Shown here: one piece after another, positions 1 to 33,897 of the stretch
Layout of the letters: each line of letters begins with the position of its first letter
Numbering within the stretch: position 1 is the stretch's first letter
Assembly: GCA_944358945.1 (NCBI GenBank)
Contig: CALVSH010000054.1
Span: 1-33,897 of the forward strand
Source of the DNA: an uncultured Bacilli bacterium
Lineage (GTDB): Bacteria > Bacillota_I > Bacilli_A > RF39 > UBA660
Length of the DNA: 33,897 nt
Direction of reading: 5' to 3'
Program-made: the position numbers and the translations under genes
The notes under the pieces: model-generated
The model's database searches: none
What the model was told of the DNA's origin: nothing
What the model saw: the letters and a program-made list of their open reading frames with translations, nothing else

Positions 1-23
1 AAAAAAAAAAAAGAAAAAAGTCG

Positions 24-64
24 AAAAAAATAACTCCTAGAAAAAATCTAGAAGTTATTTTTTT
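24..64 (-). terminator. Intrinsic terminator of the lipoprotein gene
   Basis: A 12-bp A/T-rich arm (24-35 with 53-64) extends an inner 5-bp stem (37-41 with 47-51) around an AAAAA loop. On the minus strand it ends in a run of seven T. The stop codon of the lipoprotein gene (55-57) lies inside the stem. The hairpin is almost symmetric, so it could also work for a plus-strand transcript. Confidence 0.8.
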
Positions 65-693
65 ATCTTTACATAAGAAGTACTAACAAGTTTGGAATCA
101 ATCCCTGGATGTAAAAACCAAGAATTAATTTGCTCTGCAAATATCTCCTGTGCTCTTAACGAAGAAACTTGACCATTCGCATAGATATAACGACCATAAG
201 AATAAGCTGTTAAATCACTTGGTATATAGTAATTACCATTCATATCTTCTCCTTGATATACATGAGTCTTATCAGTATTTAATGCAATACAATTTACTTG
301 ATAACTATCATCATTTAATTTATCCGCTTGATAAAAGTTCCCAATTCGAACAGAAGAATATCCACTATTAAAAACTTGAGTCACAAAATCAGAAACAGAC
401 AACTCCCCTAAATAAAGAGACTCTTCATTTTCATCCAAATCAATATCATGAAAAAAAACAATTTTATTTTGACAGACGATTCCATATTCATCGCTACTAG
501 GATGAGAAGTGGAAACAAAATCAATACTATTATCCACTTCATTTATAGTCGCATATGATAAAATCACATCATAAATAGTTGCTTCATCATGATAAACATC
601 AACATCATCTGATACTCGTTCATTAACATTACATCCAGTAAGAGAAATACCAGTTGCTACCAAGACAGAAGGAATAACTTGTTTCATTTTCAT
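55..693 (-). CDS. Predicted lipoprotein of unknown function
   Basis: A 212-aa protein with a typical lipoprotein signal: Lys-rich start, a hydrophobic stretch, and an LTGC lipobox with Cys at about residue 21. It should be lipid-anchored on the outer face of the membrane. The mature part is acidic and Tyr/Asp/Ser-rich, with further Cys in short motifs (VCQN, VNCIAL) that could form a disulfide. I do not recognise a family. The start is preceded by GGTAGGTG six bases before the ATG. It is the last gene before the window edge, 54 bases after tex, and its stop codon is built into a terminator hairpin. The lipid anchor is well supported; the function is unknown. Confidence 0.75.
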   Translation of the reverse strand: MKMKQVIPSVLVATGISLTGCNVNERVSDDVDVYHDEATIYDVILSYATINEVDNSIDFVSTSHPSSDEYGIVCQNKIVFFHDIDLDENEESLYLGELSVSDFVTQVFNSGYSSVRIGNFYQADKLNDDSYQVNCIALNTDKTHVYQGEDMNGNYYIPSDLTAYSYGRYIYANGQVSSLRAQEIFAEQINSWFLHPGIDSKLVSTSYVKIKK

Positions 694-747
694 ATTTTAC
701 ACCTACCCTCATCAAAACATCATACTATATACACGAAAGAAAAAAGA

Positions 748-2904
748 CTAGCGAGGAAGTAAACTCAAACTAACCTTTCCTTTTTCTAAAGAAATATCAT
801 CTACATAACAATCAACAATATCTCCAACACTAACTACTTCACTAGGATGTTTAATATACTTATCTGTAAGTTTAGAAATATGTGCAAGTCCATCATTATG
901 CAAACCAATATCAATAAACACGCCGAAATCAACTACATTTCGAACAGTCCCCTGTAATTTCATACCTATAGTTAAATCTTTAATATCTAAAACATCACTT
1001 CTAAGTAATGGTTGAGGCATTTCATCTCTAGGATCTAAATTAGGTTTCTTTAATGATAAAATAACATCTTCTAATGTATATTGATCAGTACCTAACTTCT
1101 CCTGATATTCTTTAACATCTATTTTATTTAAAGCATCAATTAAAGCATCCGTACCAATATCACTAATACCAAATCCTAAATCATCTAATAACGAAGTCGC
1201 AATATTATAACTTTCTGGATGAATTGCCGTCTTATCTAAAGCATTTTCTCCATCAACAATACGTAAAAAACCAATTGCCTGTTCATATGCCTTTTCAGTT
1301 AAAACTTTCTTCTTACGAAGTTCATCTCTAGATAAAATCTTTCCAACTTTTTCTCTATAATCAATAATCTTTTCACAAGTTCTTTTCGTAAGTCCTGAAA
1401 CATAACTAAGCAAAGAACTAGATGCTGTATTAATATTAACACCTACACTATTAACACATTTTTCTACAACGAAGTCCAAAGAATTAGAAAGTTTTTTACT
1501 ACTTACATCATGTTGATAAAGACCTACTCCAATACCTTCAGGTGGAATTTTTACAAGTTCAGCAAGAGGATCCTGTAATCTTCTACCAATACTAACAGCA
1601 CTACGTTTTTCAAGTGCTAAATCCGGAAATTCTTCTGCTGCAATACTAGAAGCACTATAAATAGAAGCTCCTGCCTCAGATACGATAACATACTTGCAAG
1701 AAAGATGATACTCACGAATCATATCAGCACAAAACTTTTCAGATTCACGAGAAGCAGTTCCATTACCAATCGCAATAATATCAACATGATATCTCTTAAT
1801 TAATTGAACAACCACTTCTTTAGAAAGACGAATTCTATCCTCACTATTACTATTTAAAAATGGTTTAATAACAGTAGAATCCAAATACTTTCCATTCTTA
1901 TCAATAACAGCCAATTTACATCCATTTACAAATCCAGGATCGAAAGCAAGTACTACTTGTTCTTTCATAGGTGGAGTTAAAAGTAACGCTTCCAAATTCT
2001 TACCAAAATTATCTATCGCGGCATCTTCACCCTTTTCTGAAAGTTCAGCACGAATCTCTCTTTCTATAGAAGGTGCAATTAATCTTTTATAACTATCACC
2101 AATTGCATCTTTTACACTATCTACTACAAAAGACTTATCATTTTTAATTAATTTTTTCTCCAAATAAGAAAGAATTCCCTCTTTATCAATATCAATAGAA
2201 ACACTAAGTACTTTTTCTTTTTCTCCTCGATTTAAAGCTAATACTCTATGTGGTTTAATCCATTTAACAGGTTCACTATAATCATAATACATCTCATATA
2301 CTTTACCTTCATCAAGAGCATTTTTCTTCTTCTTAGAGACAATCAAACCATTCTTATAAAAATATCTACGAATCCACTTACGATAACTAGCATTATCACT
2401 AACCCATTCAGCAATAATATATTTAGCTCCTTGGATAGCACTATCCACATCTTTTACTTTATCATTAACAAACTTTAAAGCTAACTCTTCTAAACTACCA
2501 TTTGTAGGAAAACTCATTATCATTTTTGCTAAAGGTTCTAATCCCAAAGCAATAGCCTCAGTAGCCTTTGTTTTCTTCTTTTCTTTATAAGGGCGATACA
2601 AATCTTCAACTTCCACTAATTTACTACATTTCATAATATCAGCTTTTAACTCATCTGTAAGCATACCCTTCTCATCAATTAAGCGAATAACATCTTCTTT
2701 TCGTTTTAATAGGTTTTCTTGATACAAATACACTTCCTGAATAGAACGTATCAGATCTTCATCTAAAGCTCCTGTTGCTTCTTTACGATATCTTGCGATA
2801 AAAGGTACTGTATTACCTTCACTAAGTAATGATAATACTACCTCTACTTGTTTATAAGTAATTGATAACGATTCTGCTATCTCATTAATAATCATTTCAT
2901 TCAT
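748..2904 (-). CDS. tex: Tex-type S1 RNA-binding transcription accessory protein
   Basis: A 718-aa protein close to the usual length of bacterial Tex (around 720 aa). The order of parts fits the family: N-terminal helix-turn-helix region with the motif VPFIARYRKEATGALDE, a central YqgF/RNase H-like domain starting near residue 320 (VLAFDPGFVNGCKLAV), helix-hairpin-helix repeats (VGVNINTASSSLLSYVSGL), and a C-terminal S1 domain (about 645-716, GMKLQGTVRNVVDFGVFIDIG). Tex is a cytoplasmic nucleic-acid-binding protein tied to transcription and RNA handling; its exact role in Firmicutes is not settled. The start has a clear GGAGG nine bases upstream. It has its own promoter between the preceding terminator and the start, so it is probably a single-gene unit. 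Confidence 0.97.
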   Translation of the reverse strand: MNEMIINEIAESLSITYKQVEVVLSLLSEGNTVPFIARYRKEATGALDEDLIRSIQEVYLYQENLLKRKEDVIRLIDEKGMLTDELKADIMKCSKLVEVEDLYRPYKEKKKTKATEAIALGLEPLAKMIMSFPTNGSLEELALKFVNDKVKDVDSAIQGAKYIIAEWVSDNASYRKWIRRYFYKNGLIVSKKKKNALDEGKVYEMYYDYSEPVKWIKPHRVLALNRGEKEKVLSVSIDIDKEGILSYLEKKLIKNDKSFVVDSVKDAIGDSYKRLIAPSIEREIRAELSEKGEDAAIDNFGKNLEALLLTPPMKEQVVLAFDPGFVNGCKLAVIDKNGKYLDSTVIKPFLNSNSEDRIRLSKEVVVQLIKRYHVDIIAIGNGTASRESEKFCADMIREYHLSCKYVIVSEAGASIYSASSIAAEEFPDLALEKRSAVSIGRRLQDPLAELVKIPPEGIGVGLYQHDVSSKKLSNSLDFVVEKCVNSVGVNINTASSSLLSYVSGLTKRTCEKIIDYREKVGKILSRDELRKKKVLTEKAYEQAIGFLRIVDGENALDKTAIHPESYNIATSLLDDLGFGISDIGTDALIDALNKIDVKEYQEKLGTDQYTLEDVILSLKKPNLDPRDEMPQPLLRSDVLDIKDLTIGMKLQGTVRNVVDFGVFIDIGLHNDGLAHISKLTDKYIKHPSEVVSVGDIVDCYVDDISLEKGKVSLSLLPR

Positions 2905-2931
2905 TTGTTAAAACCTCCAACTAGCATATAA

Positions 2932-2940
2932 ATTTTATCA
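2932..2940 (-). promoter_or_regulatory. Extended -10 promoter of tex
   Basis: The minus strand reads TGATAAAAT, an extended -10 (TG-N-TAAAAT), about 28 bases before the tex start and directly after the terminator of the 3D-domain gene. No good -35 is seen at 17 bases, which is usual for extended -10 promoters. Confidence 0.5.
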
Positions 2941-2950
2941 CGAAACAAAA

Positions 2951-2976
2951 GAAAAAGGAATATAAAATTCCCTTAA
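2951..2976 (-). terminator. Intrinsic terminator of the 3D-domain gene
   Basis: Minus strand: AAGGGAAT, a five-base loop, then ATTCCTTT with one G-U pair, followed by a T-rich tail. The stop codon of the 3D-domain gene (2973-2975) lies inside the stem. Confidence 0.7.
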
Positions 2977-3656
2977 TATCCATATCTTAAAATCTCAAAA
3001 GTAGTATTATAAGAAACCTCATACTTGGCAGCTTCACTAGAACTTGTGAAAAGTAAATCAAATAAATGACTTTTACCAAATCCAACAGCCCCACCACGGT
3101 CTAATACAATTCCTACAAATTCTGATAATCTAGATCCTTTAACTCTAACAATAGTACCATAAGGATATTTACTATCTCCTGCCAAGATACGGACAGTTCC
3201 ATAAGTAGCATCAGAATAATAAATATTACCATTTCTAACATCTCTACCATTAGCTAAGAATCCTGTACAACCAAGACAATCTGGTCCATATCCACTAAGA
3301 CTACCAACTTGTGTCTCTAAAACCTTAGGTCCTGTATCCACCGGAGGTGCAGGAGCAGAAACCTCTACAGTCTCATCAGTAGTACTCTCTTCTACTACTT
3401 CCTGCTCTTCCTCTACCTCTTCTTCCACTTCAACATCCATGGTATTCTCTTCTGTTTCTTCTTCTATATCTAAAACTGTTTCTTCTTTTTTCTTTTGATT
3501 ATCTGCATATTCTAAAAATTCAGAACTTTTAAGCTTCTTAATATCAAGTTTTGTGGATATCGTTGTTGATTTCATACTTTGAGTACCTAAGACAACAAAA
3601 TAAACAATAACTCCTATAGTTAAAATAAAACTAAGGATATAATTAAAAACTTTCAT
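2973..3656 (-). CDS. Membrane-anchored 3D-domain protein, probable cell-wall hydrolase
   Basis: A 227-aa protein with three parts. Residues about 5-25 form a hydrophobic signal anchor. Residues 45-105 are a low-complexity Glu/Val/Thr linker. From about residue 118 there is a C-terminal 3D domain, recognisable from SGYGPDCLGCTGF, then DSKYPYGTIVRVKG, VLDRGGAVG and HLFDLLF, which supply the conserved aspartates. 3D domains are found in RpfB/YocH-type and MltA-like wall-lytic or resuscitation proteins, where they act on peptidoglycan outside the cell. The acidic linker would hold the catalytic domain away from the membrane. It has its own promoter and terminator. The domain call is firm; the substrate and any role in spore germination are inference. 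Confidence 0.85.
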   Translation of the reverse strand: MKVFNYILSFILTIGVIVYFVVLGTQSMKSTTISTKLDIKKLKSSEFLEYADNQKKKEETVLDIEEETEENTMDVEVEEEVEEEQEVVEESTTDETVEVSAPAPPVDTGPKVLETQVGSLSGYGPDCLGCTGFLANGRDVRNGNIYYSDATYGTVRILAGDSKYPYGTIVRVKGSRLSEFVGIVLDRGGAVGFGKSHLFDLLFTSSSEAAKYEVSYNTTFEILRYGY

Positions 3657-3677
3657 AAAAAACTCCTTGCAGATATA

Positions 3678-3706
3678 AGTGTAACATATTTACAAAAAAT
3701 AGACAA
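3678..3706 (-). promoter_or_regulatory. Sigma-A type promoter of the 3D-domain gene
   Basis: Minus strand TTGTCT (3701-3706), 17-base spacer, TACACT (3678-3683). An AAGGAG ribosome site follows before the ATG at 3656. A second possible -35 (TTGTCA) lies 11 bases further upstream. Confidence 0.5.
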
Positions 3707-3754
3707 CCACTTGACAAAAATTACCAAATGTAAAGAATGTAAAAATTCGTAAAT

Positions 3755-4666
3755 TTATTGAATTTCACACTCATAACCACTTAACTCTAAACTAGTTTGT
3801 ACTTCTTTATAATCATCTTTATATTTTGCATTAGGATAAATTCCTCCTGCTTCCATAAAAGCTGGAGTTAATTGTTCAAGATTAAGATTTGCTAGATTAA
3901 AGAATTGATTTTCTCTCATCTCATCACTAGATAATTCACAATTAACCCTAACTCCTTCAATTCCAGTAACATTCTGTTTTATTCCTTCACACTCGCTATT
4001 TTTATTTCTTAAATAATCAACATCTCCTTGAATTAAAATTTCATGTTCTAAGGTATTGATTTCATTATCAACAAAAGTATAGGTTTCCGTATACTGATAG
4101 CTATTAGAATCAGTCTCTCTTTCGATACGACATACTAAATCTCCTGACAAAACCTCTTCTTGATATGTTTCATCATCAGACTTAAAGATATTTTCTAATA
4201 GTGCACTTCCATAAGGTAAAAGAAACACAGCCAATAATATAATAATGAAAACTACAATTAAAACAGAAGGTTTCATTTTATTATTATTAGAACCATTAGT
4301 ATCACCATTACCACCACTTGAATTATCAGGTAAATCATTAGAAGGAGTCTCTACTTTTTGAATAAATTTAGGTACCTGGGGAGTTCCCTGTGGAACTTTA
4401 TTAGTATTTACCATAGTGACATCAGCTGATATTCTAGGAGAATTAGCAGTAGTACCAGTAATCATAGGTTTGGAAACTAATGGTGAAACATAACTAGGCT
4501 TTTCTTCTTTCTTAACTGAAACATTTTCTCCATAAGAAGCACTCATACCACTGGGTACCTCTGGAATAGAAACATCACTTGTCTTATTTACATCATCATC
4601 CAATACCGGAATACTTGTGGTAAGATCTAATAATTCAACATCATTATCTTTTTTAGACTCATTCAT
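3755..4666 (-). CDS. Single-pass membrane protein with four-cysteine outer domain (paralogue B)
   Basis: A 303-aa protein of no family I recognise. Residues 1-130 are polar, low-complexity and probably disordered in the cytoplasm (many Ser, Pro, Asn, Thr). A membrane segment follows at about 133-155 (VLIVVFIIILLAVFLL). The rest is an outer domain with four Cys at GDLVC, NSEC, VRVNC and YEC. The next gene upstream (471 aa) has the same layout, the four Cys at matching places, and the shared motif (A/Y)MEAGG-YPN, so the two are tandem paralogues. Only 11 bases separate them, so they are co-transcribed. They follow prkC-rsgA-rpe, which raises the possibility that the Ser/Thr-rich cytoplasmic tail is a kinase substrate; that is inference. 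Confidence 0.8.
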   Translation of the reverse strand: MNESKKDNDVELLDLTTSIPVLDDDVNKTSDVSIPEVPSGMSASYGENVSVKKEEKPSYVSPLVSKPMITGTTANSPRISADVTMVNTNKVPQGTPQVPKFIQKVETPSNDLPDNSSGGNGDTNGSNNNKMKPSVLIVVFIIILLAVFLLPYGSALLENIFKSDDETYQEEVLSGDLVCRIERETDSNSYQYTETYTFVDNEINTLEHEILIQGDVDYLRNKNSECEGIKQNVTGIEGVRVNCELSSDEMRENQFFNLANLNLEQLTPAFMEAGGIYPNAKYKDDYKEVQTSLELSGYECEIQ

Positions 4667-4677
4667 AACATCTCACC

Positions 4678-6093
4678 TCAACTATGTCTTTCACAAGTAT
4701 AATTACTTGATTTCATTTCTTTCTCGATATCATCAATACTTTGTTCATACTGATAATTAGGATAAGTTCCACCAGCTTCCATATAAGCAGAAGTAAGTTT
4801 TTCTACGTCAATATCAGCATATTCAATTTGTTGTTCATTTTCATAAACGCCATTAGTCAAACTACAAGAAACTTTAATCCCCCTTAAATTGTCTGTTTGT
4901 TCTTCTAACAAATCACAAGTAGCTCTCATTTCAGAAAGTTCTACTGCATCTAAATGTTGATCCCCCTTTATAGTTGTATTAAAAATTAAACGATACATTT
5001 TACTATCTCTAAATGAAAAGTCAGCCTCATAATAATAATCGTATTTATCATCATTATTAGCTAAGGTACAAGTTAAAACACCTGTTGTTAATATATTATT
5101 ATCAGATTTTAAACTATCAAAATAATTAGACACAAACTGTGTAATTTCTGGTAAAAAAGCTACCATCCAAATAAGGAAAGCAAAAAAGATAAAGGTAAGA
5201 TAATATTTAAAATTACCACTACTTTTTTCTTTAGGCTTATTCCCAGTATTTTTATTATTAGGATTTTGTGGATTGTTAGCGGCATTAGTATTCCCATTAG
5301 CTTTAGCTTTAGGAGTAGGCGCAGTACTAACCTTATTTACTAAATTACCATTAGGAACAACTGTTTTAATAGTTTGTTTTTGATTCATTATGGCACCAGG
5401 TCCTACAACATTTGTAGTAGGAGTTACTTGTCCTGATGGAGGAACTACCGGTTTTTGTTCCACTTTTTTCATATTAGTATTATTTATTACCTGAGAAGAA
5501 GATAATGCTGTATTTACATTAGAACTAGAATAAGCACCTTGCTCATTTTCTACATCTGGTCTTTGTTCAAAAAAAGGACGATTACCCACCACTTGAGGAG
5601 TATTAGCACTAGCTCCAGATACTAAAGCTGCCTGTTCTAGCGTAGCCTTACTATCTGCTTTTTCATCAGATGGTTTAGGTGTAGAGTTAGCTTTCTTCTT
5701 TTCTTTTTCCATTTTTTTACGTGCTTGTTCTAAACTTATTTTTTGTTGACGAGCTAACTTCTTTAACCTTTTTGCTTCTTCTTTAGCCTTCTTTGCTTTC
5801 GCTTTCTCTAACTTTTTCCTCTCAGCAGGACTAAGTTTAGCAAGTTCAGCATCTTCGTGTTCTTTTTGTTTAGCTAAGGCATGTTCTTCTTCTTTTTTTC
5901 TTAAATTGTCCGCTATTCTTTTTTGTTCATCAATTGTTAAAGATGCAGTCTGACTATTTCGTAATTGTTCTTCTGCCAAGGCTCTAGCTTTTTCTAATTG
6001 TTCAACTAAAGCTTTCTGATCTCCATTTACAACAGCCAAAACATCTTCAGAAGATATCAGATCACGATCTTTTTCTTGTCCTTGTTCATTCAT
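4678..6093 (-). CDS. Single-pass membrane protein with coiled-coil N-terminus and four-cysteine outer domain (paralogue A)
   Basis: A 471-aa protein. Residues about 30-150 are Lys/Glu/Ala-rich and should form a long coiled coil. Residues 150-290 are Asn/Pro/Thr/Gln-rich and probably disordered. A membrane segment lies at about 295-317, followed by an outer domain of about 150 aa with Cys at VLTC, RATC, KVSC and YTC and the motif YMEAGGTYPN. The outer domain is clearly related to that of the downstream 303-aa protein, while the cytoplasmic parts differ. AGGGGTGAT precedes the ATG. It starts 24 bases after rpe and is probably the sixth gene of the rlmN-prpC-prkC-rsgA-rpe operon. Function unknown; an envelope role with two disulfides is the simplest reading. 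Confidence 0.8.
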   Translation of the reverse strand: MNEQGQEKDRDLISSEDVLAVVNGDQKALVEQLEKARALAEEQLRNSQTASLTIDEQKRIADNLRKKEEEHALAKQKEHEDAELAKLSPAERKKLEKAKAKKAKEEAKRLKKLARQQKISLEQARKKMEKEKKKANSTPKPSDEKADSKATLEQAALVSGASANTPQVVGNRPFFEQRPDVENEQGAYSSSNVNTALSSSQVINNTNMKKVEQKPVVPPSGQVTPTTNVVGPGAIMNQKQTIKTVVPNGNLVNKVSTAPTPKAKANGNTNAANNPQNPNNKNTGNKPKEKSSGNFKYYLTFIFFAFLIWMVAFLPEITQFVSNYFDSLKSDNNILTTGVLTCTLANNDDKYDYYYEADFSFRDSKMYRLIFNTTIKGDQHLDAVELSEMRATCDLLEEQTDNLRGIKVSCSLTNGVYENEQQIEYADIDVEKLTSAYMEAGGTYPNYQYEQSIDDIEKEMKSSNYTCERHS

Positions 6094-6117
6094 ATAGCAT
6101 CACCCCTATATTATTCT

Positions 6118-6744
6118 TTATCTTAAACTATCAATTTGCCTCTGAAACGATTTTTCCTTAATAATGAAACTTCCTGCCGTAAGAATATCACTATCATGAC
6201 AATATTCTTTTGTCACATCATTAATACCACCATCTACATTTACTAAAACATTAGAATGATAAGTTTGAAGTAAAGCTCTTAATTCATGCAATTTTGCCTC
6301 TGTCGAAGAAATAAATTCTTGTCCTCCCATACCAGGCTCAACACTCATCACTAAAACTAAATCTAAAAGTGGTAAATAAGGAACAATACTCTTTACTGGA
6401 GTATTAGGCTTAATAGCAAGCCCACATTTAATACCATAACTCTTAATAAGTTCTAAATTTTCTAAAATATCATCCATAAGTTCAACATGAAACGTAATAT
6501 ATTCCGTATTTAATTCTGCATACAAAGGAATATACTTCTTAGGATCTTCAACCATCAAATGAACATCCAATCTCTTATCAGTATACTTATAGATATTTTT
6601 CATTTCACTAAAAGGCATAGTCTTATTAGAAACAAACTTACCATCCATAACATCCACATGAATAAAGTCAACATCTGTCTCATTCAACTTTTTTAAATCT
6701 AAAGGAACATTAGAACTACTCAAAAAAGAAGCACTAACCATCAT
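6118..6744 (-). CDS. rpe: Ribulose-phosphate 3-epimerase
   Basis: A 208-aa TIM-barrel enzyme that interconverts ribulose 5-phosphate and xylulose 5-phosphate in the pentose phosphate pathway. Family motifs are present: SASFLSS at the start, DFIHVDVMDGKFV with the metal-binding His and Asp, LDVHLMVEDP, ITFHVE, VLVMSVEPGMGGQ, and NVDGGIN. I start it at the ATG at 6744 because GGAGG lies nine bases upstream. The earlier ATG at 6753 directly abuts that site and cannot use it; the next ATG (6741) is also possible. It overlaps the end of rsgA by 11 bases, which suggests translational coupling. The position after rsgA is conserved in Bacilli. The barrel is a little short (usual length 215-225). Confidence 0.95.
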   Translation of the reverse strand: MMVSASFLSSSNVPLDLKKLNETDVDFIHVDVMDGKFVSNKTMPFSEMKNIYKYTDKRLDVHLMVEDPKKYIPLYAELNTEYITFHVELMDDILENLELIKSYGIKCGLAIKPNTPVKSIVPYLPLLDLVLVMSVEPGMGGQEFISSTEAKLHELRALLQTYHSNVLVNVDGGINDVTKEYCHDSDILTAGSFIIKEKSFQRQIDSLR

Positions 6745-7576
6745 AAGAATCATCCTCCTCTATAAAATTCAAATAATTCAAATAACGACTCTTCATTATA
6801 TTATTATTAATAACTGCATCCTTTACCCCACATTCAACTTCTCTTGTATGTAGACAATCAGCAAACGGGCAAGGAAACTTACGAAATTCCAGGAAACAAT
6901 CACGAATTTCTTTCTTGGTATATCCCTTAAAATCTAAGGCAGAAAATCCTGGTGTATCCATAACTTTCCCACCGAAAAGCTCATATAAGGTCACAACTCT
7001 CGTTGTATGTCTTCCTCTTCCTAAAGCGGAAGATACTTCTCCTGTTTCTAATTTCCAATTAGGATTTAATAAATTAAGCAAAGTGCTCTTACCGGCACCA
7101 GTTTGCCCAGTAAAAACACTTGTCTTTCCTTTTAATAACTGTTTTATCTTATCAAGCTCATTATTATATATAACAGTATACCCTATTTTTTGATAATAAG
7201 CTAAAATTTCTTCAATTTTTCTAAATTCATCATCACGAACTAAATCTCGTTTTGTAATACATATAATTGGTTTAACAGAATGTAGCTCCATAAGTACAAG
7301 TAATTTATCTAATAAATGTAAGGAAAAATCAGGAACTTTCAAACTAGTAATTAAGAAGGCTTGGTCAATATTACTAACCTTAGGTCGTAAAAACTCATTT
7401 TTTCTAGGTAGTATTTCCTCAATAACTAATTTTTCTTTATTAAATTCTACAAAGTCTCCTACTAAAGGTAATATTTTTTTCTTTCGAAAAACACCCCTAC
7501 ATTTACATGGATATGTATCCTTTTCTACTTGCACATAATGTAAATCGCTATGTATTTTTACAATCTGTCCTCGCAT
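6734..7576 (-). CDS. rsgA: Ribosome biogenesis GTPase RsgA
   Basis: A 280-aa circularly permuted GTPase that helps 30S subunit maturation. It has an N-terminal OB-fold (about 1-65), then G motifs in permuted order: TKRD (G4), GQTGAGKST (G1/Walker A), and DTPGF (G3). A C-terminal zinc site has the Cys-Cys-His-Cys pattern CPFADCLHTREVEC. Length fits the family (about 290). In B. subtilis the homologue CpgA is phosphorylated by PrkC (known for that family), and the same neighbour is present here, nine bases upstream. AGGGGGAT precedes the ATG. Confidence 0.97.
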   Translation of the reverse strand: MRGQIVKIHSDLHYVQVEKDTYPCKCRGVFRKKKILPLVGDFVEFNKEKLVIEEILPRKNEFLRPKVSNIDQAFLITSLKVPDFSLHLLDKLLVLMELHSVKPIICITKRDLVRDDEFRKIEEILAYYQKIGYTVIYNNELDKIKQLLKGKTSVFTGQTGAGKSTLLNLLNPNWKLETGEVSSALGRGRHTTRVVTLYELFGGKVMDTPGFSALDFKGYTKKEIRDCFLEFRKFPCPFADCLHTREVECGVKDAVINNNIMKSRYLNYLNFIEEDDSYDG

Positions 7577-7584
7577 ATATCCCC

Positions 7585-9390
7585 CTATTCTGTTTCTGTA
7601 TCAGTACTTGGTGGTGTAGTTGATGATGAATCAGCTTCTTCACTATCATCACTTGGTGTCGTTGGTGTAGTCGGTGATGTTGTTTGTTGTTTAGGTTTTT
7701 GTGCAATGGTAACAGTAAGTGTTTGTCCACTGACAATTGGACTACCTGCTGCCCTAGACTGATCAATAACCTTTCCTTCTTCATAAGCTGTTGTTTCTTG
7801 ATATTCAACACTAATTGTTAATCCATATTTAGTACAGAAAGCTTGTGCGTCCGCTAAACTCCAACCAGATGCTGCCATATCAGGGAAAGTATCTACAATA
7901 TTTGGAATATACAATATAATAGAATCTCCTTCTTTTACTTCACTACCAGCAGCAAGTGATTGACCAATAATTTCTTGTTCATCATATTCTCTATCACTAG
8001 TATCTACATCACGCTTCTCAACACTAACATCTAATCCATATTGTGTCTCTAATATCGTTTGTACTTCGATATAGTTTTGACCAGTATAATCTTCAATCTC
8101 AAAAGTCTCTTCACCAATAGATTGATAAATAGTTATTTTAGTACCTTCTTTAACACTTCTACCCTTAGCTGGATCCGTACGAACAACTCTTCCTTTTTTC
8201 ACTTCACTAGAAGCTTCCTCTTTTATCTTAGTACGAACTTCTAATCCTGCATCTTGTAATTTTTTCTCACAACGATTAACAGTAAGTCCTTCACAATTCG
8301 GAACAGTAACTGGATCTGAAGAAGTAAGTGCCGGAATAATGAAGGCAACCGTTATAATACCTAGTACTAAGACACCAAAGATAATAGACAAAATAATGAT
8401 AATTTTCTTACGTTTCTTATCGTCTTTATCCTCAATCTTCTTCGCAATAGGTTCTCCATCTTCATCATCATCATTTTTTTCTAAATCTTCAATCTTTTTA
8501 AGATTCTTAGTATTATCGTTTTCATGTTCTGGATATTTATACTTATAAGGTTCTTCATTCATACGGTCATCATCTAACGCTGTAAGCAAATCTTCATGCA
8601 TACTTCTTGCATCTTCATAACGATTCTTAGGATTTTTAGCAGTAGCCTTTAAAATAATATTTTCAATACTCTGTGGAATTGCTGGATTATCTTCTCTAAC
8701 ACTGGGAAGTGGATCCCTCATATGCTTTAACGCTATTTCTACGGCATTATCTCCCTTGAAAGGTAAACTACCAGTCAAAAGTTCATAGAAAATAATTCCC
8801 ATTGAATAAATATCACTTTTAATAGTAGAACCCTTTCCACTTGCTTGTTCTGGAGGTAAGTAATGAACAGAACCCATGACTGAATTCGTCTGAGTTAACT
8901 GTGTAGCATTAAGTGCCATTGCGATACCAAAATCCATGATTTTAATTTGACCATCATCTTTAATCATGACATTCTGCGGTTTCAAATCTCTATGAATAAT
9001 ATAAGAATCATGTGCATGTGCCATACCATCAGTAAGTTGCAACATAATGTCAATAGCTTCACTCAAAGTAAGACTTCCACGTTTTTTCAATAACTGCTTT
9101 AAAGTTTTACCTTCTACATACTCCATAACAATATAATAAATACCATCATCTTCACCAACATCATACATCTCAACAATATTAGGATGTGCAAGACTAGATG
9201 CCGATAATGCTTCACGCTGAAAACGTCTAACAAATTTTTCATCACTAGACAAATCTCCACGTAAAATCTTTATAGCCACATTACGATCCAATATAGAATC
9301 ATAACCAAGATAAACTGTAGCCATACCACCTTCACCAATAGAACGAATAATCTCATAACGATCATTTATCTTTTGCCCCTTTGTAATCAT
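7585..9390 (-). CDS. prkC: PASTA-domain Ser/Thr protein kinase PrkC
   Basis: A 601-aa membrane kinase. Residues 12-270 are a complete Hanks-type kinase: glycine loop GEGGMATVYLG, Lys41 in VAIK, catalytic Asp135 in HRDLKPQN, then DFG and PPEQA in place of APE. An acidic juxtamembrane stretch (about 280-330) leads to a membrane segment (about 333-354) and three outer PASTA repeats, then a Ser/Thr/Pro-rich tail. PASTA repeats bind muropeptides or lipid II, so the kinase senses wall state. In B. subtilis PrkC also triggers spore germination, which matters next to the CotE gene in this window. It shares one base with the prpC stop (TAATG), so translation is coupled to its own phosphatase. Three PASTA repeats is the usual number. 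Confidence 0.98.
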   Translation of the reverse strand: MITKGQKINDRYEIIRSIGEGGMATVYLGYDSILDRNVAIKILRGDLSSDEKFVRRFQREALSASSLAHPNIVEMYDVGEDDGIYYIVMEYVEGKTLKQLLKKRGSLTLSEAIDIMLQLTDGMAHAHDSYIIHRDLKPQNVMIKDDGQIKIMDFGIAMALNATQLTQTNSVMGSVHYLPPEQASGKGSTIKSDIYSMGIIFYELLTGSLPFKGDNAVEIALKHMRDPLPSVREDNPAIPQSIENIILKATAKNPKNRYEDARSMHEDLLTALDDDRMNEEPYKYKYPEHENDNTKNLKKIEDLEKNDDDEDGEPIAKKIEDKDDKKRKKIIIILSIIFGVLVLGIITVAFIIPALTSSDPVTVPNCEGLTVNRCEKKLQDAGLEVRTKIKEEASSEVKKGRVVRTDPAKGRSVKEGTKITIYQSIGEETFEIEDYTGQNYIEVQTILETQYGLDVSVEKRDVDTSDREYDEQEIIGQSLAAGSEVKEGDSIILYIPNIVDTFPDMAASGWSLADAQAFCTKYGLTISVEYQETTAYEEGKVIDQSRAAGSPIVSGQTLTVTIAQKPKQQTTSPTTPTTPSDDSEEADSSSTTPPSTDTETE

Positions 9391-10133
9391 TACCTGTCAC
9401 CTTCCTCACTGCGGATTAAATAAGCCACTGAAATATTATCAGTACCCCCTCTATTATTCGCTTTCTGTATTAGTCGAATGACTTTATCTTCTACATCAAG
9501 ATCACTAAGTAACACTTTTTCTATCTGATCTTTATCTAACATATTCGTAAGTCCATCACTAGAAAGTAAAATCTCCGTAATATCCATATCACAATCAAAA
9601 ATATCAACCTCAACAGTAGTAGCCGCACCTAGTGCCTTCATCAACACATTTTTCTTTGGATGAACACTAGCTTCTTCTTTAGTAAGCTCTCCTGCACTAA
9701 CCAACAAATTAACTAATGTATGATCATAAGTCACCTTATGAAGCTTATCGTCTTTCATAACAAACCCACTGGAGTCACCTACGTTTCCAAATAATAAGTA
9801 ATCCTTCGTAAGTATCGCAAGTACTAAGGTAGTACCCATTCCTTTACTCTCTGGATGTGTCTTCTCGTGTTGAAAAATTAAAGTATTAATCTCACTAAAA
9901 GAATCTCGTATCCAATTAACCGCATCTACTTTACTCATATTTAAAAACGACTCTTTAAAATACTTACCTAAATAACCAATCGCAATAGAACTAGCCACTT
10001 CTCCAGCAGAATGACCTCCCATACCATCTGCAATTGCCATTAAATAATCATCATTCTGATTTTTAACAATAATAACACTGTCTTCGTTATGACTACGTAC
10101 TTTTCCAGCATCCGTTAAATAAAAAGATTTCAT
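9390..10133 (-). CDS. prpC: PP2C-type Ser/Thr protein phosphatase PrpC
   Basis: A 247-aa metal-dependent phosphatase that reverses PrkC phosphorylation. PP2C motifs are all present: TDAGKVRSHNEDS at the N-terminus, DGMGGHSAGEVAS, SKGMGTTLV, FGNVGDSSG, LLSSDGLTNML, and GGTDNISV near the end, giving the aspartates for two or three Mn/Mg ions. Length matches B. subtilis PrpC (254 aa). It overlaps the rlmN stop by four bases and the prkC start by one, so the rlmN-prpC-prkC genes form a coupled operon. It is cytoplasmic, with no signal or membrane segment. Confidence 0.97.
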   Translation of the reverse strand: MKSFYLTDAGKVRSHNEDSVIIVKNQNDDYLMAIADGMGGHSAGEVASSIAIGYLGKYFKESFLNMSKVDAVNWIRDSFSEINTLIFQHEKTHPESKGMGTTLVLAILTKDYLLFGNVGDSSGFVMKDDKLHKVTYDHTLVNLLVSAGELTKEEASVHPKKNVLMKALGAATTVEVDIFDCDMDITEILLSSDGLTNMLDKDQIEKVLLSDLDVEDKVIRLIQKANNRGGTDNISVAYLIRSEEGDR

Positions 10134-11149
10134 AACTCCTCCTTCTTACTTCTAAGTTGTCCACAAGCAGCACTTATCTTGCTACCAAATTCCCTCCTGA
10201 TTGTTACACCAAGTTTATTCTCTTTAAGTATATCATAAAACTTCATAATTTGAACAGTACTACTTCTTTTAAATTCTAAATTATTTGTCTCGTTATAAGG
10301 AATTAAATTCACATAACAGTTTAAATGACCAACCAATTGAACTAAAGCCTTTGCACATTCTTCGGTATCATTAACACCAGCAAGCATAATATACTCAAAG
10401 GTAATACGTCGGTTTGTCCTTTTTAAATAGACTTCAAGTGCCGCAATTAACTCCTTCAAAGGATATGCTTTATTAATAGGCATAATTTGATTTCTTAATT
10501 CATCAGTAGGCGCATGTAAACTAATTGCTAAATTAATCTGTAAAGGGAAAAGACTAAATTCCAAAATTTTAGGAACAATTCCACAAGTAGAAACCGTAAT
10601 ATGACGAGCACCTATAGCCAAGCCTTTTGGATGATTAATAATAGTCAAAAATTTAAGTAAGTTATCAAAATTATCAAAAGGTTCACCAATCCCCATTACC
10701 ACAACATGACTAATTCTTTCACCTAAATCCTCTTCAATCATTAAAAGTTGCGTAACCATCTCATAAGTCTCTAAATTACGTACTCTCTTTCTTCTACCAG
10801 ATTCACAAAACTTACACCCCATATTGCAACCAACTTGACTAGAAACACAAACACTATTTCCGTAATCATGCTTCATCAAAACAGCTTCAATATGTTCCCC
10901 ATCAATTAGCTCAAATAAATATTTACAAACATCTTTATCTCTTTCAACTGTAACAAGCTTTAATTTAGAAAAAGAATAATCACCCGCCAATTGTTCTAAA
11001 ATATCTTTTTTTATATTGGTAATTTCCGAAATAGAAGAAATTCTCTTTTCATAAAGCCATGAAAATAACTGGTCCGCATGAAACTTACGAGAACCATGAG
11101 ACACAAAATATTCTTCCATCTCATCTCTTGTTAAATTATATATATTCAT
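10130..11149 (-). CDS. rlmN: Dual-specificity 23S rRNA/tRNA adenine-C2 methyltransferase RlmN
   Basis: A 339-aa radical-SAM enzyme that methylates A2503 of 23S rRNA and A37 of some tRNAs. The radical-SAM cluster motif is CNMGCKFC. Other family motifs are VVVMGIGEPFDNFDN, the SAM-binding ITVSTCGIVP, and INLAISLHAPTDELR. The C-terminal catalytic Cys is in SAACGQL. The N-terminal domain (FHADQLFSWLYEKR) is intact. I place the start at 11149: the GGAG site is seven bases before it, but only four before the ATG at 11152, so both remain possible. In B. subtilis rsmB precedes rlmN; here it is absent and an accessory pair sits upstream. A TATAAT hexamer lies close upstream. Confidence 0.97.
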   Translation of the reverse strand: MNIYNLTRDEMEEYFVSHGSRKFHADQLFSWLYEKRISSISEITNIKKDILEQLAGDYSFSKLKLVTVERDKDVCKYLFELIDGEHIEAVLMKHDYGNSVCVSSQVGCNMGCKFCESGRRKRVRNLETYEMVTQLLMIEEDLGERISHVVVMGIGEPFDNFDNLLKFLTIINHPKGLAIGARHITVSTCGIVPKILEFSLFPLQINLAISLHAPTDELRNQIMPINKAYPLKELIAALEVYLKRTNRRITFEYIMLAGVNDTEECAKALVQLVGHLNCYVNLIPYNETNNLEFKRSSTVQIMKFYDILKENKLGVTIRREFGSKISAACGQLRSKKEEL

Positions 11150-11169
11150 CATACCACTCCAATATCTAT

Positions 11170-11175
11170 ATTATA
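11170..11175 (-). promoter_or_regulatory. Possible -10 box for the rlmN operon
   Basis: A perfect TATAAT on the minus strand about 20 bases before the rlmN start, downstream of the terminator at 11254-11276. No convincing -35 is seen at 16-18 bases (a TTGATG is 20 bases away), and the leader would be very short. Confidence 0.35.
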
Positions 11176-11253
11176 CAACAAATCATAAGAAAAAACATCA
11201 AATAATAACCACGTTAATTTTAACTTGTAAACTTCATTCTACTATAATAAATC

Positions 11254-11276
11254 AAAAAAATCCGTTACAAAACGGA
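11254..11276 (-). terminator. Intrinsic terminator of the 191-aa gene
   Basis: Minus strand: TCCGTT, loop TTGT, AACGGA, then seven T. It is a perfect 6-bp stem with a good T tract, 40 bases after the stop at 11317. It isolates the accessory pair from the rlmN operon. Confidence 0.85.
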
Positions 11277-11316
11277 CATTACTAAAAATTTATGTATTTA
11301 ATTCTTAAAACTAAAG

Positions 11317-11892
11317 TTATTTTGTTTTAGTAATTTTTTTGACATCTTCAACTATATCATTAAAATTTAAATCAGACAATTGACACAACTCTTGAAAAAC
11401 TTCCGTGTTTTTCCGAGCCTCCTCCAACTGTTGAGATTGTTTCATAATAAATGCTTGTTGACTATTATAATCAAACATTTCTGTAGATTTCAACCAATCA
11501 ATATCTTTCCTTATTTCTTCTAAAGTTTGTGTTTTTACTAAGTGAAATTGTAATCCTGAAATATAATTTTGAATAATTTGTATTTTATCATCTAAACCAA
11601 TATTTTCATCATAATTGAATTTATCCTCATTTGATGAACCTGTTTTTATTTGATTAATACTACGAACTAATTGAAACACACTATTACTTCTGTATGCTTT
11701 TCCAATGGGAACATTACCTTTCAAATAATCAAGTAATTCTGGTAAAGATTGATTATCTTTTATGATATGATATAAAACCGGATATTTCTTAACAATTGCC
11801 ACAATATGAACATCTAAAGGACTTCCATAACGTCCATTTCCTCCACTTTCTTTAGAATCATACTCTATCATCACAATTTGCTTTAATCTCAT
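11317..11892 (-). CDS. Unknown 191-aa protein in an accessory pair
   Basis: A soluble-looking protein with no family I recognise. It opens with a Gly-rich stretch (KESGGNGRYGSPLDVHIV), followed by mixed helix/strand sequence and a long helical C-terminal third rich in Gln/Glu/Lys (about 120-190). There is no signal peptide or membrane segment. The annotated start at 11892 has no good ribosome site; it overlaps the end of the frameshifted gene upstream by 35 bases, so translation probably depended on coupling to that gene. An inner ATG at 11871 is also possible. With the frameshifted gene it forms a unit with its own promoter and terminator, in the place where rsmB sits in B. subtilis. This looks like an inserted accessory cassette (inference). 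Confidence 0.6.
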   Translation of the reverse strand: MRLKQIVMIEYDSKESGGNGRYGSPLDVHIVAIVKKYPVLYHIIKDNQSLPELLDYLKGNVPIGKAYRSNSVFQLVRSINQIKTGSSNEDKFNYDENIGLDDKIQIIQNYISGLQFHLVKTQTLEEIRKDIDWLKSTEMFDYNSQQAFIMKQSQQLEEARKNTEVFQELCQLSDLNFNDIVEDVKKITKTK

Positions 11893-12047
11893 TAAGTAAA
11901 ATTCTTTTTATAACACCGGAAGAACCACAGCTCTTCTTCTCAACTGTATCTAATATTGCATATTCTTTTTTCTAAAACTTCCTCTTTATTAGTTTCATTT
12001 ATTTCATAAGTATAAATACAATCATCATACAAGAAAGAATATTTCAC
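11858..12047 (-). pseudogene. Small gene broken by a one-base frameshift (about 62 codons)
   Basis: A GTG at 12047 sits five bases after a strong GGGAGAGGTGG site. It opens 35 codons (KYSFLYDDCIYTYEINETN and so on) before a TGA. In a run of six A (plus-strand T 11966-11971), removing one base makes the frame continue as EYAILDTVEKKSC through SSGVIKRILLNEIK, ending at 11858 inside the next gene. The second half has no start codon of its own. The strong ribosome site, the promoter and the open second frame support a real small gene with an indel, which may be natural decay or an assembly error in the homopolymer. I do not recognise the protein. Confidence 0.5.
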
Positions 12048-12072
12048 ATAAACCACCTCTCCCTTAACAAAC

Positions 12073-12081
12073 ATTATACCA
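12073..12081 (-). promoter_or_regulatory. Extended -10 promoter of the accessory pair
   Basis: Minus strand TGGTATAAT, a perfect -10 with the TG extension. Transcription would start near 12066 and reach the GGGAGAGGTGG ribosome site at once. There is no good -35. The rest of the gap 12082-12189 shows no gene or clear hairpin. Confidence 0.55.
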
Positions 12082-12189
12082 TAAAACGATTATAACATCT
12101 TGTTTAATTATCGAAAAAGACAATAAACTTTAAGTGATAATATACAAAATTCTTTCAAAATACTTATAAACTATTTCTATTTACATTTT

Positions 12190-12912
12190 CTATGAAACAT
12201 CTTGAATCTCTGCTACTTCACCAAAATCAGAATAAGATAAGGTAAGTTGCACTTGACCTGTTGCTAAACCTTTATATTTAGCATAACTACTAATATCATA
12301 ACTAACGCCAACAACGTCTCTATCTTCATTCATCTGAATAACAATAGTATTGACTGGATCATCTAAATCAACTTCTACACCTTCTAATAAATCAATTAAA
12401 GTAGTAGTAGAAATAGAGAAATTAACCGTACTTTCTCCACTAGCAAGTTCTGTTTTAGAAATATAAGTAGCATGATCAACCAAGTTTTTCATAATTTCAA
12501 CATCGACAAAGTCACTAAATGGATAAGGGACATCACATTTAATCCATAACCCTGCTTGTTCTTTCATATATAAATCATTATCTTGATAGTAATTGACAAC
12601 ACCATCTGTAAATAAAGCCTTCTTTTCATAATGACTTCCCGTATAAGTACTAGTAACACCATCAACTACAAACTGATAATTAAAATTATAATTACCGTTA
12701 GAGATAGCTGAAAAATTAGCCGAATAAGAATCCAACTGTAAATCCGTACTTCCAAGAACAGGACCACTTCCACTAACTCTAGCAAGAATAATCAAAGCTA
12801 GAAAGAAAACAAAATAAATTCCAAAAAAGATAACAGCTTTCCCTCTAGGAGTGTGAACAAACTCTGAAAAATCTTTCATTGTAAACTTATGTTTATTATT
12901 GTTTTCTTCCAT
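12190..12912 (-). CDS. Single-pass membrane protein of unknown function, downstream of fmt
   Basis: A 240-aa protein. A short polar cytoplasmic part (about 1-25) is followed by a membrane segment (AVIFFGIYFVFFLALIILA, about 28-48), then an outer domain of some 190 aa rich in Ser, Tyr, Asp and Val with a beta-like pattern (FSISTTTLIDLLEG, VQLTLSYSDFGE). It resembles lipoprotein-type beta domains in general shape, but I cannot name a family. The ATG at 12912 is chosen because GGGAAGG lies six bases before it; an upstream in-frame TTG lies within this spacing and is unlikely. It overlaps the end of fmt by 17 bases and is the last gene of the priA operon. No clear terminator follows. Confidence 0.75.
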   Translation of the reverse strand: MEENNNKHKFTMKDFSEFVHTPRGKAVIFFGIYFVFFLALIILARVSGSGPVLGSTDLQLDSYSANFSAISNGNYNFNYQFVVDGVTSTYTGSHYEKKALFTDGVVNYYQDNDLYMKEQAGLWIKCDVPYPFSDFVDVEIMKNLVDHATYISKTELASGESTVNFSISTTTLIDLLEGVEVDLDDPVNTIVIQMNEDRDVVGVSYDISSYAKYKGLATGQVQLTLSYSDFGEVAEIQDVS

Positions 12913-13843
12913 AAGCAACCTTCCCTATATAATCATTCTTATTGATTCCATTAACAAAGCTACTTGCTAACATTCTTCTTTTACCAAATGGCTTAATATC
13001 TAATAACACAAGTTCATAATCACTTGTCGCAATACCAATTCCATCTTTATAAATATGTAACACTTCGCCCGGTTTCTTATCACTAGTATCAATTTTTTCA
13101 ATTCTTGCAAAATAAACTTTAAATTCCTTTTCACCAATGACACAAGAACTACCAGGAAAAGGACATAATCCACGAATCTGATTATATAATTCTAAACTAC
13201 TTTTTGAAAAATCTAAATACTCTTCTTCTCTTTTAATATTATAGGCATACGTAACTTCACTAGTATCTTGTTTTATTCTTTGATTAGTACCATCTAATAT
13301 AGAAGGTAAAGTAGAAAGCAACAACTCTTTTCCTACAATACGTAACTTATCATGTAAACTTTCCATAGTATCTTCTTTATCGATAACAACTTCTCTTTGA
13401 GAAATAATATCACCACTATCCATAGCTTCATCCATATACATAATGGTAATACCTGTCTTATCATACCCATCGATAATAGCATGATGAATAGGTGCTCCTC
13501 CACGAAGTTTTGGAAGTAAGGATGCATGAACATTAATACATCCATATTTTGGATAATTTAAAATCTCTTTAGGAATAATTTGCCCATAAGCACAAGTAAT
13601 AATAATATCCGGTTCCAAGGCTAATATATCTTCATAATCTGTTCTAATCTTCTCTGGTTGAAATACCAAAATATCATGCTTTAACGCCAATTCTTTAATA
13701 GGAGAATATACAACTTCTTGACGTCTACCAACCTTACGATCTGGTTGACTAACAACTCCTACAACATGATAATTTTCAATTAACCCTTCTAATACAGGAA
13801 CACTAAAATCTGGAGTTCCCATAAATACAACTTTAATATCCAC
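12896..13843 (-). CDS. fmt: Methionyl-tRNA formyltransferase
   Basis: A 315-aa enzyme that formylates initiator Met-tRNA using 10-formyltetrahydrofolate. Family motifs: VFMGTPDFSVPVL at the start, QPDRKVGR, INVHASLLPKLRGGAPIHHAI with the catalytic Asn and His and the SLLPKLRGGAP signature, and MDSGDI. A C-terminal OB-fold ends in GKRRMLASSFVNG. The start is a GTG at 13843, eight bases after AGAGGTGG. A longer reading from 13855 would begin inside that ribosome site and adds residues not found in the family. The deformylase gene def, which normally precedes fmt in Bacilli, is not beside it. Confidence 0.97.
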   Translation of the reverse strand: MDIKVVFMGTPDFSVPVLEGLIENYHVVGVVSQPDRKVGRRQEVVYSPIKELALKHDILVFQPEKIRTDYEDILALEPDIIITCAYGQIIPKEILNYPKYGCINVHASLLPKLRGGAPIHHAIIDGYDKTGITIMYMDEAMDSGDIISQREVVIDKEDTMESLHDKLRIVGKELLLSTLPSILDGTNQRIKQDTSEVTYAYNIKREEEYLDFSKSSLELYNQIRGLCPFPGSSCVIGEKEFKVYFARIEKIDTSDKKPGEVLHIYKDGIGIATSDYELVLLDIKPFGKRRMLASSFVNGINKNDYIGKVAYGRKQ

Positions 13844-13857
13844 GACAAACACCACCT

Positions 13858-14994
13858 CTATTGATATAACATAATAATACTAACTACTACCCCTAATAAA
13901 ATAAAGACAGAGCCTAGTAACACTAAAAAAGATACTTTTCCATCCTCAGGACTAACTTCAGGACGAACTGTAGGTAAAATAACTTCTACTTTTTCTACCT
14001 CTTTTTCTACTACATAATCGGCATAAGGAATTTGTACAAACTCTATCTCACTTGCAGGAATCATCTCTCTCCAAGATAAATTTTCAAATCTAGAATCCAA
14101 AATTTGACTAGCTAATTCACAAATATCAGTTTTAGAATCAGCTAGAATATCAGAAATACCCTGCATTTTATGCTTAGAAAAATAACTTCTCTTAACCAAC
14201 ATAATAGTAGGAATCACTTCATTTTTTCGTAGTAATTTCCATTCTTTATTACATAAATTTTCTATTTTTTCTATTTCATCTTCATTTAATTCTTTATCTT
14301 TTAATCTCTTCCTTAGTTGTTTAAAACACCCAAGATAATCTCCTTTTGCATAACAATTAATTTCTACCTTTTTACTAGTAGGTGGACATAAAAAATTAGA
14401 AAAATACATCGGACTATAAGTAGCATAATAACAAGCCATCATAAAATTATCTGTAAACGATACATAATCATGACGAAAATCAATATCTGTTAAAAAGGAA
14501 GAATACTTCTCTTGTAACTGTAAAAACTCAGGATAATAATTTAGATATTTCTGAGGAGCAAATCCTTCTTTTTTTATTGTATCCACATAACAACCAGAAA
14601 CACCATGATAAAAGTATCCCTCTACTATATATTTTTGATAGATATATTCCAATATCTCTTTGCGATATTCTTCTACTTTTCCTTTATATCCCAATTTTTT
14701 TGCACAAAATTTTACTAAAATCTTACAGACACCATCACTAATATCATGAAAATTATCTATCTTATGCCATAACAAATCTAAATGTCGTACATACTCTACA
14801 AGATAATCATCATCATGAATTAATAATTGATATTTAAACAAAGCATCAAAAAGTAAAAAGAAAGGTTGTTCTAGGCCAGAAAACTTTTCATAATTAATAG
14901 TATCCTTTTTCTTTTTATCATAATACCTTGGATTTTTAGCCACTTTAATCAATAACTCTTTTACTTCTTCCACCTCAAAAATAGAAGAAAACAT
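13858..14994 (-). CDS. Tail-anchored protein with a possible ADP-ribosyltransferase-like fold
   Basis: A 378-aa protein, cytoplasmic except for a C-terminal membrane segment (about 353-377, FLVLLGSVFILLGVVVSIIM). In the middle (about 140-310) the order of motifs recalls ART-like folds: YFYHGVSGCYVDTIKKEGF (a YHG strand plus I--EG), then HDYVSFTDNFMMACYYAT (the S/T-D-N---A--YA helix), then a late strand with Glu (IPASEIEFVQIPY). This matches the H-Y-E type layout of Tpt1/ART proteins by eye only. The N-terminal 130 residues are helical and unknown. AGGGGTGGTGAT precedes the ATG. It lies 14 bases before fmt and 15 after a small membrane protein, so it is an operon member. The membrane anchor is clear; the enzyme fold is a hypothesis. 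Confidence 0.7.
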   Translation of the reverse strand: MFSSIFEVEEVKELLIKVAKNPRYYDKKKKDTINYEKFSGLEQPFFLLFDALFKYQLLIHDDDYLVEYVRHLDLLWHKIDNFHDISDGVCKILVKFCAKKLGYKGKVEEYRKEILEYIYQKYIVEGYFYHGVSGCYVDTIKKEGFAPQKYLNYYPEFLQLQEKYSSFLTDIDFRHDYVSFTDNFMMACYYATYSPMYFSNFLCPPTSKKVEINCYAKGDYLGCFKQLRKRLKDKELNEDEIEKIENLCNKEWKLLRKNEVIPTIMLVKRSYFSKHKMQGISDILADSKTDICELASQILDSRFENLSWREMIPASEIEFVQIPYADYVVEKEVEKVEVILPTVRPEVSPEDGKVSFLVLLGSVFILLGVVVSIIMLYQ

Positions 14995-15009
14995 ATATCA
15001 CCACCCCTT

Positions 15010-15243
15010 TTATCTAGTACGGAACCACATTACAAAATAATATCCCGCGCCGACTACAATAATCAAAAATAAGATAATCAAGATAATACGAATAATTGGA
15101 CTATTAATATCCCAATAATCATCATACGTCTTTCTACTATGATCCATCAAATTTTGATACTCTAAACTATTTTTTTCATTAACACTACTTTGATTATTTT
15201 TCTCATCCAAATCATTCTTAGATGAAAAGAAATGTTTTCCCAT
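15010..15243 (-). CDS. Small tail-anchored membrane protein (77 aa)
   Basis: The first 50 residues are polar and rich in Asn, Asp, Lys and Ser. A C-terminal membrane helix follows (about 50-70, IIRIILIILFLIIVVGAGYY), ending in MWFRTR. This makes it a tail-anchored protein with the polar part in the cytoplasm. I choose the ATG at 15243 because AGAGGTGAT is four bases upstream; the longer reading from 15267 would run through that site. It follows priA by about 40 bases and precedes another tail-anchored protein by 15, suggesting that the two may work together. No family recognised. Confidence 0.7.
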   Translation of the reverse strand: MGKHFFSSKNDLDEKNNQSSVNEKNSLEYQNLMDHSRKTYDDYWDINSPIIRIILIILFLIIVVGAGYYFVMWFRTR

Positions 15244-15284
15244 GTGTATCACCTCTATCTTTAACATAAGAATAACATATTTTA

Positions 15285-17447
15285 CTAAAAATGACTAGGA
15301 TTAAAATCAATATAAATACGAATCTTTGAATTACTTTTATAATGATTTTGAACCATTTTAAGTACCTCTTTTAAATTTTCTTCTCTCTTATACTTTAAAA
15401 TAATACCATAACGATAAATATTATTAACACGAAAAACTGCCAAGGATGTAGGTCCTAAAATAGTAGTATGTTCTAAGTTTCTATCAAGAGAACGTTTTAT
15501 CTTAGATGCTTCTTGAAAAATGTATTGCGAATCTTTTCCACTAATTTTGATATAACAAAGATAGAAGAATGGAGGATATCCTAATTTTTTACGTATCAAC
15601 ATTTCTTCTTTGTAAAAGCCTAGATAATCATGACTTTGAACATAATAAATTGCATAATGTTCTGGATTAAATGTTTGAATAAAAACCTGTCCATTCTTTT
15701 GACTTCTACCACTTCTTCCAGCAACTTGCGATAATAAGGAATAAGTATTTTCACTACTACGAAAATCTGGAATATTTAAACTAGTATCTGCATTAATAAC
15801 GCCAACCAAGGTGACATTAGGAAAATCTAACCCCTTAGCAACAATCTGAGTACCAAGTAAAATATCATATTGGAAAGAACGAAAAGCCTCAATCATCTTT
15901 TTATGAGCTCCCTTTCGACTAGTAGTATCAACATCCATTCGTAAAACTCTAACATTCGGTAACAACGTATGTAACTCTTCTTCTATCTTTTCTGTACCGA
16001 CACCTAAATCTGTCAATGCTTCTTCCTTACAGTGTGGACAAATCCTAGGAAGATTGGTAGCATACCCACAGTAATGACAACGTAACATACGACTACTCTT
16101 ATGATAAGTTAAAGTAATATCACAATGAGGACACTTAATAACTTCTCCACAATTCTTACAAGTAACAAAAGTAGAAAATCCTCTTCGATTCAAAAACAAA
16201 ATAGCTTGTTCTCCTCGAGAAACACAATCTCTAATTTCATTCAAAAGTTTAGATGTAATATGACCAAGATTTACCTTAGCTTCTTGATTCATATCAATAA
16301 TTTCTACTTTAGGTAAACTCTTTCCATTCACACGTTTATCCAAAGTAAGTAATTGATACACACCTTTTTGAGCTCTAGCCATCGATTCCAAGGAAGGAGT
16401 GGCACTACCTAACAAAACAGGAGCATGATGATATTTTCCTCTCCATATCGCTACATCTCTAGCATGATACCTTGGATTTTTGTCACCCTGTTTATAAGAA
16501 TCACTATGTTCTTCATCCATAATGATAATTCCAATATTTTTTAAAGGAGCAAAAATAGCACTACGAGCACCAATTACAATATTAGCTTCCCCTCTCGCAA
16601 TCCTCCTCCACTCATCATATTTTTCACCCTCAGATAAAGCAGAATGAAGTGCCGCTACTTGATGACCAAAACGATTAGAAAAAGCTTCTACCATCTGAGG
16701 AGTTAAACTAATTTCTGGAACCAAGAGAATCGCCGTTTTCTTTTTATTTAACACTTCTTCAATAATATGCATATAAACTTCTGTCTTACCACTACCAGTA
16801 ACACCATACAATAAGAAAGGCTTTTCAACATCTCCCTGAATAACCGCATCTACAACTTGTTGCTGCGAAGGAGTAAGTATCTTTTTATCATCCGGATTCA
16901 CCTCATACTTCATTCGATAATCTTCCTTTTTTACCGGAACAATCACTTCATTCTTAACTAAAGTAGATAAGGCCGAACCAGATACAGCAAGCACCTCTTC
17001 TCTAGGGACCAAATCCTTTTCAAAAAACAACTCTAATATCTTCTTTTGAGGAGCTGTCTTACCAACATAATTCTTATCTGCTAACTGATAAAATGTATGA
17101 TACTTCTTTCGAACAACACTAAAAGCTTTTGCCTTTAAAGCCTTCGGTAACATCACTTGATAAGTACTGATCAAAGTAGACAACAACTCATCACGCATCC
17201 ATTTTCCAAGTTCCAATAATTCTTCATCCAAAACAATATCATCGTCAACAACAGAATAAATTTCTTTTAATTCCAGATTACTACTATCTTTAATCTCTAA
17301 GACAAAACCTTCTAATGTTTGGCGACCAAATGGTACTAATACTCGAATTCCTACCTGAATAGATTCTTCTAAATGACTAGGAACCGAGTAATCAAATATT
17401 TTATCTACATTTTGACTAGCTAACTGTACTAACACACCAACAACCAC
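15285..17447 (-). CDS. priA: Primosomal replication restart helicase PriA
   Basis: A 720-aa 3'-5' superfamily 2 helicase that reloads the replisome at stalled forks. Parts in order: N-terminal DNA-binding domain (QLASQNVDKIFDYSVP), winged helix, Walker A GVTGSGKTEVYM, DEEH box, motif GSATPSLES, a zinc-binding insertion with paired Cys (CKNC, CPHC, CHYC, CPHC), motif V LGTQIVAKGLDFPNVTLVGV, and motif VI QVAGRSGR. Length is a little below B. subtilis PriA (805). The start is a GTG at 17447, six bases after AGGAGGT. The ATG at 17465 is itself part of the ribosome site region (ATGAGAGGAGGT) and lies at the predicted transcription start, so it is not the start. Confidence 0.96.
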   Translation of the reverse strand: MVVGVLVQLASQNVDKIFDYSVPSHLEESIQVGIRVLVPFGRQTLEGFVLEIKDSSNLELKEIYSVVDDDIVLDEELLELGKWMRDELLSTLISTYQVMLPKALKAKAFSVVRKKYHTFYQLADKNYVGKTAPQKKILELFFEKDLVPREEVLAVSGSALSTLVKNEVIVPVKKEDYRMKYEVNPDDKKILTPSQQQVVDAVIQGDVEKPFLLYGVTGSGKTEVYMHIIEEVLNKKKTAILLVPEISLTPQMVEAFSNRFGHQVAALHSALSEGEKYDEWRRIARGEANIVIGARSAIFAPLKNIGIIIMDEEHSDSYKQGDKNPRYHARDVAIWRGKYHHAPVLLGSATPSLESMARAQKGVYQLLTLDKRVNGKSLPKVEIIDMNQEAKVNLGHITSKLLNEIRDCVSRGEQAILFLNRRGFSTFVTCKNCGEVIKCPHCDITLTYHKSSRMLRCHYCGYATNLPRICPHCKEEALTDLGVGTEKIEEELHTLLPNVRVLRMDVDTTSRKGAHKKMIEAFRSFQYDILLGTQIVAKGLDFPNVTLVGVINADTSLNIPDFRSSENTYSLLSQVAGRSGRSQKNGQVFIQTFNPEHYAIYYVQSHDYLGFYKEEMLIRKKLGYPPFFYLCYIKISGKDSQYIFQEASKIKRSLDRNLEHTTILGPTSLAVFRVNNIYRYGIILKYKREENLKEVLKMVQNHYKSNSKIRIYIDFNPSHF

Positions 17448-17469
17448 AACCAGACCTCCTCTCATAAAT

Positions 17470-17498
17470 ATTATACATCAAAAACAAAAGGTCACCAA
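17470..17498 (-). promoter_or_regulatory. Sigma-A type promoter of the priA operon, inside a terminator
   Basis: Minus strand TTGGTG (17493-17498), 17-base spacer, TATAAT (17470-17475). The -35 box lies in the loop and stem of the terminator of the 115-aa gene. Transcription would start near 17463, just before the AGGAGGT site of priA. Confidence 0.65.
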
Positions 17499-17506
17499 CG
17501 TGACCT
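17489..17506 (-). terminator. Intrinsic terminator of the 115-aa gene
   Basis: Minus strand AGGTCAC, loop GTTG, GTGACCT, then TTTGTTTTT. It is a perfect 7-bp stem. The TAG stop of the 115-aa gene (17505-17507) is partly inside the stem, and the priA -35 box is formed by its distal half. Confidence 0.85.
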
Positions 17507-17852
17507 AGATAATTTCAATATCTTCAGATTCCTCATCTTCATCTTTCTTTGTCTCATCATCCATGATCATTTGATGATTAACTGGATGAGCTTTATATTT
17601 CTCACTTGATGTTGTTAAAGTATTATCATTTAATTTTGAAACATCAGTATGTATTTTACTATCTTCAGAACTATTTCTATTTAAATCACTTTTCTCAATT
17701 TGATTATCATCAAATAAAATCTTAGGATCATCTACTAAACCCTTATCTCTTTCTATTTGTTCCTTACGACTTTTCATCTCTTCTGAATAAACAATGAAGA
17801 AAACTACAAAACAAACAACTAAGAGACATATAATAATGACTATTGGATTCAT
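17505..17852 (-). CDS. Small N-anchored membrane protein with acidic tail (115 aa)
   Basis: A membrane segment at about 2-23 (NPIVIIICLLVVCFVVFFIV) is followed by a polar, acidic tail of about 90 residues, with many Asp, Glu, Ser and Lys and a Glu/Asp-rich end (DDETKKDEDEESEDIEII). It probably has the tail in the cytoplasm and no folded enzyme domain. I start it at 17852: GAGAGGTGATTTTT precedes that ATG, while the in-frame GTG at 17861 lies inside the ribosome site. It follows rseP by 39 bases and ends the cdsA-rseP unit at a strong terminator. No family recognised. Confidence 0.7.
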   Translation of the reverse strand: MNPIVIIICLLVVCFVVFFIVYSEEMKSRKEQIERDKGLVDDPKILFDDNQIEKSDLNRNSSEDSKIHTDVSKLNDNTLTTSSEKYKAHPVNHQMIMDDETKKDEDEESEDIEII

Positions 17853-17891
17853 AAAAATCACCTCTCAACAATCCCTTTTTATTATTATTCA

Positions 17892-18944
17892 CTAAAACAG
17901 ACGTAAAATATCATTAAAAGTTATCACAACCATCAAAAGCATCAATAAAAACAAACCAATCGTATGAATCATATTCTCAGTTTCAGGCTTAACAGGAGAC
18001 CCTTTTATTTTTTCAATGATAATAAATAAAATATGTCCCCCATCGAAAGCAGGTAATGGTAACAAATTAATAAAACCAACATTGATACTTAAAAACGCTA
18101 CCAAGTAAAGAATATTCATAATACCAGTTGAGGCTTGATCTCCAACAATAGAGAATATTCCAACTGGCCCACTAAGTTGTGATAAACCAATACCACCAGT
18201 AAATAAATAATAAACAGTAACTCCCATTTGTTTAAAGATAGAACCCGTCTTCTTAAACGTCCAACGAATGGCACTAAATATTCCGTGTTCTACTTCTTGT
18301 TCCATACCAATACCATATTGATAAGTTGTCTCACCATCTACTTTTTTCTTTTTAGGTTGTACAGAATAAGTCTCAACACTACCATCTTCTTTTTCAATCT
18401 TAATATCACTAGCTTCTTCTGGATCAGCAACAGCCAAATACAAACTAATATCATCTGTTGTTGAAATAGAGTGTCCATTAATCTCTAAAATTACATCTCC
18501 TGCTTCTATCCCCGAAGTACTAGCAGCTGAATTCTTAAGAACAGACGTTACAACCGGTTCCATAGAAGAGCCACCCCAGATAAGTCCAATCAAAAACAAT
18601 AATAAAATCGCAAAAATAAAGTTATTACCAGCACCAAAGAACATAATTAAAAATCTTTGCCAAGGTTTCTTTGATTGTAATCTTTTATCTTTAGGAATCT
18701 TTTTTAAATCATCATCTTCAACATCTTCTCCAGCCATCATACAAAATCCACCAATAGGAATAGCTCGAATAGTATACTCAGTTTCCTTACCTTGCTTACT
18801 CCACAATTTAGGTCCCATTCCTATTGCAAATTCATAAACATAAACACCATTTAATTTAGCTAAGATAAAATGACCAAACTCATGTACTAAAACAATACTT
18901 CCCAAAACCAAAACAAATATAATTAAAATAATAATAAAATTCAT
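17892..18944 (-). CDS. rseP: Site-2 membrane metalloprotease RseP/RasP
   Basis: A 350-aa intramembrane zinc protease that cuts anti-sigma factors and leftover signal peptides within the membrane. The active-site HEFGH is at residues 21-25 in the first helix. A PDZ domain (about 165-215; SGIEAGDVILEINGH) lies outside. The second metal-binding motif is in INLLPLPAFDGGHILF in the third helix. A fourth helix closes the protein. Length is below B. subtilis RasP (422), which fits a single shortened PDZ region. AAGGAGG precedes the ATG. It starts 11 bases after cdsA; in B. subtilis dxr separates these two genes and is missing here. Confidence 0.95.
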   Translation of the reverse strand: MNFIIILIIFVLVLGSIVLVHEFGHFILAKLNGVYVYEFAIGMGPKLWSKQGKETEYTIRAIPIGGFCMMAGEDVEDDDLKKIPKDKRLQSKKPWQRFLIMFFGAGNNFIFAILLLFLIGLIWGGSSMEPVVTSVLKNSAASTSGIEAGDVILEINGHSISTTDDISLYLAVADPEEASDIKIEKEDGSVETYSVQPKKKKVDGETTYQYGIGMEQEVEHGIFSAIRWTFKKTGSIFKQMGVTVYYLFTGGIGLSQLSGPVGIFSIVGDQASTGIMNILYLVAFLSINVGFINLLPLPAFDGGHILFIIIEKIKGSPVKPETENMIHTIGLFLLMLLMVVITFNDILRLF

Positions 18945-18955
18945 CCGTTGCCTCC

Positions 18956-19756
18956 TTATAATACACTAGAAAAAATGATAAATGCCAACACCACAAAAAT
19001 CAAACTATCAAAACGATCTAAAATCCCTCCGTGTTCAGGTATTAAATTAGAGAAATCCTTCTTATTATAATAACGTTTAATAGAAGAAAATACCAAATCT
19101 CCAAGTTGTCCTAATAAAGATAAAATAACTGTTATCAAAACAACAAAAGGTAAAGAAACAGAAGGATTAATAACCGTAACATAAAATGCTGTCGCAACAA
19201 AACTACCAGCAACCGTTCCGCCTATCATACCTTCTACTGTCTTCTTAGGAGAAACTAAAGGACATAGTTTATGTTTTCCAACTAACATTCCTGTAAATAA
19301 TGCCATAGTATCCGTAATTGTTGTAATAAGTAGTAAATAAATTAGATAAACAATATCATAATTACGACAAATAATTAATAAATTAAAACTTAATCCAATA
19401 AATAATACAGAACCTATTAAAAATAATGCATCATTTAAATTATATTTTTTAAAATCATGAATAAATACCATAGGAGATAAAAATGCAAAAATCATAAATG
19501 CAACTACTCTATAATCCATGGTATAAGAAAATTCAATAGAATCAAAGTGTGACATAGAGAAAAACAATACCATAATATAAGCAAACATTTTTACTAAAAA
19601 TGGAAATTCTTTTCTACTCTCGCGAATATGAATCAATTCATATAACCCCAAAATTGCCAAAAAGCTCATAAATATAGCAAATGTTTTTCCTCCTATAATT
19701 AATAATGGAACAAAAATTGCTATCATAACAATGGCACTAAGTACTCTTTTTTTCAT
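18956..19756 (-). CDS. cdsA: Phosphatidate cytidylyltransferase
   Basis: A 266-aa polytopic membrane enzyme that makes CDP-diacylglycerol from phosphatidic acid and CTP, the branch point for membrane phospholipids. The protein is hydrophobic throughout, with about seven or eight membrane segments. The C-terminal signature is present (SSIKRYYNKKD, then IPEHGGILDRFDSL), with the aspartates that hold Mg2+. TGGAGGT lies before the ATG. It is the first gene of the cdsA-rseP unit. uppS, which normally precedes it, is not here; the rpsP-khpA operon lies upstream instead. Confidence 0.96.
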   Translation of the reverse strand: MKKRVLSAIVMIAIFVPLLIIGGKTFAIFMSFLAILGLYELIHIRESRKEFPFLVKMFAYIMVLFFSMSHFDSIEFSYTMDYRVVAFMIFAFLSPMVFIHDFKKYNLNDALFLIGSVLFIGLSFNLLIICRNYDIVYLIYLLLITTITDTMALFTGMLVGKHKLCPLVSPKKTVEGMIGGTVAGSFVATAFYVTVINPSVSLPFVVLITVILSLLGQLGDLVFSSIKRYYNKKDFSNLIPEHGGILDRFDSLIFVVLAFIIFSSVL

Positions 19757-19846
19757 GACTAATTACCTCCAAATCTTCTATTTCTCCCATTAAATACTAC
19801 GATTATGAATCAAAAATAATTCTCTTAAATAATTATCCTCTAATTA

Positions 19847-19852
19847 ATTATA
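19847..19852 (-). promoter_or_regulatory. Possible -10 box for cdsA
   Basis: TATAAT on the minus strand, about 90 bases before the cdsA start and just after the khpA terminator. It overlaps a second reading, TGG-TATATA, with the extended -10 form. No good -35 is present. The leader of about 80 bases has no clear riboswitch or T-box features. Confidence 0.35.
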
Positions 19853-19861
19853 TACCAAGTA

Positions 19862-19890
19862 AAAAGAAAAAGAAAGCATAAATGCTCTCT
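19862..19890 (-). terminator. Intrinsic terminator of the rpsP-khpA operon
   Basis: Minus strand AGAGAGC, a short loop, GCTTTCT with one G-U pair, then a T-rich tail. The stem starts at the TGA stop of khpA (19890-19892). Confidence 0.7.
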
Positions 19891-20138
19891 CAAAATTTAT
19901 CAATATCAATTTTTACATATTTATTATCTTTTAAAGAACTGCTTGCTTGTACAAGAGTACGAATAGCATTGGCGCATCTACCACCTTTGCCAATCACACG
20001 TCCCATATCATCTTCCGCAACAATTACTTGAATTAAGATAACATTATCCTCATCAGTTGGAAACTCTTTAACGCTAACGGCATCTTGATCAACAACTAAT
20101 GATTTTACAATTTCTTCTGTTAACTGAACCAAATCCAT
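19890..20138 (-). CDS. khpA: KH-domain RNA-binding protein KhpA
   Basis: An 82-aa protein made of a single KH domain. The RNA-binding GXXG loop is seen as VIGKGGRCANAIRTLV. Members of this family (YlqC in B. subtilis) pair with KhpB/Jag and bind many RNAs; in streptococci they affect cell division and wall growth. The gene starts two bases after rpsP, the usual place in Firmicutes. rimM, trmD and rplS, which often follow, are absent, and a terminator closes the operon. Confidence 0.93.
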   Translation of the reverse strand: MDLVQLTEEIVKSLVVDQDAVSVKEFPTDEDNVILIQVIVAEDDMGRVIGKGGRCANAIRTLVQASSSLKDNKYVKIDIDKF

Positions 20139-20140
20139 AA

Positions 20141-20416
20141 TTAGTTATCCTTCTTTTCTTTAGATTCAGCATATTTCTTCATGATACCAGCTTTAGAAAA
20201 TAAATTTCTAACAGTATCAGTAGGAGTAGCACCATTACGTAACCATTTTAAAGCTACTTCTTCATTAATATTTACTTTAGCTTCTCCAACAGGTGCATAA
20301 GTACCAATTAATTCAATATATTGCCCATCTCTAGGACGTCTAGAATCAGTTGCAACGATTCTATAAGTAGGTTTCTTTTTAGCACCCATTCTTGTTAATC
20401 TAATCTTAACTGCCAT
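20141..20416 (-). CDS. rpsP: 30S ribosomal protein S16
   Basis: A 91-aa ribosomal protein with all family features: [20 protein letters not shown] at the N-terminus, then [17 protein letters not shown], and a C-terminal [21 protein letters not shown]. It binds 16S rRNA in the body of the small subunit. ACGGAGGGAT precedes the ATG. It has a near-consensus promoter nested in the preceding terminator, as expected for a highly expressed gene. Confidence 0.98.
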
Positions 20417-20445
20417 AATATCCCTCCGTTTCTTAATGCAAATAT

Positions 20446-20474
20446 AGTATAATAAAAAAAAGATTGTCTGTCAA
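20446..20474 (-). promoter_or_regulatory. Near-consensus sigma-A promoter of rpsP-khpA
   Basis: Minus strand TTGACA (20469-20474), exactly 17 bases, TATACT (20446-20451). It is one of the best promoters in the window. The -35 box and the spacer run through the terminator hairpin of the preceding gene (20454-20484). Confidence 0.85.
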
Positions 20475-20484
20475 CCTTTTTTTT
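20454..20484 (-). terminator. Intrinsic terminator of the 126-aa gene, overlapping the rpsP promoter
   Basis: Minus strand: eight A, GG, TTG, loop ACAGA, CAA, TC, eight T. It forms about 13 pairs including one G-U. The loop and inner stem contain the rpsP -35 box. Confidence 0.65.
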
Positions 20485-20495
20485 ATAACACCTAA

Positions 20496-20876
20496 TTAAA
20501 TACTTTTAAAAAGTTTTTTTTCTTGCATCTGTAATTGATTCTTAATGTCAATTGCATCTTTTCTAACATTATCTGTCAAAGGAAGATAGGTACTATCTAT
20601 TCGCCTATTACTTGGCAATACAGTAGATATTCCCGCATCCATCAACGCTTCTTTGATATCATCTGAAACTTCTCTTCCCTCACTAGAAAAAGATACACAT
20701 AATGAATCTCTAGTATCTTGATAAAAAATAGCAGTAACACTACCTTTTAATACTTTATCCACTGTTATATGACAAAAAGAATCACGAAATCTTTCTATCT
20801 GTTCTTCACCAGGACAAAAAATATCTCTAACTTGTCCAACGGCTTCTTCAATATAATCATTTAAATTTTCTTTCAT
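20496..20876 (-). CDS. Unknown 126-aa soluble protein
   Basis: A small cytoplasmic protein with an acidic helical N-terminus (NDYIEEAVGQVRDIF), a probable beta region (HITVDKVLKGSVTAIFY, SLCVSFSSEG), and a helical Lys-rich end. The alternation of helix and strand could fit an alpha/beta RNA-binding or small regulatory fold, but I recognise no family. GAGGAGG precedes the ATG. It sits between the 169-aa membrane protein (60 bases upstream) and rpsP, from which a terminator separates it. In B. subtilis ffh and ylxM lie upstream of rpsP; this protein shows no likeness to either. Confidence 0.65.
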   Translation of the reverse strand: MKENLNDYIEEAVGQVRDIFCPGEEQIERFRDSFCHITVDKVLKGSVTAIFYQDTRDSLCVSFSSEGREVSDDIKEALMDAGISTVLPSNRRIDSTYLPLTDNVRKDAIDIKNQLQMQEKKLFKSI

Positions 20877-20936
20877 TCTGACTCCTCCTCATCTAATAAT
20901 ATTATAGAAAACTAAAAAAATTTGTAGAATTTTGTC

Positions 20937-21446
20937 TTATTGATAAAAATATTTACAATAATAATTATTATAACTATTTGCACCATGAAAATAGTAATCC
21001 GTCTTTCCATCTAATTGACACTTAGTAACCATAATAGAATCACTATCTTTATAAACATCTACATAATAATCTGTCTGTAAAATACCATCATAAGCCCATT
21101 TAGTAATAGTTGCTTTTTGTAAAATACGAAGAAGTCTACCCTCATCAATATACTTCTTTACATCAAAGCGATGATAAAAAATAAATCTCTTCTCCACAAT
21201 ATTAACCTCGTCATAACAAGGACTATAATATCTTACATCATCTTTTTCATAATACAACTCATAACTATCCCGATCACAACTATCTCCTACTGCTTCATAA
21301 TAATAAATAGGTCTTCGATAAGAAATAACTACAAAAAAGATCCAAAAGATTAAAGAAAAGATACCCAGGATAATTAAAAGCGTAATAATCGTAACTTTAA
21401 TATCCTTTTTATCCAAAACCTTTTCTTTTTTCTTCTCTTTCCCCAT
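20937..21446 (-). CDS. Single-pass membrane protein with Cys/Tyr-rich outer domain (169 aa)
   Basis: A short Lys-rich cytoplasmic start (1-17) is followed by a membrane helix (about 18-42, VTIITLLIILGIFSLIFWIFF), then an outer domain of about 125 aa very rich in Tyr and Asp. It has four Cys (GDSCDR, YSPCYD, VTKCQL, YYCKYF), an even number that would suit disulfides. I recognise no family. The layout resembles the other single-pass outer-domain proteins in this window without clear sequence similarity. AGAGGTG precedes the ATG. A weak A/T hairpin follows the stop. Confidence 0.65.
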   Translation of the reverse strand: MGKEKKKEKVLDKKDIKVTIITLLIILGIFSLIFWIFFVVISYRRPIYYYEAVGDSCDRDSYELYYEKDDVRYYSPCYDEVNIVEKRFIFYHRFDVKKYIDEGRLLRILQKATITKWAYDGILQTDYYVDVYKDSDSIMVTKCQLDGKTDYYFHGANSYNNYYCKYFYQ

Positions 21447-21496
21447 AACTCAACACCTCTATCTATAGTATAGAACAAAGAAAGAGAAAAAGATAG

Positions 21497-21521
21497 AAAA
21501 AAAGCACTAATAATAAGTGCC
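21497..21521 (-). terminator. Intrinsic terminator of cotE
   Basis: Minus strand GCACT, loop TATTATT, AGTGC, then seven T, ten bases after the cotE stop. It is a clean example. Confidence 0.85.
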
Positions 21522-21530
21522 ATTAACGAA

Positions 21531-22073
21531 TTAAATAGTATTTTCTTCTATAAAATCATCACGAAGCTCTGAATCAATAACATCATTAGAATCAACCTGA
21601 TTCGTCTCATCTACAATTTCGTCCCAAGGGTCTTCTTCTTCATTAGCTTCTATTTTTACTTTAACATCACCCACTAATTCAATACCAAGTTCTTTTTCAA
21701 TAGTATAATGAATTTCATCTCCGGCAATAGAAACATCAGAACAAGTAGGTTGTTTTAAACTACGAACAATGATTTCTTCTCCTGTAGTATCATCATCACG
21801 ATTACGCATATGTACTACTTCCTGATAATGTTTTGTCTCTTTTACAACATCTGTCTTAGTATCTCTATCATAAGAATACCAAATATTAACATCATAACTA
21901 CCAGTAATAGTAATTTCTTCTCCTACTTTTTCTCCTCGAAAATTATGATTAATAACCCAGCAACCTAAAATAGTAGACGGAACATGATCTACTTTAACAG
22001 AATTTTCTGTTGTAAATAATTTTTTACCTTTACCAATAACAGCCTTCGTAACAATTTCTTTATAACTAGACAT
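21531..22073 (-). CDS. cotE: Outer spore coat morphogenetic protein CotE
   Basis: A 180-aa protein that matches B. subtilis CotE (181 aa) along its length by recall: SYKEIVTKAVIGKGKK at the start, VPSTILGCWVINHNF, then TGSYDVNIWYSYDRDTKTDV, an RNRDDD segment, QPTCSDVSI, and GDVKVKIEANEEEDPWDE, followed by an acidic tail. CotE builds the outer coat on the mother-cell side of the forespore. In B. subtilis the gene lies next to ymcA and miaB; the same order is kept here apart from one plus-strand insertion. The promoter region carries a sigma-E-like -10 box. GGAGGGG precedes the ATG. The call is strong on sequence; whether the organism still sporulates cannot be told from this window. Confidence 0.9.
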   Translation of the reverse strand: MSSYKEIVTKAVIGKGKKLFTTENSVKVDHVPSTILGCWVINHNFRGEKVGEEITITGSYDVNIWYSYDRDTKTDVVKETKHYQEVVHMRNRDDDTTGEEIIVRSLKQPTCSDVSIAGDEIHYTIEKELGIELVGDVKVKIEANEEEDPWDEIVDETNQVDSNDVIDSELRDDFIEENTI

Positions 22074-22091
22074 ATCTACCCCTCCTAACTT

Positions 22092-22120
22092 AATGTATGC
22101 AAATAATACCAGATGTTTGA
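22092..22120 (-). promoter_or_regulatory. Sigma-E-like promoter of cotE
   Basis: Minus strand CATACATT (22092-22099) matches the sigma-E -10 consensus CATACAMT at seven of eight places. Fourteen bases upstream is TCAAACA, a weak match (four of seven) to the -35 consensus. No sigma-A -10 is seen before cotE. It overlaps the -35 box of the opposite plus-strand promoter. Confidence 0.45.
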
Positions 22121-22145
22121 CTATTTATTTTATTTTTTATAAAAT
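22117..22145 (+). promoter_or_regulatory. Sigma-A promoter of the Zn-PLC-like gene
   Basis: Plus strand TTGACT (22117-22122), 17 bases, TAAAAT (22140-22145). The ribosome site AAAGGAGGT follows, five bases before the ATG. Confidence 0.75.
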
Positions 22146-22163
22146 TACAAAAGGAGGTAAAAT

Positions 22164-22805
22164 ATGGCATCAACTATAATTCATTTAGCAGTAGCAAAAG
22201 TATTAGAACCATATCTAAAATTAAACAATAAAAAAGATTACTACTTAGGATCTATTGCCCCAGACATTGCTAAAGAAATAGGAAAATCAAGAAAAGAATC
22301 TCACTTTCTATACAATGAAAAAGAACATGTCCCAAATATAAAAATGTTTACTAATAAATATCCAAACTTCTACAATACAGATTTTGATTTAGGATATTAT
22401 ATTCACTTATTTACAGATAAATTATGGTTTGATAAGTTTATAACCAACCTAACACAAAGTGATTCTGTAAAATTAATAGATGGAACAATTATAAAAACAA
22501 CAACAGAAGAATTAAAAAATTTAATTTACTCTGACTATACAAATTTAAACATAAAAATAATAGAAAAATATGATATAGATTTATCTTTGTTCTACGAAGA
22601 CTTTCAAAAACCAAAAACAAACATTACAGAAATCCCCATAGAAAAACTAGATATTTTAATAAATAAAACAGGTATTATTATTGAAAACTCAAAACAAGAA
22701 AAAAATTATATATTTGATATTTATTTAATAAATAATTTTATAGAAAAAGTAAAAGAACGTATTTTAGAAGAATTAAAAGCCTATGAACTAATTAATAATT
22801 CATAG
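22164..22805 (+). CDS. Zinc-dependent phospholipase C-like protein
   Basis: A 213-aa protein of the zinc-dependent phospholipase C/nuclease-like fold found in many Firmicutes as an uncharacterised hydrolase. The metal-ligand motifs are visible by eye: TIIHLAVAK near the start, GSIAPDIAKE (Asp), SHF, and GYYIHLFTDKLWF (His and Asp in one helix). There is no signal peptide, so it probably acts in the cytoplasm, unlike secreted PLC toxins. It has its own strong promoter, an ideal AAAGGAGGT site, and a terminator. It is one of only two plus-strand genes and interrupts the ricA-cotE pair, so it was probably inserted there. The substrate is unknown. Confidence 0.8.
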   Translation: MASTIIHLAVAKVLEPYLKLNNKKDYYLGSIAPDIAKEIGKSRKESHFLYNEKEHVPNIKMFTNKYPNFYNTDFDLGYYIHLFTDKLWFDKFITNLTQSDSVKLIDGTIIKTTTEELKNLIYSDYTNLNIKIIEKYDIDLSLFYEDFQKPKTNITEIPIEKLDILINKTGIIIENSKQEKNYIFDIYLINNFIEKVKERILEELKAYELINNS

Positions 22806-22814
22806 ACTTTTTTT
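22781..22814 (+). terminator. Terminator between convergent genes
   Basis: Plus strand CTATGAA (22781-22787) and TTCATAG (22799-22805), then AC and seven T. The TAG stop of the plus-strand gene is the end of the stem. The minus-strand ricA transcript could use the same hairpin, but with a shorter T tract. Confidence 0.75.
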
Positions 22815-23133
22815 AATTTGATAATCGTGTAAAAAAATCATTCAAATCATCTTCTACATAAGAAATCATTTCATTAACCTTCTCTAAATGTTGCATATAA
22901 ACAACATAAATAGGGAACTCATATAACTTCTCTTTCAAAGAATCAACAACACTCTTATCAACACTACCATTTTTTATATAAACTTGTTGAGCTTTCTTTA
23001 ACTCCTCTATAACTTTCATCAACTCTTTATTATGAGCCATCTTCTGTTTCAACTCTACACATTTTTGATAATCATCACTTTTTTGAATAACTGAAATAAC
23101 ATCACTGATTGCTTCATTCACAAGCTTCACCAT
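22813..23133 (-). CDS. ricA: YlbF/YmcA-family protein, likely RicA
   Basis: A 106-aa all-helical protein of the YlbF/YmcA family (EAISDVISVIQKSDDYQKCVELKQKM, ELKKAQQVYIKNG, DLNDFF). In B. subtilis RicA, RicF and RicT form a complex that supports RNase Y-dependent mRNA maturation and is needed for sporulation, competence and biofilm. Position decides YmcA over YlbF: it directly follows miaB, as in B. subtilis. The ATG at 23133 has GGAG five bases upstream; the longer reading from 23154 lies fully in miaB and has no ribosome site. It overlaps miaB by 20 bases, so the two are coupled. Confidence 0.85.
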   Translation of the reverse strand: MVKLVNEAISDVISVIQKSDDYQKCVELKQKMAHNKELMKVIEELKKAQQVYIKNGSVDKSVVDSLKEKLYEFPIYVVYMQHLEKVNEMISYVEDDLNDFFTRLSN

Positions 23134-24529
23134 CCAAACTCCAAGTCTTAGCATCAGTAATTTTTACCATAACCAAGTCACCTGGAGTAAGTTCACTTCT
23201 ACTAGAAAAATTAATCAACTTATTCGTATCACTATAACCATAATACATCTTTTTCTTATCAGAAATACCTTCCACTAAAACTTCCACTTCGCATCCGACA
23301 AGTTTCTTGTTATTTTCTAAGAAATATTGATTTACAGCTTCATTTAATCTTTGAAGACGTTCTTCTTTTTCTTTTAAAGGAACAGGATCTTCCAATCTAC
23401 ATGCTGGAGTACCTTCTCTTTTAGAAAAAACAAAAGTAAATGCATTATCATACTTACAACGACGAACTAAGTCCAAAGTCTCTAAAAAATCTTCTTCCGT
23501 CTCACCAGGAAATCCTACAATAATATCCGTAGAAATACTAACTCCTGGAACTTTCTTTTTAATCTTATCAAACAACTCTAAATAACTTTCCTTAGTATAA
23601 CGACGTCCCATAAGCTTTAAAATTCTACTAGAACCACTCTGAACCGGTAAATGTACACTAGGCATAATATTAGGATACTTCGCAATCACATCAATCATAC
23701 GATCAGTAAAATCCCATGGATGAGAGGTAGTAAAACGAATTCTAGGAATTCCCATTTTCGCAACATCCTCTAACAAATCAGCCATAGTATAATCATCATA
23801 AATATCTTTACCATAAGCATTGACATTCTGACCTAATAAAGTAACTTCCTTATATCCATCATCTACTAACTTCTCTACTTCAGCTAACACATCTTCCTTC
23901 AAACGACTTCTCTCACGCCCTCTAGTATAAGGAACAATACAATATGTGCAAAACTTATTACAACCATAAATAATATTAACATAAGCCTTATAATCATTTA
24001 CACGAAGTACTGGTAATCCTTCTATCAAATCTCCTTCACGAGAAAATACTTCTATCTGTTGTTTATTTTCTTCAATTGCCTTATCAATAATCTCTGGTAA
24101 CTGATACATATTATGAGTACCAAATACAAAGTTGACCCATTTATAATCACGTAAGATTTTATCAACAACACTAGCCTCTTGTGCCATACACCCACATAAT
24201 CCTACAAGCAAATTCTTCTTCTCTTGCTTCAAATGTTTAAGTCTACCAAGCATTCCAAACGCCTTATTATGAGCATTTTCCCTAATAGAACAAGTATTTA
24301 AAAGTACCAAGTCTGCATCTTCATAGTTATCTACTTTAGAAAACCCTAAAAACACAAGTAATGCCTCTATATTCTCACTATCATGTTCATTCATCTGACA
24401 ACCATAAGTTTTCAAATAAAAAGTCATACCCTGATATTTATTTTTAACCTCACTATTTTCTAAAAAATCAATTCTCTTATAAGGTCTAATATCTCTTTTT
24501 CTAGCTTCTTTATAATCAGGTAAATGCAT
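23114..24529 (-). CDS. miaB: tRNA-2-methylthio-N6-isopentenyladenosine synthase MiaB
   Basis: A 471-aa radical-SAM methylthiotransferase that adds a methylthio group to i6A37 of tRNAs. It has the N-terminal MTTase domain with three cluster cysteines (YGCQMNEHDSE at about residue 44, NTCSIRE, GLCGCMAQE), the radical-SAM motif CNKFCTYC at about 190, HLPVQSGSSRILKLMGRRYT, and a C-terminal TRAM domain (about 410-471, CEVEVLVEG). The first 34 residues match the extra N-terminus usual in Bacilli. GAGGTGGT precedes the ATG. It is the first gene of the miaB-ricA operon. Confidence 0.97.
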   Translation of the reverse strand: MHLPDYKEARKRDIRPYKRIDFLENSEVKNKYQGMTFYLKTYGCQMNEHDSENIEALLVFLGFSKVDNYEDADLVLLNTCSIRENAHNKAFGMLGRLKHLKQEKKNLLVGLCGCMAQEASVVDKILRDYKWVNFVFGTHNMYQLPEIIDKAIEENKQQIEVFSREGDLIEGLPVLRVNDYKAYVNIIYGCNKFCTYCIVPYTRGRERSRLKEDVLAEVEKLVDDGYKEVTLLGQNVNAYGKDIYDDYTMADLLEDVAKMGIPRIRFTTSHPWDFTDRMIDVIAKYPNIMPSVHLPVQSGSSRILKLMGRRYTKESYLELFDKIKKKVPGVSISTDIIVGFPGETEEDFLETLDLVRRCKYDNAFTFVFSKREGTPACRLEDPVPLKEKEERLQRLNEAVNQYFLENNKKLVGCEVEVLVEGISDKKKMYYGYSDTNKLINFSSRSELTPGDLVMVKITDAKTWSLDGEACE

Positions 24530-24555
24530 AATACCACCTCACAAATTTCAAAAAG
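24530..24555. other. Short leader of miaB
   Basis: It carries only the GAGGTGGT ribosome site and the transcription start region. No other feature seen. Confidence 0.4.
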
Positions 24556-24564
24556 ATTATATCA
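24556..24564 (-). promoter_or_regulatory. Extended -10 promoter of miaB-ricA
   Basis: Minus strand TGATATAAT, a perfect -10 with TG extension, about 27 bases before the start and directly after the terminator of the ankyrin-like gene. The -35 region is only a T run. Confidence 0.55.
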
Positions 24565-24576
24565 CAAAAAAATCAA

Positions 24577-24599
24577 ACAAAAAAGAGGAATCTCCTCTT
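24577..24599 (-). terminator. Intrinsic terminator of the ankyrin-like gene
   Basis: Minus strand AAGAGGA, loop GAT, TCCTCTT, then more T. The stop codon (24598-24600) overlaps the start of the stem. Confidence 0.85.
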
Positions 24600-25293
24600 A
24601 TATAACAGCTTCCGCTAAAGAACTATTAACAATCTGATCTAACAAAGACAATTTTCCCCTCATCAAATCCTGTTTAATAGCTTCCATATTTTCAACAATC
24701 ATATCTAATAAATGACTCATACTAGGAACTAATTCATCTTTTTTCTCTAAACTATCAACTATATTCTCTAAATTAGTTAATTTTGAATACTTTCCATAAT
24801 AATTATTCTTAATACATAATTGATATAAATTTTTAAAGGATAACACATCAATATTATTAAAACGTTTTTCTTCTAATATTTTTAGCGCTGGATACGCACT
24901 TTGACTATGAATAGCTCTATCTAATACAGTCTCACCATTCTTGTTCTTAATATTTAGTAAATATCTCTTACTTCTAGTTAAACACTCTAAAATTTTCAAA
25001 GCCGGAACAGATGTATCTCTCACTAACAAATGTCCTATGGTATTTCCATCTAAATTCTGATGATTCGGATTCCAACTACGTTTACGGATAAACTTTAATA
25101 CCAAATCATATTGTCTAGCCTTTAAAAGTCTACAGACAACATCATTTCCAGCGACATCTACAGTATTGATATCAACTTTGTTTTTAGAAATAAGTTCATC
25201 TACTAAATCATAATACCCTTCTTTGATTAACTCAAAAATCAGGGATGGTTCTTCTTCACAAGCCTTTAACGCCTGTTTTTCATCATAAAACAT
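24598..25293 (-). CDS. Ankyrin-repeat-like protein of unknown function
   Basis: A 231-aa cytoplasmic protein. Repeats of about 33 residues with ankyrin character are seen between about 20 and 150: LIKEGYYDLVDELISKNKVDIN, VDVAGNDVVCRLLKARQYDLVLKFI, then NLDGNTIGHLLVRD and NKNGETVLDRAI (the N-G-T/E helix-start pattern). The last third is helical without repeats. Ankyrin proteins bind other proteins, but the partner cannot be told. The ATG at 25293 is right: AGAGGTG is six bases upstream and a strong promoter lies at 25328-25356. A longer reading from 25365 would start upstream of that promoter. It stands alone between its promoter and terminator. Confidence 0.75.
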   Translation of the reverse strand: MFYDEKQALKACEEEPSLIFELIKEGYYDLVDELISKNKVDINTVDVAGNDVVCRLLKARQYDLVLKFIRKRSWNPNHQNLDGNTIGHLLVRDTSVPALKILECLTRSKRYLLNIKNKNGETVLDRAIHSQSAYPALKILEEKRFNNIDVLSFKNLYQLCIKNNYYGKYSKLTNLENIVDSLEKKDELVPSMSHLLDMIVENMEAIKQDLMRGKLSLLDQIVNSSLAEAVI

Positions 25294-25327
25294 GTATAAC
25301 ACCTCTTTGTTTATGTGACAGTTATGT

Positions 25328-25356
25328 ATTTTATCAGAAAAGTCGTTCTTTGTCAA
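25328..25356 (-). promoter_or_regulatory. Strong sigma-A promoter of the ankyrin-like gene
   Basis: Minus strand TTGACA (25351-25356), 17 bases, TAAAAT (25328-25333) with a TG extension (TGATAAAAT). A perfect -35 with a good spacer suggests constant, sizeable expression. Confidence 0.8.
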
Positions 25357-25410
25357 ATTCATCACCCATTCATAGTCTTTCCCATATCAAAAAAATTATA
25401 CATTTCCAAA

Positions 25411-25440
25411 TAAAAAGACTAGTAATAAAACACTAATCTT
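25411..25440 (-). terminator. Intrinsic terminator of the 434-aa gene
   Basis: Minus strand AAGATTAGT, an 8-base loop, ACTAGTCTT with one G-U pair, then T residues. It lies six bases after the stop. Confidence 0.75.
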
Positions 25441-25446
25441 AACTAA

Positions 25447-26751
25447 CTATTTCTTCTTTTGAAACACCACATTATCCATAGTTTTCACATTTTTATCTAT
25501 GTATAAAGTTAAATAATCTGAATTAGTCTCATCTTCATTAACAGTAACAGAAAAATCAGTATAATCCATAGTACTAAGAAACAAATTTTGTAAGCCCAGT
25601 GTCTTATTTTTCTCAATCTGTTCTGCTTTACCAACGAAATTTGATTTATTAGAAAACGTTTTAGGATTATTAATAGCATCATCACTTAATAACTGATGAA
25701 AACGAAGAGACATTACTTGTTGCCTAGGAACTTTTATTGTATGAATATCATTATCAAGCAAAATTTGATAAAAAGATAAAAGTGCCATTCTAAACTTAGG
25801 ATGAGAAGTATATAAAACACCACTTTTATTTAATTTGTGATATAAATCTCTAACTACCCCCTTAGAATCTTCATTATCCTTCCCATTTTGTATAGCGTAA
25901 ACATAACATACTTTTTCTAAATCTTCTTCTCTAATACCATATAAAATATTAGGTAAGCTCTGTCTACCTTTTTCATTTTCTATCACAAGCTTCATCTTAT
26001 ACCAGGTCTCATCATAATCATTTCCTAACAAATTCTGATACCACACATCATATCCTAAATATTTCATATTTTTACCATCTTTTGCATACGAAAACGTTTC
26101 ATCTTCCAAGAAGTCTAATTCCTTCTCTAAAAATTCTTCCACCTGATCAAAATCATCATTTCCCATTCGCAACCATAAACACATCATGATTACCATACTA
26201 CGATAAGTTAACGTACGATAACGAGTCTCTTTTGAATCATTTTCCTTAACCAATCTCTTATGAACAATTTTATCTAATAAAGAATAAAACTTTTTTTCAT
26301 CATGTACAAAAATATAAAAAGCATCATTGTCAACGATCAAGGGATTTTCAAGTAAATGAGAAAAATATATCTTAGGAATATCAATATTACGACTAATACT
26401 TTCAACAACAGATTTTTCAAAGACTGTCTTAGTAGAAGCAACAGAAATTTTCTCTGACCTCTTACTAATCGTCATTTGTAAATAATCTAAAACATCTACC
26501 TGATAACCATCAAAAAAATCAACTAAAACATCAACCGCCTTCAATAACTGATTAAAATCCATTGCTTTTACTATTTTATCAAGCCTATCTTTTTCATTTC
26601 TAAACTCAAACAAAATATTCGCAACATCCCTATCAGAATATTGAGATAATTTCTCTTTCAATTTAAAACTCTTTAATTTTCCTCTTCTAATTAATTTAAT
26701 AGTATTTTCTAACTCTTTCATCTTTTTTTCTTCATTTAAATTATTACTCAT
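25447..26751 (-). CDS. Unknown 434-aa protein
   Basis: A large soluble protein with no family I recognise. It is mostly helical and charged: the first 90 residues are Lys/Glu-rich (LIRRGKLKSFKLKEKLSQYSDRDVANIL), followed by alternating helices with several Trp/Tyr (MMCLWLRMGNDDFDQVEEFLEKEL, YLGYDVWYQNLLGNDYDETWYKMKLV). The last 60 residues look like strands (FSVTVNEDETNSDYLTLYI). There is no signal or membrane segment. It has its own promoter and terminator and no operon partners. It is large, uninterrupted and in the common minus-strand direction, so it is a real gene; its role is unknown. Confidence 0.75.
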   Translation of the reverse strand: MSNNLNEEKKMKELENTIKLIRRGKLKSFKLKEKLSQYSDRDVANILFEFRNEKDRLDKIVKAMDFNQLLKAVDVLVDFFDGYQVDVLDYLQMTISKRSEKISVASTKTVFEKSVVESISRNIDIPKIYFSHLLENPLIVDNDAFYIFVHDEKKFYSLLDKIVHKRLVKENDSKETRYRTLTYRSMVIMMCLWLRMGNDDFDQVEEFLEKELDFLEDETFSYAKDGKNMKYLGYDVWYQNLLGNDYDETWYKMKLVIENEKGRQSLPNILYGIREEDLEKVCYVYAIQNGKDNEDSKGVVRDLYHKLNKSGVLYTSHPKFRMALLSFYQILLDNDIHTIKVPRQQVMSLRFHQLLSDDAINNPKTFSNKSNFVGKAEQIEKNKTLGLQNLFLSTMDYTDFSVTVNEDETNSDYLTLYIDKNVKTMDNVVFQKKK

Positions 26752-26781
26752 AAAATCAACTCACTTACAAATTTAATAGCT

Positions 26782-26809
26782 ATTATACAATATTATCAAA
26801 AAAAAGCAA
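26782..26809 (-). promoter_or_regulatory. Sigma-A type promoter of the 434-aa gene
   Basis: Minus strand TTGCTT (26804-26809), 16 bases, TATAAT (26782-26787). The -35 touches the T tract of the preceding terminator. Confidence 0.5.
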
Positions 26810-26834
26810 AAAAAAAGAAGTCCAAAGACTCCTT
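26807..26834 (-). terminator. Intrinsic terminator of the SPFH gene
   Basis: Minus strand AAGGAGTC, loop TTTG, GACTTCTT with one G-U pair, then a long T run. It starts two bases after the stop codon. Confidence 0.8.
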
Positions 26835-26835
26835 A

Positions 26836-28002
26836 TTAATTTAATTTAGTTCCACAATTAGGACAGAAATTAGCACCATTAACTGCATTACCACAGTTTG
26901 GACAAAAACTTCCATTTCCAGCTTGAGCATTACTATTTCTTTGAGCTTGGTTTAACTGACTAGCAGCTTGATTTTGATATGGATCATAAGCTTGTTGTGT
27001 AGTAGCGGCAAAACCTGCTTGAGGATTCATTGCCTGATTAGCAGCTCCTCCTATGACACCACCTGATGCCATATTCATCATACCAACACCTAAGAAACCA
27101 TTCATTGCGCCAGCTTCATTATTAGCAGCATCTTGAACCGCATTAGCATAAGCACCAGCAAGAGTACCCTGTTGCATAAATTGGTTAGATGATAATTCAT
27201 AATTATCAATCTTCTTATTAGATTCATCATCTAAAGTAACACTTTCTACAACAAAACCTACCAAACTTAATCCACGATTACGAATTGGTTGATCAAATAC
27301 CTTTTCATCCATAACCATTTTTATTTCATCAGTTCTACTAGGTAATTCCAACACTGGAACTTTATGTTCAATAGTTCCAAGTTCATTTAAGACATTTTGG
27401 AAAGCCCCAATAACTTCTGAACGCATTTGTTCACAAATTTCGTCTTTTGAATACTCCTCAGCTGTACCAGCAACACGTGACATAAACAAAGCAGGATCAG
27501 CAACTTTAAAAGTATATTTACCAAAACACTTTACTTCTACACGCAAAGGACTCATAGTACCAGTCATTTGATTTGGAATTGGATGAGACCAATCTTGGAA
27601 TGGAATTGGTGCTGGAGTTCCAAACTTATTATCCATTATTTCCTTAGCATTAATATAAAATACTGCCTGTTCTTTAAATGTTCCACCATTATAAGTAAAT
27701 CTTGTCCACATTTCTTTAAAGACATCACCAAATTGTCCTGCAAAAAATGATGGAGATGTTGACTGATCAAAAGTATAAATACCTTCTTCTGCAGTTGCAT
27801 CTAAAATTTGACCATTTTGAAAAATTACTGCGATTTGTCCAGGAGAAACCTGAATAGCACTATCCTTAGAAATAATACCATTAGGAGTAGATACTCTCTT
27901 CATCAAAATATCTTGTCCTAAATCATCACAACGAATATACTCTTTCCATTGATCGTGTAATGTACTTCCTATCGCAGCGGTTGCTGCTTTAATTAAACCC
28001 AT
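26836..28002 (-). CDS. SPFH/Band-7 protein with C-terminal zinc ribbon (YdjI-like)
   Basis: A 388-aa protein. Residues about 15-275 form an SPFH/Band-7 domain of the YdjI/'virion core protein' type (DLGQDILMKRVSTPNGIISKDSAIQV near the start, GKYTFKVADPALFMSRVAGTAEEYS, RGLSLVGFVVESVTLDDESNKKI). Then comes an Ala/Gly/Gln/Asn-rich low-complexity stretch (about 285-360) and a C-terminal zinc ribbon with two CPNCG motifs. SPFH proteins form ring-like membrane scaffolds; B. subtilis YdjI is recruited to membranes under envelope stress, known with its neighbours. Here the neighbours are a TPM protein (22 bases upstream) and zinc-ribbon proteins, so it is the last gene of that operon. Confidence 0.88.
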   Translation of the reverse strand: MGLIKAATAAIGSTLHDQWKEYIRCDDLGQDILMKRVSTPNGIISKDSAIQVSPGQIAVIFQNGQILDATAEEGIYTFDQSTSPSFFAGQFGDVFKEMWTRFTYNGGTFKEQAVFYINAKEIMDNKFGTPAPIPFQDWSHPIPNQMTGTMSPLRVEVKCFGKYTFKVADPALFMSRVAGTAEEYSKDEICEQMRSEVIGAFQNVLNELGTIEHKVPVLELPSRTDEIKMVMDEKVFDQPIRNRGLSLVGFVVESVTLDDESNKKIDNYELSSNQFMQQGTLAGAYANAVQDAANNEAGAMNGFLGVGMMNMASGGVIGGAANQAMNPQAGFAATTQQAYDPYQNQAASQLNQAQRNSNAQAGNGSFCPNCGNAVNGANFCPNCGTKLN

Positions 28003-28024
28003 AAATTTACCTTCTTTCTATATA

Positions 28025-28939
28025 TTAGAAATGGTGTCCACCACCACCATGGCTTCGACCACTACTTCCCGAATGACTAGAACCTCCACCACTACTACTA
28101 GAATGAGAAATTGGAGTAGAAGTAGTATGACTAGAAGTAAGTACATCTCTAACTACCTTAATGTTAATAGATCCTTTTTCTAAGTATTCTCTAGATGTAG
28201 TAGCAACTTTTACCATTTTATTTTTACTAATTAAAATTCCCATTACAATAATAGTAATAACACTAGGTACACCTAAGACAATTAACCAAGGGAATTTTCT
28301 ATAAATTTCTCCATCAGCACTAATTGCATACTTACTATCTATATTACTAGGCAATCCCATTGTATCATAGTTTTCAATAATTGTCATAAATTTTGTAATT
28401 CCTTCAAAATACTTGTCACTTCCAAACTCTGTATAAATAGCATCTAAAATCTTATCAATTCGAATATCATTATACATATCCATCGCTTTACCTGTAGTAC
28501 TTATATAGATTTCTCTATTTTTCATATCTACCAAAAACAACAATCCACTATGATCATCACCTAATCCAAAACTATTATAATCATAAAAATCATCTGCATA
28601 AACTTGACTACAATCTTCATAAGAACAAATCTTATCATAATCACTAACAGTCACAATCGCTAAATCTAAATTACTCTTCTCAATAAATTGAATAACTTCA
28701 TCATAAAGAATAACTTCTTCTTGCGAAGTAAGTAAACTAGCAAAATCATATATTTTTTCTTCTGCATTCACAGCTGGTGTAGATAATACACTACTCATAT
28801 TAGAAGAATCAACAACAATATCATTAGGTACCAACCAATTTTCATAAGTTCTGACATAAGTATTGGTACTAGCATCTACCTTAATATATGGCAAAAACAA
28901 AACAAGAATAAGAAGGAAAATCTTAAAACACTTTTTCAT
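28025..28939 (-). CDS. TPM-domain membrane protein
   Basis: A 304-aa protein. It has a signal peptide (KKCFKIFLLILVLFLPYI, likely cut after VDA), an outer TPM domain (about 60-200; IYDFASLLTSQEEVILYDEVIQFIE, GDDHSGLLFLVDMKNREIYISTTG), a membrane segment at about 215-240, and a Ser/Gly/His-rich tail ending GGGGHHF, typical for YgcG-type TPM proteins. TPM proteins are tied to membrane and metal-stress systems (comparative genomics); no activity is settled for this group. I choose the ATG at 28939: AGGAGG is upstream, the stop of the previous gene overlaps it as ATGA, and the reading from 29005 would add a non-signal stretch. Confidence 0.88.
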   Translation of the reverse strand: MKKCFKIFLLILVLFLPYIKVDASTNTYVRTYENWLVPNDIVVDSSNMSSVLSTPAVNAEEKIYDFASLLTSQEEVILYDEVIQFIEKSNLDLAIVTVSDYDKICSYEDCSQVYADDFYDYNSFGLGDDHSGLLFLVDMKNREIYISTTGKAMDMYNDIRIDKILDAIYTEFGSDKYFEGITKFMTIIENYDTMGLPSNIDSKYAISADGEIYRKFPWLIVLGVPSVITIIVMGILISKNKMVKVATTSREYLEKGSINIKVVRDVLTSSHTTSTPISHSSSSGGGSSHSGSSGRSHGGGGHHF

Positions 28940-29991
28940 ATAATTCCTCCTAAATATAGACCTATACAAATAATAAGACATACTAGAAAAATACCAAGAG
29001 ACCATAAAACAACCTCTTTAACTCCTAATGGCAAATCTCCAATAATCTTACCTGTCTGACCATTCATCGCAAAAGTATACATCTTATCACGATATTTAAT
29101 ATTCACCATAAATACAGGCAATAAAATATAATTAGACTTAACATTATTTAAATTAAGTTCATTTTTAACAGCACTCTTCTGCTGATGTCTAACTCTCTCT
29201 TTAAATAATGAAACCGTAGTATTTAAGGTTCTATTTTTTGCTCTTTCAATTGCTTTTTCTTCTAAAACATCATATTTTTCTGATAAAAACCCTGATAAAT
29301 ATGCATGATTATATTCCGTTAAACCCTTATAATCAAAAGGTTCCAAAGAGTCCATCAAATCATCAGGAAACCGTGAAGAGCCATCTGCCAATACTTTATC
29401 AAAATTCATACTACCTTCACAAACTACATCATAAGTATCTGTCTTGGTATAGCTTTGATAATAATCACTCCACGTATGTATATCAACACACTTAAAATGA
29501 ACAGTCCCATCAACATCAAAATCATATGCCCAGAAAGGAATATAAACTCCAGTAATCTTATCAATATTCTTTCGACTCTTAAAAGTTCTAGGTACTAATG
29601 GTTTATGTTTTACAAGATCTAAAAAAGCACTAGTAGCATCTTCCTTAACTTTCTGAAAAGGAATAATAAAATCAGGTACTCTACTATTTTGAATTCTCTC
29701 TTTTAAAATTGCCGTATTTCCACAATAAACACAGAATGTAGCTGTCGTATTAGGATCGGCAAGTATTTCAGCTCCACAACTATTACAACGATATAAATCA
29801 CAAGATTCGACTTTTACTTCTTTTTTATTTTCATTTTTTTGATTTACTTCTTCACTACTAGCATTTTTATACTTTTGTAACTCCTCTAAAGTAAACTCAC
29901 TACCACAATATTCACAAACCCATTTTTGCTTCTTAGGAGAAAACTTCAAAACCGCTCCACAACTAGGACATTTATGATCAAGAGCCTCCAT
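28936..29991 (-). CDS. Membrane protein with two zinc ribbons
   Basis: A 351-aa protein. Two zinc ribbons lie at the N-terminus (CPSCGAVLKFSPKKQKWVCEYC, about 8-32, and CNSCG---CVYCG, about 70-92). A long central domain (VPDFIIPFQKVKEDATSAFLDLVKHKP, GVYIPFWAYDFDVDGTVHFKC) precedes a C-terminal membrane helix (about 328-350, VVLWSLGIFLVCLIICIGLYLG). Similar TFIIB-type zinc-ribbon proteins occur next to TPM and SPFH genes in other Firmicutes, without a settled function. I use the ATG at 29991 with GAGGTGAT upstream, rather than the TTG before it. It is the first gene of the TPM-SPFH operon, with a promoter at 30017-30025. Confidence 0.8.
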   Translation of the reverse strand: MEALDHKCPSCGAVLKFSPKKQKWVCEYCGSEFTLEELQKYKNASSEEVNQKNENKKEVKVESCDLYRCNSCGAEILADPNTTATFCVYCGNTAILKERIQNSRVPDFIIPFQKVKEDATSAFLDLVKHKPLVPRTFKSRKNIDKITGVYIPFWAYDFDVDGTVHFKCVDIHTWSDYYQSYTKTDTYDVVCEGSMNFDKVLADGSSRFPDDLMDSLEPFDYKGLTEYNHAYLSGFLSEKYDVLEEKAIERAKNRTLNTTVSLFKERVRHQQKSAVKNELNLNNVKSNYILLPVFMVNIKYRDKMYTFAMNGQTGKIIGDLPLGVKEVVLWSLGIFLVCLIICIGLYLGGII

Positions 29992-30016
29992 CAAATCACC
30001 TCATTACTCTATCCTA

Positions 30017-30025
30017 ATCATACCA
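30017..30025 (-). promoter_or_regulatory. Extended -10 promoter of the zinc-ribbon/TPM/SPFH operon
   Basis: Minus strand TGGTATGAT, an extended -10 about 25 bases before the start at 29991. TTCTAA at 17 bases is a weak -35. The interval up to the terminator at 30083 holds nothing else. Confidence 0.5.
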
Positions 30026-30082
30026 TATCAAAAGATTTTTTAGAAGAAAAATAAAAGTTTTCTTTTGAACGACTTAATAAAT

Positions 30083-30114
30083 AAAAAAAGATATATGACT
30101 CATATCACATATCT
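30083..30114 (-). terminator. Intrinsic terminator of the 48-aa gene
   Basis: Minus strand AGATATGTGA, loop TATGAG, TCATATATCT with one G-U pair, then T residues. The TGA stop of the 48-aa gene (30105-30107) lies inside the stem, which supports that gene being real. Confidence 0.8.
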
Positions 30115-30251
30115 TCCTTTAATTTGTCCATAGTAGACTCTTTATTAACAACTTCTACAAGTAATTTACCTTCCTTAGAATTGCTATCAATATGAATATT
30201 CTTCATAGCAGATTCCCTCTCTACTACTTCACATCTTTTTTCATCTTCCAT
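30105..30251 (-). CDS. Small 48-aa protein, paralogue of the one at 31969
   Basis: A short acidic/basic mixed protein beginning MEDEKRCEVVERESA, with a core MKNIHIDSNSKE and LLVEVVNKES. The core matches the 53-aa protein at 31969-32130 at 19 of 24 positions, and the replaced residues are mostly conservative. GGTG lies six bases before the ATG, and a terminator is built onto its stop codon. These three facts support a real gene. No membrane segment. It lies between the 294-aa zinc-ribbon gene and the zinc-ribbon/TPM/SPFH operon. Function unknown. Confidence 0.75.
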   Translation of the reverse strand: MEDEKRCEVVERESAMKNIHIDSNSKEGKLLVEVVNKESTMDKLKEDM

Positions 30252-30296
30252 TATTATCACCAATATTAATATATCCATACAACAAAAGAAATATAC

Positions 30297-30323
30297 AAAA
30301 AAAAGAAGAAAAACTCTTCTTCT
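30297..30323 (-). terminator. Intrinsic terminator of the 294-aa gene
   Basis: Minus strand AGAAGAA, loop GAGTTT, TTCTTCT, then a long T run. The stop codon (30322-30324) is partly in the stem. Confidence 0.75.
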
Positions 30324-31206
30324 ACTTATCTATGATATTTTTTATAATTCCAATAGGACTAGATCCTCTAGCAACTCTAAACATCTTATTAATAATATCA
30401 TCTTTAGACTCGCGAATAGCTTTCTCAACTTCACGAACATCCTGATACTTCTTAATCACATTCGTATTAGCTCTAGAATTAGAATCATAATAACGAATTG
30501 TCATATCTCGATATATAAATCTATCTTCAGGAACTTTAATAATTTCATATCCTAAAGTATTGATAAAATAAGCCTTCAATAACTTATTAATCTTCTTATA
30601 ATTTCTCTTCAAAGCTTTAGATATTTCTGGTTTAAATTTATAAGAAGTAATCTCCTCAACCATTTCATCAATATCATAACAAACTTTTAAATCATCGTTC
30701 ATCTTCTTTTGTTCTTTTTCTAATTTTTCAATTTGTTTTATCTCATCTTTTAATTTCTTCTTATACTTAGCTTTTTCATCAATAGATTTCAAACGATCAA
30801 AAGTATCCAAAATAAGTTTAACATCAGACCAAAATTGCATATTTAAATCGCAATCAGTCTCAAAGTCATCCTCATCATATAACTCACCAAAATAACCAAG
30901 ATAAGATTTTATTCTTAAAATAAATGCTTCAATATTAAAAGGATCTAACTCAATAATAGTATCAATAACACCATTAGCATTCTGATATTCTTTTAACTTC
31001 AAATAATTTTTAGCATCCTTTAATCTATCATCATTATCTTTAATACCTGATACTTTAACTTTACCACTTAATTCTAATTTATATTTCGCAACTGCATCTT
31101 CAATAATAATATCACTATTACAATATTTACATGTCGTTACTTCTTCGTTTCTATCTACCTCTAAATTTGCCCCACAGTTAGGACACTTTGCTGCTGTTAA
31201 CTTCAT
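30322..31206 (-). CDS. Zinc-ribbon protein with TPR-like helices
   Basis: A 294-aa protein. A zinc ribbon at about 7-33 (CPNCGANLEVDRNEEVTTC, then KYC) leads to a TPR-like helical pair (LKDAKNYLKLKEYQNANGVIDTIIELDPFNIEAFILRIKSYLG, about 62-105), then a long Lys/Glu coiled coil (about 135-180), and a C-terminal domain I do not recognise. There is no membrane segment, so it is cytoplasmic or bound to partners. It lies 16 bases after the 224-aa membrane protein, so the two form an operon. The zinc ribbon is like that of the 351-aa protein and the SPFH protein nearby. Function unknown. Confidence 0.75.
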   Translation of the reverse strand: MKLTAAKCPNCGANLEVDRNEEVTTCKYCNSDIIIEDAVAKYKLELSGKVKVSGIKDNDDRLKDAKNYLKLKEYQNANGVIDTIIELDPFNIEAFILRIKSYLGYFGELYDEDDFETDCDLNMQFWSDVKLILDTFDRLKSIDEKAKYKKKLKDEIKQIEKLEKEQKKMNDDLKVCYDIDEMVEEITSYKFKPEISKALKRNYKKINKLLKAYFINTLGYEIIKVPEDRFIYRDMTIRYYDSNSRANTNVIKKYQDVREVEKAIRESKDDIINKMFRVARGSSPIGIIKNIIDK

Positions 31207-31222
31207 CTTCTACCACTTTCCA

Positions 31223-31897
31223 TTAAAGAACGATTTCGTCCCATTTAGATTTTTTCTTATTCCATACATATCTAACTTTTAAATGAGATTCCATATCTTC
31301 AACAATCTCTTTCGCAATATCAAAAGCTCTTCTAGCTCTAAAGAATCTAAATAAAGATCTTAAGAATAAGATAGGTGTAACAACAATACCTAATGCTAAT
31401 CCGATAATTCCCATAATACAACCAACATTACCAGTATTTTGTTCTACCTTTACTTGTCCAAACATATCAGTTCTTGCCGTATAAGAAACATTACCAGTCT
31501 TTACATTATAATCATCAACTTCACTACCCCAGGTAAAGAACTTCCAAAATGATGCTGCTCCTACTAAAATATATCCTAACCAAGAATCATCAGGATTTAT
31601 CACAATAATAAGTAAACCTAAAACATATAATACACCAAGAATTAACATAGATTTTATATGAGAATTTCTTTCGTCTCTAGAAACATCATAAACCAAGGTC
31701 ATTCTAGCTAACAAACCTTTAATAGACCATTGATTTTCATTCATTGCATCAACATCATCTAAATAATTACTAATATCACGATTCTCATTAATTTTCTCTC
31801 TAGTTTCTCTTTCCCATTCTTTTAAAGATTTTTTAGACTGCTTCTCTTTTTTCTCTTTCTTTTCCTCTACTACTTCAGTTTTCTCTTCTTTTTCCAT
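31223..31897 (-). CDS. Multi-pass membrane protein with charged N-terminus (224 aa)
   Basis: The first 60 residues are very rich in Lys and Glu and should be a cytoplasmic coiled coil. Three membrane segments follow (about 83-101, 104-120, and 155-177), with an Arg/Phe-rich stretch after the last one (RSLFRFFRARRAF) and a soluble C-terminal tail. I do not recognise the family. GGAGAG precedes the ATG. It is the first gene of a two-gene unit with the 294-aa zinc-ribbon protein, under a good promoter at 31933-31961. Confidence 0.75.
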   Translation of the reverse strand: MEKEEKTEVVEEKKEKKEKQSKKSLKEWERETREKINENRDISNYLDDVDAMNENQWSIKGLLARMTLVYDVSRDERNSHIKSMLILGVLYVLGLLIIVINPDDSWLGYILVGAASFWKFFTWGSEVDDYNVKTGNVSYTARTDMFGQVKVEQNTGNVGCIMGIIGLALGIVVTPILFLRSLFRFFRARRAFDIAKEIVEDMESHLKVRYVWNKKKSKWDEIVL

Positions 31898-31932
31898 AAT
31901 AAAACACTCTCCTTCTTTAACCTCTCGATTTA

Positions 31933-31961
31933 ATTATATATAGAAAAGAATAGAAAAGCAA
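31933..31961 (-). promoter_or_regulatory. Sigma-A promoter of the 224-aa/294-aa unit
   Basis: Minus strand TTGCTT (31956-31961), 17 bases, TATAAT (31933-31938). The leader to the ATG at 31897 is about 30 bases. Confidence 0.7.
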
Positions 31962-31968
31962 GAATTAT

Positions 31969-32130
31969 TTACGAATCATTAAACTGTTCAAAGCTACTTT
32001 CTTTATCCACAACTTCAACTAATATTTTTTTCTCCTTAGAATTACAATCAATATAAATATTTTTCATCATAATATTTTCATCTTCATAACTTTTTTCTTC
32101 TTCTTCCATATTTTTCTCCATTATTAACAT
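31969..32130 (-). CDS. Small 53-aa protein, paralogue of the one at 30105
   Basis: It begins MLIMEKNMEEEEKSYEDE and has the core MKNIYIDCNSKE and ILVEVVDKES, matching the 48-aa protein at 30105-30251 at 19 of 24 core positions. I choose the ATG at 32130, which has AAAGAG eight bases upstream; the inner ATGs at 32121 and 32109 lack a good site. It starts 12 bases after the PHP gene stop, so it is co-transcribed with that gene. No membrane segment and no recognised family. The two copies sit on either side of the 224-aa/294-aa unit, which suggests a local duplication within the module. Confidence 0.7.
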   Translation of the reverse strand: MLIMEKNMEEEEKSYEDENIMMKNIYIDCNSKEKKILVEVVDKESSFEQFNDS

Positions 32131-32142
32131 ATTAAATTCTCT

Positions 32143-32871
32143 TTATTTTAATGACAAAAACTTTCTCTTCACAAATACACCTTGATTAAAATCATACTTA
32201 CTAGACACCTCATCAATAGCATCATATATTTCATACAATCGATGAGCATCACTACCATAAGTTACCATATTACCACCTAAACTACGATATAACTCCAACT
32301 TCTCATCACTCGGAAAAGAATCAAGACCAGATCTTCTAACCGCAGAAGTATTAATCTCTAATGCTATATTTTTACGAATCATCTCTTTAAAAATAACACC
32401 AATCATATCATTAGGTAACAAGCTATCATCAACTCTTCTACGTAAATAATCAAGATGACCTACCGCATCAATATCACAATTAATAACCATTCCTAAAATT
32501 CTTTGATAATAAAGTAATATCTCTCGTTTAGAATTATCATCAGGTAAGATATGATTACTACCAATAATATAATCCAAATCCAACATCTTAAGTACACGCA
32601 TCTGTTCAGAATAATTTTCCGGATTAGACACCTCTACTCCTTTAAGCAAAGTAATATTAGGATACAACTCCTGTAACCGTTCTACTTCCCTCTTATATAA
32701 ATCATAACGATTTAAAAACTGATTCATATTAATCTGTCCAAACTCTAAATGCTCCGTAAATGCCATATACTCTAATCCTAAATCCATTCCCCTTTCTACC
32801 ATATCCTCTAACTTCATCTGCCCATCATAAGAATAAATAGAATGCATATGTGTATCTGCCTTATAACTCAT
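32143..32871 (-). CDS. PHP-domain hydrolase, histidinol-phosphatase (HisK/HisJ) family
   Basis: A 242-aa PHP enzyme. Metal-ligand motifs are in place: ADTHMHSIYSYDG at the start (His7, His9), FTEHLEF, IIGSNHILP, DAVGHLDYLRR, LEINTSAVRR and YGSDAHRL. It is of the HisJ/HisK type, which removes phosphate from histidinol phosphate, but many such proteins outside his operons have other phosphoester substrates. No other his gene is present, so I leave the substrate open. AGGAGGG precedes the ATG. It is divergent from lysR, and an LTTR box lies about 65 bases upstream of its likely transcription start. Confidence 0.88.
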   Translation of the reverse strand: MSYKADTHMHSIYSYDGQMKLEDMVERGMDLGLEYMAFTEHLEFGQINMNQFLNRYDLYKREVERLQELYPNITLLKGVEVSNPENYSEQMRVLKMLDLDYIIGSNHILPDDNSKREILLYYQRILGMVINCDIDAVGHLDYLRRRVDDSLLPNDMIGVIFKEMIRKNIALEINTSAVRRSGLDSFPSDEKLELYRSLGGNMVTYGSDAHRLYEIYDAIDEVSSKYDFNQGVFVKRKFLSLK

Positions 32872-32891
32872 AAATAATCCCTCCTAGCTTC

Positions 32892-32920
32892 ATACTATTC
32901 CAAAACGAGTCATAAGTAAA
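32892..32920 (-). promoter_or_regulatory. Possible promoter of the PHP gene
   Basis: Minus strand TTTACT (32915-32920), 17 bases, TAGTAT (32892-32897), each four of six matches to consensus. Transcription would start near 32885. A weak promoter of this kind suits activation by the LysR protein. Confidence 0.4.
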
Positions 32921-32942
32921 ATACCAATTATTTATTATGGAA

Positions 32943-32957
32943 ATAACTCATAGTTAT
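32943..32957. promoter_or_regulatory. LysR-type operator between lysR and the PHP gene
   Basis: ATAACT-CAT-AGTTAT, a perfect dyad that contains T-N11-A and also fits the ATAA-N7-TTAT form known for CcpC-type regulators. Its centre is about 65 bases from the likely PHP transcription start, the usual LTTR recognition position. It also lies directly before the lysR -10 box. Confidence 0.6.
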
Positions 32958-32965
32958 GATAAAAT
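32957..32965 (+). promoter_or_regulatory. Extended -10 promoter of lysR
   Basis: Plus strand TGATAAAAT. The LysR-type dyad ends at its first base and fills the spacer region, so binding would block lysR transcription. The predicted leader is very short. Confidence 0.45.
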
Positions 32966-32981
32966 ATAACTGGTGATAATA

Positions 32982-33863
32982 ATGATTCAAAATATAAACT
33001 TAAACATCCTAAAATATTTCTACGAAGTAGCTCAGATAAAAAACATAACACAAGCCAGTAAAAAACTAAATATTTCACAACCTGCTCTAACAAAAGCTAT
33101 CAAGGAACTAGAAACCGAACTAAATACCACACTTCTAATTCGCAATAATAAAGGAATAACACTAACAAAAGAAGGTAAAATTCTATATGAATACTCAAAA
33201 ACTATGTTTCAAAAACTACAAACCACGATAAAAACAATAAACAATCCAAAAGAACAAAAACAACATCTATATATTGGAACTACAACTACCAACTTCCTAG
33301 AACCAATTCTCCCAGTTCTAAACGAAATAAGAAAAAAACATCCCAATATTCAAATTCATATGTTCCTAGAAGAAATAGAAGTACTAGAAAACTACCAAGG
33401 ACTTGGCAAAATGGACATCGTAATTAAAAATGACTACGAAACAATGCACAACCTAGAAAAAATAAAAACCTTCTCCATCCAAGACCACTTCATCGCCTCA
33501 TCCAAACACTATAAACACCTAGAAAATAAAATTCTAACAATCGAAGAAGTCTTATCATACCCTCTAGTACTACTGACAAACATCACTCATGGTAGAAGAA
33601 ACTTTGATAACTATTTAGACTCAATCGGACTAAAAATAAAACCAAGTTATGAATTCAATAGTTATAGTCTATGTAAAGAATTAATAAAAAACGGTTATGG
33701 AATAGGTATTGGAAATCCTATTCATTATAAAGGAAAAAGTTTTATTATCTTAAAAACAAACTTCCATCTACCAGAAAGATTCTTTGATATCTGTAAAATT
33801 AAAAATTCAGATAATGAAATATTAGATGACTTTACACAATTAATAAAAAACTACCTAAACTAA
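32982..33863 (+). CDS. LysR-family transcriptional regulator
   Basis: A 293-aa regulator. The N-terminal winged helix-turn-helix is typical (LKYFYEVAQIKNITQASKKL, ISQPALTKAIKELE, LIRNNKGITLTKEGKILYEYSK, about 5-65). A substrate-binding domain follows (about 90-290; LYIGTTTTNFLEPILP, GKMDIVIKN, GYGIGIGNP). The effector is unknown. I start it at the ATG at 32982, six bases after GGTG, rather than the GTG at 32973, which is part of that site. It is divergent from the PHP gene, and the dyad between them is the likely operator, so it probably controls itself and the PHP gene. It is one of two plus-strand genes and ends in a strong terminator. Confidence 0.93.
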   Translation: MIQNINLNILKYFYEVAQIKNITQASKKLNISQPALTKAIKELETELNTTLLIRNNKGITLTKEGKILYEYSKTMFQKLQTTIKTINNPKEQKQHLYIGTTTTNFLEPILPVLNEIRKKHPNIQIHMFLEEIEVLENYQGLGKMDIVIKNDYETMHNLEKIKTFSIQDHFIASSKHYKHLENKILTIEEVLSYPLVLLTNITHGRRNFDNYLDSIGLKIKPSYEFNSYSLCKELIKNGYGIGIGNPIHYKGKSFIILKTNFHLPERFFDICKIKNSDNEILDDFTQLIKNYLN

Positions 33864-33897
33864 AAGAATTAGAAATCAACCTTCTAATTCTTTTATT
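33862..33897 (+). terminator. Intrinsic terminator of lysR
   Basis: A perfect 13-bp stem (33862-33874 with 33882-33894) with a 7-base loop and a T-rich end at the window edge. The TAA stop of lysR (33861-33863) overlaps the stem. Confidence 0.85.

Follow-up and report, generated by a model that had tools for sequence, protein, structure and literature searches.

A probable ydjGHI-type membrane-surveillance operon without detectable PspA, and its separate neighbours, in an uncultured Bacilli bacterium

The closest described relative of the locus reported here is a Bacillus subtilis operon whose products are PspA, YdjG, YdjH and YdjI/L, the last of which joins a band-7 domain to a zinc ribbon at its C-terminus (Ravi et al., 2024; PMC11237479). 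YdjG combines two zinc ribbons, an NTF2-like domain and a transmembrane (TM) segment, and YdjH contains a TPM domain (PMC11237479). Membrane localisation of both YdjI and PspA requires YdjG and YdjH, and loss of YdjI reduces membrane fluidity (Scholz et al., 2021; PMC8581546). The same study presents a two-hybrid network, and induction by envelope stress and formation of membrane foci were demonstrated in B. subtilis (PMC8581546).

The window, the whole stretch of 33,897 nucleotides that was analysed, carries seven ORFs on the minus strand between 26836 and 32130 (Table 1). The first-pass annotation had described them as seven adjacent genes on one strand, and this description and its domain assignments hold. 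We consider it likely (a probability of about 80%) that the core at 26836-29991 represents a membrane-surveillance operon of the ydjGHI type that lacks PspA, that the genes for the 224-aa and 294-aa proteins are an independent cassette, and that the small proteins are genus-specific and linked to serS. Gene content, homology, synteny, the non-detection of PspA, the conservation of the pair and the selection on the small ORFs are the directly established parts of this explanation.

Table 1. Positions of the seven genes and of the terminator-like hairpin, with the evidence used for each.
Feature	Position	Strand	Evidence
Terminator-like hairpin 3' of the SPFH gene	26815..26834	-	-8.4 kcal/mol, z -3.4
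ydjI-like SPFH (Band_7_1) protein of 388 aa, without TM segment and with a zinc ribbon at the C-terminus	26836..28002	-	PF13421, E 9e-22; hydropathy
ydjH-like TPM-domain membrane protein, 304 aa	28025..28939	-	PF04536, E 9e-21; hydropathy; upstream AGGAGG
ydjG-like protein of 351 aa with two zinc ribbons, a central domain and a TM segment at the C-terminus	28936..29991	-	Invariant cysteines; YdjG profile
Copy 1 (48 aa) of the small conserved protein, outside the triad	30105..30251	-	Conservation in the genus; purifying selection; serS synteny in congeners
Soluble zinc-ribbon and TPR-like protein, 294 aa, second gene of the pair	30322..31206	-	Full-length relatives, 64% and 51% identity
Multi-pass membrane protein, 224 aa, first gene of the pair	31223..31897	-	Relatives, 65% and 49% identity; hydropathy; AF2 model
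Copy 2 (46 aa) of the small conserved protein, a diverged duplicate	31969..32109	-	DNA 79% identical to copy 1 across 68 nt; protein alignment

The triad is read in the order double-ribbon/TM protein, TPM protein and SPFH protein, and its genes are co-oriented and adjacent. The first two overlap by ATGA. The start of the TPM gene is corrected to 28939, with AGGAGG upstream, and that of the ydjG-like gene to the ATG at 29991. The SPFH protein had been annotated with a zinc ribbon, and its C-terminal ribbon is present as CxxC motifs at residues 367 and 380 of a protein without a hydrophobic segment. The zinc-ribbon membrane protein was likewise recovered, with two CxxC...CxxC ribbons ahead of its C-terminal TM segment, and all eight ribbon cysteines are invariant in 10 relatives. 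For the supposedly secreted TPM protein the domain was confirmed and simple secretion was not, as hydropathy placed a second TM segment at residues 214-240, after an N-terminal hydrophobic segment and before a Ser/Gly/His-rich tail. Two or more CxxC motifs occur in only four of the 33 window ORFs of at least 100 aa, namely PriA and the SPFH, 351-aa and 294-aa proteins. Sequence searches of the PDB with the TPM and SPFH proteins gave no useful match. The same genome encodes a second SPFH protein elsewhere (L001, G000:C74:6870-7385), which is a classical Band_7 protein (E 1.5e-42).

The SPFH protein is 84-91% identical in 14 congeners, and the triad is contiguous in 12 of the 15 congeners. Exceptions include one triad split by a contig end (G003) and one cut at a contig end (G015). 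One congener (G009, L051) keeps the small gene and the SPFH gene without ydjG or the TPM gene between them. In more distant genera ydjG and the TPM gene remain adjacent and the SPFH gene is sometimes on a separate contig. Two genomes of the same class carry pspA, ydjG and ydjI in a row, with no TPM gene between ydjG and ydjI, and the YdjG profile built from the window's family matched the YdjG proteins of these pspA operons at an E-value of about 1e-77, so that the triad of the window and the one linked to pspA are homologous. The assignment to B. subtilis YdjGHI thus runs through domains, gene order and these bridge genomes. The earlier suggestion of an envelope module was upheld in part: the SPFH, TPM and double-ribbon membrane proteins are a module of the envelope-stress type and correspond to the ydjGHI part of pspA-ydjGHI. 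It failed for the membership of all seven genes.

PspA was sought with the PF04012 profile and was found neither in the window's own genome nor in any of the 15 congeners. Across 338 sampled genomes of the family, 226 of them at least 90% complete, none had a PspA above the cut-off, and 188 had a Band_7_1 protein above it, some of which may be other than YdjI orthologues. Marginal PspA matches in five family genomes (17-20 bits, below the cut-off) were partial, lay in ORFs of other sizes and were set aside as coiled-coil matches. The window's genome is 69% complete, and the triad could still depend on a PspA that is missing only through this incompleteness; we regard this as extremely improbable, given that no PspA reached the cut-off in the 338 family genomes, the near-complete ones included, that none was found in the 15 congeners, and that PspA was recovered by the same search in nine control genomes, including B. 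subtilis, and in two genomes of the same class. PspA is therefore not detectable in the window's family by a profile search of a kind that would overlook a PspA of strongly diverged sequence or a substitute resembling ESCRT, and the triad, judged from these searches, is a PspA-less form of the known system.

Both small proteins are copies of one acidic protein of 46-48 aa with the conserved core NI-ID-NS-E-K-L-E, in keeping with their first description as paralogues. Comparison with congeners places their starts most likely at 30251 and 32109. The protein was found in 13 of 15 congeners, in the window's own genome (two copies) and in one other genus, a distribution that points to near confinement to the genus. 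Mean pN/pS was 0.16/0.60 and pN was below pS in 120 of 120 pairs, which argues that the small ORFs are real genes under purifying selection. In 11 of the displayed congener loci the small gene lies directly 3' of serS or after one intervening gene, and it persists in G009, where ydjG and the TPM gene are missing. Within the genus the small protein thus neighbours the triad by position and does not belong to it. In the window, serS is not upstream and the two diverged copies flank the 224-aa/294-aa pair.

All seven genes had been proposed to act together, and a single functional envelope module assembling through its zinc ribbons would account for their shared strand, their adjacency and the several ribbons among them. 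Against this, the small genes track serS, and the pair is absent from 14 congeners, all of which have the SPFH gene and 12 of which have ydjG-TPM-SPFH intact. Two other genomes contain the pair, in neither of which it adjoins SPFH or TPM genes, although two of the three occurrences are on contigs that end near the pair, so that a looser linkage could have escaped detection; one of the two other genomes, RUG14412, has its Band_7_1 genes on contigs other than the pair's. Hairpins with T-runs also separate the units: besides the terminator-like hairpin after the SPFH gene, weaker ones, rich in A+T and with T-runs, lie behind the genes for the 294-aa and 48-aa proteins. These make the suggested minimum of three transcription units plausible from the sequence alone; a promoter scan was uninformative, with 44 matches against 37 expected. 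Joint sensing through the shared ribbons found no support, the ribbons being ordinary conserved CxxC pairs. Comparison of gene neighbourhoods thus showed that neither the pair nor the small genes travel with the SPFH and TPM genes, the outcome that the first-pass annotation had itself named as refuting its module, and the seven genes are three units with separate histories: the triad, the pair and the small proteins.

What lies between the small gene and ydjG varies among congeners: this slot is empty or contains either a gene for a 235-aa TM and zinc-ribbon protein or an FAD-dependent reductase (G010). The 235-aa protein has an N-terminal TM segment and a C-terminal zinc ribbon and is encoded in G004 (L055:7033-7740), in G014 and, judged by spacing, in G006 and G011. 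The most fitting reading of the window's pair is as a further occupant of this slot. Four congeners have a different membrane and zinc-ribbon gene upstream of ydjG, which might point to a preference of the slot for genes of related function. This is the single observation that leaves some room for the seven-gene module, which we nevertheless consider very unlikely. On the other side of the triad, a gene for a 434-aa protein (25447-26751), 3' of the SPFH gene, had no Pfam match above the cut-off and was unmatched in all fetched congener regions; it is therefore read as another variable insertion, between the SPFH gene and an ankyrin gene.

The 224-aa and 294-aa genes were neighbours in all three genomes known to carry them, in the same order and with a gap of 14-16 nt. 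Among 118 relatives, the 224-aa gene was present in the window's own genome and one congener, and a scan of genome contigs added RUG14412 as the third. Profiles built from two and from three 224-aa sequences recovered no further credible member in 386 genomes of the family and no further member in 336 genomes of the class, respectively; a match in G185 had two stops and no neighbouring partner gene and was dismissed as noise. The three neighbourhoods differ, the pair lying between the small genes beside ydjGHI in the window, near pnp in the congener (L069) and between a MarR gene and yidD in RUG14412 (L070). Constant order and spacing in such different surroundings argue that the pair is a conserved two-gene unit of its own.

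This patchy distribution over three unrelated neighbourhoods, together with the small-gene copies on both sides of the pair, would also fit an insertion of the pair, as a defence cassette or as cargo carried by a mobile element, that left the small gene duplicated. However, searches of phage and viral collections returned no relatives of the pair, the nearby ORFs that were read included no transposase or integrase, and the two small-gene copies differ too much (pS 0.67, pN 0.29) for a fresh target-site duplication. PADLOC families gave no strong match, and the weak matches were confined to the ribbon and coiled-coil region. Insertion as mobile or defence cargo is thus unlikely, and we favour the independent two-gene cassette.

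The 294-aa protein has one N-terminal zinc ribbon, and its first 90-110 aa or so, comprising the ribbon and a TPR-like repeat, resemble a wider zinc-ribbon/TPR family of Bacilli and Clostridia (L071-L083, starting MKLVAAKCPxCGA), as its initial description implied. That family occurs in unrelated neighbourhoods, another reason why joint sensing through the ribbons lacks support. Unlike the 294-aa protein, which is soluble and has a separate membrane protein as its partner, several family members carry C-terminal hydrophobic segments of their own; the separate membrane protein would therefore supply the anchor. The 224-aa protein is thus probably the membrane anchor of a cytosolic zinc-ribbon/TPR adaptor encoded downstream of it. 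It matched no Pfam family. The three membrane passes first ascribed to it are supported by hydropathy for two strong segments, and its AF2 model (pLDDT 75) has three long helices through the hydrophobic region, the middle one weaker. A fold search of the PDB with this model returned nothing at E<=0.001 and only long-helix noise. For the 294-aa protein, the predicted structure reached a mean pLDDT of 55 and was unusable for a fold search, and a PDB sequence search with its profile gave no useful match. The two genes thus make up a small conserved unit whose membrane partner is without a database family.

The biochemical steps of a model for the Ydj platform are all inferred, and the mechanism is transferred from B. 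subtilis. YdjG, with cytosolic zinc ribbons and a C-terminal TM segment, and YdjH, with its TPM domain outside, a TM segment and a cytosolic tail, would form a membrane receptor at the inner face of which the peripheral SPFH protein YdjI oligomerises. Under envelope stress YdjI would serve as a scaffold and a membrane-fluidising platform. In B. subtilis this platform recruits PspA; because no PspA is detectable in the window's family, the platform there would have to act alone or with another client. The small genes are genus-specific, serS-linked and duplicated around the cassette in this arrangement. A tentative extension is that this family of small-genome Bacilli kept YdjG-YdjH-YdjI after losing PspA and that the three proteins have a PspA-independent job in membrane maintenance, one that may be masked in B. 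subtilis. In this lineage the Ydj receptor and scaffold are open to study in the absence of PspA, which is relevant to the question whether SPFH-TPM complexes work on their own. An apparent seven-gene system has also been resolved into a known system and its neighbours.

Ydj clusters without an adjacent pspA also occur elsewhere. In Enterococcus gallinarum (NZ_CP116511.1, 22417-25594; L128) the same families stand side by side with no adjacent pspA in a different order, the SPFH gene coming first (SPFH-ydjG-TPM). This 484-kb record is labelled a plasmid yet carries rplL, dnaX and recR, and therefore is possibly part of the chromosome. Vibrio and Paracoccus plasmid records contain SPFH-ydjG pairs, again with no adjacent pspA, and the TPM gene was missing in the two proteobacterial examples examined. 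Such clusters are therefore not unique to the window's family. Unlike pspA-ydjGHI of the B. subtilis sigma-W regulon (PMC8581546; PMC11237479; PMC9239133), the window operon is without pspA, and none is detectable in the genome, the genus or the sampled family; with the B. subtilis operon it shares all three domain architectures and their order.

Follow-up and report, generated by a model that had tools for sequence, protein, structure and literature searches.

The window, the whole stretch of 33,897 nucleotides analysed here, carries two small paralogous genes, A and B, in the neighbourhood of genes for SPFH, TPM-domain, membrane and zinc-ribbon proteins (Table 1). As the original prediction had stated, the cores of A (MKNIHIDSNSKEGKLLVEVVNKES) and B (MKNIYIDCNSKEKKILVEVVDKES) are identical at exactly 19 of 24 residues, and a search of the same genome with A recovered B at E = 6.6e-8 and no third copy. 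The ATG start codon of A is preceded by a conserved GGTGAT ribosome site, and for B, which has two candidate starts, the internal ATG at 32109 (46 aa) is preferred over that at 32130 (53 aa) because it agrees with the family length of 45-49 aa and is preceded by a GGAGA site. Ribosome sites had been predicted for both frames, and both look real, which supports the earlier view that they are genes overlooked by length cut-offs.

Table 1 Features of the locus, with the basis on which each was assigned.
Feature	Position	Strand	Basis
Family-wide gene A (small protein, 48 aa)	30105..30251	-	Open frame with a conserved ribosome site; dN/dS 0.14; family members in eight genera
Gene B, 46-aa paralogue (53 aa from upstream ATG at 32130)	31969..32109	-	19/24 core identity
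Upstream region of A: promoter-like element (GTATATT, ATATATTA) followed by the ribosome site (GGTGAT)	30255..30300	-	Genus-wide alignment, spacing 17-18; enrichment
Intrinsic terminator overlapping the stop codon of A	30077..30120	-	-17.9 kcal/mol, z -5.6
224-aa membrane protein, inserted cassette	31223..31897	-	No Pfam family; one other genus genome, G154
294-aa zinc-ribbon protein, inserted cassette	30322..31206	-	Weak zinc-ribbon matches; pairs with 224-aa gene in G154 too
PHP-domain phosphatase (HisJ family), first in probable PHP-B-224-294 operon	32143..32871	-	PF02811, TIGR01856; 33 nt before B
LysR-type regulator, in insertion between serS and PHP	32973..33863	+	PF00126, PF03466; contig join to serS
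Membrane protein with double zinc ribbon, encoded downstream of A	28936..29994	-	Syntenic and co-occurring with A
TPM-domain protein	28025..28939	-	PF04536, E 7.4e-21; syntenic
SPFH (Band 7) protein, zinc ribbon at C-terminus	26836..28002	-	PF13421, E 9.4e-22; syntenic

Judged by its substitution pattern and distribution, A is a genuine, lineage-restricted gene under purifying selection. Copies occur in 14 of the 16 genus genomes, including all five of high quality, with a mean dN/dS of about 0.14 across these 14 copies and 649, 295 and 1555 substitutions at codon positions 1, 2 and 3, respectively. Codon position is thus respected, and conserved copies in relatives, the other check proposed at the outset, extend beyond the genus, since a profile search gave clear matches in additional genera within the GTDB family, bringing the total to eight (g1, g56, g68, g69, g95, g132, g133 and g141). 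Matches to the improved profile split cleanly into those with E <= 1e-13 and those with E >= 5e-4, with a gap between, and the weak matches (E > 5e-4), which lay mostly inside long unrelated frames, were ignored; the copy in G522 was counted despite its weak score (E 0.027) because it lies directly behind serS and has a similar upstream element. Among 84,980 species genomes scanned, 24 loci were recovered, all from metagenome-assembled genomes, with titles that are mostly Bacilli, Bacillales or Tenericutes and include one Candidatus Faecimonas gallistercoris; Faecimonas has been placed in the order RF39 (PMC8035907).

Conservation within the family is strongest along N-I-x-x-D-x-N-S-K-E-G-K-x-L-V-E-V-V. 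An AlphaFold2 model of A (pLDDT 82, pTM 0.43) comprises a helix (residues 3-14), two strands (17-24 and 29-36) and a second helix (40-46), that is, a predicted helix-hairpin-helix fold. The copy in G193 (L184:5989-6090) is shortened to 34 aa, lacking most of the N-terminal helix but retaining the hairpin core. Foldseek returned nothing for the model at E <= 0.001, and the best VIA-align match (Z 2.7; 46 residues, 11% identity, rmsd 4.6) was to 3zqm, the oligomerisation core of an SPP1-like phage small terminase, a weak alignment for which we claim no homology. At the sequence level, neither A nor B matched Pfam above the cut-off, searches of Pfam, NCBIfam and PHROGs gave chance-level matches only, and the PDB yielded a single match at E 0.32. 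An origin of A as a phage or mobile gene was rejected, as no relatives were found in an IMG/VR scan or by tblastn against INPHARED. With A, a large set of uncultured gut bacteria in which spore formation is inferred from genes alone gains a well-supported family of small proteins that Pfam, NCBIfam and PHROGs lack.

The gene order around A was compared across the 24 loci outside the window, 23 of which have an A-type gene; the exception, G154, was included for its 224/294 cassette. In nearly all loci where the contig is long enough, the order is DUF5684, dipeptidase (not in all), serS, up to three further genes and A, followed by an optional membrane protein, the double zinc-ribbon, TPM and SPFH genes, an ankyrin gene, miaB and a ylbF-like gene. 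The last 127 bases of the window (33771-33897) overlap exactly with the end of contig C3, which belongs to the same genome and bears serS. A join between the two contigs is very probable, and the order here would therefore be serS, LysR, PHP, B, 224, 294, A, zinc-ribbon, TPM and SPFH. By comparison with the other loci, the cassette between serS and A is a lineage-specific insertion. The 224/294 pair is present in 2 of the 16 genus genomes, this one and G154, at different chromosomal places, and in G154 it adjoins a polynucleotide phosphorylase-like gene and has no small gene beside it. An initial contig scan with the 294-aa protein gave no match. In the genus and profile searches B was seen only in this genome, and it is a lineage-specific local duplicate of A. 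The original prediction of A and B as a conserved pair flanking the membrane/zinc-ribbon unit was rejected, given that the unit is an insertion, B is confined to this genome and the pair in G154 lacks a small gene. The 224-aa membrane and 294-aa zinc-ribbon genes themselves form a candidate mobile pair.

The two paralogues also appear to differ in their transcription. B is separated by 33 nt from the PHP gene upstream and by 71 nt from the 224-aa gene downstream, and RNA folding detected no terminator at B; because of these short spacings and the lack of a terminator, it is probably co-transcribed with both neighbours and appears to belong to a PHP-B-224-294 operon. A follows the 294-aa gene, at whose end there is a hairpin and a T-run. 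Because a promoter-like element and a terminator belong to A itself, we propose that it is transcribed as a unit by itself, apart from the membrane genes. None of 200 shuffles folded as well as the terminator of A, so the terminator that had been noted on its stop codon is present, but it is not special: of 21 terminator-bearing copies of A, 18 have a terminator that begins within the final codons, and 99 of 143 intrinsic terminators of other genes at these loci (L073-L096) likewise begin at or before the stop codon. An unusual terminator or attenuator at A was rejected on this comparison. It also weighs against A being a leader peptide whose translation to the stop would melt the terminator and let transcription continue into the membrane genes; the overlap in the copies of A is what such a peptide would predict, but selection is strongest on the core of A rather than its end, and the genes downstream vary between loci, which makes this mechanism very improbable. 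Intrinsic terminators that begin inside the coding end are a general habit of this lineage.

In 12 loci, the region preceding A contains GTATA(TT) and YATAYTA at a spacing of 17 or 18 nt, located 43-47 nt ahead of the start codon. GTATATT is absent from two genus copies (L168, L169) and from four copies of other genera, and in several other genera only a YATA..TA-like element is retained. Using sigma consensus sequences from Bacillus subtilis and loci that come from related genomes and are not independent, we found the strict sigma-G consensus (GHATR-N16-18-CATNHTA) before 7 of 25 small genes versus 2 of 283 other genes of the same loci, and a sigma-E-like pattern at 9/25 versus 5/283, whereas the sigma-A pattern occurred at 1/25 and 23/283. 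A looser motif gave 13/25 versus 2/283, although it was read off the same data and is descriptive only. On these counts, the element of A looks like a sporulation-sigma promoter of the sigma-G type, and sigma-E also fits some copies. For roughly half of the copies in the genus, GTATATT falls within the 3' arm of the hairpin that terminates serS, and this terminator, rather than promoter function, may conserve part of the motif; GTATATT and its spacing are kept where the hairpin is absent or negligible (e.g. WIN_A, L161, L167 and L174). The SASP gene of the same genus has a similar layout, GTATT-N17-CAACCTA. Near the locus, spoVS has a sigma-E-like promoter in several copies (TCATATT, about 13 nt, CATATATT; loci examined upstream were L073, L074, L076, L077, L082, L084, L089 and L094).

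Small sporulation proteins of B. subtilis such as Fin, CsfB, CsgA and the SASPs are under sigma-G or sigma-E control, and A is like them in size, in having its own transcription unit and in promoter layout. However, no sequence relation to any of them was found, and CsfB has a zinc-binding cysteine set that A lacks. The possibility that A is itself a SASP (PF00269) was rejected, as it has no Pfam match above the cut-off and the SASP of the genus is a separate gene. Genes for SpoIVA and SASP are present in all 16 genus genomes and spoIVB in 325 of 386 family genomes, and RF39 has been predicted to include sporulating species (PMC10868615). Because spoIVB is near-universal, its co-occurrence with A is uninformative and the presence of sporulation genes provides weak support; moreover, most relatives with sporulation genes lack A, which is thus not generally needed for sporulation. 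One SpoIVB sequence (L058) contains HIDTNSKTKNILFEVTDKEL (E 1.7e-4 in one genome), as would be expected if A were a free-standing imitation of the SpoIVB hairpin that precedes the active-site serine and inhibited this sporulation protease. This is scarcely credible, and a hairpin relationship with SpoIVB (PF05580) was rejected, since the profile scored 14.3 against about 30 SpoIVB sequences while shuffled controls reached 19.0.

The TPM/SPFH/zinc-ribbon cluster adjoins A and partially co-occurs with it, but shares no domain with it. A zinc-ribbon orthologue (>200 bits) was found in 16 of 20 genomes with A versus 10 of 60 without (Fisher p = 5e-7; p = 0.0013 when collapsed to genera), where the p values are guides only, as the 80 genomes were hand-chosen and are related. 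Within g56, g69 and g133 the two genes are both there or both missing, and a single deletion of adjacent genes may account for the co-occurrence; in G479 both persist, with A beside serS and the zinc-ribbon gene on a different contig. Exceptions to the association are G147, which has A without the zinc-ribbon gene, and the ten genomes with the reverse. No paper on the TPM/SPFH/zinc-ribbon/LemA combination came up in a literature search.

The original prediction took the small proteins to be partners or regulators of this system. Synteny in most loci and the co-occurrence agree with that part of the claim, as does the position of B in an operon with another membrane/zinc-ribbon pair, but a dedicated role of A (and B) in ordinary growth, without a tie to sporulation, is somewhat unlikely in our view: by sequence A is transcriptionally separate from the system, its promoter-like element looks sporulation-type rather than vegetative, the association has the exceptions given above, and the 224/294 pair of G154 lacks B. 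We consider a spore-stage role for A, as read from its upstream element, at least as likely as a dedicated partnership with the membrane system. A lineage-specific protein with an unrelated housekeeping or stress task, whose neighbourhood reflects inherited gene order only, would fit the serS-to-miaB region being kept as a block and A remaining beside serS in G479. We regard this as decidedly unlikely, given that A and the zinc-ribbon gene are concordant in three genera and that the gene behind serS is mostly different in genomes without A. When the region behind serS was surveyed for small ORFs in 28 genomes from other genera, with the downstream side unreadable in four loci, the only two short candidates (L197, L211) lacked the core motif.

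Based on these comparisons, we tentatively favour, at slightly less than an even chance, A being an adaptor or inhibitor made during sporulation, with the SPFH/TPM/zinc-ribbon system as its likeliest target and B as a duplicate under new control. A would be a soluble protein of 45-49 aa with a charged N-terminal helix, a beta-hairpin (NIxIDxNSKEGKxLVEVV) and a short C-terminal helix, with a transcript of its own that starts at a sigma promoter of sporulation type (sigma-G-like, possibly sigma-E) and runs up to the terminator at its stop codon. It could be produced in the developing spore or the mother cell, might assemble through the hairpin, and may act on another protein, most likely within the neighbouring membrane system. 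The control of B would have been altered when it landed in an operon that also contains genes for PHP, membrane and zinc-ribbon proteins. The fuller version, in which a lineage-specific spore-stage A controls the SPFH/TPM/zinc-ribbon platform in RF39-type gut bacteria and B was re-wired with a second membrane/zinc-ribbon pair, is improbable as a whole. If the promoter reading is true, A marks a lineage-specific spore-stage function and offers a handle on the role of the poorly understood TPM/SPFH membrane cluster.

A occupies a single fixed locus next to serS in lineages that are scattered, a pattern consistent with vertical inheritance accompanied by losses. Explaining its carriers on the serS tree needs six changes, which together with the single locus suggests that A was present early and lost repeatedly rather than transferred. 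Two family genomes contain tandem serS-like genes (L093, G523:C69; and G027:C40:6072-8557).
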